A DNA stretch of 53,092 nt from Promethearchaeota archaeon (GCA_016839765.1 JAEOTP010000004.1:1-53092), one strand, 5' to 3'. Positions 1 to 53,092 are shown, counted from the stretch's first letter. Translations and numbers: made by a program. Notes: a model not told the origin generated them from the sequence alone.

Positions 1-811
1 TACATGCATGTCGACAAATGCCACATCCAAAACATTTATCATAATTTATAATAACTCTATTCATTGAAGGAATAAAACGTATAGCATTTAATTGGCACAT
101 AGCAACACAAGATTTGCAACCTTGACACTTATCTTGGTCTAATTGGATGATATATTCTGCTTTGTACATCGCCATTAAATCGAATTTAGTTCTCAAAGTA
201 AATGCTCCACATTCAGGACTTTCACACGAGCAAATAGCATTAATATAAGGAACTGGCTGAAACCACACAGTAGAAATATAACCTTTCTTATTGAATTCCT
301 CTAATTTTTCCATAGCTGTTTCACGATCTATCCTAACAGTTCTTTCCTTAGGAATAAATCTTGGAAGTTTTTCAATAACTTCTGACAAAACACCGAAATT
401 AATACAAACTGCTTCTTTTTCTTTTCTCTGCATCCAACGGCACATACAATAATTGCAAATTATTGGTTCAGCAGCTAATTCAGACATAATTATTTTAGCG
501 TCTTCTAAGGGTATAACCTGACCAAAATGTCCATCTGCATTTATCGGATTTCTATTTTTCTTTTCACTATGAATCATATTTTCAGCTCGCCAACGCAGAA
601 TTCTCCCAATAATTGGCATTTTTAATTTGTATCCTAAATTCTTAGAAGAAAATCCCATAATCCTCCTAATGAATACTTGTTCAAAATTCATCCACTGTTC
701 GGTCAAATACTCTTTCATATTTTCTTTTTCAGCGAGTTCATTAGAATAATTATATGCATTCATATACCATTTTTTGCCAGCACCATGTTTCATACACCAT
801 TGACACATCAT
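1..811 (-). CDS. 4Fe-4S dicluster ferredoxin-domain protein (3' end cut by window edge)
   Basis: An open frame runs leftward from an ATG at 811 to the window edge without a stop, so the C-terminus is missing. The translation begins MMCQWCMKHGAGKKW, carries a CNYCMCRW segment mid-protein and an ICSCESPECG segment. Near the edge it has a typical ferredoxin repeat (DKCQGCKSCVAMC, then DKCFGCGICRHAC). Two [4Fe-4S] clusters are therefore likely, with further cysteines that could hold another cofactor. An AAAAAGGG stretch just upstream supports the start at 811; a second ATG follows at 808. It is probably a cytoplasmic electron-transfer protein or reductase subunit; no partner is visible because the neighbour lies outside the window. 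Family assignment beyond '4Fe-4S protein' is not possible. Confidence 0.8.
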   Translation of the reverse strand, partial: MMCQWCMKHGAGKKWYMNAYNYSNELAEKENMKEYLTEQWMNFEQVFIRRIMGFSSKNLGYKLKMPIIGRILRWRAENMIHSEKKNRNPINADGHFGQVIPLEDAKIIMSELAAEPIICNYCMCRWMQRKEKEAVCINFGVLSEVIEKLPRFIPKERTVRIDRETAMEKLEEFNKKGYISTVWFQPVPYINAICSCESPECGAFTLRTKFDLMAMYKAEYIIQLDQDKCQGCKSCVAMCQLNAIRFIPSMNRVIINYDKCFGCGICRHAC

Positions 812-868
812 CAATCCCTTTTTCCTAATACATTTTATAACTAATTCTTTTTGAAGAGAAATTAAACT

Positions 869-881
869 ATTTATTTAAATT
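869..881 (-). promoter_or_regulatory. Probable TATA box of the 4Fe-4S gene
   Basis: On the minus strand this reads ATTTAAATAAATA, close to an archaeal TATA element, about 58 bases upstream of the ATG at 811. That would leave a leader of roughly 30 bases. The whole intergenic stretch is AT-rich, so a chance match is possible. Confidence 0.35.
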
Positions 882-1060
882 TTTTAATATCGATTAATTA
901 TTGTAGGGCTTTATAGAAACATATCTTGAAAAAAATTAGAAATATTAAAAATCTGTCAGAAAAAAGAATATTGAAAAAATGGTCTATTAAAGTTTTAAAA
1001 GTGATCAATGAACTTTGTATTATTGATTATTAACGTAAAATATTTTTTGGAATATAAATT

Positions 1061-1618
1061 ATGTATTGCCCCAATTGTGGTGAATATTTAAGGGAACCAA
1101 ATCAAAGGTTTTGTCATAACTGCGGAAGTAAACTTTTAGACAATTCTGAAGAATTTCAAATGGCAAGTGAAAGAGATCAGTATGTCAAGACATCATTAAA
1201 AGTGTCAGAGCAAGTCTATACTGATGTTCCAGTTATTCAACAAAAACCAGTTGTGAAAGGAGGAGTGGGTACACATTCAAAAAAGTGTCTAGGTTACGCC
1301 ATCACTTCTATTGCTATTGCGGCAGTTGGTTTCTATCTTGCTTTTCTCATTTTTATGTTATCGAGAATTTGGATATATGCCCCAAATATTACTAGAAGGA
1401 TAATTTGGTGGACTATTATCGCGTCGGTCCATCTTGTGGGGTTATCTTTTGGAAGTTCATCTAGAACACATAGTAAGCATGCAAAAAACCTTGAACCCGT
1501 AAATAGTGTTGAGAAAGTTGGAAATGCACTGGGGATTGTAGGAGTTATCATCAATGTTATAGCAATGGGAATATTCTTTATATTACTCTTGATTAACATC
1601 ACTGGTTATTTACTTTAA
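1061..1618 (+). CDS. Zinc-ribbon membrane protein, first tandem copy
   Basis: 185 residues. An N-terminal zinc ribbon has four cysteines in the pattern C3-x2-C6-x11-C18-x2-C21 (CPNC...CHNC). A polar linker to about residue 70 follows, then a C-terminal half with three to four hydrophobic segments (about 77-100, 110-130, 155-183). It is most likely anchored in the cytoplasmic membrane with the zinc ribbon on the cytoplasmic side. The gene 106 bases downstream is a clear paralogue with the same layout and near-identical motifs (EKVG, SKxCL), so this is a tandem duplication. The function is unknown; such ribbons bind zinc and often mediate protein contacts. The ATG follows a weak TTGGAATAT leader. 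Confidence 0.8.
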   Translation: MYCPNCGEYLREPNQRFCHNCGSKLLDNSEEFQMASERDQYVKTSLKVSEQVYTDVPVIQQKPVVKGGVGTHSKKCLGYAITSIAIAAVGFYLAFLIFMLSRIWIYAPNITRRIIWWTIIASVHLVGLSFGSSSRTHSKHAKNLEPVNSVEKVGNALGIVGVIINVIAMGIFFILLLINITGYLL

Positions 1619-1724
1619 ATCTTGGAAGGGTATTAATTCGGATATAATTATCTGGGAAAAAAGATTTAATAGCAATAATTAAGCATTATTAAAATAAAAT
1701 AAATTATTATTTGGAAGATAAACC

Positions 1725-2291
1725 ATGTTTTGTCCGCATTGTGGTGAAAAATTAAAGGACTCAAATCAAAAGTTTTGTCAAAATTGTGGAAGTGAAATTT
1801 CAACAGCAGCTGAAGATTCACAAATAATTACTGAAACAGAATCAAATCCATCAATAATTAAACGTCCTTCAATACCAAAGATTATCGAAGTTCCAGTTAG
1901 CGAGAAACAAATACTTGCACCAGGAACACCAGGTAGATATTCAAAAGAATGCTTATTTCACGCAATAGTCTCTATTTCTATAGCCATACCTTTTATAATT
2001 TTAGGATTTATTATATTTAGATCTCCAGTACGCCTTTTTGGTTTTACTAATTATGAATTAGCAAGAAGGTTCTATGTGCTTATAGTACTCATAATAATTC
2101 ATGTTGTGGGATCATTTTTTGCAGGTAAATCTAGAAAATATGGAAAGCTGGCAAAAGAATCCGAACCAGCAAATACTGCAGAGAAAGTTGGAAGCAGTTT
2201 GAGAATTGTTGGTGAAATCATAAATGCTATTCTAATTGGAGTATACTTTACAATTTTAATGTTCATTGTCTTTTTATTGGTCTATGTCTAA
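1725..2291 (+). CDS. Zinc-ribbon membrane protein, second tandem copy
   Basis: 188 residues, paralogous to the preceding gene. The zinc ribbon uses the same C3-x2-C6-x11-C18-x2-C21 spacing, followed by a Pro/Ser/Thr-rich linker (about 35-85) and a hydrophobic half with three or four membrane segments. The conserved region between the last two segments (KYGKLAKESEPANTAEKVG) matches the equivalent in the first copy. The leader TTTGGAAGATAAACC before the ATG resembles that of the first copy and contains a partial Shine-Dalgarno (GGAAGAT). Function unknown. Confidence 0.8.
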   Translation: MFCPHCGEKLKDSNQKFCQNCGSEISTAAEDSQIITETESNPSIIKRPSIPKIIEVPVSEKQILAPGTPGRYSKECLFHAIVSISIAIPFIILGFIIFRSPVRLFGFTNYELARRFYVLIVLIIIHVVGSFFAGKSRKYGKLAKESEPANTAEKVGSSLRIVGEIINAILIGVYFTILMFIVFLLVYV

Positions 2292-2454
2292 ATTTGCTGT
2301 AATTTAGAGAATCTAATATTATAATAATACTACTCCCGCAGTAAGACATTTTCAAAAAAGAGAAAAATAAATTTCAGTTCAATTTCTCTAAAATTAGTTA
2401 AATAATTAATATAAACATATAATAAAAATAGAAGTAATAAAATTATGTAAAAAG

Positions 2455-2913
2455 TTACTTAAGAAAAGCTCTCTTACCCAAATAGATAAAAAGTTCTCCT
2501 AATTCAAAAAGAGTGAGCGGATAAACTAACTGTGCCATATCATTTCTTAAATCTTGTTTATTTTTACCAGCTGTAATCAACTTTTTAATATCCTCAACAT
2601 AATCATCCATGTTTAAAAACAGAATCTCAATCTTGTCTGTACCTGTAAGCTCCGCTATATCCTTATCAAGATGTTCCTCAACTTGATTTAATAATCCTAG
2701 TTTTAGTTTGGGATCTAAACTATATTTTGAGATTAAGCGATTTATTTCTTCAATAATGATATTTAAACTTAAGTTCCAGTCTTTATTTTCCTTATATCTA
2801 GGGATTAAAAGGTTACTTATTAACATTTCAAAAAGAGTTTTGGGAGCTTTCTCATCGAATTCAACTTCTAATCCGCTAGTTAATTTTAAATTTTGAACCA
2901 ACTTGAACCTCAA
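2455..2913 (-). CDS. Unrecognised helical protein
   Basis: 152 residues, starting with TTG at 2913. I do not recognise the family. The sequence is mostly amphipathic helix with many Leu, Ile, Glu and Lys residues, and has no cysteine cluster, signal peptide or membrane span. A hydrophobic C-terminal helix (TLFELGELFIYLG) may pack against a partner. No clear ribosome-binding site precedes the TTG, so the start is uncertain. It stands alone, flanked on both sides by non-coding sequence. Confidence 0.6.
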   Translation of the reverse strand: MRFKLVQNLKLTSGLEVEFDEKAPKTLFEMLISNLLIPRYKENKDWNLSLNIIIEEINRLISKYSLDPKLKLGLLNQVEEHLDKDIAELTGTDKIEILFLNMDDYVEDIKKLITAGKNKQDLRNDMAQLVYPLTLFELGELFIYLGKRAFLK

Positions 2914-3487
2914 CTCAAAAATTTAATTTTTATATTCTTATTAAATAATAGACTATTTTTTTTTTAATGTTTTGGTAACATAACATTCTTATTTCAACTT
3001 TTATGACTCAAAATCTCGATTAGGAATCGATTCCTATTGGATTTGTTTTTTTATCAAAATGAACGATTTTGTCCAAGTTGAACTAGAGGAATCTTAAATT
3101 TATGTAGTTCTATAAGAAAATATTTTTTAGTTTATCCAGATGCCTTTTTAAATTAAATATTTAATAAGGAAGGAGGAGAATCGGAATCAACGATATTTTC
3201 AAACATGTTAAAAAGAGGAGACGTATTTATCTAATAACAGGGTTAAGGGTTGAGGTATTTGAGCCTTTCGGCTTTAGGTATAAGAATATATTTTGATATC
3301 ATTGTGATCCGATTCTTAGTTGATAGATTAATTATGACCGAGCTAATATTTAAATGTTTATTTTTTCCTATGACAAAAAGGAAAATCTAGGAAAATTAAG
3401 TTAATTCAAATTGCAATTTGGTTTGCCATGTTTTGAACTTAATATTAAAATTTCCTACGTTTTTTAATGGAAAAATTTGTAATAGAT
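2914..3487. other. 574-base non-coding stretch
   Basis: No convincing gene was found on either strand. It contains the 16-base palindrome at 3021-3036, a Shine-Dalgarno-like GGAGGAG near 3174 that is not followed by a usable reading frame, and a short locally GC-richer hairpin (AGCC-TTTC-GGCT, 3262-3273). The ATG at about 3204 opens only nine codons. It could hold a small RNA or the remains of a lost gene; neither is shown by the sequence. Confidence 0.5.
3021..3036. repeat. Perfect 16-base palindrome
   Basis: TAGGAATCGATTCCTA reads identically on both strands. It lies about 110 bases upstream of the start of the helical protein gene that reads leftward. The size and symmetry fit a dimeric regulator's operator, but no second copy was noticed in the window. 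Confidence 0.45.
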
Positions 3488-4306
3488 TTAAAATATTTTC
3501 TTTCGAATTTTTTTAATGAGTTTATAATCATAATTAATTTTGTTATTATTGCTTAATTCGATCAACGCATTTAATATCATAAATTTTTCATACTTTTTAT
3601 TAAAATTTTTAATAACTAATTTAAATAGTTTCTTACCTTTAAGAGTAAATTTAGAATGTTGGTTAATATAATTTAAAATTTCTTGTTTTAATAGAATTTT
3701 AATATTTTTATCATTAAATCTGGCTATTTTAAATCCTGAAAATTCTGTACACAATAACTTCCAATTTGGAATTTCCATAAAATTGGAGTTCCGGTAAAAA
3801 AAGTTCATATATTTAAATCTAAACATGCCTCTTTTTCTTTTATTTAATAATTTAGAAAAGTGAAGCGCAAAGGGGATTGATAATGATATATTTTTCTTAA
3901 AGTGAACTAAATTAATATAATAGACGCGTCCACCGTACAATTTATGCAAGAAACTTTCAGCAGGGCTAATTTTAATCTCTTTTTCATTCTTTGGTGATTT
4001 TGGTGAAACCACACAATTTCCTTGCCCATGGAGTATCCATAGTACGTAAATATCTTTGTCATTATAATCTTTTGTTCTGTTTTTTAACTCTTTCACGGAA
4101 ATTTTCGAATTCTGTACCTCTATAACTATCTCCTTACCATTATTTAATTTCAAGTATATATCAGCAAATCTATTACCAAAATATTTTTCGAGAGATTTTT
4201 CTATAATATTATCATTATTCTCGCACAAATTTTGACATAATAACACTTTTAGAGCTTTATGAATTCCAGATTCCGCTGGTGTACTAATTAAGGAGAGTTC
4301 TTTCAT
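3488..4306 (-). CDS. CoiA-like PD-(D/E)XK nuclease
   Basis: 272 residues with ATG at 4306. The N-terminal part matches the nuclease core of CoiA-like proteins: D49 in RFADIYLKL, then IVIEVQNSKIS with E63 and Q65 (the E-x-Q motif), then ELKNRTKDY and a buried strand YVLWIL. In bacteria CoiA acts on DNA during transformation; in archaea such orphans have unknown roles, perhaps DNA repair or defence. The C-terminal 150 residues are Lys/Asn-rich and not recognised. The gene stands alone, is more AT-rich than average and has no defence partner next to it. The nuclease fold is fairly secure; the role is inference. Confidence 0.7.
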   Translation of the reverse strand: MKELSLISTPAESGIHKALKVLLCQNLCENNDNIIEKSLEKYFGNRFADIYLKLNNGKEIVIEVQNSKISVKELKNRTKDYNDKDIYVLWILHGQGNCVVSPKSPKNEKEIKISPAESFLHKLYGGRVYYINLVHFKKNISLSIPFALHFSKLLNKRKRGMFRFKYMNFFYRNSNFMEIPNWKLLCTEFSGFKIARFNDKNIKILLKQEILNYINQHSKFTLKGKKLFKLVIKNFNKKYEKFMILNALIELSNNNKINYDYKLIKKIRKKIF

Positions 4307-4521
4307 TTTGTTTTCTTTTCAATCAGAAGCTTGATATGTGAATAAAAATAATAAGATAAAAAAAGAAGGAGTTTCATAATTTTCTATATTTTTAATGAGT
4401 TTAAGATTATATTACTGCAATTTAAGACACAAATGAAAATAATTATATGTTTCGCCATCATATATTCTTACTACCTTGAAATCCAAAAAAAAAGATTAAA
4501 ATAAATGAGGTAAATAGAGCT

Positions 4522-4827
4522 ATGTTAATTATGATTACAACATGGTGTCCCCCACATAAAGCAATAGACCTAGCAAAATTATATTTGAAACAACCTAGAG
4601 AGCTACCTTTTGTTACAAAATGGCGCGTTTTTAATACATTAGCAGGAAAAGATGGTATGAAGGCATATCATTTAATTTATACAGAAAAGGGAAAAGGTGA
4701 AGAAGCAGCAATGGAACTTAACAAATATTTTTTCCCTTTTGCTCAAATTGAAGGTTTTTGTATCCAATCTGAAGTATTAATGGGTGTTTCAGATAGCTAT
4801 AAGGCAGCTGGGTTGAAATGGGAGTAA
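4522..4827 (+). CDS. Small alpha/beta protein of unknown function
   Basis: 101 residues beginning MLIMITTWCPPHKAIDLAK. The predicted strand-helix-strand-strand-helix-strand order resembles small ferredoxin-like dimeric alpha/beta-barrel proteins, but no family is recognised with confidence. A GAGGT lies 13-17 bases upstream of the ATG at 4522; the second Met at residue 4 is an alternative start. Conserved-looking features are the WCPPHK segment and the YHLIYTEKGKGEEA segment. It is a single gene between AT-rich spacers. Confidence 0.6.
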   Translation: MLIMITTWCPPHKAIDLAKLYLKQPRELPFVTKWRVFNTLAGKDGMKAYHLIYTEKGKGEEAAMELNKYFFPFAQIEGFCIQSEVLMGVSDSYKAAGLKWE

Positions 4828-4951
4828 AGAAAATTAAAAATCCAATTTCTAAATAATTTTTTTTTTAAATATTTCTATCATATTTCTTTATTAAACACTA
4901 ATACACATCATAAATTCACCTATCTATATTGAATTATAAATAGAGAATTCC

Positions 4952-5671
4952 TTGAAGTATGTGAGAAATATGGTAGATAAACATTCTCAAAGTTTTTTCG
5001 GGCAATCAACGGGTTTAACATTATTAAGCTCTTCTAGAAGCGATCCTTATCTGTATTTCAAATGTATTCAGAAAAAACAAAATGGAAGTTGGGAAAAACC
5101 CTCTGCAGGAGAAGGGAAGACAATAAAATGTAATCTAGACGAAATTATAATGATATTACAGGTCTTAGAAAAAAATGAGAAAGTTTGGTCAAGTTTTCAT
5201 AGCTTTAAAGATTCAAAAACACAGATTTCATTTAAATGGGATGATAATAATGATAAAAAACTAATGGTAAAGATTGGAAAGTACTCTAAGGTGTTAAATT
5301 TTTCCCAAGTCGAACTATTAAGGCTATTATTGAAACATATGCTCAAAGAAAAAATAGAATATGCTACAACCTCAAATTTTATCGGAAATAAGAAGGTTTC
5401 AAAAGAGAATATAAAAAATTTTCAAGAAAATCAAATTATTGCCCAAAAATCTATAGAAAATAGTAAAGTTAATGAGGGAAAAACTAGCCAAATTGAAGGT
5501 TCGATTAAAGGTTCGACTGATAAAGCTCTTTTAATAAATTTTAATAATGATACAGAAATATGGATTCCAAGATCAACGATTAAATCAAATTATAACATAG
5601 AAGATGACTCAAATCAAATATTTCTAATTGATGAATGGATTCTAAAGAAGAATAACTTAATTCATAATTAA
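4952..5671 (+). CDS. Unrecognised two-part protein with C-terminal beta-barrel-like domain
   Basis: 239 residues from TTG at 4952. In-frame GTG (4961) and ATG (4970) codons are alternative starts, the ATG giving 233 residues. The N-terminal domain (about 10-130) alternates strands and ends in a leucine-rich helix (VELLRLLLKHML). A Lys/Asn/Glu-rich linker follows to about 178. The C-terminal 60 residues (GSIKGSTDKALLINF, then TEIWIPRSTI, then IDEWILKKN) look like a small beta-barrel module with a W-I-P-[KR]-S motif seen in nucleic-acid-related and phage proteins. That resemblance is from memory and is only suggestive. The N-terminal layout could fit a single-strand nucleic-acid binder, which is also unproven. 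Confidence 0.6.
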   Translation: MKYVRNMVDKHSQSFFGQSTGLTLLSSSRSDPYLYFKCIQKKQNGSWEKPSAGEGKTIKCNLDEIIMILQVLEKNEKVWSSFHSFKDSKTQISFKWDDNNDKKLMVKIGKYSKVLNFSQVELLRLLLKHMLKEKIEYATTSNFIGNKKVSKENIKNFQENQIIAQKSIENSKVNEGKTSQIEGSIKGSTDKALLINFNNDTEIWIPRSTIKSNYNIEDDSNQIFLIDEWILKKNNLIHN

Positions 5672-5685
5672 TTTAATTTTTTAAA

Positions 5686-6879
5686 TTACTTCCTCATAAG
5701 TTCTGGAAGATATTTTTCTTCACATAGCATTCTAAGTTCTTTATTATAATCAATCATTTTTTTAGCAATTTCGGGATGAGATAATAATTGCAATTCTGCT
5801 TTATCATTTCTATCCCATAATAAGTAAGGGGTTTCTTCATAAGGAACTAGTTCTTTTACTTCATCTATCCAGCTTTGTGGCAATTGATTTTTCAATTCAA
5901 CCCCTAACATTCTTGAGAGGAAAATTGTCCAAGCACGTGGTACAACCGTCATCAAATAGCCTCCTCCACCAACAGCGATCCATCTATTTTGACAATAGTC
6001 TCGTGCGGTAGTTCTCATTGTTTGAGCAACATCCCTATACACTGAAATTGATAAACCCATTTGGGTTAACGGATCATTAAAATGCATGTCAACACCCAAT
6101 TGTGTAAATAACACATCTGGAGCAAATGCTTCTAATAATCTTGGAATACAATATCTAAATAACTTTAAAAACATTTTGTTGCTTGTCCCTGGTAATAATG
6201 GGAAATTGATTGCATAACCCTTTCCTCTTCCTTCTCCTACTTCATTGGTATTACCTGTTCCTGGGAATAAAAATTTTCCGCTTTCGTGGAAAGAAATTGT
6301 TAATACATTGGGATCATCATAAAATAACCATTGAACGCCATCTCCATGATGGCAATCAATATCAAGATAAGCAATTTTAACATCTTTTTTAAGAGTTTTT
6401 AAATGTTGAATTGCAACCGCAATATCATTAAAAATACAAAATCCAGAGGCTTTATCTCTGAGCGCATGATGTAAACCTCCTGCAGGATTAAATGCTATTT
6501 GAATATCATTCTCTTTCCAAACTAGATTAGCAGCGGTTATACTAGCTCCACAAACTAGAGCTGATGCTCCATACATCCCTTTAAAAATGGGGTTATCTCC
6601 TGGTCCTAAACCGTAAATATATGGTTGAATTTCTCTATCTAATGGATTTTCGCTTAATTTTGATACAACATCTATATATTCAGTAGAATGAACTCTTTCT
6701 ATTTCTTCCTTAGCGGCCATTCTAGGCTCTATAGTTTCTAAAAGGTTATGATTGAGAAGATTCAACTTCTCCATCAAACTATATGTGAGCTTAAGTCGTA
6801 ATGGTCTGAGAGGATGACGAGGGCCGAAGTTATAGTTCTGGTATTTATCTGTATAAATTAATGCAACTTTTTCAACCAT
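5686..6879 (-). CDS. Histone deacetylase family protein (AcuC/class I-like)
   Basis: 397 residues. It is a zinc-dependent deacetylase of acetyl-lysine or acetyl-polyamines. The active site is complete: the His pair in GLHHAL (H137/H138), the LDIDCHHGDGVQ motif with zinc ligands D175 and H177, a third ligand D264 in LGVDMHFNDPL, and the transition-state Tyr in VGGGGYLM (Y308). The length matches AcuC-type enzymes. Bacterial AcuC deacetylates acetyl-CoA synthetase; in an Asgard archaeon the substrate could instead be a chromatin protein, which cannot be decided here. It is monocistronic and convergent with the upstream gene (14 bases between stops). The ATG at 6879 is the natural start. Confidence 0.92.
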   Translation of the reverse strand: MVEKVALIYTDKYQNYNFGPRHPLRPLRLKLTYSLMEKLNLLNHNLLETIEPRMAAKEEIERVHSTEYIDVVSKLSENPLDREIQPYIYGLGPGDNPIFKGMYGASALVCGASITAANLVWKENDIQIAFNPAGGLHHALRDKASGFCIFNDIAVAIQHLKTLKKDVKIAYLDIDCHHGDGVQWLFYDDPNVLTISFHESGKFLFPGTGNTNEVGEGRGKGYAINFPLLPGTSNKMFLKLFRYCIPRLLEAFAPDVLFTQLGVDMHFNDPLTQMGLSISVYRDVAQTMRTTARDYCQNRWIAVGGGGYLMTVVPRAWTIFLSRMLGVELKNQLPQSWIDEVKELVPYEETPYLLWDRNDKAELQLLSHPEIAKKMIDYNKELRMLCEEKYLPELMRK

Positions 6880-7069
6880 GATAATTAATAAAATTTAGAA
6901 TGCTATTAATTCTTTCTAACTATTTTTTAATTAAAAATTGTAAAACTTAATTTTAAAATAAAAGAACTGCTATGGGCATAAATAGAAATAATTATATTAT
7001 ATAAATATCATATAAAGAAATATAGGTATTTTAGAATAGATAATCGTAAACAATTTTTTATTAAGCATA

Positions 7070-7624
7070 ATGAGTCAGCGATTTAGAAAGTTTGTAGCTA
7101 GGGTTGCAAAGGATAATGAATTCCAACCAATTAAAAATAGACTCCTAAATTACTTACAAAAAGAAAGCGAAAATAAATACAAAAATTATCCACGACTATT
7201 GGAAATAATGGAATCATACTGGCCAAAGTACAAGGAAGGATTTAAAATATCTCATCTTTTAAAAGATCATTATAAGGAAATCTTCAATTTTTATTTAAAT
7301 ACTATCTTTCCCTTCAGAAAAAGGGGAATTATGCTCGAAGATCCAGAAGCCCCAACTCCAGTTGATTTTAAACTAATGTATAAATATAGATATAACGACG
7401 GCGAGATTAAAGCCATCAAGGAGATAATGAGTGAGCAAAATATCGAGGGGAAAATTGAAGGAATTTTGAAAAGACTTTTAATTTTTGCTGTAAGCTCGTT
7501 TAGCCCTATGGTGGAGCAAATCTTTGGTAGACCTTTTGCTTTTCAATTTTCTAGTATTGATGCAAATCAATATAACAATGGAGAATGGGAAGTTATTGCT
7601 GTAATTTCAGCAAGAGAGCAATAG
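7070..7624 (+). CDS. Unrecognised protein
   Basis: 184 residues starting with ATG at 7070 (MSQRFRKFVARVAKD). The family is not recognised. It appears soluble, with a basic helical N-terminus (1-35), a middle part rich in aromatic residues and prolines (FPFRKRGIMLEDPEAPTPVDF), and a C-terminal alpha/beta part ending EWEVIAVISAREQ. No cysteine clusters, nucleotide-binding loops or membrane spans are visible. It is convergent with the PDCD5-type gene (28 bases between them). Confidence 0.65.
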   Translation: MSQRFRKFVARVAKDNEFQPIKNRLLNYLQKESENKYKNYPRLLEIMESYWPKYKEGFKISHLLKDHYKEIFNFYLNTIFPFRKRGIMLEDPEAPTPVDFKLMYKYRYNDGEIKAIKEIMSEQNIEGKIEGILKRLLIFAVSSFSPMVEQIFGRPFAFQFSSIDANQYNNGEWEVIAVISAREQ

Positions 7625-7652
7625 TTAACTCATCTTTTACTTTAAATATTAT

Positions 7653-8084
7653 TTAGGATTTAGTCAAATATGAACCTAAATCCATCATTTCACCGTCTCC
7701 TTTCTTTACTTGTATTTTACCCTTAATTCCTTTAACTTTTCTCTCTATATATATTATCACGTCTAGAGGAATCTTTCTTGGAACAGATCCTCTCTGTCGA
7801 ATTATAGCAATTAGGTAATCGATATTTTGAATCACATCTGGACTAACTAATTCATTATATATATGTTGATATACTATAGGTTCCTTATTTCTTAAATTAT
7901 TTAAGTATGAATATGCATCAGGGGCTAAAACCGTACGTAAAATAAAATCTACTTTTTCTGAAATGGAAACTACTTTATCTTTAACAGCTTCTTCTCTCTT
8001 TTTCGCATCCATAAGAGCCTTCATTTTTTTTAACCTAATTTTTTCCAGCTCATGTTGTTCATCATTTTCATTATTTTCTTTCAT
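7653..8084 (-). CDS. PDCD5/TFAR19-family DNA-binding protein
   Basis: 143 residues. The N-terminal helix (ELEKIRLKKMKALM) is the PDCD5 hallmark. The core helical bundle shows ILRTVLAPDAYSYLNNLRNKEP, then a helix ending IIRQRGSVPRKIP, and a basic C-terminal tail with VKKGDGEMMDL where other members have a strand ending in VMD. PDCD5 is a small helical-bundle protein shared by archaea and eukaryotes; archaeal members bind DNA, and human PDCD5 contacts the chaperonin TRiC/CCT. This copy is slightly longer than usual (about 115-125), with extra residues before the core and between helices. It lies 33 bases downstream of the Gfo/Idh/MocA gene on the same strand, so co-transcription is possible. 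Confidence 0.75.
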   Translation of the reverse strand: MKENNENDEQHELEKIRLKKMKALMDAKKREEAVKDKVVSISEKVDFILRTVLAPDAYSYLNNLRNKEPIVYQHIYNELVSPDVIQNIDYLIAIIRQRGSVPRKIPLDVIIYIERKVKGIKGKIQVKKGDGEMMDLGSYLTKS

Positions 8085-8117
8085 ATATTACCACTCATGA
8101 TTCTAAAATTAATAAAA

Positions 8118-9035
8118 TTAACTATTTACGATTTTTAAAGCAATTCCTAAAGCTCTAATGCCATCATCTAAATCAACCAGTAATTCTTTATCATAAAGAA
8201 AATTAACAATCTCCCTTCTCAATGGTTCGTCTTCTCTTAGTGGAGAATATTTAATATCCTGTGTTACAGGCCAATCTCCTTGTAAATCAATTCCTTTGCG
8301 AATATTGATTTCCTGGGTTATAAAGTCAACTATGATCCCCCCAAATTCTCCATTTACATACATCCTACGGAACTTAGAGGGTGTTAGCCAATTAGATTCT
8401 ATTTGACCAATTGCTGTCCCAAAATCTAAAATTATAAATGCAGCATCAGCGTGTACATTATCTTTAAAACACTTTTTCACACCAAAAGCATTGATGATTT
8501 TATTTTTTCCAATTAATCTCTCTTGTAAATAGATATCATGGATCGATAAATCAAGTATTACTCCCATATCCCAATCTCTCTTTGGATACAATCCTATACG
8601 TTTTGAAGCTATTGAGATGATTTCTCCTATTTCAGAAAGATGGTTTATTAACTTATTATAAACAGGATTAAAAAGTTCAATAAAACCAGGCATAATTCGA
8701 ATATCTGCGTATTTTTTGAAAGCAACAAGATCGTCCAAATTTAATGCCATTGGTTTTTCTATTAAAATGTCAATCCCTTCATCAGCAAACTTTTTTGCGA
8801 TAAAAGGAATCTGCTTTGGTGGAGTAACTATACTTACTGCCTTAATATCCTCATTTTTAATCATATCATTAATATCTAAATAGGTATTTACATCATCATA
8901 AATTTCCCCAATATTCTCTAACTTTTTTGTATCATTATCGCAAATACCGACAAGATTGGAAAGACTATAAAAATTACGAATGTGTGCTCTGCCAAACCAG
9001 CCCGCACCGACCACAGCAGTGTTTTTTTTCTTCAT
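8118..9035 (-). CDS. Gfo/Idh/MocA-family NAD(P)-dependent oxidoreductase
   Basis: About 305 residues. The N-terminal Rossmann fold has the motif VGAGWFGRAH, and the EKPMAL motif holds the family's catalytic-region lysine. The C-terminal half is the usual beta-sheet substrate domain. Members oxidise or reduce sugars, inositols or related polyols; the substrate is unknown here. I chose ATG at 9035 (MKKKNTAVVGAG); a TTG three codons upstream (9044) is possible. The gene may be co-transcribed with the PDCD5 homologue downstream, but there is no functional link. It is slightly shorter than many members (about 330-350). Confidence 0.87.
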   Translation of the reverse strand: MKKKNTAVVGAGWFGRAHIRNFYSLSNLVGICDNDTKKLENIGEIYDDVNTYLDINDMIKNEDIKAVSIVTPPKQIPFIAKKFADEGIDILIEKPMALNLDDLVAFKKYADIRIMPGFIELFNPVYNKLINHLSEIGEIISIASKRIGLYPKRDWDMGVILDLSIHDIYLQERLIGKNKIINAFGVKKCFKDNVHADAAFIILDFGTAIGQIESNWLTPSKFRRMYVNGEFGGIIVDFITQEINIRKGIDLQGDWPVTQDIKYSPLREDEPLRREIVNFLYDKELLVDLDDGIRALGIALKIVNS

Positions 9036-9163
9036 TAATCTCAATAAAACTTGTTCTATTATAGAATAATTGCTGTTAAAATAAGAATTTTATGAAGTAA
9101 AAATTTAGATTTTATGCGTTCTATAGAGAAAAGAATTTTCAATTCTTAATTAAAAACACATAA

Positions 9164-9478
9164 TTATTGAAATTGAACGGCTCGAACTCTTTGAATACCA
9201 ATGGTAATCATAACTATGCTTATTCCATGGAATATTAATATGGGTAGAATCAATGTAAAGTTTATATTTATTCTGTAATAACTGTCAAAAATGACCTGCA
9301 AAATTGCTATTAATGATGAGATAAAGAATATAACTCCAAAAAAACTTATACAAACCCCAGATGTAAGTTTTAGTCCTTTATCCATGCTAACTCCATGTAC
9401 ACAGTCTATACACTTTTTTTCAAAAAATTCAAAATCTTCCTCCGAAATTTCTTGACCACAATTCGTACAATAAGGCAT
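9164..9478 (-). CDS. Short zinc-ribbon membrane protein
   Basis: 104 residues from the ATG at 9478 (MPYCTNCGQ). An upstream ATG at 9493 would add five residues, but that codon is followed by GGAAAGGA, which is a good Shine-Dalgarno for the inner ATG, so I prefer the shorter form. Cysteines C4-x2-C7-x15-C23-x2-C26 form a zinc ribbon. Two hydrophobic segments (about 41-64 and 74-95) span the membrane. It resembles the two tandem proteins at the left end in plan but has fewer membrane helices. Function unknown. Confidence 0.75.
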   Translation of the reverse strand: MPYCTNCGQEISEEDFEFFEKKCIDCVHGVSMDKGLKLTSGVCISFFGVIFFISSLIAILQVIFDSYYRININFTLILPILIFHGISIVMITIGIQRVRAVQFQ

Positions 9479-9621
9479 TAGATTCCTTTCCATTAAAGAA
9501 AATTAGATATTATTGATGATCAAATGCTTTAAGATATTATTTAAATATATCGCTCGATTATCAAAAAAATCAAGAAATTAGACTTGTTGTTCCTATTTAA
9601 CTTTAAAAAGAATAATAAAAA

Positions 9622-9747
9622 TGGTCCCCCCTCCCGGACTTGAGCCGGGGACCTCACGGTTTCGGCTGACGTATTTTCATAGGTAAAAACCTTAATACGC
9701 GATTATATCTACAGCCGCGCGCTCTAACCGGACTGAGCTAAGGGGGG
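9622..9747 (-). tRNA. tRNA-Tyr (GTA) with a 48-nt intron and encoded CCA
   Basis: The minus strand folds as a complete tRNA. The acceptor CCCCCCT pairs perfectly with AGGGGGG (7 bp). The D arm is GCTC-AGTCCGGTTA-GAGC, the anticodon stem CGCGG pairs with CCGTG (one G:U), and the T arm is CCCGG-CTCAAGT-CCGGG, followed by discriminator A and CCA. Joining exons 9709-9747 and 9622-9660 restores the loop CTGTAGA with anticodon GTA, the usual archaeal tRNA-Tyr loop, and C1:G72 is the archaeal tyrosine identity pair. T-loop position 54 is C rather than T, which is unusual. Splicing would need the archaeal tRNA endonuclease and ligase. Confidence 0.93.
9661..9708 (-). other. tRNA-Tyr intron (between positions 37 and 38)
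   Basis: The 48-nt insert has its own stem (CGTATT pairs with AATACG). Its 3' end carries AGCCG, which can pair with CGGCT of the 5' exon, as expected for a bulge-helix-bulge-like splice structure. The boundaries were set by restoring a seven-base anticodon loop; shifts by one or two bases would give a less canonical loop. The central helix is not a perfect canonical four-pair one, so the motif may be of the relaxed type. Confidence 0.8.
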
Positions 9748-9774
9748 TAATCAATATACTATGTAATTATCGAA

Positions 9775-9783
9775 TTAATATAA
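9775..9783 (-). promoter_or_regulatory. Probable TATA box of tRNA-Tyr
   Basis: TTATATTAA on the minus strand lies 28-36 bases upstream of the mature 5' end. This is the right distance for an archaeal TATA element with transcription starting a few bases before the tRNA. Confidence 0.5.
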
Positions 9784-9998
9784 TTTTTACGATTTTAGCT
9801 GAGAAATCACAATATTTTAGGAAATTAATATTTTGTAAAAAGAAGATTTTTCAATCTATCTATTTTTAATAATTTATACGAATTAATATAAAAACTCATG
9901 TTTTCGCAATATTTTTTAAAGAATAGTTAAACTAATTATTTAACCAAAAATTTTATTTATTTAATATTTGTAATTCAACCCAATAAAGTGTATGTAGA

Positions 9999-10508
9999 GT
10001 GAGAGAAGAAACTGACTATGCTGAAGCATTAGAAGCCTATAAGGACGATCAATTCGTTATCATTGAACCTTGGGGGCGCAGTATTGACCATTTAAGGCTA
10101 ACCATTCTAGGCAAGGAAGGAACGCCATATGCTAAGGGCAGGTTTGTATTTGAAGTTAAATTTCCAGACAATTATCCTTTTGCCCCTCCCTATGCTTACG
10201 CCGTTACATTAATGTGGCATCCCAATATCGATTCCTCAATCCCTCCTGGGAAATTGAATATTTGTTTAGATTTGATCAATCCTGATCTTGTCGGAAAAGT
10301 TGATGCTGGAACAGGAGCTTCTGGATGGACACCAAGTAAAACCCTTACCAACATCATAGAAGCCTTGAAGATGATGATGCATTTAGATCCTCCTTTCTTT
10401 AATCCTGGGGATCCTTTAAACCATGAAGCCGGCGAACAATATTTTAGAGCCCTTAAGAAATTCGAAGCAAAGGCGGCTTCTTGGACAAAGAAATATGCTA
10501 TGGATTAA
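9999..10508 (+). CDS. E2-like ubiquitin-conjugating enzyme (UBC fold)
   Basis: 169 residues. E2 enzymes accept an activated ubiquitin-like protein from E1 on a cysteine and pass it to a target lysine. The UBC fold is clear: the strand FVFEVKFPDNYPFAPP, the HPN motif at 74-76, catalytic Cys89 in LNICLDL, SGWTPSKTL corresponding to the conserved W-x-P segment, and DPLNHEAGEQY matching the usual DPLN-x-EA helix. The only in-frame start near the N-terminus is GTG at 9999, limited by a stop at 9984; no strong ribosome-binding site is seen. An E1-like gene lies about 2 kb away on the other strand. No E3, ubiquitin-like protein or isopeptidase gene is adjacent, so the modifier it carries is unknown. 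Confidence 0.93.
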   Translation: MREETDYAEALEAYKDDQFVIIEPWGRSIDHLRLTILGKEGTPYAKGRFVFEVKFPDNYPFAPPYAYAVTLMWHPNIDSSIPPGKLNICLDLINPDLVGKVDAGTGASGWTPSKTLTNIIEALKMMMHLDPPFFNPGDPLNHEAGEQYFRALKKFEAKAASWTKKYAMD

Positions 10509-10901
10509 TTAATTTTTTGTATTTTATATTTCCTATTTTCATTTTTTAAGTTTATAATCCTCTTAACTTAAGTAATTTTAAATAACTACTTGGAACGTAA
10601 TTAAATTAGGAAAGATATTTTCTTACTGATATTCAATTATCTCCTGTCAATGCGATATATGATAATCCTATTCACAGAGAAAGCGGAAATTTATCTCGAA
10701 TCGATGGTGAAAAATGTATGGAATATTTTTATAAGACCACAGGGTGTTCTGTGTGCATTCAGGTATGTCCATTCCATAAAATAGGGTATAAAGTAATGCA
10801 TTACTCAAGGTTGTAAATACAATTTACATGTTTATCTAAAAGCTTTTTTGTTAATTCACATTTTATTATTCAATATTTATTTCATTTAGTCAACGCTCAC
10901 A
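10509..10901. other. Intergenic stretch holding a decayed ferredoxin-domain fragment
   Basis: 393 bases without an intact gene. The fragment at 10610-10816 is the only coding-like content; the rest is AT-rich spacer upstream of the HAD gene. Confidence 0.6.
10610..10816 (+). pseudogene. C-terminal remnant of an RdhA/QueG-like 4Fe-4S domain
   Basis: A 68-codon open stretch begins right after a TAG and has no suitable start. Its translation includes NPIHRESGN, then EKCMEYFYKTTGCSVCIQVC followed by PFHKIGYK. The C-x9-G-C-x2-C-x3-C-P-F pattern and flanking Tyr residues match the second cluster-binding motif of the double 4Fe-4S domain in reductive-dehalogenase-like and epoxyqueuosine-reductase-like proteins. 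The first cluster motif and the entire catalytic domain are missing upstream, so this is the tail of a deleted gene. It ends in a normal TAA. Confidence 0.7.
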
Positions 10902-11516
10902 ATGAATGATCTTCTCTCTTTTAAAAATAAAAAAGTAATAGTATTTGATTTAGACGGTACAATTGTAAAATTAGCTGCTGATTGGCATTCTTTAAAGGAT
11001 GTTTTAGCAGAAAGATATTCTGAATATTATCAAGAAGAGTGTCAATTTAGAAGCATCTCAGCATGTTTAAGTAATATTATAAAAAGAAATGATGAGGAAG
11101 AACTTAGAAAAAATTTCGAAATTATTAGACAGTATGAATTAGAAAATATAAGGGAAAATGTTCCGATAGAGGAATCTGTTTTTTTCATTAAAAATTTAAG
11201 TTTATTTGGAGTCCAGAAGACTACAAAATTAGCAGTCCTCTCATTAAATACACGAAGAACTATAATAGAATCCTTAAAATTGGCAAATATTTATGAATTA
11301 ATAGATTTTATCGTAGGAAGAGAGGATGTAAGAAAATGGAAACCAGAACCCCAAGGATTATTAAAGATTAAGGAACATTTTGATGTAAAGAAAGAAGAGA
11401 TGGTATTTATAGGGGACTTAGACAATGATTTACTTACTGGTCAAAATGCTGGAATAGATTCCTTCCTTGTCGATGAATTAATAGAACTTGTGAAGGATCT
11501 TAGAAGAAAATCGTGA
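10902..11516 (+). CDS. HAD-superfamily hydrolase (phosphoglycolate phosphatase-like)
   Basis: 204 residues. HAD phosphatases use an aspartate nucleophile and Mg2+ to remove phosphate from small metabolites. Motif I is VFDLDGTIV (D16 and D18), motif II is near AVLSLNTR, motif III is the lysine in RKWKPEPQG, and motif IV is FIGDLDNDLLTGQNAG. A helical cap lies between motifs I and II. The substrate cannot be deduced; phosphoglycolate or a similar phosphomonoester is typical of this subgroup. Convergent with the acetyltransferase gene (42 bases between stops). Confidence 0.85.
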   Translation: MNDLLSFKNKKVIVFDLDGTIVKLAADWHSLKDVLAERYSEYYQEECQFRSISACLSNIIKRNDEEELRKNFEIIRQYELENIRENVPIEESVFFIKNLSLFGVQKTTKLAVLSLNTRRTIIESLKLANIYELIDFIVGREDVRKWKPEPQGLLKIKEHFDVKKEEMVFIGDLDNDLLTGQNAGIDSFLVDELIELVKDLRRKS

Positions 11517-11558
11517 ATTATCAAAAAGGAAACAAAATTAAATAATAATTTAAAAGAT

Positions 11559-12389
11559 TTAACCTCTATCTGGACCAGCTATAGCAAGTAATCCCTCAGT
11601 ATGAGTAAAAGGCTCACCATATAACATTCTTATTGAATAGAAATATTGAGTGAAATTAAGATATTGAGCTAATTTGAAAGCTCTCTTTACACCTTCAAGA
11701 AGTCCTAATCGAACTTTATTTATGTTTACATTATTTACTAAATTCTGAAGGAGTAATTGCGGTTTAGGTTCTTTTGGGTCAACAATCCAAGGACCAATTA
11801 ATATATAATCCTCTTTTGGAATACCCATTATAAATCCAATTAATTTGTTCTTTCGAATCAGAACATGACATAAATTTGGATGAAGTGAAAATCTCCTTTT
11901 AAGAAGAAATGCTCGATTTCCTTTAAATTGTTTTCGATCCAATTGTATTACTTTATCAATATCTTCTAATGTCATTAAACGCACATTTTCAACTGGTTTG
12001 GAATCTATATTCCCTTCTAATCTTAAAGAACGACAAATAGCTTGAAAACCTAACTTATTATATAAAGATATTATTTGGGGCACGGCATCAAGCAAAATTG
12101 TTCTAGCACCTTTAGATTTTAAGTAATCAATTGCATATTTCATCAGATTTCTTCCAAATCCTTGCCTTCTAAATTTTTTTGCGACAATTAAATTTCCTAT
12201 GACTCCAAATGATCCATAAAATGCAGTAGAAACAATCCCATTAAGTATTCCCTTAGATTCAGAAATAAAAAAACCTTGCGGGGAAAATAGAAAGAGATCT
12301 TCTAACTCTTCTTTAGAAGTCCCCCATTCTTCAATCTCAGTTAGTTTAAGGGCAAAATTTAATTCTTCTCTTGAAATTAGCCTTATCAT
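11559..12389 (-). CDS. GNAT N-acetyltransferase with two GNAT-like domains
   Basis: 276 residues. The N-terminal GNAT domain has the acetyl-CoA loop RRQGFGRNL and the downstream SLYNKLGF helix-strand typical of the fold. From about residue 135 a second, diverged GNAT-like domain follows (MTLEDIDKVIQLDRKQFKGNRAFLLKR, then KLIGFIMG and IGPWIVDP), like the Acetyltransf_18 arrangement in other tandem-GNAT proteins. It acetylates an unknown amine; a small metabolite is more usual than a protein for this layout. It lies between the E2- and E1-like genes, 64 bases downstream of E1 on the same strand, so it may be co-transcribed with E1. Confidence 0.85.
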   Translation of the reverse strand: MIRLISREELNFALKLTEIEEWGTSKEELEDLFLFSPQGFFISESKGILNGIVSTAFYGSFGVIGNLIVAKKFRRQGFGRNLMKYAIDYLKSKGARTILLDAVPQIISLYNKLGFQAICRSLRLEGNIDSKPVENVRLMTLEDIDKVIQLDRKQFKGNRAFLLKRRFSLHPNLCHVLIRKNKLIGFIMGIPKEDYILIGPWIVDPKEPKPQLLLQNLVNNVNINKVRLGLLEGVKRAFKLAQYLNFTQYFYSIRMLYGEPFTHTEGLLAIAGPDRG

Positions 12390-12453
12390 TACTTAAACTT
12401 AAAATTTTATTTGTATTTACAAGGAAAAATGATAAAAAAATAACTTACGGAAC

Positions 12454-14028
12454 TCACATGTAGGTAATAATTATATTATATTTCTTAATTTCTGATTCTA
12501 CCTTCGCTTGCCCTAATGGTGTCAATGTTATAATATCGTTATTCTTTATTTTTAAAGATGTTAATTTAATATTTGGGTCTTTCATAGAAGGGATATACGG
12601 ATTCCAATATATTTCTTTGTTAACCGGATTTGTAATCATCCATAATATTGGTTCTAATTCATGACCGATTATTCTCATGGCTTTAAAAATATATCCGATA
12701 TCAGCATCAAATGGAACAACTATTTGTATGTTTTCCTCACCTTCTATTTTACCACACGCTAAACAATCTTCTCTCTTAATAATGTCAAGGTGATCAAATT
12801 GACCATACACGCCGTTATAATTAACATAGGGAGGATCCATAGGAGGTCCGACATTTCTACCATGTAATCTTAACAATATTTTTAGTGCTTCTTGTGATTG
12901 TATACTTGCTATTACTGAACTAACCGATTGGATCGCAGCAATTTTATTTCCAAGTATATTCTCCATTTCGTCAAACTTAAAATTTGGACCGAATGTTTCT
13001 GTGATATTATTTTTCCAATCTTGAATTTCTTCAAGGCTAAGAGTTTCCAATTTTTCAGGAGGGACATTCTCATTAAAAACTCGTTGTCTTAATGCTTCTA
13101 ATTCCTCCTGGGCAATTTCTATTAACTTTATAACATCATCATCTACGTTCATATCCGGTTTAAATCCGTATTTTTTTTCAAAATTTACTTCAGCTTTTAT
13201 TACACAATGGTTTCTATTCCTAGGTAATCCTTTTAATGTACATGCAGCTACTAACTTATCGTCAGCGGGAGGAATTGGAATAAGGCATCTATAACAAGGA
13301 GTGAAGTTTAAGATTTTTTCAGCATATTTCGCATCAAACTCCTCCTCAACTTGTTTCCGAATGTGGGCTCTTATTGGTTCAATTTTTTCACGTTTAATTT
13401 TCTCAATCAATTCCTCTAAGATTTCAATTTCTTTTAAAGCATCTAGATAATCAGGGCTTTCCACTTCCCACATCTTACTCTCTATAATTTTTTCAATTTC
13501 AATGTCTTTACCTTTATATTCAATTCCAGATCCTTCAGGAATTACAATTTGGACATGCCCCTCAAAACCTACAGTTCCCCCTTCAATCATTGGTTTTTTC
13601 AACCTAAGACATATCTTATTTAAATCTAATCGTGCGTTAAAATTATCTAATGCAGCAATAATTACATCTGATTCTTCATACACGGACATGGGCAACTTTT
13701 GTAGCTTTTCAAAGTAAAAGTCCACTTTTAAATATGGATTCATTTCTTTTAACCGTTCAGCGGCCACTTCTGCTTTAGGGCGTCCTTCATCTCCAGGTCT
13801 AAATAACATCTGCCGGGACAAGTTTGAAGTTTCTATAGTATCTAAATCTATTAAGATTATTTTTCCTATTCCCATTAAAGCAAAATCTTTAGCTATTTCA
13901 CACCCAAGAGCTCCAACTCCAACAATCATTATACATGAACTTTCAAGAGTTTCTTGGTCCCAACCGTCAATTAGTTGCTGCCTTGCATACATTCGAGATT
14001 TTAAAACATCCTCTTTATGTTCCATCAT
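12454..14028 (-). CDS. E1-like ubiquitin-activating enzyme (ThiF/UBA fold with catalytic Cys domain)
   Basis: 524 residues. E1 enzymes adenylate the C-terminal glycine of a ubiquitin-like protein and take it onto a cysteine. The adenylation domain is complete: GVGALG (37-42), D61/D63, the NLSRQ motif (69-73), K85 and ALDNFNAR with D128. Zinc ligands are CYRC (245-248) and CLAC (422-425), as in UBA2/UBA3. C263 in ACTLKGLP-x5-HC aligns with the eukaryotic E1 catalytic cysteine segment (CT-x6-HC). A charged helical insertion spans about 170-240. The C-terminal part from about 433 could be a ubiquitin-fold domain for E2 recruitment. These features separate it from bacterial MoeB/ThiF. The start may be either of two adjacent ATGs. 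The acetyltransferase gene follows on the same strand. Confidence 0.92.
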   Translation of the reverse strand: MMEHKEDVLKSRMYARQQLIDGWDQETLESSCIMIVGVGALGCEIAKDFALMGIGKIILIDLDTIETSNLSRQMLFRPGDEGRPKAEVAAERLKEMNPYLKVDFYFEKLQKLPMSVYEESDVIIAALDNFNARLDLNKICLRLKKPMIEGGTVGFEGHVQIVIPEGSGIEYKGKDIEIEKIIESKMWEVESPDYLDALKEIEILEELIEKIKREKIEPIRAHIRKQVEEEFDAKYAEKILNFTPCYRCLIPIPPADDKLVAACTLKGLPRNRNHCVIKAEVNFEKKYGFKPDMNVDDDVIKLIEIAQEELEALRQRVFNENVPPEKLETLSLEEIQDWKNNITETFGPNFKFDEMENILGNKIAAIQSVSSVIASIQSQEALKILLRLHGRNVGPPMDPPYVNYNGVYGQFDHLDIIKREDCLACGKIEGEENIQIVVPFDADIGYIFKAMRIIGHELEPILWMITNPVNKEIYWNPYIPSMKDPNIKLTSLKIKNNDIITLTPLGQAKVESEIKKYNIIITYM

Positions 14029-14137
14029 TTTAAAATGGCAATATTTAATTATAATATGAGTATATTAACATATCAAAAGAATATAAATTCTTTTAGTGTT
14101 ATATTGAAATAAATTATTAATAAATAATAAAGGATAA

Positions 14138-17100
14138 TTACTTCTTCTTCTTTTTAGTTAAATCTTTTAACATTTCTTTAATTTCATCAGCTTTTTCTTT
14201 ATCCCTTGATAACTGTATTTCTTCTCTTTTTTTAGCAGCATCCTCCTTAGATCTCTTAATTTCATTTATAAGTTCTTGCTTTAAATTGATTAATTCCTTC
14301 ATATCTTTTCTGAATTTTTTTGCTGCTTTCTTCTCTATTTCTTTTTCTTCTTTTTGTTTTGATTTCTGTTCTTTAATTTGATTTTTGATTAAATGTGAAA
14401 TTTCACCGGTCATATCGCTTAGTTCGCCAATGGTCCCTTGTATTTTTATCTCGTTTTCCTTTAATCGAATTTCTTCTAAATGTTTTTTACTTACTAATTC
14501 TTCATAAATTTTTTGTATCCTTTTTTCTTCTTCTTTTACTTTTTCTTGGAGTAGTCTAGTATTTTCAATTTCTTTCTCAATAAATTTTGTTTGCTCATCC
14601 CAACCAATTTCGTTAAATTTTGCAATTGCTTGTTCAAAATAATTATAAGCTTTTTCAAAATCGTGATGGATGGCTAAGCGCTTTCCCTCATCTATTAATT
14701 TTAGGCCTTCATCCTTTAGCTGATTGGCATATTGTTGTTGTTGTTTTATTTGGCTCATCTTTTTCTGTTGATCTCTTTTCCTTCTTAAATACTCTTCACG
14801 TCTCTGTCTTATTTCTTCTTGGAATTTTTCATACTCTCTTTGTCTTTTAATTCGTATGTTTTCTTCTCTTTTTTTCTTTTCTATTGAATTTTTCTTTTCT
14901 TGTTCTAAATCCTTTATTAAAATATTAATATTATTTATTTCAGGCTCCCAACCGACCTTTTCAGCTAAAATATTCCTTGCCTGATTATATAAAGAAATAG
15001 CTTTATCATAATCTGGCATTTTCCTCATAAGGTAATTACCTGCTTTTTCTAAAAGAGAATATGCTGCCTCTCTATTGCTTAATTGTTCTTGAACCAACCT
15101 TTCTCGCTCTTGAAGTGCTATTTTTTGTGCTAATTGCTTTTCCCTTTCATATTTTCTTCTTTCTTCGATAAGAACTCTTAATTTCTTTTCTTCTTCAATT
15201 TTTGCTAGTTCTCTTTTTAATTTTGCTTGTTGTTGAACAAATTGCTGTTTTTTAAGATTTTCTACTTTAACTATCATCTCAGTAATAGAATCAGTTGGAA
15301 ATTGTATTTCATTTAAAATTAACATGACTTGTCTGTAAATATTTATTGCCTTATTATAATCCTTTGTTTTAATGAAATGTTCAGCGTCGTCTAAAATTTT
15401 AAATGCTTCTTCTTTCTTTTCTTCCACTGTGGCTTTAACTTTTTCTATTTCTTGAATTTTAATTTTCTTTTCTTTTAGTCTTGCTTTTTCCCTACTTATT
15501 TGCTCAGCTACTTTTTTATTAAATTTTTGCTGCTCTTTTTCTTTTTGAATTTTGATCTCTAATTCCTTTTGTTTCTCTAATTCTTGCTCTCTTGTCTTAT
15601 CGGTGACTTTTAAAATCATTTCTCGTACAGATTCAGTTGGAAATTGAATTTCATTCAAAATTAATTCTGAACTATGATAAAATTCGAGTGCTTTATCATA
15701 TAGAGCTGCTTTTAAAAAGCTTTCAGCTTGGTCTAAAAGATCAAATGCATCTTCTTTTCTTTTTTCCATAAATTCTTTAACAATTTCACGTTTTCTTAGC
15801 TTAATTTGTTTATTTTTTATTTTTTCTTTCTCAAAGTTCATATATTCTACAATTTTTTGCTGAAAAATTTTTTCCTCCTTCTCCTTCCTAATTTCTTGTT
15901 CTAAATCATAATGTCTCGCTAAATCCTTTTCTCTTTTCTTCTCTTGGATATTTAAAATCAATTCTTTAATAGCATCTGTAGGGTACTGAATTTCATTTAA
16001 AACTAATTCTGCTTGGTGATAAAGTTCAATTGCTTGCTCATACAATCCTATATTCAATAAATCCTCTGCTTTATCCATTAAATCAAACGCTTCGATCTTA
16101 AGTGAATTTATTTGTTCCATTATTACTTCTTTCTTTTCGATTTCAATTTTCTTTTCCTTAAACCTTTCCCTTTCTCTCTTCATTTGTTCAGCAAGTTTCA
16201 TTTCAAATTTTCTTTCTTCTTCAATTTGTTTTCTTGCTAGCTCTTTTTCTCTTAGCTTTGCTTTTTCTTTTTCTTCTTTTTTGAAATTAATTTCATTAAT
16301 TGTTTCTCGAATTAATTTTACATATACCCCCTTCCAACCAATACTATTTAATAAATCCAGAGCTTGTTGATATGTTGTCATAGCATCTTCAAATCTTTCT
16401 TGATTCAGTAAAGAATCACCTTTATCAATTAATTTAAATGCTTGATCCTGTTTAGAAAGCTGCTGAGCAGATAACTCTTTTTTTTTAGCCAGTATTTCTT
16501 GTTCTTTTTGCATCTTTTTAATTTCAATTTCTCTTTGGTGCTTTATTCGGTTAAAAAATTTAAAATCTTCCAATTCTTTTTTGACACCTTCCTCAATGTG
16601 CTTTTGTTTCAATAATTCCTTTTCCTTCTTTTTTGTCTCAATCTCCATGATTGCATTATGTATAATAGGGATTTCCTCCTTCCACTGTATCTGTGCAAAA
16701 ATATTAGCAACATTCCTATACGTCTCAATCGCTTCGTTAAATCTACCTAATGAAAGATAATTTTGTGCCTTTTCAATCAGAATAAAAGCCTCCCCTCTCT
16801 TTTGCTCACGATATTCTAATTCTTTATTATTATCTCTTAATTTCAAGGCTTTTTGTTTAAACATTTCCTTTTGTAATTTTAGCTGCTCTACAATATTTAT
16901 CTGAAATTCTTTTTCTCTTCTTTCTCTATCAAGCTTCTTTTGTAGCTCTCCTTGCCTTTTTAAAAGTAGATCCTTTTTTTGATTCTCGATTTCTATTATA
17001 GCATTCCCTATAAATTCTACTTCATCATACCATTGAATTTCTGCAAAGATATTAGCTACAATATGATAATATTCAATTGCTTTATCAAAATTAGCTTCAT

Positions 17101-19090
17101 TGATACATTTTTGAGCTTGATCTAGTATCTTGAAAGCATCCTCCTTCCTTCTCTGTCGATATTCTAATTCTTTATCTTTTTCTCTTATTTTTACTTCTTT
17201 TTTCCTCAGCTTCTCTCGTTCTGTTCGTAACTGAGTCGCAATTCTTTCTTGAAAATCATATTCTTCTTTTTGTCTTTCAATTTCTCTTTGGATATCTTTT
17301 TGTTTTTTTATTTCAATTTCGTTCTTCATATTTTCTAATTCTTTAATCGATGCTTCAATCAGAGGTATTTCTTCCTGCCATTGAATACTCGTAAAAATGT
17401 TACCTGCATTTTGATAAGCTAAAATTGCATTATCTAAATTCCCCATTTTAATATACTTTTGGGCTTCATCTAGCGCTTTAAATGCGGAATCTTTACGTTG
17501 CTCGATAAATCCTTGCTTATCCTTATCCAATTGGATTTCAATTTCTTTTTCTTTTAACTTTTTGCGTTCTCTTTCTAATAGAGTTGAAATTTGCTTCTGA
17601 AACTCTAATTCTTGTTTTGATTTTTCCTCTAATTTTTTCTGTGCTTCAAACTCCTTTTCATATTGCGTTTCTTTTAGTTTCTTCACACTATCGATAGTGG
17701 TTTTAATTGTAGGGATATAAGATTCCCAACCTGATCCAAGATCAAGGAGTATTTCTAACGCATTTTGATATTCTTTGATTGCTCCATTAAAATCTTGATT
17801 TTGTTGGAGTTTGTTATCAGCTTTATCTAAAAAGGTAAAAAATTGGCTCTCTTTTTCCAATTGCGATTGTCTTTTTTGTACATATTCTCTATGTTGAACT
17901 TCAAAATCTTTTGCTGTCTGTATAACATGTTCTTTTTCTTTTAGAAACAACTGGTCTTGTATTTTTTCAAGATTATTTTCTCTCTTTTTTCTTATGTCTT
18001 CTAACTCTTCTTCTGCATTTTGCTTTTCCTTTATATCATCTATAAAATTCACAACAGGTTGGATATATGAATCCCATTCAATCGATTTAAATAATTCTAT
18101 GGCTCTTTGAAATTTTTCAATGGCTTTTGTGTACTCCTTTTCCCTTTCTAGTTTTTTAGCAAAATCAATCAAATTAAATGCTTCAATTTGTATATCTTCC
18201 TCAGATCTTCTTTTATACTCAAATTCAACTACTTTAGAACTATCTGGTAGCATTTGGGAATCAATTTCAGAATCATGAACAGCAGAAGATTCTTCAATTC
18301 GTTGTTTCGTTTCAAACCTTTCATAAATCTCTTTCTCTCTTATAAGCTTTTCAATTATAAATTGAATATTTTGCGTTTGGTCTTTCCATCCGATTGAGTT
18401 TAATAAATCAACTGCTTTTTCATAATTTTTAATTGCTTCATCAAATTTTTTATTTTTCTCATGAAATTTAGCGTTATCAATAAACGCAAAAGCATCATTT
18501 TGTACTTTCTCTTGTTTTGCTTTCATTTCTTGATATTTTCTAAGTTGTTCTGCCTTTTCGATACTCTTCTTTTCACCAAAAGCATCCACTACCTGAAGTT
18601 TCCCTCCTATTTGCGAAGGTAGTTGTATAGAAATATCCTTATCACTCTTAGTAGTTTTTTGAGTTTTATCCTTATCTGTAAGAGCAGCAACTTTCATTTT
18701 TAGATTTTGCAGCTGTGATTCAGACCACCCAGCTTGAGTTAATAACTTTATAGCAGAATTATATCGCTCGATTGCATCTTGAAAACTTCCATCTGATTCT
18801 AGTTCAGAGGCTCTGTCAATTATTACAAAAGCCTGATCCTGAAGTTTTTCAATTTGAGCACTTAGTTGTTCATGCTGATATAATCTCTGTTCTTTCATGA
18901 AAGTTTTTAAACCCTCTATTCTATCATACAATTCACTAACCCTATGCATCATATAACCACTTTTTTTAAGATTATCGGCAGCTAATTGATAGTTTTCAAT
19001 AGCTTCCTGTTCTTTTCCTTCTGCTTCAAATCTCTGGGCTATCTCTAAGTACTTGAGGGCTTCTTGAGCTAAATATTCATTATTCTGCAT
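14138..19090 (-). CDS. Giant 14-repeat TPR-like/coiled-coil protein
   Basis: 1650 residues, by far the largest gene here. I count 14 copies of a helical hairpin of the type EAFxLIDKAxxLLxxxxYxKAIxxYxxA, starting near residues 9, 86, 199, 302, 415, 535 and 651 and then roughly every 105-120 residues. Most hairpins end in a conserved I-x-W or IGW segment (IQF/IQY in repeats 10-12) and a third helix. Between hairpins are 50-70 residue segments almost entirely of Glu, Lys, Arg, Gln and Leu, as in long coiled coils or single alpha-helices. The C-terminus is a further charged helix ending in a lysine run. There is no signal peptide, membrane span or catalytic motif. The likely role is a long cytoplasmic scaffold or filament-like protein; this is inference. 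Divergent from the ASKHA/ferredoxin gene. Confidence 0.9.
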   Translation of the reverse strand: MQNNEYLAQEALKYLEIAQRFEAEGKEQEAIENYQLAADNLKKSGYMMHRVSELYDRIEGLKTFMKEQRLYQHEQLSAQIEKLQDQAFVIIDRASELESDGSFQDAIERYNSAIKLLTQAGWSESQLQNLKMKVAALTDKDKTQKTTKSDKDISIQLPSQIGGKLQVVDAFGEKKSIEKAEQLRKYQEMKAKQEKVQNDAFAFIDNAKFHEKNKKFDEAIKNYEKAVDLLNSIGWKDQTQNIQFIIEKLIREKEIYERFETKQRIEESSAVHDSEIDSQMLPDSSKVVEFEYKRRSEEDIQIEAFNLIDFAKKLEREKEYTKAIEKFQRAIELFKSIEWDSYIQPVVNFIDDIKEKQNAEEELEDIRKKRENNLEKIQDQLFLKEKEHVIQTAKDFEVQHREYVQKRQSQLEKESQFFTFLDKADNKLQQNQDFNGAIKEYQNALEILLDLGSGWESYIPTIKTTIDSVKKLKETQYEKEFEAQKKLEEKSKQELEFQKQISTLLERERKKLKEKEIEIQLDKDKQGFIEQRKDSAFKALDEAQKYIKMGNLDNAILAYQNAGNIFTSIQWQEEIPLIEASIKELENMKNEIEIKKQKDIQREIERQKEEYDFQERIATQLRTEREKLRKKEVKIREKDKELEYRQRRKEDAFKILDQAQKCINEANFDKAIEYYHIVANIFAEIQWYDEVEFIGNAIIEIENQKKDLLLKRQGELQKKLDRERREKEFQINIVEQLKLQKEMFKQKALKLRDNNKELEYREQKRGEAFILIEKAQNYLSLGRFNEAIETYRNVANIFAQIQWKEEIPIIHNAIMEIETKKKEKELLKQKHIEEGVKKELEDFKFFNRIKHQREIEIKKMQKEQEILAKKKELSAQQLSKQDQAFKLIDKGDSLLNQERFEDAMTTYQQALDLLNSIGWKGVYVKLIRETINEINFKKEEKEKAKLREKELARKQIEEERKFEMKLAEQMKRERERFKEKKIEIEKKEVIMEQINSLKIEAFDLMDKAEDLLNIGLYEQAIELYHQAELVLNEIQYPTDAIKELILNIQEKKREKDLARHYDLEQEIRKEKEEKIFQQKIVEYMNFEKEKIKNKQIKLRKREIVKEFMEKRKEDAFDLLDQAESFLKAALYDKALEFYHSSELILNEIQFPTESVREMILKVTDKTREQELEKQKELEIKIQKEKEQQKFNKKVAEQISREKARLKEKKIKIQEIEKVKATVEEKKEEAFKILDDAEHFIKTKDYNKAINIYRQVMLILNEIQFPTDSITEMIVKVENLKKQQFVQQQAKLKRELAKIEEEKKLRVLIEERRKYEREKQLAQKIALQERERLVQEQLSNREAAYSLLEKAGNYLMRKMPDYDKAISLYNQARNILAEKVGWEPEINNINILIKDLEQEKKNSIEKKKREENIRIKRQREYEKFQEEIRQRREEYLRRKRDQQKKMSQIKQQQQYANQLKDEGLKLIDEGKRLAIHHDFEKAYNYFEQAIAKFNEIGWDEQTKFIEKEIENTRLLQEKVKEEEKRIQKIYEELVSKKHLEEIRLKENEIKIQGTIGELSDMTGEISHLIKNQIKEQKSKQKEEKEIEKKAAKKFRKDMKELINLKQELINEIKRSKEDAAKKREEIQLSRDKEKADEIKEMLKDLTKKKKK

Positions 19091-19309
19091 TTTAAATACT
19101 TCTCTTGAAATAGTTTTTAATTGGGAATAAATTGATGGCTAAAAACATTTTACCATTCCTACAATAAATTAAACCCTTTTATCAAATAAATTTTTTATAT
19201 CTTGCCAATTAATTTATGTAAATTAAATAAGTTAAAAATTTTTTATATACAAAAATTATTATCTCTAATTTCTCATCAGAGTTTAAATATTATTTTATGA
19301 GATTTAGGT

Positions 19310-21277
19310 ATGGAAAAAAATAACAATAATATAATTTTGGACTTAGAACCTATTTCTAGAAGACTTTATTTTCCAAAAGAAAAGACTATATATCATGTTT
19401 TAATAGACTTAGGTATTCAAATTAGAACCTTGTGTGGGGGTGTAGGAAGTTGTGGAAAATGTAAACTTCAGATTAATAAAGGAAAGGAAATCTTAAACTC
19501 TCCCACGCAATCTGAAATAGAAGTATTAAATATAACTGAATTAGCAGAAGGTTGGAGATTAGCTTGTCAAACTAAGATCAATAAAGCAAAAATAAAACAA
19601 TTAAAGCTGCCTAAACCGCCACAAGTTATTATATTCCTACCTGATGAATTATTGATTGAAGATTTTAAAATATTAACTTCAGGCATCAAAAAAAAAATTA
19701 GAATCCTTCCTAATGTTAAAAAATTTTTTATAAGCGTTGAAAATGCATCACTTGATAATCCCATCGCTGATTTAGAACGAATTCTTTCTGTTATTAATTC
19801 TATATCCAAAAATCAAAGAAAAATAAGAGAATATGAGGTTGAGCTCGAAGTGTTAAAAAATATTTCAGAACTTTTGAAAGAACATTCCAATAAGCTAACA
19901 ATTACAATATTAAATGCTTCTAAGATAATACATTGTGAACCCAAAAATAAAGTAGAGGAAAATTATGGAGTGGCTTTTGATATTGGAACAACAACAATAG
20001 TAGGATATTTAATCAACCTTAATGACGGGAAAACATATGCTGTTGCATCAATGCTAAATCCTCAAACCGCTTATGGAGAAGATGTAATCACTAGGATTAC
20101 TTATACTAAAGATAATAAAGGTGGTCTTCAGAAATTAAATACTATTGTTGTTGAAGCATTAAATAAATTAATTTTGAAATTATGCTCCAAAGCAAAAATT
20201 AATCCCCCACAAATATTTGAAGTGTCAGTTGTTGGTAATTCCGTTATGCATCACCTCTTTTTAGGATTAAATCCTGTAAATATTGGATTGAGTCCTTATG
20301 TTCCTGTAGTTCAACAACCATTAAATATAACCCCTAAGAATGTAAATTTAAATATACATCCCTATGGAAATGTATATATCTTACCATTAATAGCGGGATT
20401 TGTTGGTGCAGATACTATTGGAGTAATACTTTCCTCTAAAATAGATGAAGAACTTGATTTAACCTTGGCATTGGACATTGGTACGAATGGTGAAATTATT
20501 ATTGGGAATAAGGATGTTTTAGCTACCGGGTCCTGTGCCGCAGGATCTGCTTTAGAAGGAGCCCATATAAAAGATGGAATGAGAGCTGCGGGAGGTGCAA
20601 TAGATACAATTAACATAGATCCTCAAACGTTAAATGTCTCATTTACTACCATAAGAAATAGAAAACCTATTGGAATCTGTGGTTCTGGATTAATAGATGC
20701 TGTAGCTGAATTAATAAAATCTAAAGTGATAACTCGTAGTGGTAACTTTAACAAGGAATTAATTGATAGCGATAGATTCTTACAGAAGGATAAAAAACTA
20801 GAATTTGTTATTGTAAAAAAAACTGAAACTGCTATTGGAAGAGAAATTACGCTTTCACAAAAAGATATTAGAGAAATTCAAATGGCAAAAGCAGCGTTTT
20901 TTTCAGGAACAAGAATAATACTTGATTATCTTAGAAAAAAGTATAAAACAAATTATATAATTGAACAAATTTTTTTAGCTGGAGCTTTTGGAAATTATAT
21001 AAACAAAGAGAGTGCAAAATTTATTGGAATGATTCCAGATATCCCATCTGAGAGAATTTTTCAAATAGGTAATGCGGCGGGAATTGGTGCAATAAATTGT
21101 TTATTAAATAAAGAACTCAGAATTAAAGCTCATAATTTATTAGAAGATATTGATTATGTGGAAATAGCTTTAGAAAAGAATTTTCAACGAGAATATGCCG
21201 AAGCAATGTATTTTCCCCATTTAAATTTAGATTTTTTTCCAAATCTAGATGCGTATAAAGATATTCCAAAAAGATGA
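19310..21277 (+). CDS. ASKHA-domain [2Fe-2S] protein, corrinoid activation type (RACo/RamA-like)
   Basis: 655 residues. The N-terminal plant-type [2Fe-2S] domain has C42-x5-C48-x2-C51-x34-C86 (LCGGVGSCGKCK ... LACQTKI). A linker follows, then the DUF4445/ASKHA ATPase with GVAFDIGTTTIVGYL (about 215-230), ALDIGTNGEIIIG, GSCAAGSALEGAHI and GICGSGLIDAVAEL. Such proteins use ATP to reduce inactive Co(II) corrinoid proteins back to Co(I) for methyl transfer. No methyltransferase or corrinoid protein is next to it, so its partner is elsewhere. The ATG at 19310 is preceded by an AGGT very close to the start. The layout and length are typical. Confidence 0.9.
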   Translation: MEKNNNNIILDLEPISRRLYFPKEKTIYHVLIDLGIQIRTLCGGVGSCGKCKLQINKGKEILNSPTQSEIEVLNITELAEGWRLACQTKINKAKIKQLKLPKPPQVIIFLPDELLIEDFKILTSGIKKKIRILPNVKKFFISVENASLDNPIADLERILSVINSISKNQRKIREYEVELEVLKNISELLKEHSNKLTITILNASKIIHCEPKNKVEENYGVAFDIGTTTIVGYLINLNDGKTYAVASMLNPQTAYGEDVITRITYTKDNKGGLQKLNTIVVEALNKLILKLCSKAKINPPQIFEVSVVGNSVMHHLFLGLNPVNIGLSPYVPVVQQPLNITPKNVNLNIHPYGNVYILPLIAGFVGADTIGVILSSKIDEELDLTLALDIGTNGEIIIGNKDVLATGSCAAGSALEGAHIKDGMRAAGGAIDTINIDPQTLNVSFTTIRNRKPIGICGSGLIDAVAELIKSKVITRSGNFNKELIDSDRFLQKDKKLEFVIVKKTETAIGREITLSQKDIREIQMAKAAFFSGTRIILDYLRKKYKTNYIIEQIFLAGAFGNYINKESAKFIGMIPDIPSERIFQIGNAAGIGAINCLLNKELRIKAHNLLEDIDYVEIALEKNFQREYAEAMYFPHLNLDFFPNLDAYKDIPKR

Positions 21278-21508
21278 TATTGAATTCTAATTATAAAATC
21301 TATTTAAATATCCATTGGTTTATAAAAATCTATTTATAAAATTGTATAGAAATCAAAATAAATCAACTAAAATCAATTATTTAATAATTTACTGATTAAA
21401 AATTGTGTAAAAATATTTAAGAAATAAATACATTAAATCTTTAACAAGAATAATATAAATTTTCAAAAAAGAATTAAATAAATTCTTAAATAACTATTAC
21501 GATAATAA

Positions 21509-21518
21509 TTTATATACC
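21509..21518 (+). promoter_or_regulatory. Probable TATA box of the Ras-like GTPase gene
   Basis: TTTATATACC lies about 52-61 bases before the ATG at 21570, giving an expected leader of roughly 30 bases that contains the Shine-Dalgarno-like GAAGAGAT. The alternative TTTTTAAATAATA (about 21528-21540) would be rather close to the start. The 292-base spacer upstream of this gene (21278-21569) is otherwise plain AT-rich sequence. Confidence 0.4.
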
Positions 21519-21569
21519 ATTAAATATTTTTTAAATAATATAAGAATTATAGTCAAGAAGAGATACATT

Positions 21570-22097
21570 ATGTCGAGTTTTAAATTAAAGGTATTGCTTA
21601 CCGGAGCCGCGGCCGTTGGGAAAACGAGTTTGGTCCAACGATTTATAAAGAATCGATTTGCGGCAAACTATAAGTTAACTGTTGGAGTAGACATCTTGAC
21701 CAAGGACGTAGAATTCAGATCGGGAGAAATAGCCACCTTAAGTATTTGGGATATCGGAGGACAGCAACGTTTTGAATTCATTAGATCAACATTTTATAAG
21801 GGAGCTGCTGGAGCTCTATTAGTTTTTGATTTAACAAGAGAACAAACTTACACAGAAACAAGGAAGTGGCTTACTGAGATACGCCAATTTGCTGGAGAAA
21901 ATATCCCATTTGTTTTGATTGGGAATAAGGCAGATTTACTTGAGGACGTTGGAATGGTAATTGATCGAAATGAAGCCAGCTCTTTTGCTGAAAAAGAAAA
22001 AAGCATTTACATCGAAACTTCAGCTAAAACTGGTATTAATGTTGATGAATCGTTTACAGAATTAACTAGAAGAATTATTGATTCTCGAACGCAATAA
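21570..22097 (+). CDS. Ras/Rab-like small GTPase
   Basis: 175 residues with all G boxes: G1 GAAAVGKT (12-19), G2 threonine T37 in KLTVGVD, G3 WDIGGQQRF (D61, Q65), G4 NKAD (119-122) and G5 ETSAK (149-153). The overall order, length and the RSTFYKGAAGALLVFD segment are Rab/Ras-like. The C-terminus (IIDSRTQ) has no cysteine, so no prenylation is expected; membrane association, if any, would need another route. G3 has GGQQ where Ras/Rab proteins usually have AGQE. The base composition is visibly less AT-rich than neighbouring genes, fitting strong conservation or expression. Effectors and regulators are unknown; a roadblock-like gene lies 4 kb away. Confidence 0.93.
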   Translation: MSSFKLKVLLTGAAAVGKTSLVQRFIKNRFAANYKLTVGVDILTKDVEFRSGEIATLSIWDIGGQQRFEFIRSTFYKGAAGALLVFDLTREQTYTETRKWLTEIRQFAGENIPFVLIGNKADLLEDVGMVIDRNEASSFAEKEKSIYIETSAKTGINVDESFTELTRRIIDSRTQ

Positions 22098-22173
22098 TCT
22101 ATTGCATCCTTTTTCTTAATTAAGATGGTTATAATGTATTAAACCTACTAGATTGTTTCTAAAGGATATATAA

Positions 22174-23583
22174 CTATTCAAAATCTTCATACAAATCATT
22201 GTGAATAACATTAATAGCATCAATAAGCTTCCCTTTACTTATTACTAGCGAAAAATTTAATTCCTCAATACTTTGGGTTAATGCTTTTACTTTAATCTGC
22301 TTTTTTTCTAATGCTTGGAATATTTTAACTTTTGTTAGGTTATCCAAAACTTTTAGACCAGTTATATTAATTATTGCCACTTCTTCATTTTTTATCTCAA
22401 AGAAGTCTGAAAAATATCCTGATTTATCTAAGGCCATAAGTGCTTTTTCAGCATCTTCTTTCTTTACTATGAATGAAGTGCTAATTTCTGAAGCACTTTG
22501 AGCGACTAAAGAAACACTAATACTATTTTTACTCATAATTTTGAATATTTTTGCTAAGACTCCCGGAACATCAACTAAACTTCCAGAAGTTATAGAAATT
22601 ATTATCGCATCCTCAACAGCAGAAATTCCTTTTATGAAACTTTTATCTGTATATCCTGAAATGGTTGTATAATCTATTTTCTCTAAAGGTTTATCAAAAT
22701 TCCTAATTTCTAATGGAATTCTTTTTTTCTCAATAGCTTCTAAACATTTGGGATGTAAGACTTTTGCTCCAAAATTTGCGATATGTTTTGCCTCTTCATA
22801 ATCTAAATTTCGAATCAGGGATGCTTTTGGGATATAATTAGGATCAATTGATAATAAGCCATCAACATCCTTCCATAATATTACTTTGATATCTTTATCA
22901 CTTCCCATTTCGTAAATAGAATGAGCTAATATTGTAGCTGTATAATCGGAACCTCCTCTTCCTAATGTTGTGGTATATCCTATTTTATTTCTTCCAATAA
23001 ATCCAGTAATACATACGATGGTACTTTTTTTAGGATTTTCCAAAAGAGGGATTAATAATCTCCCTACTCTAGCATTTGTTAAATTATAAAGAGGGTAAGC
23101 ATTATTAAATTCATCATTAGTTATCAATAATTTAGTCGCTGGAATAAAAATAGATTCAAAACCTCTACTCTTAAGAAATTGATTTAATATATAAGTTGAT
23201 ACCATTTCACCAAAACTTAGGATGTAATCCTTATAATATGGTTCTAAACCAAATTCTTTAACATCTCCAAAAACATCTTCAAGATCGCTTAACTTTCTGT
23301 CTAACCAATCTTTAGTCTTGTTAAATTCTTCAGATTCTTCTTCGAATATTTTCTCAATAATATCAAAATGTTTTTTTTCAAAAATAGCCATAGTTTTATC
23401 TAATTCTTTTTCCTTATCAATATCCTGAGTCATTTTTAGGAGAAGATCTGTTGATCCTCGAAGTGCTGATACAACGTACACCTTTTTTACGTTTTCATAT
23501 ATTTTCGTTACTTCGAAGATTTTTTTAAAGGCATTTTTATCATTCAGACAACTGCCTCCAAATTTCATAATAATTATTGTCAT
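22174..23583 (-). CDS. lysC: Aspartate kinase
   Basis: 469 residues. It phosphorylates aspartate, the first step to lysine, threonine and methionine. The N-terminal kinase domain starts IIIMKFGGSCLND. It contains SFGEMVSTYILN, then TTLGRGGSDYTAT for the ATP/aspartate site, and KDVDGLLSIDP. The C-terminal third has two ACT domains (SISVSLVAQSASEIS is the allosteric-site type motif), implying feedback control by an amino acid. The archaeal symbol could equally be given as ask. It is a single gene. The start at 23583 precedes an inner Met (MKFGGS) that is a plausible alternative. Confidence 0.92.
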   Translation of the reverse strand: MTIIIMKFGGSCLNDKNAFKKIFEVTKIYENVKKVYVVSALRGSTDLLLKMTQDIDKEKELDKTMAIFEKKHFDIIEKIFEEESEEFNKTKDWLDRKLSDLEDVFGDVKEFGLEPYYKDYILSFGEMVSTYILNQFLKSRGFESIFIPATKLLITNDEFNNAYPLYNLTNARVGRLLIPLLENPKKSTIVCITGFIGRNKIGYTTTLGRGGSDYTATILAHSIYEMGSDKDIKVILWKDVDGLLSIDPNYIPKASLIRNLDYEEAKHIANFGAKVLHPKCLEAIEKKRIPLEIRNFDKPLEKIDYTTISGYTDKSFIKGISAVEDAIIISITSGSLVDVPGVLAKIFKIMSKNSISVSLVAQSASEISTSFIVKKEDAEKALMALDKSGYFSDFFEIKNEEVAIINITGLKVLDNLTKVKIFQALEKKQIKVKALTQSIEELNFSLVISKGKLIDAINVIHNDLYEDFE

Positions 23584-23731
23584 AACTTACACTACTGATT
23601 AAAAATTTTCTTTAAAATTATTTATTTCTATTCGTTATTTAAAGTAATGCAATAAAGAAATTTAAAAACAAGACTCAAAGTGAAAAAGTAAATTAGTCTT
23701 AAAAATCTTTAGCAACCAAAACTCATAAAAA

Positions 23732-25726
23732 TTAATTAAATTTTTTTAATAGTTCTTCTAATTCATGAATTTGGCTATTAACGTTTTTCTCAATTTCTCT
23801 TAATTTATTTTTCTTATTCTCAAGTTCTTTAGCAGTAATTTCTCCTGTTAATTCTTTCATATCAAATTCTAATGACATTTTTGAAATATTTGCCCTCTTA
23901 ATTTTTAAATCCATCAACGAATTTTCTAGATCTCCCTTCTGTTGAATGTTTAATGTAGTACTAGGTTCGATTTGTGCACTTTTTTGTTGTGTGGTTGTAA
24001 TAGGTGTATCTGGAACTGGTTTTTTTTCTGGTTTAATTAACTTTGTTGGAACGACTGGTACAGGAGTTTGTGGTTGTTCAGTGGGTTGAATCTCAGGTGG
24101 TCTCTGAGTGACCGGAGTTGGTTTTAATTTTGGCGGGGTTACTTGTTTTATTGATTTTGGTTTGATTAATTTAGTTGGAGCAACAGCCTTAGGTTCCTTT
24201 TTTACTTGTTGATTTTCAACTTGAGCATATGGAGATATTGTTAATTTTTCCTTTGCATCCTTAGGAACTGTTGTTATAGTTTTAGGTCTTTCTTTTACCA
24301 TAAAATCTTCCGGATTTAGATTTAAACCCACATCTAAGGGGGGTGATTCAGGTTTTTGAAGACTTTCTGGTTCAGCTATAGGTTCTTTTGGTGGAGGAGG
24401 GGGAGGGATAGCTTTTTTTTCTGGAATTTCAGGAATGCTCTCTTCTTCAATTATTTTAACAGGTCCCTTATGCACTTTAGGTTCTATGGGGTCTGCTGAT
24501 TTTCCTAGAACTTTTGGTTTTTCAAGTGTTATTGGTTCCTCTGGAGGTTTTCGTAGATCAGGAGGTAGCGGTGGTGTTTCAACTGGTTTAGGCTCTGTGG
24601 CGACTTTTTCTGTTGAAATTGGAACCTCCTCTGGTTTAGCTTTTTTAGGTTCGGTAATCGCTGGAGAGGTTGGTTGTGGAGGTGAAACTTGCTGAAGCAT
24701 GTTTTTAATTTTTTGAGATTTTTCGAAAAATTCTCTTCCTAATGAATCATCACCTAATTCAATACATAAATCACTAATTTTCTCAAAAATGTTTGCTGCT
24801 CTTTCAAACTCAGCATTCTCTAATGCTTTTGTGGCTTCTTCTATATGAGTATCTCTTTTCAATAAAGGTTGCAATAATGGTGATACTTCTGCACTCATTT
24901 CTAAAATATCTGCAATAATTGTTATCATTTTATCTCTGTTAACAGGATCTTTTGCAATCATTGAATAAGTCTTTAAACCTAAAATTTTTTCAATTTGATC
25001 AGGCTTCATTGCAGTTTGTAGATCTTGTTTATTCCCTATTACAGCGGTATGAGCATGGGGTGCTTGTACTTTTATTAATTCCAAGAAAAACTTACTTTTC
25101 TCTACATTTTCTAAACTAGATTCTGTAATTAAAAGGACAGCATCGCTACCTTTGATAAAATTATTCCAAAGATAACTAAATTGCTCTTGACCTGCAAAAT
25201 CCCAGAGGTGAAAATGTAATTTTCCAATCTTAATTGTAGCAATATCACCAGTAATTGTTGGAATATGCTGCATAGGAATTTCTTCTGCTTTTATAAGCCT
25301 TGTTATTGTTGTTTTACCAACTCCAGAAAATCCTACCAGTGATATCTTTGGTCTTAAATTTTTATGAATTGCATCAATGGTAGGATCAAAAACTTCAAAG
25401 GTTTTATCGTCATATTTATGCTTTATAATATCTTCAAATAGATTTAAAAACTCTTTTTTACATTTTATTAATTCTTTTTTAATATTATCAAAATTATCAG
25501 TTAATCCAGTAACAAACAAAAATATTACTTCTAATTTTGTTTCGGTGATATATGAAATTCTATATTTATAATAATCATGATAGTTTACTTTATCTGTACT
25601 TTTAACAAAAGCATCTTTCATCAAGTCAACAACTAATGCATTAAATATTTCTGTTTTTAGGGCTTTCCCAAAATGTCTATAATAGATCAAATCACTGCCC
25701 TTATAGATGTATACTTGTCTTAGAAT
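23732..25726 (-). CDS. Longin-like/Arf-like GTPase with Pro-rich linker and C-terminal coiled coil
   Basis: 664 residues if translation starts at ATT 25726. The first in-frame conventional start, TTG at 25690, would cut off a strand (RQVYIYKGSD) that completes a longin-like N-terminal domain ending in IYYRHFGKAL. Domains in order are longin-like (1-125), GTPase (127-280), a helical TPR-like region (about 290-345), a very Pro/Lys/Glu-rich linker (about 346-600) and a C-terminal coiled coil. GTPase motifs are GFSGVGKTT, WDFAGQEQF and NKQD; the G5 motif is unclear. Longin-type folds in eukaryotes regulate trafficking GTPases. The roadblock-like gene lies 40 bases upstream in the same operon and may bind or regulate it. 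No lipidation signal is seen. Confidence 0.85.
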   Translation of the reverse strand: MLRQVYIYKGSDLIYYRHFGKALKTEIFNALVVDLMKDAFVKSTDKVNYHDYYKYRISYITETKLEVIFLFVTGLTDNFDNIKKELIKCKKEFLNLFEDIIKHKYDDKTFEVFDPTIDAIHKNLRPKISLVGFSGVGKTTITRLIKAEEIPMQHIPTITGDIATIKIGKLHFHLWDFAGQEQFSYLWNNFIKGSDAVLLITESSLENVEKSKFFLELIKVQAPHAHTAVIGNKQDLQTAMKPDQIEKILGLKTYSMIAKDPVNRDKMITIIADILEMSAEVSPLLQPLLKRDTHIEEATKALENAEFERAANIFEKISDLCIELGDDSLGREFFEKSQKIKNMLQQVSPPQPTSPAITEPKKAKPEEVPISTEKVATEPKPVETPPLPPDLRKPPEEPITLEKPKVLGKSADPIEPKVHKGPVKIIEEESIPEIPEKKAIPPPPPPKEPIAEPESLQKPESPPLDVGLNLNPEDFMVKERPKTITTVPKDAKEKLTISPYAQVENQQVKKEPKAVAPTKLIKPKSIKQVTPPKLKPTPVTQRPPEIQPTEQPQTPVPVVPTKLIKPEKKPVPDTPITTTQQKSAQIEPSTTLNIQQKGDLENSLMDLKIKRANISKMSLEFDMKELTGEITAKELENKKNKLREIEKNVNSQIHELEELLKKFN

Positions 25727-25731
25727 CGTGA

Positions 25732-25737
25732 ATCACC
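25732..25737 (-). promoter_or_regulatory. Shine-Dalgarno deciding an ATT start
   Basis: GGTGAT is exactly complementary to the usual archaeal 16S 3' end (AUCACC) and lies five bases before the ATT at 25726. There is no ATG, GTG or TTG in this frame between the upstream stop (TGA) and TTG 25690, and no comparable site precedes that TTG. Confidence 0.65.
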
Positions 25738-25766
25738 ATAAAATTATTTATAAGAACTCCAATTTT

Positions 25767-26258
25767 TTAACTTGAAATAAATTTAACAAGATCTTTGATA
25801 ATTGAATACTTTTTCTCTTTAAATTTTTCATGTTTGATAGTATCTTCAATTTTTTTAATCTCTTTTGAAAAATCAAAAAATGAAAACTCATTTATCTCTT
25901 GCTTTTTAGAAGTTTCACCTACTTTTTTTAAAAACACACTAATACTTGGCATAAGTTTTGCTAAATTAACGTCTAAATCCAATTTTGAAATTAAAATTAA
26001 CTCTTCATTGAACGTAAATAAGTAATTATAATCTTGAGCTTCTAAAGCAAAAGAATTTATTTTTTTTAAATTCAAATCTTTAGCAATATCTTGAGAATTA
26101 GCTATAAGCGATAGAATTTTTTGGGGTATGACTTTTCCTTTAGAAAATTCTTTAATTGCCGTTCCAAGTATTATACCATATCGATTTGCTATTGCACATT
26201 CTGAATTTAGTTCTGTTTTTAATTGTGAGATTATATCATCGTAGTTAATTTGTTTCAT
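25767..26258 (-). CDS. Roadblock/LC7-like protein
   Basis: 163 residues. The first 105 residues fit the roadblock/longin-type fold: helix IISQLKTEL, strand ECAIANRYGIILGTAI, helix IPQKILSLIANSQDIAKDL, strands INSFALEAQDYNYLFTF and ELILISKLDL, then a final helix. The C-terminal 55 residues are a charged helix. Roadblock proteins form dimers that bind and regulate small GTPases (MglB, the Ragulator subunits). It precedes the longin-GTPase gene by 40 bases on the same strand, so the two products likely work together. The assignment rests on fold pattern rather than a sharp motif. Confidence 0.7.
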   Translation of the reverse strand: MKQINYDDIISQLKTELNSECAIANRYGIILGTAIKEFSKGKVIPQKILSLIANSQDIAKDLNLKKINSFALEAQDYNYLFTFNEELILISKLDLDVNLAKLMPSISVFLKKVGETSKKQEINEFSFFDFSKEIKKIEDTIKHEKFKEKKYSIIKDLVKFISS

Positions 26259-26366
26259 GATTCAATTATGTCCCTTTTGAATAAATAATAATCTATAATT
26301 TATTTATATTTAATTGAATTATAATCTTAAGATTTGAGATTAAATTAAATTTATTAGAAAATAAAA

Positions 26367-27152
26367 GTGAAAATATATAAATTTCATTTTATAGAAAAAG
26401 AATCAGATATCACTATTATCTCAGAGTCTAAAAATGCTATTTTAAGAGCAAAAAATGAATTTCATCTTCATAGAAGAATTCTGGAAAGATATTTAATAAA
26501 GCATAAGGAATTTCTTACTTCATTTTCACCGGTTAAAGTCCAAACTGATTATGATATAATCAATCTAATGGTTAAAGTAGCACTCCTATGTGATGTTGGT
26601 CCAATGGCTACTGTGGCAGGAGCATTTGCAGATTTGATGCTTAAAATAATGAAATCTAAAAATGATGATTTTGAAACCGCAAAAATCGCATTGATAGAAA
26701 ATGGTGGAGAAATAGCCAACGATTCTGAAAAAACAATGAAAATTGCCCTTTTTGCTGGAAATAATGAATTAAATCTGAATATTGGATTTTTAATTGAAAA
26801 AAAAGACTGCCCCATTGGTATTGCGACTAGTTCAGCAACAATAGGACATGCAATTAGTCTTGGCCAAGCAGACGCAGTGACCATTTTTGCCGAAAATGCT
26901 ACAATAGCAGATGGAGCTGCAACAAAAATTGGAAATATTGTAAAAGGGGAAGATATTGAGAAATCTATCAAAAACGGATTAGACATTGTTGATGATTTAG
27001 AAGATATTAGAGGAGTTTTTATTTCTCGAAAAGACAAAATAGGAATTACTGGAAATATTCCTCAAATGGTTAAGATAGAAGGCACTAAAGAATTAATACT
27101 AAAGAATAAGATTGAATATTTCCTTCCAGGTAATTTTGAGATTTTTAAATAA
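26367..27152 (+). CDS. UPF0280 family protein (ApbE-related fold)
   Basis: 261 residues from GTG at 26367. Typical UPF0280 segments are GPMATVAGAFADLM, IENGGEIAND, PIGIATSSATIGHAISLGQADAVTIFA and DGAATKIGN. The family is found in methanogens and other anaerobes and is related to the flavin transferase ApbE; its reaction is not established. Its stop overlaps that of the membrane-protein gene on the other strand by eight bases. Confidence 0.85.
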   Translation: MKIYKFHFIEKESDITIISESKNAILRAKNEFHLHRRILERYLIKHKEFLTSFSPVKVQTDYDIINLMVKVALLCDVGPMATVAGAFADLMLKIMKSKNDDFETAKIALIENGGEIANDSEKTMKIALFAGNNELNLNIGFLIEKKDCPIGIATSSATIGHAISLGQADAVTIFAENATIADGAATKIGNIVKGEDIEKSIKNGLDIVDDLEDIRGVFISRKDKIGITGNIPQMVKIEGTKELILKNKIEYFLPGNFEIFK

Positions 27153-29424
27153 CCCAATAATAGGGAAATTCTATACCATTTTCACTTTTAGAAGAACAAA
27201 TCTTATTCATGTAATCCATACTATAATATTCTTCCATTTCTTCTTCTGTTAATCTTTCGAAAACATCAAATCCGGTAAATGCCATGTAATTATCATCTAA
27301 TATTAAATAAATATCTGTATTTAGATCCTCCTTCATTTGTTGTAACTTATTCGTACCATTTGGGTAGAAATGGTCTGCTGGTTTAAAATAACCTTTTGGT
27401 GCTTGTTTGAAATGAATAAGATCGGATAATAAAATACTTTTATTATGTTCTTCATAAGGATATTCAAAATACATAACTACATAGGGAATTCCAAATTCAC
27501 AAATTATAAAATTTACATCAGAAGTATAGCGTGAATACCATTGAAGGGAGTATACTTCACGTTTATGTAGACTATATTCTTTATCGTCGATATCAAACAG
27601 TTGATTTGAAAATTGGGCAAAAAAAGTAAAAATAACTACACTTAAAATAAAAATTTTGATTTTAATCGTAGTAATTGAGTTTAATTTAATTAATTTATAT
27701 AAATAAGATATAAAACCAAAAATTAAAACGGGGGAGATTAATAATAATATTCTTCCGGACCAAAATTCATGCAGAACAAACACATCCAGAGAAAAAGCAG
27801 CTAAATATATTATTGTCATACCAAATAACCATAATAATAACGATTTACCTCTTGGATTTTTTTGGAATAAAATTAACCCCCATGTTCCGAAAAATATCAT
27901 AATGAAAAATTCAAGTGCAATTAATAATCTTGAAAAGTATAAATCAAGAAAATTATAATTCACTACTAAAGCTGAAATAAGAAATATTGCACTGAATGAT
28001 AAGAAAATTGGAAATATTAGTTTATCTTCTATTTTTTTATAATATCCATATTTCTGACCCGAAATAACTAATTTAAATCTATTTTTTTCAAATTTAATAC
28101 CGCTTCGTAATTTTAAAACTATTAGAAATGCAATAACACCCCCTATAACTAGAAAATACCAGGGCAAACCTAAAATATCAACAATAGTCCAATGAGCACT
28201 TATTCCACTAATATTAAATAAAATGACAAACGCTGCAAGACAGGTACATAAGATTACAAAATCTATTCCTCGCTTATAACTTCTAGTAAAATAAATTAGA
28301 AAAATGAAGGCAAATGATACCACATATATTGTTGCTATAAGAGAGTGAGTAAATAAGGCACTAATATAGATTAATATAATAAAAATATATGTGAAAGTTA
28401 AATTTGAGAATATTTCTTTCTTCCTAGGAGGTTCTTCTTTAACAAAATTTTCTAGTCTCACATAGAGTAAAAAGAAAATGTATAAGGATTGAATGGATGC
28501 TAAAGATGTTGGCCAAAATTGATACATTGTATTGCTAAAACCCAAAGAAGTAAATTCTACTAAAAAAACTCCTAAAATGGCTAAGTTACGGTTTTTAAAA
28601 ATCCGTTTTAAAATATTATAAATTAAAAGCCCTGAAACCAAAAATGTATAAAAAGAGAAATATTGTGCTAAAAGTAAATGATCTATTCCGGTAAAAAAAT
28701 GAATTAATGCCGCAAATAAATGTAAACCCAAAGCACCGAAATATTGATCAACTGGCAAATAATTAAGATTATTTATCAATTTAACCATAAAGATATGATA
28801 CATCGCATCAGTACCATAAAAATAGCTGAATCTTACGCCATTCAGTATTGACATCAAAATTAAAAAGATTACTACTAATATTCCAGATAAAGGTATTCTT
28901 CTTTTAAAATAATTTAAAATAGAAAAACTCTCGTAAAATGATTGTTTATCAACGCTAAATTCTTCAACTTTTAAGAAAAGAGAAGTTTTAGTCCTTTCTT
29001 CATAAATAATGATAAATATTAACAATGAAAAATATATGACTAAGGTTAAAAGAAAGAAGAAATACCCTGTAATAGGAATTTCAAAAATATTTCCAAGATA
29101 TGCAGATAAGATATAAAGAGTTAAATTCGCAACTATCGTTAAACTAATTTTTTCTAAAAAATTGAAATTCTTATTTCTAAATATTATAAAAAATAAAGGA
29201 TAAAAAGGTAAAAATATAACAATAAAAGCTGTGCTAAGTAAACATATCAGTTTAAAAAAAAATTGAAATATATACATATTATTTATTTCCAGAAAAACTG
29301 ATATGCCAATTAGATTGAAAAAAACTATAATAAAGGATAATAAAGATAAAATAAGTACAGTAATTTGTTTTCTTGTATAAATGAATAATATTATTTTATT
29401 TAAAGTAATCCTTAGTTTACTCAT
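27145..29424 (-). CDS. Large multi-pass membrane protein, GT-C-like
   Basis: 759 residues with about 14-16 hydrophobic segments, starting with two at 16-72 after a basic N-terminus. Around residue 205 a loop after a membrane helix reads FYGTDAMYHIFMV. An Asp followed by Tyr-His in the first long outer loop is the pattern of GT-C glycosyltransferases that use lipid-linked sugars. The last roughly 130 residues form a soluble, probably outside, domain with many aromatic residues. It could be a lipid-sugar-dependent glycosyltransferase or a glycan polymerase/ligase for the island that starts here. The WWDYG motif of AglB/STT3 is absent, so it is not a standard oligosaccharyltransferase. Confidence 0.65.
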   Translation of the reverse strand: MSKLRITLNKIILFIYTRKQITVLILSLLSFIIVFFNLIGISVFLEINNMYIFQFFFKLICLLSTAFIVIFLPFYPLFFIIFRNKNFNFLEKISLTIVANLTLYILSAYLGNIFEIPITGYFFFLLTLVIYFSLLIFIIIYEERTKTSLFLKVEEFSVDKQSFYESFSILNYFKRRIPLSGILVVIFLILMSILNGVRFSYFYGTDAMYHIFMVKLINNLNYLPVDQYFGALGLHLFAALIHFFTGIDHLLLAQYFSFYTFLVSGLLIYNILKRIFKNRNLAILGVFLVEFTSLGFSNTMYQFWPTSLASIQSLYIFFLLYVRLENFVKEEPPRKKEIFSNLTFTYIFIILIYISALFTHSLIATIYVVSFAFIFLIYFTRSYKRGIDFVILCTCLAAFVILFNISGISAHWTIVDILGLPWYFLVIGGVIAFLIVLKLRSGIKFEKNRFKLVISGQKYGYYKKIEDKLIFPIFLSFSAIFLISALVVNYNFLDLYFSRLLIALEFFIMIFFGTWGLILFQKNPRGKSLLLWLFGMTIIYLAAFSLDVFVLHEFWSGRILLLISPVLIFGFISYLYKLIKLNSITTIKIKIFILSVVIFTFFAQFSNQLFDIDDKEYSLHKREVYSLQWYSRYTSDVNFIICEFGIPYVVMYFEYPYEEHNKSILLSDLIHFKQAPKGYFKPADHFYPNGTNKLQQMKEDLNTDIYLILDDNYMAFTGFDVFERLTEEEMEEYYSMDYMNKICSSKSENGIEFPYYWVI

Positions 29425-29521
29425 AAGATCAAATCAATTATTATCTTTTTAAATGTGAAAAATATTATAATAAATTAATTTTTTTTCTAATCAAAATTTT
29501 CTTTTTTATATTGGTTATTCG

Positions 29522-30484
29522 TTATATATTAATAGTATTTTTTCTTTTATACCATTCTAAATAATCTTTTAATCCACTTTCCTGATTATATTTCGGTTTG
29601 AAATTTAATGATTCTTTAGCTTTAGAGATATCAGCATAACTATTAGAAATATCACCCGGGCGTGGATCTGTGTAAATAATTTTCAGATTCTGTTTGTTTG
29701 TAATTTTTAGCATCAAATTTGCCAATTCAGTTAAATTTATAGGGCAACCGGCACCAATATTAAACAACTGTCCTGAAAAATCTTTTTCTGCTACTAATAG
29801 GTTAGCTTGAATAATATCTTTAACATAAGTGAAGTCTCTTGAATTTTTGCCATCTCCAAATATAATTAAATCCTCATCTCTTATAATCCTTCCTAACCAA
29901 ATCGCAATAACTCCACTATAAGGAGAATCTCTCTGCCTAGGTCCGTACACATTAAAATATCTTAAAATATTTGTTCTTAATCCGTAAATAAGTCTAAAAA
30001 CCTCCATATATGCTTCACATGTTAATTTACTGACACCATATGGAGATATTGGCTTTAATTTCATGTCTTCATCAAGCGGTAAGGTTGAAATATTACCATA
30101 TACAGAAGAACTGGATGCGAATATTAATTTATCAATATCATTTTTTCTTGCAATGTTTAATATATTTAAAGTACCATTTATATTGACATTATTACAAGAA
30201 TCTGGCATTAATATTGATTGAGGTACACTAGTAAATGCTGCTTGATGATAAATTATATCAATCTCTTTAGAAATTTCCAATACATAATTAAAATCTCTAA
30301 TATCGGTTTTATAAAATCGAAAATTTTTATTTTTTAAAGCCCATTCTAAGTTATCTAATCTCCCATTATATAGATTATCAATTCCAATTACATTTGCTCC
30401 CAATTTGAGTAATTCATCTGTTAGGTTACTTCCTATAAATCCAGCGGCTCCGGTAACTAAAATATTCTTTCCTTTAACAAGCAT
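29522..30484 (-). CDS. NAD-dependent nucleotide-sugar epimerase (GalE/WbpP-like SDR)
   Basis: 320 residues. It is an extended short-chain dehydrogenase with GAAGFIGSNL for NAD, the catalytic SSSVYG serine/threonine region and Y-x3-K in YGVSKL. RYFNVYGPRQ and RDFTYVKDI are typical of UDP-sugar 4-epimerases. It probably interconverts UDP-Glc/UDP-Gal or the N-acetyl forms for the glycan island. It is divergent from the next epimerase gene, sharing a 203-base upstream spacer. Confidence 0.87.
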   Translation of the reverse strand: MLVKGKNILVTGAAGFIGSNLTDELLKLGANVIGIDNLYNGRLDNLEWALKNKNFRFYKTDIRDFNYVLEISKEIDIIYHQAAFTSVPQSILMPDSCNNVNINGTLNILNIARKNDIDKLIFASSSSVYGNISTLPLDEDMKLKPISPYGVSKLTCEAYMEVFRLIYGLRTNILRYFNVYGPRQRDSPYSGVIAIWLGRIIRDEDLIIFGDGKNSRDFTYVKDIIQANLLVAEKDFSGQLFNIGAGCPINLTELANLMLKITNKQNLKIIYTDPRPGDISNSYADISKAKESLNFKPKYNQESGLKDYLEWYKRKNTINI

Positions 30485-30687
30485 AATCGAACAATTTATA
30501 TTAAAGAATATAATTCATGATCGAAAAAAAGATTTTAGCAATGTTTTTTTAAATTTTTCATTATTATTTAACATACGATTTTTCTCTTATTTAAAATCAA
30601 AAAAAGAAAACAACCCTTCATAAATTTTAATCTTAAAATTGATATTTATTTTATAAATCTAACTATACATCATAAAACTGATTATCT

Positions 30688-31674
30688 ATGATAACTGAAA
30701 GCAAAATTTTAATCACAGGAGCAGCAGGCTTTATTGGATCACATTTAACTGAAGTTTTATTAAAAAATGATAACTATTTGATACTTGTAGATAATTTTAA
30801 CGAATATTATAAAGGTAAAGAAGAAACATTAAGAGGAATAATTAAAAACTATAAAAGTAAAGAAAATTACAACTTAATCAAAGGAGACCTTTTAGATACT
30901 TCAATTTATAAACAAATCGATAAAGATATCGATTATATTTTTCATTTAGCTGCTCAAGCAGGCGTAAGATATTCTATCAATAATCCAATTGAAGTTATAA
31001 AGAATAATGTAATTAGTACAACTAAAATATATGAATTTTCCTTACAAACGGAAAAACTTAAAAAATTGATATATGCGTCATCTTCATCTGTATATGGAAA
31101 TCCAAGTTACACGCCCTGTGATGAGGAGCATCAAAAAAATCCGATATCTCCGTATGCTTTATCAAAATTAACAGGAGAGATATATGCAGATTATTATTAT
31201 CGTGAATATGGAATACCAATTACGTCTTTAAGGTTTTATACGGTGTATGGCCCAAGAGGAAGACCTGATATGGCTATATATACGTTCTATAATTTAATGC
31301 TCCAAAATAAAGAAATAGGTATTTATGGAAATGGTGAACAACTTAGAGATTTTACCTATATATCTGATATTATAGATGGACTAATTTTAGCAGGAGAAAA
31401 GGATGAATCTAAAGGGGAAGTCTTCAATCTAGGTTATTCTAATCCGATAAGCGTTAATCAGTTAGTTGATAAAATGTATAAAATAACAAATAAAACTAAG
31501 AAGATTAAATATTTGCAAAAACAAAAAGGAGATGTTAATATTACTCATTCAGATATAAATAAAGCTAAGAGGATATTGAATTTTAGACCAAAAATAGATA
31601 TAGATGAAGGTTTAGCATTACAATATCATTGGCAACTGGCTTTTTTTAAAGGATCAAAGAAATACATTTTATAA
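30688..31674 (+). CDS. NAD-dependent epimerase, UDP-glucuronate 4-epimerase-like
   Basis: 328 residues. The Rossmann motif GAAGFIGSHL, the SSSVYG motif, YALSKL (Y-x3-K) and RFYTVYGPRGRPDMA are present. The RGRPDMA segment after YGP and the AAQAGVRYS segment are typical of UDP-glucuronate 4-epimerases (CapI-type), which make UDP-galacturonate. It differs clearly from the divergent paralogue next door, so the two probably supply different sugars. Confidence 0.85.
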   Translation: MITESKILITGAAGFIGSHLTEVLLKNDNYLILVDNFNEYYKGKEETLRGIIKNYKSKENYNLIKGDLLDTSIYKQIDKDIDYIFHLAAQAGVRYSINNPIEVIKNNVISTTKIYEFSLQTEKLKKLIYASSSSVYGNPSYTPCDEEHQKNPISPYALSKLTGEIYADYYYREYGIPITSLRFYTVYGPRGRPDMAIYTFYNLMLQNKEIGIYGNGEQLRDFTYISDIIDGLILAGEKDESKGEVFNLGYSNPISVNQLVDKMYKITNKTKKIKYLQKQKGDVNITHSDINKAKRILNFRPKIDIDEGLALQYHWQLAFFKGSKKYIL

Positions 31675-31845
31675 ATCTAAATAATCAATTTTATAGATAA
31701 TAATTAAGAAAAAATTCTGTAATTTTTAATAATCAATTCTATATATAATAAAAATAATTATATTCATGTGTATCATATTAAAACTTAGATATTTATTTCT
31801 TAAAAATCAATAAAATAACCCCAATTAGAAAAAAGAGCTTATTTC

Positions 31846-32811
31846 TTGAATATTAGAAGTTTAAAGGGAAACAAATATATACAAAAACCCTTTCAAAAGC
31901 CTACACATGTAAACCTATTCCAAGAATTGTATAAATACATCGAAAATTTTAAAAATTATGAAGATCAGGTAATAATTTCCATAGTTATACCTTTATATAA
32001 TGAGGAAAAGACAATTAGGAAAGTTCTAGATTGTCTCCCCAACCACAAATCAATTGAAATTATCGTGGTTAATGATCATTCTTCTGATAATAGTTTACAC
32101 GAAATTGAAATAGTTCAATCCTATAGAAATATCAAAGTAATAAATCATAAAATCAATAAGGGATACGGAGCAGCTATAATGACAGGAATTAAACAAGCTA
32201 AGGGAGGAGTTATTGTTTCCATGGACTCTGATGGACAACATAGCCCTGATGACCTTTTCACATTGGTAAAACCTATTTTGGATGAGAGGGCAGATTATAC
32301 AATTGGATCTAGATATCTTGGAACTTATTTTTATCAATTACCTTTATCAACGCGATTAGGAGAATTATTTGTTGAAAAATTAATTCGAATCTTTTTTGGA
32401 AAAAAGATTATGAATAATCAAAATGGTTTTCGAGCTTTTAATAGAAAAATCTTACCAATATTTAATGATCTTAAATATTCTGGATATGCGTTTTGTACGG
32501 AACAAATACTTAAAACTTCATTAGAAGGATATAAAATTAAAGAATGTCCAATTAAAGTGTATGATCGGAAGTATGGAACTTCTCATATTATTTTATCAAA
32601 ATTAGCTATAAACATGGTCACCTTATTTTTTAATTATATTATTAAGAAGATTAGAATAACTGTTATAAAGCGAGATAAATCTGGAATATTAAAAATTTAT
32701 GAAAAATCCCTAAAGAGAAAAAAAGAATTACTTAATTTAAAATTCAAAAAAGAATACACTTATTTGAATTCAATTATTTTTCTTGAACGAGGATATGCAA
32801 TTCCTTATTAA
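31846..32811 (+). CDS. GT2 glycosyltransferase, dolichyl-phosphate mannose/glucose synthase-like (copy 1)
   Basis: 321 residues from TTG at 31846. The GT-A core begins IISIVIPLYNEEKTI, has VNDHSSDNS, the NKGYGAAIMTGI segment and the metal-binding MDSDGQHSPDDL. GSRYLGTYFYQLPLSTRLGE and NNQNGFRAFNRK follow. This pattern matches enzymes that move a sugar from UDP/GDP-sugar to polyprenyl phosphate on the cytoplasmic face. The next gene is a clear paralogue. A basic C-terminal extension of about 50 residues has no membrane helices. Confidence 0.85.
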   Translation: MNIRSLKGNKYIQKPFQKPTHVNLFQELYKYIENFKNYEDQVIISIVIPLYNEEKTIRKVLDCLPNHKSIEIIVVNDHSSDNSLHEIEIVQSYRNIKVINHKINKGYGAAIMTGIKQAKGGVIVSMDSDGQHSPDDLFTLVKPILDERADYTIGSRYLGTYFYQLPLSTRLGELFVEKLIRIFFGKKIMNNQNGFRAFNRKILPIFNDLKYSGYAFCTEQILKTSLEGYKIKECPIKVYDRKYGTSHIILSKLAINMVTLFFNYIIKKIRITVIKRDKSGILKIYEKSLKRKKELLNLKFKKEYTYLNSIIFLERGYAIPY

Positions 32812-32956
32812 GATTTATAATCTTAAGCTTTCCTCTAAAATTGTTAAATTTTAACTATTTTTAGCTATTTAATTAAATTTTTATTAAATTACCATTTATA
32901 TTATTATAATACTTAATATTTCAATAGAATTGGAATTTTAGAATGAAGGTTTTAAT

Positions 32957-33799
32957 TTGAAAACTGCATCTAGTACTAATGCTACAGATATTGCTACAGA
33001 AAGGAAAATAATTAAAACCCGAAACAATTTTCATAAATTTAATGATTTGATTAATTATCTTGAGAATCATAAAACTAACAGCGACGCTGTGCTTCTTTCA
33101 ATAATTCTGCCAATGTATAATGAAGAAAAAACAATTCGTGCTGTATTAGAAAGTTTACCCAAGTATGAGTTAATTGAGATAATTGTTATCGATGATCATT
33201 CTACAGATAACAGTATTAAAGAAATTGGGAAAGTAAATTCCCCAAAAAGAATAAATATATTACAACATAAGGAAAACAAAGGTTATGGGGGCGCTATAAC
33301 TACAGGAATGAAACATGCAAAAGGAAAAGTTGTTGTCTGTATGGATAGCGACGGCCAACACAGCGCTAATGATCTATTCAATTTAATAAAACCAATTATC
33401 GAAGGTGAATCTGATATAGTAATTGGTTCAAGATATTTAGGTGCTTATAATTATCGTTTACCATTATTAAGACAATTTGGAGAAATTCTTGCAGAGAAAA
33501 TAATCAGAATATTATTCAGCTTAAAAATAAAAAATAATCAAAATGGCTTCCGCGCCTACAATAGGAAAGTTCTTAAAGTATTAAAACATGCAAGATATCT
33601 TGATTATACCTATTGTACAGAACAAATTTTAAAAGCTTCGATTTATGGCTTTAAAATTAAAGAATTCCCTATAAAAGTTTATGGTCGACAACATGGTGCT
33701 TCAAAAATGACGATTATACGACTTGCACTTAATATCTTCTCTTGCTTGTTATTATACTACATTAAAAAAATTAAAGTTAATTCTACAAAGAAGCACTAA
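32957..33799 (+). CDS. GT2 glycosyltransferase, dolichyl-phosphate sugar synthase-like (copy 2)
   Basis: 280 residues from TTG at 32957. It has the same motifs as the preceding gene: SIILPMYNEEKTI, IDDHSTDNS, NKGYGGAITTG, MDSDGQHSANDL, GSRYLGAYNYRLPLLRQFGE and NNQNGFRAYNRK. A tandem duplication is the simplest explanation. It lacks the long basic tail of the first copy. The two may use different sugar donors. Confidence 0.85.
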   Translation: MKTASSTNATDIATERKIIKTRNNFHKFNDLINYLENHKTNSDAVLLSIILPMYNEEKTIRAVLESLPKYELIEIIVIDDHSTDNSIKEIGKVNSPKRINILQHKENKGYGGAITTGMKHAKGKVVVCMDSDGQHSANDLFNLIKPIIEGESDIVIGSRYLGAYNYRLPLLRQFGEILAEKIIRILFSLKIKNNQNGFRAYNRKVLKVLKHARYLDYTYCTEQILKASIYGFKIKEFPIKVYGRQHGASKMTIIRLALNIFSCLLLYYIKKIKVNSTKKH

Positions 33800-33880
33800 G
33801 AAATATTTCTCAAATTTTTTGAGATTTTTATTGTTAATAGAATCATAAAATTTTTGATTTGCTACTTCTATAATAATCCC

Positions 33881-34951
33881 ATGAAAAAAATAATTACCTG
33901 TATTGGAATTCGTCCAGACATTATACGTTTGTCTCAAATAATCAAGAAATTAGATAAATATTTTGAAAATATTCTTGTTGATAGTGGTCAGCATTACGAT
34001 TATAATTTAAATAAAATCTTTTATGATCAACTAGGTGTTCGAATACCTGAATATAACCTTGATATTAAAAGTGGAACTCATGCTACTCAAGTAGCAAGAC
34101 TTATGATTGAATTTGAGAAAGTGCTATTGCATTTAAATCCTGAATTTGTTATTGTTTTAGGAGATAATAATAGTAGTTTAGGATTTGCGATAGCCACTTC
34201 TAAATTAAATATTCCCCTAGTCCACATAGAAGCGGGTATGAGAAGTAAAAACTGGTTTATGCCAGAAGAAAAAAATCGTAAAATAATAGATCATTTGGCC
34301 GATATGAATCTCTGCTATTTACCTGAACATAAAGAAAATCTAATAAGGGAAGGATTAAACCCGAGAAGATGTTGGGTTATAGGTAATCCTATTTTAGAAG
34401 TTGTAAACGCAGTAGAAACGACATTTAAGCAAGATAAACCGTTTTACCTAGTCACATGTCATAGAGCTGAAAATACGGAGATGAAAGAAAACCTCGAAAC
34501 TATATTAATATTTTTAGGAGAGTTATATGAAAGAAAAAATGTAGAAATAAAATTCATTCTTATGCCAAAAACTAAGAATATGATGGAAAAATATGGCTTA
34601 AAGTTTCCAAAAGGCATTAATCCGATTCCTCCTCAAGGTTTTATAGAATTCCTTGGTATGGAAAAAGAAGCACAGTTAGTTTTAACTGATAGTGGGACAG
34701 TTGTTGAAGAGTGTGCCATTCTAGGAACCTCCTGTATGACGATAAGAGAAAGTACTGAAAGGATTGATTTAATTGAACTTGGTGTAAACGTATTAACTGG
34801 TATGGATAATAATCAAATGCTTGATTCAGCAGAATTAGCATTATCTCGTAAAGTTGAACCCGTATCTCATTATGGTAAAAATATATCCAATAAAATTTGT
34901 AATATATTGATCGGAAATTCTTTAAACTTCTATAAGAACTACGAAAGATAA
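33881..34951 (+). CDS. wecB: UDP-N-acetylglucosamine 2-epimerase
   Basis: About 356 residues from the ATG at 33881 (MKKIITCIGIRPDIIRL). A TTG at 33854 would add nine residues with no family match, so I reject it. Conserved features are VDSGQHYDYNL, the VLGDNNSS segment, VHIEAGMRS, the PEEKNRKIIDHLAD segment, CHRAEN and TDSGTVVEECAILG. The enzyme converts UDP-GlcNAc to UDP-ManNAc for surface glycans. The HIEAG glutamate and the CHRAEN segment make the assignment firm. Confidence 0.9.
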   Translation: MKKIITCIGIRPDIIRLSQIIKKLDKYFENILVDSGQHYDYNLNKIFYDQLGVRIPEYNLDIKSGTHATQVARLMIEFEKVLLHLNPEFVIVLGDNNSSLGFAIATSKLNIPLVHIEAGMRSKNWFMPEEKNRKIIDHLADMNLCYLPEHKENLIREGLNPRRCWVIGNPILEVVNAVETTFKQDKPFYLVTCHRAENTEMKENLETILIFLGELYERKNVEIKFILMPKTKNMMEKYGLKFPKGINPIPPQGFIEFLGMEKEAQLVLTDSGTVVEECAILGTSCMTIRESTERIDLIELGVNVLTGMDNNQMLDSAELALSRKVEPVSHYGKNISNKICNILIGNSLNFYKNYER

Positions 34952-34984
34952 ATTCATTTAATTTTTAAAAAGATATAATTCATT

Positions 34985-35884
34985 CTAGAATTTGTCCCTA
35001 TTTTTTAATATATAATCTTTAAGTTCTGAAATAGCGATTTTTATGTCTTTTTTTTCCATAATTTTATCTAGTTCTGAATATTTTGTAGCAAGTGATCGGT
35101 CTATCTTCTGTTCTGGTTTATTAACTCGATTAACTTTTAACTCTTTTTCAAAAATCTCATTGAATACATGCATTAATTGATACTTATTAACGGTGTTATT
35201 AGGAATATAGTGATGGATATAGGATTTATGTACTAATTCGTCATAAATGTTAAATGATATTATTTTTTCACACAGTTGGGCAAATTGAAGAGTAGTTACA
35301 CCGTTCCATATATGATGTTCAAAACCTCCAATTGTTCCTCCATTAGGTTGACTTAAAAACCATTCAAGTAAAAAAGAAGTTTCCTTTTTGAATTCAGGTC
35401 CAATAATAGAACATCTTATTATTAACATTGATCCATCAAAGACTTCACCAAGACTCTTTGACTTACCATATACATCTAAGGGATCATGCGGATCTTCTTC
35501 GCTGTATTTACCTTTTTTTCCAGAATATACACAATCTGTTCCAATTTGAATTATGTTAATATTATGTTTTTTAGCATAGCTGGCTAATTTCCATGGAAAA
35601 TCAGCATTTATTTGGATTGCTCGTTTAACTCCTTCAGGATCATCATCTTTAGAGAAAGGTTTAGTAATTCCTATACAATTAATAATATATTCAATTTCTA
35701 AATCAAGAAATAGTTTATTTTCCAATTGATTAATGTCATTAGCATCAAAAAGATATACATTATCATTTAAAAATTTTGGATTTCTCACAGTACCATATAC
35801 GGTAAAATCAGGATTTTTAGAAAGATAATCAAAAACCACTGAACCTAACATTCCACTTACGCCAAGAACTAAAATCTTTGTCAT
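34985..35884 (-). CDS. dTDP-4-dehydrorhamnose reductase-like SDR (RfbD type)
   Basis: About 299 residues from the ATG at 35884 (MTKILVLGVSGMLGS); a GTG at 35896 is an alternative start. RfbD-type features are the GVSGMLG loop, INCIGIT, QIGTDCVYSGKKGKYSE, DVYGKSKSLGE (Y-x3-K) and IIRCSIIGPE. The family reduces a 4-keto-6-deoxy nucleotide sugar such as dTDP-rhamnose precursor. It follows the epimerase-cupin fusion gene after only 19 bases, so both act in one deoxysugar pathway. No RfbA or RfbB homologue is nearby, so the first steps are encoded elsewhere or the sugar differs. Confidence 0.85.
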   Translation of the reverse strand: MTKILVLGVSGMLGSVVFDYLSKNPDFTVYGTVRNPKFLNDNVYLFDANDINQLENKLFLDLEIEYIINCIGITKPFSKDDDPEGVKRAIQINADFPWKLASYAKKHNINIIQIGTDCVYSGKKGKYSEEDPHDPLDVYGKSKSLGEVFDGSMLIIRCSIIGPEFKKETSFLLEWFLSQPNGGTIGGFEHHIWNGVTTLQFAQLCEKIISFNIYDELVHKSYIHHYIPNNTVNKYQLMHVFNEIFEKELKVNRVNKPEQKIDRSLATKYSELDKIMEKKDIKIAISELKDYILKNRDKF

Positions 35885-35903
35885 CCAAATTCTCACTCTT
35901 TAT

Positions 35904-37292
35904 TTATCGATTTTCTACTTCCCATATTTCTTTTCCCCAGTAATCTGCTGGAAACCGATAATCATCTCCTTTACTTTCTTCAAGAGAACTCGTTGAAAAG
36001 AAAAGAATACGTGTATCTTCTTCTAGTGGCCTAAACCCGTTAGCATATCTAGGGGGGATAAAAATTATTTGTGGATGTCTATCAGATAAAATAAAACGCT
36101 TAACTTCTTGATTTTTTGAGGGAGACTTAAGATCATCTAATTTAACAGCCGCTACAATAGCAGAACCTTTAGTTACATAAACATATTTGGCTTCGTTCAT
36201 ATGTCCGTGAAATGCGCGAGTCGTTGAAGTAGAAAAGTTTTGAACTTGATAAAAGCGTTTAACACCATAAAAATTGAAATCATTAGCAAAATTTAAACTA
36301 CCTCTATCATCAACAGCAATTCCTCCTTCGATCAATTGTAAATCTCTTTTGCCAATAGTTTGTGATATTTTTACTCTTTCAGCTAATTTTAGATTAGAAT
36401 AAATCCCTTTATGAAAATCTTGAACTGTAGGTGAGTTGATTATTTCTTTTACAGCATATTCAATACCATACCTAAATTCAAACCCTGTATTCAATATTTT
36501 ACTACTATCTACCATATAGCTTCTTTTATCTACGATATTTCTATTAATTTGAATCTCGCAATTGGTAATCTCTTTTACAATTTCACCTAATCTCAATAAA
36601 CTTAGATTTTCACCCCTCACGTTATAAATTCCATGTAAGTTGTTTTTAATAACATGGACTATCGCTCGAGAAATATCACGAATGTGTACAAATGGGCGTT
36701 CTTGTTCTCCGCCGAATACAGTTATTTTATTGAAATTTAATGCTCTTGCCGCAAAAGTGTTTACAACTAAATCGTATCGCATTCTTGGACTCAATCCATA
36801 TGCGGTACCCAGCCTCAAGATACAATAATTATCTTCACATATTTCTCTTATTAGGCGTTCTTGAGTATATTTTGTTTGACCATAAAAGTCAATAGGAAAT
36901 CCCTCATCTTCTTCTTTTACAATAACATTTGGTTCGCTTCCATAAATACTACAGGTGCTAATGTGAACTACAAATTTTTTCATTTTCTTACAAATTTCAG
37001 CAACATTTCGTGCACCTATGCAATTTATACCAATAGCTTGATTTGTATCTATTAAGCATGCGGGATCACCCACAATTGCCGCTAGATTTACTATAACATC
37101 ATAATTTTTAACAATTTTCTCAATTTGATCTTTATTGCGTACATCTGCCTCTATAAATGTGTTAGGAGGATGAAGATCTTTATAAAGATGATTATCTAAA
37201 ATATCAACTTCCCATTCCTCTTGTTGTATAACATCATATAATACGCTTCCAATATATCCAAGACCACCTAAGATTAAAATTTTATACGGCAT
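35904..37292 (-). CDS. Fusion of NAD-dependent sugar epimerase and RmlC/FdtA-like cupin
   Basis: 462 residues. Residues 1-300 are an extended SDR with ILGGLGYIGSVLY, NLAAIVGDPA, HISTCSIYG and YGQTKY (Y-x3-K). Residues 325-462 are a cupin of the sugar 3,5-epimerase/isomerase group, with DDRGSLNF, RAFHGHMNEAKYV and IFIPPRYANGF; the His pair in FHGH is typical. These two activities are usually on separate proteins, so the fusion gives an epimerase/dehydratase plus an isomerase in one chain. The RfbD-like gene follows. The predicted pathway is a 6-deoxy or 3,5-epimerised nucleotide sugar. Confidence 0.85.
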   Translation of the reverse strand: MPYKILILGGLGYIGSVLYDVIQQEEWEVDILDNHLYKDLHPPNTFIEADVRNKDQIEKIVKNYDVIVNLAAIVGDPACLIDTNQAIGINCIGARNVAEICKKMKKFVVHISTCSIYGSEPNVIVKEEDEGFPIDFYGQTKYTQERLIREICEDNYCILRLGTAYGLSPRMRYDLVVNTFAARALNFNKITVFGGEQERPFVHIRDISRAIVHVIKNNLHGIYNVRGENLSLLRLGEIVKEITNCEIQINRNIVDKRSYMVDSSKILNTGFEFRYGIEYAVKEIINSPTVQDFHKGIYSNLKLAERVKISQTIGKRDLQLIEGGIAVDDRGSLNFANDFNFYGVKRFYQVQNFSTSTTRAFHGHMNEAKYVYVTKGSAIVAAVKLDDLKSPSKNQEVKRFILSDRHPQIIFIPPRYANGFRPLEEDTRILFFSTSSLEESKGDDYRFPADYWGKEIWEVENR

Positions 37293-37540
37293 AGTTCATT
37301 CTTTGGGTTTTTATTCAATAGGTCATTTGATTTTTATTATTAAAGTAAAATTTAGCTAATAATAAAAATTAATTCAATTTCTAACTTTTTTGAAAGTATT
37401 AGAATGTATTTATTTCAAAATGCCTTTTTTTTCATTAGCTATATAAATTTTATATTTATTGCTAATTTTTTTATATTTAAACATACAATTTTGATTACTT
37501 TTTAAGATTTTAAAATAAATGAATAGTTGAGAGTTATTCA

Positions 37541-38755
37541 ATGAATATTCTTGTTCTCCAAGAAACAGATTGGCTTACTCGGGGACCGCATACACAACAT
37601 CACGTTTTTGAGAGAATATCTAAGAATTCCAATATTAAAATCTCTGTATTAGATTATGATATTGATAAAAAAATGCATTCAAAATCAATTCTCATAAAGA
37701 AACAAATCTTTACTAATATTAATCGAGCCATAGATAATTCAAATGTAAAAATTATTCGAACAGCTCATATTCAAGTTCCATACCTTAGAAGATTTACCTC
37801 ATTAATAACAAATTTTTTTGAAATGGTAAACATATTTAGAAAAAATAGACCTGATGTAATTGTAGGATTTTCTTTAACAAATGGAGTAATTGGATTAATT
37901 TTATCTAAACTTTATAGAATTCCTTATGTATTTTATTATATAGACTTATTACATACATTAATACCAGTTCACTATACTAAGAAAATCGCTTCAATATTTT
38001 CACGATTTTTATTTAAGAATTCAGATAAAGTTATTGTCGTCACGAAATCTCTTCAAAAGTATGTTTTAAATGAAAAAGTTAAGCCAGAAAAGGTTAAAGT
38101 TCTTTTAAATGGAATTTCTCTAGAAAATACAATAGTAAATAAAGAAAAGCTTAACCATTTAAAGCAAAAATATATGATAAGAGACGATGAGTTTGTTTTC
38201 TTTTTTATGGGATATCTATATGAATTTGCTGGATTAAAGGAGATTATTAATTATTACAACCCTGTTGTGAAAAAAGGAAAGCTTAAATTTAAGTTTATAA
38301 TAATTGGAGATGGAGGTATATATAACTCCTTAATTAGATATGTTGAAGAAATAAAAGCAGATTGGGTAATTCTTACTGGTAGAATTCCATTTTTTGATAT
38401 CACAGAATACATTGAATTAGCTGATTTATGTCTAATGAGCTTTGATTTAAATGATATTACAAGAGAAATCACCCCAGTAAAAATTATGGAATATATGGCA
38501 ATGAAAAAACCAGTTTTATCTAATAGTCTTCCTGGGGTACTAATTGAGATTGGAAAGAATAATGGTGTAATTTTTGCTAGAAATCAGTCCGAACTTATAA
38601 AGAAAATTGAATCTTTAAGTGCTAATAAGGATAAATTAAAGCAAATTGGATTAAAAGGTTTTAAATTAATAAAAATGTATTATTTTTGGCCAAAAATTTT
38701 AAATAGTTTTAAAAGAATTCTTTTCGAATTAATTAAAAACAAGAGATCAAATTAA
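37541..38755 (+). CDS. GT4-family glycosyltransferase
   Basis: 404 residues with GT-B fold. The N-terminal domain holds RTAHIQVPYLRRF and NRPDVIVGFS; the C-terminal domain begins KVKVLLNGISLENT and shows FFFMGYLYEFAGLKEII, IIGDGGIYNSLIRY and ELADLCLMSF. The KPVLSNSLPG segment, which normally follows the E-x7-E region, is present. Donor and acceptor are unknown. It is the first of three GT genes in the same direction, followed by a methyltransferase. Confidence 0.85.
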   Translation: MNILVLQETDWLTRGPHTQHHVFERISKNSNIKISVLDYDIDKKMHSKSILIKKQIFTNINRAIDNSNVKIIRTAHIQVPYLRRFTSLITNFFEMVNIFRKNRPDVIVGFSLTNGVIGLILSKLYRIPYVFYYIDLLHTLIPVHYTKKIASIFSRFLFKNSDKVIVVTKSLQKYVLNEKVKPEKVKVLLNGISLENTIVNKEKLNHLKQKYMIRDDEFVFFFMGYLYEFAGLKEIINYYNPVVKKGKLKFKFIIIGDGGIYNSLIRYVEEIKADWVILTGRIPFFDITEYIELADLCLMSFDLNDITREITPVKIMEYMAMKKPVLSNSLPGVLIEIGKNNGVIFARNQSELIKKIESLSANKDKLKQIGLKGFKLIKMYYFWPKILNSFKRILFELIKNKRSN

Positions 38756-38819
38756 ATTATGGATAAGTCTAATTATAAGGAAAAACAAAAGAGAGAAAAT
38801 TTTTGAAAACAGATAAATT

Positions 38820-40025
38820 TTGGAAATATTTCCAAATGGAGATGTAGGTTCTTTGATTAATGTTGCGATGTTAACTCCCTTTTTTACAGGAGAGTTAGGA
38901 GGACCGTTTAATGTAATATCAGAGATCGTTCCATATCTAGAAAAGAAAGATATATCAACAACTATTTTCACAACATCAGCTATTGGAAAATTTAGTAATA
39001 AACGTACTGAGTTCTATGAGCAGAAATCCAATAATTTTAGAATATATCGGTTAGATTCTTTTTTAAAATTTAAAGAATATAGAATTTCATTTAATTTACT
39101 CCCTTTTCTTATCACGCATGAAAAAAAAATTGACATTATTCATTCTCATGCATTAAGAAGTTATCAGGAAGATATAGGTTCAATTTTTTCATTAATGAAA
39201 AAAAAACCAATGGTAATATCGCCTCATGGAGGAATAAGTATCAATTGGGATTATAGTGATAAAGTCCCAAAAATGATCTCAGATAAATCTATTGGATATT
39301 TAAAGAAAAAACTATTAAATGTACATTATATAGCAGTTACCAAAATGGAAATACCTTTAATTAAAAAATATGGTGGCGTTGATGATAATTACATTCATTA
39401 TATCCCTCATGGGGTAAACACTGATATTTTTAAACCGGTAGAATCATATGATTTGAAAAAGAAATTAGGTTTAGAAAATTTTGACGTAATTTTGTATGTG
39501 GGACGTATTGCTAAGGGTAAAGGAGTAGATAAACTTATCAAAATTTTTAATACCGTTCATCAAAAAAATAAAAGAGCTAAATTAGTACTTATTGGAGGGG
39601 ATGCTGGATATCTTCCAGTTGTTAAAATTCTTATTCAAAAATATAATTTATCTAAATATATCTTATATTTAGGTTATATCTCCAAAGAAAATTTACCAAT
39701 TTATTATTCAATGGCTGATTTAGTAGTTTATCCATCAAGACAAGAAATATTCGGACTTGTGCTATGTGAAGCAATGGCTTGTGGCAAGACAGTCATAGGA
39801 TCAAACATTATGGGTCCTAGTGAAATTATTGTTGATGGAAAAACAGGTTTTACCTCCGACTTTAGAGATCTCGATGAAGTAAGTAAAAAGATTCTATATT
39901 TATTAGAAGATAAAAAACTATTAAACCAAATGGGAAGAAATGGTCTTGAGAGAGTTAAAAAGAAATTTACGTGGGAAAAAGCAGCACAATTACATTTTGA
40001 ACTTTATAGGAAGGTATTGCATTAA
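38820..40025 (+). CDS. GT4-family glycosyltransferase
   Basis: Up to 401 residues from TTG at 38820. An inner TTG at 38853, preceded by GGAGATGTAGG, would give INVAMLTPFFTGELGGP at the N-terminus, which fits the family start better. The GT-B core is clear: HSHALRSYQ, PHGGISINWDYS, YIPHGVNTDIF, LYVGRIAKGKGVDKLI, LIGGDAGY and YSMADLVVYPSRQEIFGLVLCEAMACGKTVIG. The E-x7-E segment (EIFGLVLCE) is intact. It is the most canonical GT4 in the window. Confidence 0.88.
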   Translation: MEIFPNGDVGSLINVAMLTPFFTGELGGPFNVISEIVPYLEKKDISTTIFTTSAIGKFSNKRTEFYEQKSNNFRIYRLDSFLKFKEYRISFNLLPFLITHEKKIDIIHSHALRSYQEDIGSIFSLMKKKPMVISPHGGISINWDYSDKVPKMISDKSIGYLKKKLLNVHYIAVTKMEIPLIKKYGGVDDNYIHYIPHGVNTDIFKPVESYDLKKKLGLENFDVILYVGRIAKGKGVDKLIKIFNTVHQKNKRAKLVLIGGDAGYLPVVKILIQKYNLSKYILYLGYISKENLPIYYSMADLVVYPSRQEIFGLVLCEAMACGKTVIGSNIMGPSEIIVDGKTGFTSDFRDLDEVSKKILYLLEDKKLLNQMGRNGLERVKKKFTWEKAAQLHFELYRKVLH

Positions 40026-40103
40026 AAATAAGATTTAATATCAATCATAATCTTATATTATTAAACAAGAATAAGTTTCAAAAAAATTTACTAATTTAAA
40101 ATT

Positions 40104-41333
40104 ATGAATTACAAACCAGGTTTGAAGTTTGTTTGGATTTCTCCATTTGGACCTCTCGTTGAGATTAGAATTAAAGAAATTTCAAAGAGATTAATGACAA
40201 AAGGAATATACCCTATTATATTTACCCATAAACTACAAAGGAAAGAAAAATTGAAACCTAAATCAACAAAAAGAGATCTATTTTATTATCATTTTCGAAA
40301 TCCTTTATTTTTTAACTTCAATATTAAAATCTTTAAATACCTAAGAGAAACAGTTTTGAAAATTGCATTCATTTTTGGTGGAATGCCTTTTTTGTATTCA
40401 GATATTAAATCTTTTTTAAAAAAAAATGATGATGTAAAATTTATTTATGCCACAGGACCTCTTTTTTTCACACATATGCTTGGGTATCTATTAAAGAAAA
40501 GATTTAAGAAAAAGCTTATAGTGGAATATACTGATCCTTGGTATAAAAATCCCTATTCAGCAGAGAGAAGAAATTTTTTTGATAAAGTGCTTGATTATCA
40601 TATTGAAAAAAAAATTTTGCAATCAGCAGATATTATTGTCTCAAATACTGAATTCTTAAATCCGATAATACAAAGAAATTTTCCTTTTATAAAGAATAAA
40701 CCAATATTTGCTATAGAAGATGGATTAAATTTACAAGAATTCGATGAAATACCTCAAAAAGATGAAAATGGTATAATAATTACCTTCGGAGGTAAGATAT
40801 ACGGAAGAAGAAATATATATCCCCTTTTTAAAATTATATCTGATTTAAATAAAGAACATTTTTTTGAAGATATAAAAATATTAGTTAAAATTTATGGAAG
40901 TTATCCAAAAAAGTTATTTGAAAGAATTCTCGATAGTTTGAACATAAAACACTTATTTTATTTAGGGGAATTCCTTTCAAGGTCTCAATTTATAGAAGAA
41001 ATTATGAAATCTGATTTAGCACTTCATATTGGGGAAAATATAGATTATCCAACGATAGCCTTTAAAGTCTGGGAGTACCTTAGTTGTAGAAAAAAAATAC
41101 TATTTTTAAGTCTTGAAAGATCTTATCGTTCAGACTTCATTAAAAAGCATAATTTAGGAGTTGTAATTCCTATAGATAATTTAACCGAAGGGAAGAAAAT
41201 TTTGAAAGATTTACTGTTAAACATAAAGAACAATAGATTTAATACATCAATTGAAAATCATCTTTTAGAAAAATTTACTTGGGAAAATAGGGTTGAAAAA
41301 TTCGTTAAAAATGTAATAAGTCACATAAAATGA
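40104..41333 (+). CDS. GT-B fold glycosyltransferase
   Basis: 409 residues beginning MNYKPGLKFVWISPFGPLVE. The layout is that of GT4 enzymes: a Rossmann N-domain with KFIYATGPLFFTHMLGYLL and LIVEYTDPWYK, then IEDGLNLQEF, ITFGGKIYGRRNI and VKIYGSYPKKLFE. The final segment runs from DLALHIGENIDYPTIAFKVWEYLSCRK. It is more diverged than its neighbours. It is separated from them by 78 and 37 bases and reads the same way, so it is likely in one operon. Confidence 0.78.
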   Translation: MNYKPGLKFVWISPFGPLVEIRIKEISKRLMTKGIYPIIFTHKLQRKEKLKPKSTKRDLFYYHFRNPLFFNFNIKIFKYLRETVLKIAFIFGGMPFLYSDIKSFLKKNDDVKFIYATGPLFFTHMLGYLLKKRFKKKLIVEYTDPWYKNPYSAERRNFFDKVLDYHIEKKILQSADIIVSNTEFLNPIIQRNFPFIKNKPIFAIEDGLNLQEFDEIPQKDENGIIITFGGKIYGRRNIYPLFKIISDLNKEHFFEDIKILVKIYGSYPKKLFERILDSLNIKHLFYLGEFLSRSQFIEEIMKSDLALHIGENIDYPTIAFKVWEYLSCRKKILFLSLERSYRSDFIKKHNLGVVIPIDNLTEGKKILKDLLLNIKNNRFNTSIENHLLEKFTWENRVEKFVKNVISHIK

Positions 41334-41370
41334 TAATTTTGATTTAATCAAAAAAGAGAGAAAAAGCTTC

Positions 41371-42192
41371 ATGCGTATGAGAGTTGATCTTCAAGAATTA
41401 AAAAGTTTCATAATACATCCATTAAGAACAGTAATAAAAATTCTTAAAATTATTGATAATAAATTTAAACTCTCCAAAAGTGCTAAGATTTTAGATAATG
41501 GGGAGAGAATTATTATTAAAGACTGGAATAACGCAAAAATATCTAACAATATCGATCATTTAATACATATTAAAAGATATGAATGGGTAAAGGATCATCT
41601 AAAAGGTTTAAGAGTTCTTGATAATGGTTGTGGTACGGGTTATGGAACTTATTATCTAGCTAAAAATGGGGTAAAAGAAATACTTGGAATTGATATTTCT
41701 AAGAAATCCATAAAATATGCTCAAGATAGATATAACGCAAAAAATCTTCTCTTTAAACAAATGGACTCTCTTTCATTAAATTTGAAAGATAATTACTTTG
41801 ATGCAGTAATCTCTTTTGATGTCATTGAACATATAGATGAAAAACATCAAAAAAAGTTTTTATCTGAAATAGTAAATGTAATTCATAATAAAGGTTTTTT
41901 AATAATTGGAAATCCAAATGCTGCCCTTACAAGAGAAATCAACCCCTATCACAAACACGAATTAAGTCTAAATAAGTTTAAAGATTTATTAAAACTCTTT
42001 TTTGAAAAGATTGATTTATTCGGTCAAAAATTTATAGTAAATGGGAAAAATTTAGGTGAAAAATGGTTTGATTATATTAAAAATGTGAACTATTCAAATA
42101 TTCATATCACTAATAGTGATTCCAATTTATCATTTAATTTATTAGCGATTTGCACTAATCCTGTCAAGAGATTTAATGGAAATTATTTATGA
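41371..42192 (+). CDS. Class I SAM-dependent methyltransferase
   Basis: 273 residues. The SAM-binding motif I is VLDNGCGTGYGTYYLA, motif II is EILGIDISKKSI, and DAVISFDVIEHIDEKHQKKFL is the post-motif segment; FLIIGNPNAALTREINPYHKHEL follows. The gene sits at the end of the glycosyltransferase run, so methylation of a sugar or lipid carrier intermediate is likely. Two close ATGs (41371 and 41377) are both possible starts. Confidence 0.85.
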   Translation: MRMRVDLQELKSFIIHPLRTVIKILKIIDNKFKLSKSAKILDNGERIIIKDWNNAKISNNIDHLIHIKRYEWVKDHLKGLRVLDNGCGTGYGTYYLAKNGVKEILGIDISKKSIKYAQDRYNAKNLLFKQMDSLSLNLKDNYFDAVISFDVIEHIDEKHQKKFLSEIVNVIHNKGFLIIGNPNAALTREINPYHKHELSLNKFKDLLKLFFEKIDLFGQKFIVNGKNLGEKWFDYIKNVNYSNIHITNSDSNLSFNLLAICTNPVKRFNGNYL

Positions 42193-42204
42193 ATTGATAA
42201 AAAA

Positions 42205-43686
42205 TTACTCCTTTTTTTTAAATTCAGAAGTTATTGCTCCATATATATTTTTAATATTAATGGTGCTAAATAAAAACTTAAAATCTTCCTTAGAGAACCC
42301 TTTAAAAATATAGTTTATTAAGAAATATAATAATATATCCAAAAATGCTAATAATGGTACAAAATATATTGAAAAATTCACTAAAGTGTTTACCCATAAA
42401 TGAGTAAAATAAATTCCAAGCATTATAATTAAATTTCTGAATGAACCCCAATAAAATCCTAATCCATATTTCTTATAAATAATCGGTCTATAAATAATTT
42501 GGATTAAGGTCTTAGCCAAAATATACGATAAAACGCCTCCATAAACACCAAAATTAAAAATACTTGGATGAATAAAAAGTATCATGAAAATTATTGAGAG
42601 AGAGTATTCTATTATGGAGAATTTAGCAACAAAACGTACATCTCCTAAAGCTTGTAGTTGAATTATATTACCAATATCAATAGAAAGTGGTATTAAACTA
42701 AGAACAAAAACAAATAAGATTTCCCCTGTTAATCGATAATCTTCTCCAAGAATAATTATAAATACGTCAGTTGCATAAATAGCTGTTAAAAATACTATAG
42801 GTATTATTATTAGATTCAAAATTTTGTGAGTATATTTTATAACTTCAATATTTTCTTTTATTTTTCCTTCAGAAATATTTCTAGAAAAAGTTGAAATCAA
42901 TATACTTGTAATGCTGTTTGTGATAATAAGAAAATATGAATAAAATTGTTTTGCGGTAAAATAATTAGCAACACTATTGATATCAGACCATATATTAATT
43001 AAAAGAACGTCTATATTACTAACAATAAAAAGGAGACTCGAAGTTAAGAAAAAGGGAAGGCTATAATGAAGAAACTTTTTAATAAATTCTTTATTAGGGC
43101 TCTTAAACTTTCTTTTCCTAATAAAAAAAATATTTAATATAAAATAAGCGATATTTGAAATCATTAATATACTAATCAATAACCATATAGTATTTTCATA
43201 ATAAAAAATCATTAAAATTAAAAGAAAATTTCTTGAGAATCCTACCAATATTGAAGATATTGCGTTTTTAAAAACTTCTTTTTTACCCAACAAAATAGTA
43301 TCAAAAAAGCTAGCTCTGAAAGATAAAATTGCAAGAAAAAATATATAAACAACAATAATATCTCCACTATAAACAGGAATTAAGGGTATAAATATTAAAA
43401 CAACACTAACATAGATAAAAAATTGAATTACTCGATATATTAAAAAGGTACCATTACAAAGTGCTTCTTCTTCAGCATTATTGGATTCAGCAAAATATTT
43501 TAAATACGCATATGTAAATCCTAAGTGATTTATTAAACTGAATGTATTAAAAAAGGATAGAATAGCTCCATAATATCCTACTATTTCTATTTCAAAAAAT
43601 ATTCGTATTAAGTAGAAGAATATTAAACTTAATGCTATATTAACTATGTTTCCAACAATTAATAAAAAAATTTTCGTGGAATCCAT
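42205..43686 (-). CDS. Polysaccharide flippase (Wzx/MATE-like, MOP superfamily)
   Basis: 493 residues with about 12-14 hydrophobic segments spread over the full length. The N-terminal loop YYGAILSFFNTFSLINHLGFTYAYLKYFAE is characteristic of PST/Wzx transporters. These move lipid-linked sugar units across the membrane. It is convergent with the methyltransferase gene (12 bases between stops). It fits the glycan island as the export step. Confidence 0.85.
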   Translation of the reverse strand: MDSTKIFLLIVGNIVNIALSLIFFYLIRIFFEIEIVGYYGAILSFFNTFSLINHLGFTYAYLKYFAESNNAEEEALCNGTFLIYRVIQFFIYVSVVLIFIPLIPVYSGDIIVVYIFFLAILSFRASFFDTILLGKKEVFKNAISSILVGFSRNFLLILMIFYYENTIWLLISILMISNIAYFILNIFFIRKRKFKSPNKEFIKKFLHYSLPFFLTSSLLFIVSNIDVLLINIWSDINSVANYFTAKQFYSYFLIITNSITSILISTFSRNISEGKIKENIEVIKYTHKILNLIIIPIVFLTAIYATDVFIIILGEDYRLTGEILFVFVLSLIPLSIDIGNIIQLQALGDVRFVAKFSIIEYSLSIIFMILFIHPSIFNFGVYGGVLSYILAKTLIQIIYRPIIYKKYGLGFYWGSFRNLIIMLGIYFTHLWVNTLVNFSIYFVPLLAFLDILLYFLINYIFKGFSKEDFKFLFSTINIKNIYGAITSEFKKKE

Positions 43687-43925
43687 TAACTTTCAAAAAG
43701 AAAAATTCACTATAAATTTTTTTAAATAATTTGGTTCTCCTCTTTGAATTAAATCTATATTCCCTTAATATATCCTTAATTGAATATAGTTTAGCATTTC
43801 TGTAATATCTAAATTATAATTTATTATTCCGAAAAAAATATAATAAATATATAATTTTCATACCAATCTAGCCTCTGAATGAAAAAAAAAATATTATAAA
43901 GTAAATTAGAAAAAATGTGTAAAAT

Positions 43926-44690
43926 ATGAAGGCTATAATTATTGCAGCTGGACCAAGTACCAGATTACGACCCTTCACAGACTACAAACCTAAATGTCTA
44001 TTAGAAATTGAAGGAAAAACGATTCTTGATCGAACTTTAGATATATTTTATAGCTGTGGGATTAATGATATAGTTATTATTCGTGGATATCAGAAAGAAA
44101 CAATTGATTTACCTAATATTCGGTATTATGATAATAATGATTTTTATAACAATAACATATTAGAATCGCTTTTTTACGCTGAATCAGAGATGGATAATGA
44201 ATTTATATTCACATATTCGGATATTCTTTTTAGTAAAGAAGTTGTTCAAAAACTCCTAGATTCTCCACATGATTTTAGCCTTGTAGTAGATACGGCTTGG
44301 AGAGAACGATACGAGGGGCGTACGAAACATCCTACAGATGAAGCTGAATTAGTTCTTGTAGAGGAGGGTAAGTTAATTCACCTTTCTAAATTTTTCAATC
44401 CTGATGCCGCTTATGGCGAATTTATAGGTCTTGGTAAGATATCTAAGAAAGGAGCTGAAATATTAACTCGTAATTATAATCGCGCTAAATATAATAAAGC
44501 TTGTAAGTTTGCCGGCCGTTTTCATGATGCTATAACGATTGAAAAAGCATATTTAACAGATATGTTTGAAGAACTCATTTTTAGAGGATACTCTATTTAC
44601 TCAGTAGATATCGAAGGAAGGTGGGTCGAATTGGATACAGACCAAGATTATGAATATGCTAAAGAATTAATAAAGGAAGGTAAAATTTGA
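43926..44690 (+). CDS. Sugar/polyol-phosphate nucleotidyltransferase (LicC/PntC-like)
   Basis: 254 residues. The N-terminal MKAIIIAAGPSTRLRPFTDYKPKCLLEI is the nucleotide-binding signature of NTP transferases, with P-S-T-R in place of the common G-T-R. YSDILFSKEVV holds the metal-binding Asp. The C-terminal GRWVELDTDQDYEYAKEL resembles CTP:phosphocholine and phosphonate cytidylyltransferases. It would activate a small phosphorylated compound as a CDP (or UDP) derivative. An OPA organophosphate transporter follows after 25 bases, and a TagB-type polymerase reads toward it. The likely substrate is therefore glycerol phosphate, ribitol phosphate or choline phosphate rather than a hexose phosphate, but this is inference. 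Confidence 0.83.
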   Translation: MKAIIIAAGPSTRLRPFTDYKPKCLLEIEGKTILDRTLDIFYSCGINDIVIIRGYQKETIDLPNIRYYDNNDFYNNNILESLFYAESEMDNEFIFTYSDILFSKEVVQKLLDSPHDFSLVVDTAWRERYEGRTKHPTDEAELVLVEEGKLIHLSKFFNPDAAYGEFIGLGKISKKGAEILTRNYNRAKYNKACKFAGRFHDAITIEKAYLTDMFEELIFRGYSIYSVDIEGRWVELDTDQDYEYAKELIKEGKI

Positions 44691-44715
44691 AATTTTTAAA
44701 AAATGATAAAAAAGT

Positions 44716-46026
44716 ATGACTGAAAAAAATACTAATGAAACCGAAGTTAAAAATCAATTCAAATCCTGGCGGAAGCGAATATTTTTTACAGTTTGGATTA
44801 CCTACATGATCTATTATATAGGACGAAATAATTATGCTATAGCAAAACCCTTCATCATGGGTGAATTTGGAGCATATTCCGCCACTTTGATGGGACTTGT
44901 AAGTTCGACTTTTCTTCTTGCATATGCATTTGGACAATTTTTCAACGGTTTTCTGGGTGATAAAGTCGGTGCCAGACGTTTTATTACTCTAGGCTTAATT
45001 ATATCTTCAGCTTTAAATTTGTTAATGGGAGTTGCTTTTGATTTTATTTGGGTAGCATTTCTTTTTTGGGGCTTGAATGGTTATTTCCAATCAATGGGAT
45101 GGGCTCCTTCTGTAAAAACAATTGCTAATTGGTACCCTGCAGAAAAAAGAGGGAAATGGTCTAGTAGACTTGCCACTTCATATCTACTTGGAGGAGTCTT
45201 ATCATGGTTTATTGCAATACTTATTACTGACCAATTCAGTCTCGACTGGCGTTTTTCTTTTATTATTCCAGGGATTTTCATGTTTCTCATGGCGATTCAT
45301 TTTTATATCCGTATTAGAAATGCTCCTGAAGAGGTTGGTTTACCAACTTTGGAAGAAGAATGTGATGGTAAAATAGTAATGGGGGAATGCCGTCCTGATA
45401 AATTTGTAGGTTTTAAGTATACTCTTAACACAGTAATTAAGACTAGAACCGTTCTCTTTGCATCTTTTGGGTTATTTTGCTTAAATATGGTTAGATATGG
45501 ATTAACCGACTGGCTTCCATATTTATTAAGCCCTGAAATAACGGGTGCTGCATACTTTGGTACATGGAAATCCATTTTTTACCCTATTGGGGGTACAATT
45601 GGCGTCATTATCGCGGCATGGATTTCAGACAAATATGTTAAAAAAAGAAGAATACCTGTAGTTTGCGCTTTTTTTATTGGGTTGGGACTTACATTATTTA
45701 TATATACATTGTTACCACCGCTTGATGTGGTTTTTGGAATTCCCGTATTGATGTTAATAGGCTTTCTAAATTTTGGCCCTCATGCACTTTTAGTTACTAC
45801 AATACCTATGGAATTTGGCACAAGGAAAGCATCTTCTGCCGCTACGGGATTTATTGATGGAGTTGGATATATTGGAGCTGCTATTACAACTTTTACGTCA
45901 GGCGCTCTAATTGATGCTGCTGGATCTGGAGCTGCTTTTACGCTTTGGATAATTGTTGCTTTAGTAGGTGGATTAGTCCTATTATTTGATTGGAAAAGTA
46001 TGCCAGAGAGAAGAGAATATCTTTAA
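44716..46026 (+). CDS. MFS transporter of the organophosphate:phosphate antiporter (OPA) family
   Basis: 436 residues with 12 hydrophobic segments. Family-specific segments are ITYMIYYIGRNNYAIAKP, FGQFFNGFLGDKVGAR and NGYFQSMGWAPSVKTIANWY, as in GlpT, UhpT and PgtP. These exchange an organic phosphate such as glycerol-3-phosphate for inorganic phosphate. It lies 25 bases behind the nucleotidyltransferase gene and is surely co-transcribed. Together they suggest uptake and activation of a phosphorylated polyol or sugar. It is convergent with the TagB-like gene. Confidence 0.9.
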   Translation: MTEKNTNETEVKNQFKSWRKRIFFTVWITYMIYYIGRNNYAIAKPFIMGEFGAYSATLMGLVSSTFLLAYAFGQFFNGFLGDKVGARRFITLGLIISSALNLLMGVAFDFIWVAFLFWGLNGYFQSMGWAPSVKTIANWYPAEKRGKWSSRLATSYLLGGVLSWFIAILITDQFSLDWRFSFIIPGIFMFLMAIHFYIRIRNAPEEVGLPTLEEECDGKIVMGECRPDKFVGFKYTLNTVIKTRTVLFASFGLFCLNMVRYGLTDWLPYLLSPEITGAAYFGTWKSIFYPIGGTIGVIIAAWISDKYVKKRRIPVVCAFFIGLGLTLFIYTLLPPLDVVFGIPVLMLIGFLNFGPHALLVTTIPMEFGTRKASSAATGFIDGVGYIGAAITTFTSGALIDAAGSGAAFTLWIIVALVGGLVLLFDWKSMPERREYL

Positions 46027-46081
46027 AAACCAAATCAAGTTAATATCTTTTTCTTTTATCTATTATCTTTTTTAAGAAATA

Positions 46082-47302
46082 TTATGTATACTCTATTCCT
46101 AGGAAATCTAAAATTCTTTCAATAGAGTTCCCATCATTATACTTGTTGAACTTTTCTCTTATTTTCTCTCTAATTCCTTTATATTCTATTTCTATCTTTT
46201 CCAGGCTTTTAATAGTCTTAATTAAATCTTCGACATTAAAAATAACAGGTCCCGGTGCTATTTCCTTAAGATTATAATTTAAACCTCTTCCTTCTTGATA
46301 TCTATCTATATCATAAGGAAATAAAATAATTGGTTTCATAGTCAACAAAAAATCAAATATAACTGATGAATAATCTGAGATAAGGAGATTTGAGATTAAA
46401 AGAAGTTCTTGAATATCTGAAGACTTCTTAACAAGATTAATATTTCCATATTCACTAAAATTAAACTCCTTTTCAAAAATATGACCCTTAAAAAGAAAAA
46501 CTGAATTCATTTCTTTTAATACTTTATTTAAGCTTGTTAGATCCTCTTTTGTAAACGGAAATCTTAAAGTATTAGCATCCCTATGTGTTGGAGCATATAA
46601 TATAACATAATTTGCATTTTCAGGTACATTATAGTACTTTTTAATTTTACTAATTAAATCTTTATCTTTGTTGAATAGGATATCATTTCTAGGGTACCCC
46701 AAATCGAGTATTTTATTAGGCGAAACTTTAAAAGCTGACGTTAATATTTCATGTTCATATTTTCCACTAGCAGGAGTTAAAACATAATCAATATACTGGT
46801 GAGGATATGACTTTAATTTCAGTATATCTACCCATTTTTTATAAATATAGGTTTTCTCAAAATCCTCCGTAATATCTTTTATTACAGTTCCATGGAACGT
46901 CATAATGATTTTAGTTTTCGGTGAAAATTCAATTGGCAATACGTCATATATACCATGAGTGAGAAAAACATACCTACATCTTCTTAAAAGTCTTATTGCA
47001 TTTATACTTAACATATAAACTGCATTATAACCTTTCTGTCTAAGATTCATCAGAATTTCTCGTGATTTTGTTAACCAAACCACTTTATACTTAGAATTTC
47101 TACTTAAAAATTCAAATAGATATTTTGTGTTGTCCAAATATGAATTTCCACTATACGCTCCCATAATTATTAAATTTTCATCAACTTTTTTACGAAATAG
47201 TTTAGAAATGAATTTAAAACAAAAAGGTATAAATATATCTCTTAAAAGTGCGTAAAAATTTTTATTTTTTAAAAAAGAAAGTCTCTCAAGCTGTAAATTC
47301 AT
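46082..47302 (-). CDS. CDP-glycerol glycerophosphotransferase family protein (TagB/TagF-like)
   Basis: 406 residues. Family features are LIIMGAYSGNSYLDNTKYL, MTFHGTVIKDI, SGKYEHEILTSAF and LDLGYPRNDIL. VILYAPTHRD corresponds to the YAPTWR-type motif, SDYSSVIFDFLL holds the conserved Ser/Asp, and DRYQEGRGLNYNL is the segment near the CDP site. Members build glycerol- or ribitol-phosphate chains in teichoic acids and some capsules. It is the last gene in a leftward run that starts with the sulfate genes, 101 bases after APS kinase. It faces the nucleotidyltransferase/OPA pair that could supply its CDP substrate. Confidence 0.88.
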   Translation of the reverse strand: MNLQLERLSFLKNKNFYALLRDIFIPFCFKFISKLFRKKVDENLIIMGAYSGNSYLDNTKYLFEFLSRNSKYKVVWLTKSREILMNLRQKGYNAVYMLSINAIRLLRRCRYVFLTHGIYDVLPIEFSPKTKIIMTFHGTVIKDITEDFEKTYIYKKWVDILKLKSYPHQYIDYVLTPASGKYEHEILTSAFKVSPNKILDLGYPRNDILFNKDKDLISKIKKYYNVPENANYVILYAPTHRDANTLRFPFTKEDLTSLNKVLKEMNSVFLFKGHIFEKEFNFSEYGNINLVKKSSDIQELLLISNLLISDYSSVIFDFLLTMKPIILFPYDIDRYQEGRGLNYNLKEIAPGPVIFNVEDLIKTIKSLEKIEIEYKGIREKIREKFNKYNDGNSIERILDFLGIEYT

Positions 47303-47403
47303 CTATATTAATCACTCAATTTTAATATACAATGTTTGTAAGATTTTAGAATTAATATAAAAATAAAAATTTAGTAAATTTAAAATTTTCATCATTAACT
47401 TAC

Positions 47404-47952
47404 TTAATGCTCATCTGGTAAATAACCCATTTCATTTAGAGCATATAATATATTATTTTTACTTTCCTCGACTGTTTGTTTATCAGTTTCGACAATGATC
47501 TCTACATTATCAGGTTCTTCGAAGGGATGATCAATTCCAGTGAAATTTTTAATCTCACCGGCTCTAGCTTTAGAATACATACCTTTTACATCTCGTTTCT
47601 CGCATTCCTCTAGTGAACATTTAACATAAACAAGTATATAATCACCAATTTCATTCCGCGAATAAGCACGTATTTTATTATATGGTGATACAAAAGAGGC
47701 AAGGACAGCAACACCATTTCGGGTTAAAAGTTTAGCAACAAACGTGACTCTCTCAATGTTCATATTTCGATCCTCTTCAGTGAATCCCAAATCACGTGTT
47801 AAACTTTTTCTAACAATATCTCCATCTAGGCGTTCCACTTTCATCCCTCTTTTTCTCAGATCATCAGCAACAGCATCTGCAAGTATAGATTTCCCTGAGC
47901 AAGGAAGTCCTGTAAACCATAACGTAAATCCTTTATGTTCTATTTTTTTCAC
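47404..47952 (-). CDS. cysC: Adenylylsulfate (APS) kinase
   Basis: 182 residues. It phosphorylates APS to PAPS, the universal sulfate donor. The P-loop is GLPCSGKS (15-22), followed by ERLDGDIVRKSLTRDLGF (the D-G-D-x2-R motif), the SPYNKIR segment, and FTGIDHPFEEP near the C-terminus. Length and order match single-domain CysC. It is third in the leftward operon behind ATP sulfurylase and the AP-superfamily hydrolase, with only five bases between it and the latter. Confidence 0.93.
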   Translation of the reverse strand: MKKIEHKGFTLWFTGLPCSGKSILADAVADDLRKRGMKVERLDGDIVRKSLTRDLGFTEEDRNMNIERVTFVAKLLTRNGVAVLASFVSPYNKIRAYSRNEIGDYILVYVKCSLEECEKRDVKGMYSKARAGEIKNFTGIDHPFEEPDNVEIIVETDKQTVEESKNNILYALNEMGYLPDEH

Positions 47953-47957
47953 CCATT

Positions 47958-49346
47958 TTAAAATTCAATTACATTTCCTTCCATATCATTTGGAATTTCA
48001 AATCCTAAAATATTTAGACAAGTTGGAGCAATATCTAATATGTTTTTTGTGCCTAAATCCTTTCCAATTTTACTTTTTGGATTATAAATAATGTATATTC
48101 CGTAATAGTCATGTACAGCATCATCTGGTCCCGTGTCATTTTCTTTTAAATACATAGATTCATAACCTACTGTACCAGCAGATCTCCAATTTAAATCATC
48201 AAAATATACCATTAAATCAGGTGGATCTCCGCGAATTATTGCATAAAAATCTCCAGGTTTATAAACTTTTGTATTCATGGGGTTACCAGAGTCATCCTTT
48301 ATTGATTTTATCTTTTCTGCTATAAGGTCCCTCATTTTTTCGTAATCTTCCTTTTTAATAATACCTTCAGGTTCTCTTCCCTCAACATTTAAGAAAATCC
48401 TAGCATAATAACCACCCCAACCCCAAGCATATGTTTTGTTCCAATCAATTTTTGCATCATCTAATCTGGTTCCTGGTTTGGGTTTCCCTTTAAACTTTAA
48501 TAATCCAAGTTCTTCAAAGGCCATATTAACACATATTAAACCTTTCATTGCTTTTGCTCCATGATCGGATGCTACAACAATAGTTGTATTATCATCTAAC
48601 AAGTCCAAAATTTCCCCTACTTCTTCATCTAAATATTTATAATAGTTACGCATTTCAAGCTCGAATTGATTTCCAGGAACGTATTTGTCATGTTTTTTAT
48701 CAAAATATTTCCAAAAAGCATGATGAAATCTATCTAAACCTATTATAACAAATTGGAAAAAGTCCCAATCTTTATTTTTCATCAAATATTTGATTGTTTT
48801 AAACTGAATCCTAGTCATTTCATATATCTCCTTTAATAAAGCCGTTTTATTTTCTACTCTAAAATTTGCATCTAAAATGTAATTGCCAATTTCATCTTCT
48901 ATTTCTTGTTTCAGTTCAGGGGGATATGTATAAGTTGAGTCTGTATCTGGTGTTATAAAGCCAGCAATTAGGTTACCATTAATTGATTTGACAGGATATG
49001 TGGGAGGTACTCCAATAATAATGCTTTTTAATCCCTTTCTACCAATTATATCCCAAATGGTGGGTTCTTTTACTGAATTTGAAGTGGCTATCCAAAAATC
49101 ATTATAAGCAAACTTCTTTCGATGCCTAAATCCATAAATTCCAAGTGTACCTGCTTTTTTACCTGTTGCCATAACCATCCATGCTGGTATCGTAATTGGA
49201 GGATCTGAACTTCTTAATTTTCCATATACTCCATTTTCCATTAATTTTCTGATATTTGGGCAATCATCGATAAAATCATTGAATAAAGTTCTTGGTGTAG
49301 CGCAATCTAAACCAATAAGGACCAATTTCTTTTTTTTTTTACTCAT
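47958..49346 (-). CDS. Alkaline-phosphatase-superfamily hydrolase (type I phosphodiesterase-like)
   Basis: 462 residues. The N-terminal LVLIGLDCATPRT carries the first metal Asp. PPITIPAWMVMATGK contains the catalytic Thr/Ser. The VVASDHGAKAMKG segment holds the Asp-His metal pair, and HDYYGIYIIYNP is near the C-terminus. There is no signal peptide, so it is cytoplasmic. This family sits between sulfate adenylyltransferase and APS kinase genes in many genomes as well. A nucleotide, PAP or sulfate-ester substrate is plausible but unproven. It lies between sat and cysC with spacings of 45 and five bases. Confidence 0.85.
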   Translation of the reverse strand: MSKKKKKLVLIGLDCATPRTLFNDFIDDCPNIRKLMENGVYGKLRSSDPPITIPAWMVMATGKKAGTLGIYGFRHRKKFAYNDFWIATSNSVKEPTIWDIIGRKGLKSIIIGVPPTYPVKSINGNLIAGFITPDTDSTYTYPPELKQEIEDEIGNYILDANFRVENKTALLKEIYEMTRIQFKTIKYLMKNKDWDFFQFVIIGLDRFHHAFWKYFDKKHDKYVPGNQFELEMRNYYKYLDEEVGEILDLLDDNTTIVVASDHGAKAMKGLICVNMAFEELGLLKFKGKPKPGTRLDDAKIDWNKTYAWGWGGYYARIFLNVEGREPEGIIKKEDYEKMRDLIAEKIKSIKDDSGNPMNTKVYKPGDFYAIIRGDPPDLMVYFDDLNWRSAGTVGYESMYLKENDTGPDDAVHDYYGIYIIYNPKSKIGKDLGTKNILDIAPTCLNILGFEIPNDMEGNVIEF

Positions 49347-49391
49347 TATGATACTAACTCAAGGCTCTCATTTTTATAATTAACATAAAAA

Positions 49392-50540
49392 TCATGTAAC
49401 AAATGGATTTTTATACTTTAGAATCACTTCTGCTACTTCTTTGCGCATAACTTCTGGATCAGGTGGGTTTCCAGCCTTTAAAGCATTTCTAATTTCACGA
49501 CCTGCAAAGAAATTCTGCATTTCTGGAGGATGGGGACAAATCTTATCATTCACAACCGCGTCACACTTTTTACATTTTGAGAAGGAGCGAAATTTAATTG
49601 GTTCAATACCTAAATCTGGAAATTTATCAAAAATGAAATGAGCATCATAAGGTCCATAATAATTCCCTACTCCTGCATGATCTCTCCCAATAATTATATG
49701 TGTACATCCAAAATTCTTTCTTGCAATTGCATGAAATATAGCTTCTTTTGGTCCCGCATATCTCATCTCTGTTTCGAATGTACTCATTACTACGCGATTT
49801 TTAGGATAATATTCTTTAATTAATACTTTATATGCTTCGATAATTACACTGTCTAAGAAATCACCTTGCTTTTTCTTACCAATTACAGGATTTATGAACA
49901 AACCATCTACATAAGTCAAGCCTGCTTTTTGGATATATTCATGTCCTAAATGTGGTGGGTTTCTTGTTTGAAACGCCACAACTCGTTCCCATCTCATTTC
50001 CTTGAAAAGGACTCTTGTTTCTATAGGCTTTAGGTCTATTTCTGGGAATGTAGCTTTAGGTTCATTGATTAAAAATATTTGTCCTCCCATTAGTTTTTCT
50101 TTATAGTTTAAAACACTGTTCACTCCTGGATGATCTCTTTCTAAAGTTCCATATGTTTTGCTTGCATAATCCTTTTTGTCAAAATCATAGATATCTTCTA
50201 CTCTCATTAATGCAATAGGCTTATTCTCACCATTTGTTAGGATGATCTGATCATCGCTTTTGATATTCTTGAGTTCATTTTCTGAAACATCTAAAGTTAT
50301 AGGAAAAGGCCAAGGAATATCACTTTCCAAATACATAGACTCAAGAACATAATTATAATCATTTTCATTCATAAAGCCTTCTAATGGGCTAAATACTCCA
50401 AATGCAATGTTTTTAATCACTTTTAATGTTTCAGGTCTTACTTTAATTGTTTCAAATTCGTTGACCTGACCCAAAATTCTTTCCCTTTCAAAATTAGGTA
50501 AAACCTTATTTATTAAAGTACCTCCATGTGGCGGAATCAT
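49392..50540 (-). CDS. sat: Sulfate adenylyltransferase (ATP sulfurylase)
   Basis: 382 residues. It makes APS from ATP and sulfate. The N-terminus (MIPPHGGTLINKVL) is typical of archaeal and bacterial monofunctional Sat. The nucleotide-binding QTRNPPHLGHEY and GRDHAGVGNYYGPYD are intact. The cysteines in FSKCKKCDAVVNDKICPH are a zinc-binding region seen in some members. With APS kinase in the same operon the product is PAPS for sulfation or assimilation; no APS reductase is nearby, so assimilation or sulfate respiration is not indicated. The upstream RHH gene is 48 bases away. Confidence 0.95.
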   Translation of the reverse strand: MIPPHGGTLINKVLPNFERERILGQVNEFETIKVRPETLKVIKNIAFGVFSPLEGFMNENDYNYVLESMYLESDIPWPFPITLDVSENELKNIKSDDQIILTNGENKPIALMRVEDIYDFDKKDYASKTYGTLERDHPGVNSVLNYKEKLMGGQIFLINEPKATFPEIDLKPIETRVLFKEMRWERVVAFQTRNPPHLGHEYIQKAGLTYVDGLFINPVIGKKKQGDFLDSVIIEAYKVLIKEYYPKNRVVMSTFETEMRYAGPKEAIFHAIARKNFGCTHIIIGRDHAGVGNYYGPYDAHFIFDKFPDLGIEPIKFRSFSKCKKCDAVVNDKICPHPPEMQNFFAGREIRNALKAGNPPDPEVMRKEVAEVILKYKNPFVT

Positions 50541-50588
50541 AATTTTTTCCTTTTTTAATATGTTGTAATTATTATATAAAGCTAAATT

Positions 50589-50828
50589 TTAATCAATATA
50601 TCCCAAATCTCGTAATCTCTGCTTTACCTTCTCTTCTTCTTCCTTTGTAAAAGCTTGTTTAGATCTTTCTTCTTCCTCTATAGAAGAAAGAACTTGCCTA
50701 AGAACATACGTCACATAACTGGAGACCGAAGAAAATCCAGTTCCTTTCATTCGCTCTTTTATTTTCTCTGAAAGGACTTTGGGAATTGATACAGTTGTAT
50801 ATTCAACTTTATGTTCATCATCTGACAT
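50589..50828 (-). CDS. Ribbon-helix-helix (CopG/Arc-like) protein
   Basis: 79 residues. The N-terminal EYTTVSIPKVLSEKIKERM matches the ribbon-helix part and the SVSSYVTYVLRQVL segment is the second helix of the DNA-binding fold. The remaining residues (about 55-79) are a charged helix. As the first gene of the leftward sulfate operon, it may regulate that operon, perhaps in response to sulfate or PAPS, but the ligand is unknown. No operator palindrome is obvious in the 256-base upstream spacer (50829-51084), which is otherwise plain AT-rich sequence. Confidence 0.78.
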   Translation of the reverse strand: MSDDEHKVEYTTVSIPKVLSEKIKERMKGTGFSSVSSYVTYVLRQVLSSIEEEERSKQAFTKEEEEKVKQRLRDLGYID

Positions 50829-51084
50829 TATAACTCATTTTAAAATATAATTATATTTAATTAAATAGAATTAAGACATATTAAAAAATCTTACTAAATG
50901 CCCTAATATTAAGGATTCTTAATAAAATAAGAGTATGAATAAAACTTCAAAAAAATAAAGGTTTTTCAGTAATAAAATTTTGTTAATTTGATTCAAATAT
51001 TTATTAAGTAAAGGAGATAATAAATAAATATATACATTAAATATCTATAGGGCAACTCTTTAAATTACTTAAATACTCAAGATT

Positions 51085-52110
51085 ATGCAAATTACTCATC
51101 CAAGAATATCAATTATATTTCCCTCTTATAATGGTGTTAAATTTCTTGAAAGAAATTTGAATTCCATAAAAAATTTAAATAATCTGGATGAGATCGAATT
51201 GGTAATCGTAGATAATAAATCAAAAGATTCCACTATTAATGTAATAAATTCATTTGCAAATAATATCAACATTAATCTAGTGAAAAATAAGTCTAACGAA
51301 GGTTTTGCAGAAGCTTGCAATTGTGGAGTATCTAGCTCGTGTGGAGAGTTTGTGTTTATCACCAATCAAGATGTTGTTTTTCCTCCCGACTTCTTTAATA
51401 AAATAACAAAACTTTATTATAAGTATAGAAATGATCATGAGATTGTTATTTCACCGGCTTTAGTATTTGAAAATGGGAGAATACATTATTTTGGAGCTAA
51501 AAATCATTTTTTAGGATTTTCTTACACTCCCGAATTAGGTGAAAAATTACCACGAGATAATGTTATAAAAACTACTCAAAGATTTTCTGGCGGAACTCTT
51601 TTTATTAAAAAAAATTATTTTTTAGAAATGGGTGGTTTTGATAAAGAATTTTTTATGTATTATGAAGATACAGATCTTTCACTAAAAATTTTGAAGAATG
51701 GAAATCCAATATACACTACAAATGATCCCTTTTTAATCCATCAAAAAAACTATCAAACTATGAATAAGATGCAATATTTCTTTTTAGAACGTAATAGGTA
51801 CCTCATCCTACTTAAAAATGTAAGTAATTTGTATAAACTATTACCTATCATTATTATTACTGAATTTATCTTATTAATCCATTCAATTTTTATTAAAAAG
51901 TTTAAATTAAGGCTAAGAATCTATATTGAATTACTTAAAAAAATTAAATGTTATAGAAATTTAAGAAAATTAGCGAAAAAGGAAAACAGATTAATGCCTT
52001 ATCAAATCTTATCGAGAGATCTAGACCCAATTCTACTGGGCAAGTTAGGAAAATTAAAAGTGTTCAGAAAATTACTTGTCTTTTTTAATAAATTCCTTAA
52101 ATATGTATAA
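51085..52110 (+). CDS. GT2 glycosyltransferase, rhamnosyltransferase-like
   Basis: 341 residues. The GT-A core begins ISIIFPSYNGVKFLERNL. It has VDNKSKDST, NEGFAEACNCGV, TNQDVVFPPDFF at the DxD-equivalent position, and GGTLFIKKNYFLEMGGFDKEFFMYYEDTDLSLK, the ED-rich acceptor-side motif. This is the layout of bacterial WbbL-type rhamnosyl transferases. The C-terminal part has one hydrophobic segment (about 250-270). Convergent with the edge gene. Confidence 0.87.
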   Translation: MQITHPRISIIFPSYNGVKFLERNLNSIKNLNNLDEIELVIVDNKSKDSTINVINSFANNININLVKNKSNEGFAEACNCGVSSSCGEFVFITNQDVVFPPDFFNKITKLYYKYRNDHEIVISPALVFENGRIHYFGAKNHFLGFSYTPELGEKLPRDNVIKTTQRFSGGTLFIKKNYFLEMGGFDKEFFMYYEDTDLSLKILKNGNPIYTTNDPFLIHQKNYQTMNKMQYFFLERNRYLILLKNVSNLYKLLPIIIITEFILLIHSIFIKKFKLRLRIYIELLKKIKCYRNLRKLAKKENRLMPYQILSRDLDPILLGKLGKLKVFRKLLVFFNKFLKYV

Positions 52111-52121
52111 TTAGCAAGATT

Positions 52122-53092
52122 TCAAAATTTCAGCAGGTTTTTTATGTAATTATAATCAGAGATCATAAACTTTCTACAAGATCTATTTGTTCGTCTCCTA
52201 ATTCCAATTCTAAACCCTTGCCATATGGAGATGAGTCTTAATTTTATTTTATAAAAATTTAGCTTTAAAAAATTCAAAACAATTATGCCTAAATTCAAGA
52301 TGCTGAAGATATAGTAAAAGACCACTAGATCAGTTATTTTTGCATGCTTCCAAACTAATATTTGAGAATTTCTGGTAAAAAAATGATGGTTAAAAATCAT
52401 TCTTTCTTGATCAACTATGCGGGGGATATTATGATAGACGATCGTAGTTGGAACATAAAATGATTTATACCCTTTTTTCTGAGCTTGAATATTCCAGTCA
52501 GGATCCTCATGATACATAAAAAAAATCTCATCCATTAATCCTGCTTTGGTTATAACTTCTTTTTTTATAAAAAGGGCTGTTCCAGGAGCAAAACCAATTT
52601 GTTCAATCTCGCTATATCTTTTATTAAAAGGATCATATTCCAAATATCCTCTATTTCCAATAACTATTGCAGATCTAAAGTTTACAAATGCTCCAGCGTT
52701 CCATATAACATCTTTCTCATTATATATTTTAATTTTTGGAGTTATCATACCTGCCTTAGGATTAGATTCTATAAAGTCTACCATAGTTTTTAAAAAATTA
52801 GGTTCTAATATAATATCATAATTTAATAAACAGATATAATCTCCATGTGCTTGTTTAATTGCTTTATTATTACCAGCTCCAAAAAAAAGGTTTTTATCAC
52901 TTCGAATTAATCGAATATTTAAACTATTTTCAAATTGTCTTAATTGGTCCTCTAATTTAGAATATAAATTATAGTCTGACCCATTATCAACAAGGATTAC
53001 TTCAAAATTTTTATAAGCTTGATTCTCTAGTGATTTTAAACAATCTATAGTATATTGATATTTATTATAATTTAAAATAATTATAGAAACTA
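52122..53092 (-). CDS. GT2 glycosyltransferase, 5' end cut by window edge
   Basis: The frame stays open from the stop at 52122 to the right edge; only the first few residues are missing. At the edge it reads VSIIILNYNKYQYTIDCLKSL, then ILVDNGS, NLFFGAGNNKAI and YICLLNYDIILEPNF. In the last, N-Y-D replaces the usual N-N-D of the metal site. PGTALFIKKEVITKAGLMDEIFFMYHEDPDW follows, with the catalytic ED pair. A hydrophobic segment sits near the C-terminus (IFSILNLGIIVLNFL). It is similar in plan to the convergent neighbour. Donor unknown. Confidence 0.85.
   Translation of the reverse strand, partial: VSIIILNYNKYQYTIDCLKSLENQAYKNFEVILVDNGSDYNLYSKLEDQLRQFENSLNIRLIRSDKNLFFGAGNNKAIKQAHGDYICLLNYDIILEPNFLKTMVDFIESNPKAGMITPKIKIYNEKDVIWNAGAFVNFRSAIVIGNRGYLEYDPFNKRYSEIEQIGFAPGTALFIKKEVITKAGLMDEIFFMYHEDPDWNIQAQKKGYKSFYVPTTIVYHNIPRIVDQERMIFNHHFFTRNSQILVWKHAKITDLVVFYYIFSILNLGIIVLNFLKLNFYKIKLRLISIWQGFRIGIRRRTNRSCRKFMISDYNYIKNLLKF

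Follow-up and report, generated by a model that had tools for sequence, protein, structure and literature searches.

Three neighbouring genes in a surface-glycan cluster

The question raised by this locus is which compound is handled by a nucleotidyltransferase (NTase), a transporter of the OPA family and a TagF-like transferase that are encoded side by side in an archaeal genome. The window, meaning the whole stretch of DNA analysed, comprises 53,092 nucleotides and originates from a Lokiarchaeon. A first-pass annotation had read the three genes as a teichoic-acid-like module, in which a phosphorylated polyol is imported, activated as a CDP compound and polymerised or transferred onto a surface glycan. 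All three genes proved to be real and arranged as described, with the OPA gene 25 nucleotides behind the NTase gene and convergent with the PF04464 gene, from which it is separated by 55 nucleotides. The relevant features are as follows.

42205-43686, minus strand: Wzx-like polysaccharide flippase (PF01943, E 7.3e-14); context, marks the surface-glycan cluster
43926-44690, plus strand: NTase of 254 amino acids, very probably PntC/LicC-type, predicted CTP:phosphonate cytidylyltransferase (PF12804, fold, tree)
44716-46026, plus strand: predicted OPA-family (GlpT/AepP-like) organophosphate/phosphonate antiporter of 436 amino acids (TIGR00881, PDB 1pw4)
46082-47302, minus strand: PF04464 (TagF/TarF-like) single-domain transferase of 406 amino acids, probable acceptor enzyme
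47404-50540, minus strand: APS kinase, AP-superfamily phosphodiesterase and sulfate adenylyltransferase (PF01583, PF01663, PF01747); context

Profile searches assigned the NTase to NTP_transf_3 (E 2.9e-12), the OPA protein to MFS_1 (E 1e-47) and the PF04464 protein to Glyphos_transf (E 2.3e-77). The three open reading frames are embedded in a surface-glycan cluster that encodes epimerases, glycosyltransferases and the Wzx-like flippase, and the sulfate-activation genes are located upstream of the PF04464 gene on the same strand.

The NTase and OPA genes form a fixed pair

NTase orthologues (60-89% identity) were detected in 14 of 228 Asgard genomes, the window genome included, and OPA orthologues were found in exactly the same 14 genomes (Fisher p = 1e-22). 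Without exception, the OPA gene is positioned 3' of the NTase gene at a distance of 15-31 nucleotides. The 14 genomes represent two Lokiarchaeota genera and five members of a distant family (Hodarchaeota/Heimdallarchaeota; Hodarchaeales-type). It is as good as certain that the two genes constitute a fixed unit, as their linkage lies far above chance. A Chloroflexota MAG also carries the pair, located at the end of a contig, with NTase and OPA proteins that are ~48-49% and 44% identical to those of the window, respectively. Such a bacterial pair is rare, since the OPA protein was present in only one of 400 sampled Chloroflexota genomes.

The association with the TagF-like gene is looser and occasional. 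PF04464 proteins are encoded in 29 of the 228 Asgard genomes and in four of the 14 genomes with the pair, and the gene adjoins the pair in two of them, the window genome and G146, which belong to the same genus. All three genes run in one direction in G146, while the window TagF gene is found on the strand opposite to the pair. Conservation of the three-gene group, which had been proposed as a check of the initial reading, was consequently observed for NTase and OPA and not for PF04464; a conserved three-gene module is ruled out, as the NTase-OPA unit alone is constant across these genomes.

Phosphonate biosynthesis genes adjoin the pair or alternate with it

In seven Lokiarchaeota of the sister genus, the pair is situated directly 5' of genes for a PEP mutase-NTase, an Fe-alcohol dehydrogenase and a second NTase, followed by phosphonopyruvate decarboxylase where the contig is long enough. 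A phosphonopyruvate decarboxylase scoring above the TIGR03297 cut-off is encoded in a sister locus that does not contain the pair. Genes that flank this C-P cluster in several genomes were located at 23.7-30.5 kb of the window, which thus has the neighbourhood in common, without the biosynthetic genes. PEP mutase (PF13714) gave no match in the window genome (96% complete) and is missing from seven of the 14 genomes with the pair, namely the window genome, G146 and the five Hodarchaeales-type genomes, in which neither PEP mutase nor TagF is encoded near the pair. That the pair takes over from phosphonate synthesis is hinted at most strongly by a homologous locus of G139 and G146, two genomes that have four adjacent flanking genes in common there (42-69% identity). 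The TagF gene is retained at this locus, and the PEP mutase gene of G139 has the NTase-OPA pair in its place in G146.

Remnants of a decayed phosphonate pathway were considered on contig 87. The phosphonopyruvate-decarboxylase-like matches are two separate short open reading frames (166 and 185 amino acids) that resemble sulfopyruvate decarboxylase alpha/beta, and therefore no decay is claimed.

The NTase resembles PntC and LicC

The best PDB sequence matches of the NTase are LicC and PntC. Its structure was predicted with confidence (pLDDT 92.7), and the best fold match of the model is PntC (6pd2, E 9.7e-18), followed by LicC (1jyl) and an inositol-1-phosphate cytidylyltransferase. In the phylogenetic tree the protein forms a clade with Chloroflexota proteins; a 95/89 split places this clade together with the PEP-mutase-fused NTase domains of archaea and bacteria, apart from NTases linked to CDP-alcohol phosphotransferases. 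The nucleotide-binding motif GxG(T/S)R...PK is represented by G9-P-S-T-R13 ... P22-K23, with the third Gly being a Ser, the Mg-binding Asp is conserved as D99, and the catalytic residues are invariant among orthologues. The enzyme is not of the TagD/TarI type and very probably is a PntC/LicC-type cytidylyltransferase. Hexose-phosphate specificity, named in the first-pass annotation as the outcome that would speak against its proposal, is not indicated, because both the fold and the tree point rather to a CTP:phospho- or phosphono-alcohol cytidylyltransferase. Some NTases carry an N-terminal extension of ~53 residues, which the DNA upstream of the window gene does not encode. A plasmid search yielded only distant proteins of the phosphocholine-cytidylyltransferase family.

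Few residues distinguish PntC from LicC, which acts on phosphate esters. E104 of PntC lies near the amine of aminoethylphosphonate (AEP); its LicC equivalent, D105, is found near the choline/amine end of the substrate. The window NTase has a tyrosine (Y97) instead, which is invariant in 13 of 13 aligned orthologues. Given this exchange, the protein is designated PntC/LicC-type without being claimed as an AEP or phosphocholine enzyme. Other Asgard clusters display variation at the same position. Glu is present in the stand-alone NTase of a cluster with an AEP transaminase (G109; TIGR03301 above cut-off), and Asn or Tyr in the fused NTase domains of clusters with an Fe-alcohol dehydrogenase, which are expected to make 2-hydroxyethylphosphonate. 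Judged from this one site, a non-amine substrate would be favoured and might perhaps be 2-hydroxyethylphosphonate, because the acidic residue near the AEP amine of PntC is a Tyr here. In bacteria, NTases occur in over two thirds of phosphonate clusters and ~60% of PEP mutases are fused to an NTase (PMC6697681).

The OPA substrate site differs from that of GlpT

The OPA protein matches the solved structure of GlpT (PDB 1pw4) as well as the TIGR00881 (2.2e-67) and GlpT (TIGR00712, 1.6e-53) profiles, in both cases under the curated cut-offs. The phosphate-binding residues R45 and R269 of GlpT are kept as R37 and R260 and are invariant, Chloroflexota included. Five residues of the GlpT substrate site are replaced (K80Q, N162A, H165Y, Y266N and E299P). 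Import of sn-glycerol-3-phosphate, which the initial reading had considered, is not indicated, because GlpT's K80, N162, H165, Y266 and E299 are absent. Q80, N266 and P299 together with the loss of N162 and H165 are common to the archaeal proteins and, among the few bacterial sequences compared, to plasmid-encoded OPA proteins of Ensifer, in an operon with psrA, phnA and phnY, and of Variovorax, with the same enzymes on its flanks. This pattern is missing from GlpT, PgtP and UhpC, and a tree with few bacterial sequences separates the two sets at 100/99. The signature could be ancestral. No phosphonate genes neighbour the nearest plasmid-encoded OPA, that of Phyllobacterium.

A precedent for phosphonate uptake by an OPA protein is provided by AepP, an experimentally supported, GlpT-related 2AEP permease of the OPA type, whose authors noted that the phosphate-binding residues are retained and the glycerol-affinity residues are not (PMC8316502). 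Compared by this published description, the window OPA exhibits the same combination. AepP is catabolic and accompanies phnWAY/phnWX, whereas the window protein belongs to a fixed pair with a cytidylyltransferase. In genomes with PEP mutase, the OPA protein could also act as an exporter rather than an importer.

The PF04464 protein is a candidate transferase

Both catalytic histidines of TagF are conserved in the PF04464 protein (aligned with 3l7i/3l7j/3l7m). It comprises a single domain and matches TarF/TagB in size, and the label 'polymerase' that had been attached to it is therefore not established. Its sister in the tree is the G146 copy (support 100/100); an alternative placement as sister of the PEP-mutase-linked TagF proteins of G139, G141 and G149 was not borne out. 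In these three genomes, all of the same genus as the window genome, PEP mutase is directly preceded by a related TagF gene with the same N-terminal signature. The G139 copy is 54% identical to that of the window, and the G139 and G149 copies are 52% identical to that of G146. Among the Asgards, PF04464 and PEP mutase co-occur above expectation (13 genomes, p = 8e-5, not corrected for kinship), and in seven of these 13 genomes they are encoded within ~8 kb of each other.

A search for TagD-like proteins (TIGR01518) revealed none at 1e-10 in the window genome or G146 and none above the curated cut-off in the 228 Asgard genomes, and LicD is absent from the window genome. The NTase is therefore the best candidate for making the TagF donor in this genome. 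Four CDP-alcohol phosphotransferases encoded elsewhere in the genome remain as alternative users of the CMP conjugate, and chances are evenly balanced that the TagF-like protein serves as the transferase.

A predicted route for phosphonate salvage

These observations suggest a conserved NTase-OPA operon through which a small phosphonate is scavenged and activated for TagF-type transfer to a surface glycan, a reading to which we assign a probability of roughly 0.5. The OPA antiporter would import an external phosphonate in exchange for phosphate, as does AepP, and the PntC-type NTase would convert phosphonate and CTP to a CMP-phosphonate. In the window genome and G146, the TagF-like enzyme would then transfer the phosphonyl group to the surface glycan produced by the surrounding cluster, while in other Lokiarchaeota of the genus the related TagF would be supplied by their own PEP mutase pathway. 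The original logic of uptake, activation as a CDP or CMP compound and transfer to a surface glycan holds in this scheme and is strengthened by the perfect co-occurrence of NTase and OPA; the polyol and its polymerisation do not. AEP and choline phosphate, both on the list of suggested assay substrates, were the better part of that guess.

The import-activate-transfer logic is known from phosphocholine decoration by LicB-LicA-LicC-LicD, in which choline is imported, activated with CTP and transferred to a surface glycan. Here an OPA protein takes the place of the choline importer, no kinase or LicD adjoins the pair, and a TagF-like transferase is encoded instead. With TagD-TagB-TagF wall teichoic acid synthesis the locus has in common a PF04464 transferase with both catalytic histidines, but TagD is missing, the transferase is a single domain and related archaeal copies are tied to phosphonate genes. 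The bacterial Pnt pathway of phosphonyl tailoring with PntC (PMC6697681) has the PF12804 cytidylyltransferase fold and, in relatives of the window, the link to PEP mutase and a glycan cluster in common with the present system. It differs in that the window NTase is fixed to an OPA protein in a genome without PEP mutase and carries Tyr in place of E104.

To our knowledge, phosphonate decoration begins with C-P bond synthesis. Each enzyme discussed here belongs to a known family, and what would be new is a pair for import and activation that stands in for phosphonate synthesis. A literature search that covered few subscription papers retrieved no report of phosphonyl tailoring in Asgard archaea and no import-activate pair replacing phosphonate synthesis. 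A broader proposal, which we hold at slightly less than even odds, is that Asgard surface glycans are decorated with phosphonates from two interchangeable supplies, synthesis by PEP mutase or salvage by OPA and a PntC-type NTase, which feed related PF04464 transferases, with the salvage pair shared by distantly related archaea and Chloroflexota. If true, phosphonyl tailoring would extend to Asgard archaea, some cells would coat their surface with scavenged C-P compounds that they do not make themselves, and searches for PEP mutase only would overlook phosphonate-coated organisms. A function would also be suggested for PF04464 proteins in archaea without CDP-glycerol enzymes.

Alternative explanations

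The substrate is considered rather probably a phosphonate and not a phosphate ester. The chief rival is nevertheless that the pair imports and activates a phosphate ester (phosphocholine, phosphoethanolamine, inositol-1-phosphate or glycerol phosphate), with a LicC-like NTase, a skipped kinase step and a TagF that adds a phospho-alcohol to the glycan. LicC and the inositol-1-phosphate enzyme are the next best folds, half of the genomes with the pair have no PEP mutase, and phosphate esters and CDP-glycerol are the classical cargo and donor of OPA and PF04464 proteins, respectively. This explanation appears somewhat unlikely, given the clustering of the NTase with PEP-mutase-fused domains, an OPA substrate site that resembles phosphonate-operon proteins instead of GlpT, the Tyr in place of LicC's acid near the choline/amine end and the lack of a TagD-like protein. 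The more specific teichoic-acid-like version, in which imported sn-glycerol-3-phosphate or another polyol phosphate is converted to CDP-glycerol or CDP-ribitol and polymerised by TagF, is improbable. It draws on the histidine-containing match to TarF/TagF and on GlpT as the solved homologue of the OPA protein, but the NTase falls outside the TagD and TarI families, the glycerol-site residues are replaced, and the single-domain TagF is missing from most genomes with the pair.

A marginally better, still improbable alternative to phosphonate salvage is that the OPA protein is an exporter of the phosphonate pathway or a phosphate-balancing antiporter, and that the pair is a functionless relic where PEP mutase was lost. 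Half of the genomes with the pair still have a C-P cluster adjoining it, and the window keeps the flanking genes of that cluster and not its biosynthetic genes. Decay would be expected of a relic, whereas seven PEP-mutase-less genomes from two distant groups have retained both genes intact and side by side, with invariant catalytic and phosphate-binding residues. Least probable is that the NTase acts on L-glutamine phosphate as part of a phosphoramidate (MeOPN-like) pathway, with the resulting CDP product being modified by an APS-kinase-like enzyme. A Catenovulum relative is encoded beside gamma-glutamyl-CDP-amidate-hydrolase-like, APS-kinase-like and PEP-synthase-like kinase genes, and an APS kinase gene lies close to the window TagF-like gene. 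Inspection of the sequences near the pair in the window, however, revealed no evident amidotransferase or PEP-synthase-like kinase, and the window APS kinase matches TIGR00455 strongly and is encoded on one strand with sulfate adenylyltransferase. Glycan sulfation is a possible role for this latter gene group.

Origin of the NTase-OPA pair

The predicted PntC/LicC-type cytidylyltransferase (NTase) and OPA transporter genes of the window (43926-46026) were set against loci L003 and L015. The sister of the window NTase is the copy in G116, an Asgard genome of a different genus (89%), and not the copy in the same-genus genome G146 (60%). Because the two genes also have a G+C content of 0.32-0.37 versus about 0.25 in their surroundings, horizontal movement of NTase-OPA is suggested.

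Some NTase open reading frames (L006, L007, L008, L009 and L015) carry about 53 additional N-terminal residues, which are absent from the window NTase and look like a helix-turn-helix. In Hodarchaeota/Heimdallarchaeota (L010-L014), every copy of the pair lies divergent to another NTase of about 300 aa, whose own N-terminal extension (MVFIKKVKSGSKTYYYL...) resembles, as judged by eye, the N-terminus of a transposase.

TagF neighbourhoods and sulfate activation

The PF04464 TagF/TarF-like transferase gene of the window is adjoined by genes for sulfate activation and one of the AP superfamily (47404-50540). Sat and AP-superfamily genes also lie near an NTase and TagF in the distant Asgard genome G172 (L122, 345-7063), and this recurrence hints at sulfation combined with phospho/phosphonyl decoration. 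Other Asgard TagF genes (L118, L121, L122 and L123) are adjoined by LicC-like NTases that are stand-alone proteins and belong to another branch; Asgard PF04464 proteins may therefore generally be paired with LicC-type rather than TagD-type activation.

C-P biosynthesis clusters in Lokiarchaeota

Complete-looking C-P biosynthesis clusters were observed in many Lokiarchaeota (L038, L039, L040, L041, L043, L044, L053 and L132-L134), with the following genes:
PEP mutase fused to an NTase domain
Fe-alcohol dehydrogenase
second NTase
phosphonopyruvate decarboxylase
The NTase part of the PEP mutase fusion is missing the Arg of the nucleotide-binding motif.

Other genes in the window

A PF00179 E2-like ubiquitin-conjugating protein is encoded near a PF00899 ThiF/E1-like protein (9999-14028), and this gene group is a predicted Asgard ubiquitin-type system. 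The region 14138-19090 encodes a 1650-aa protein built from many copies of a helical repeat unit with the pattern ..A..LIDKAE.....YEKAI..Y..A..I...I.W..
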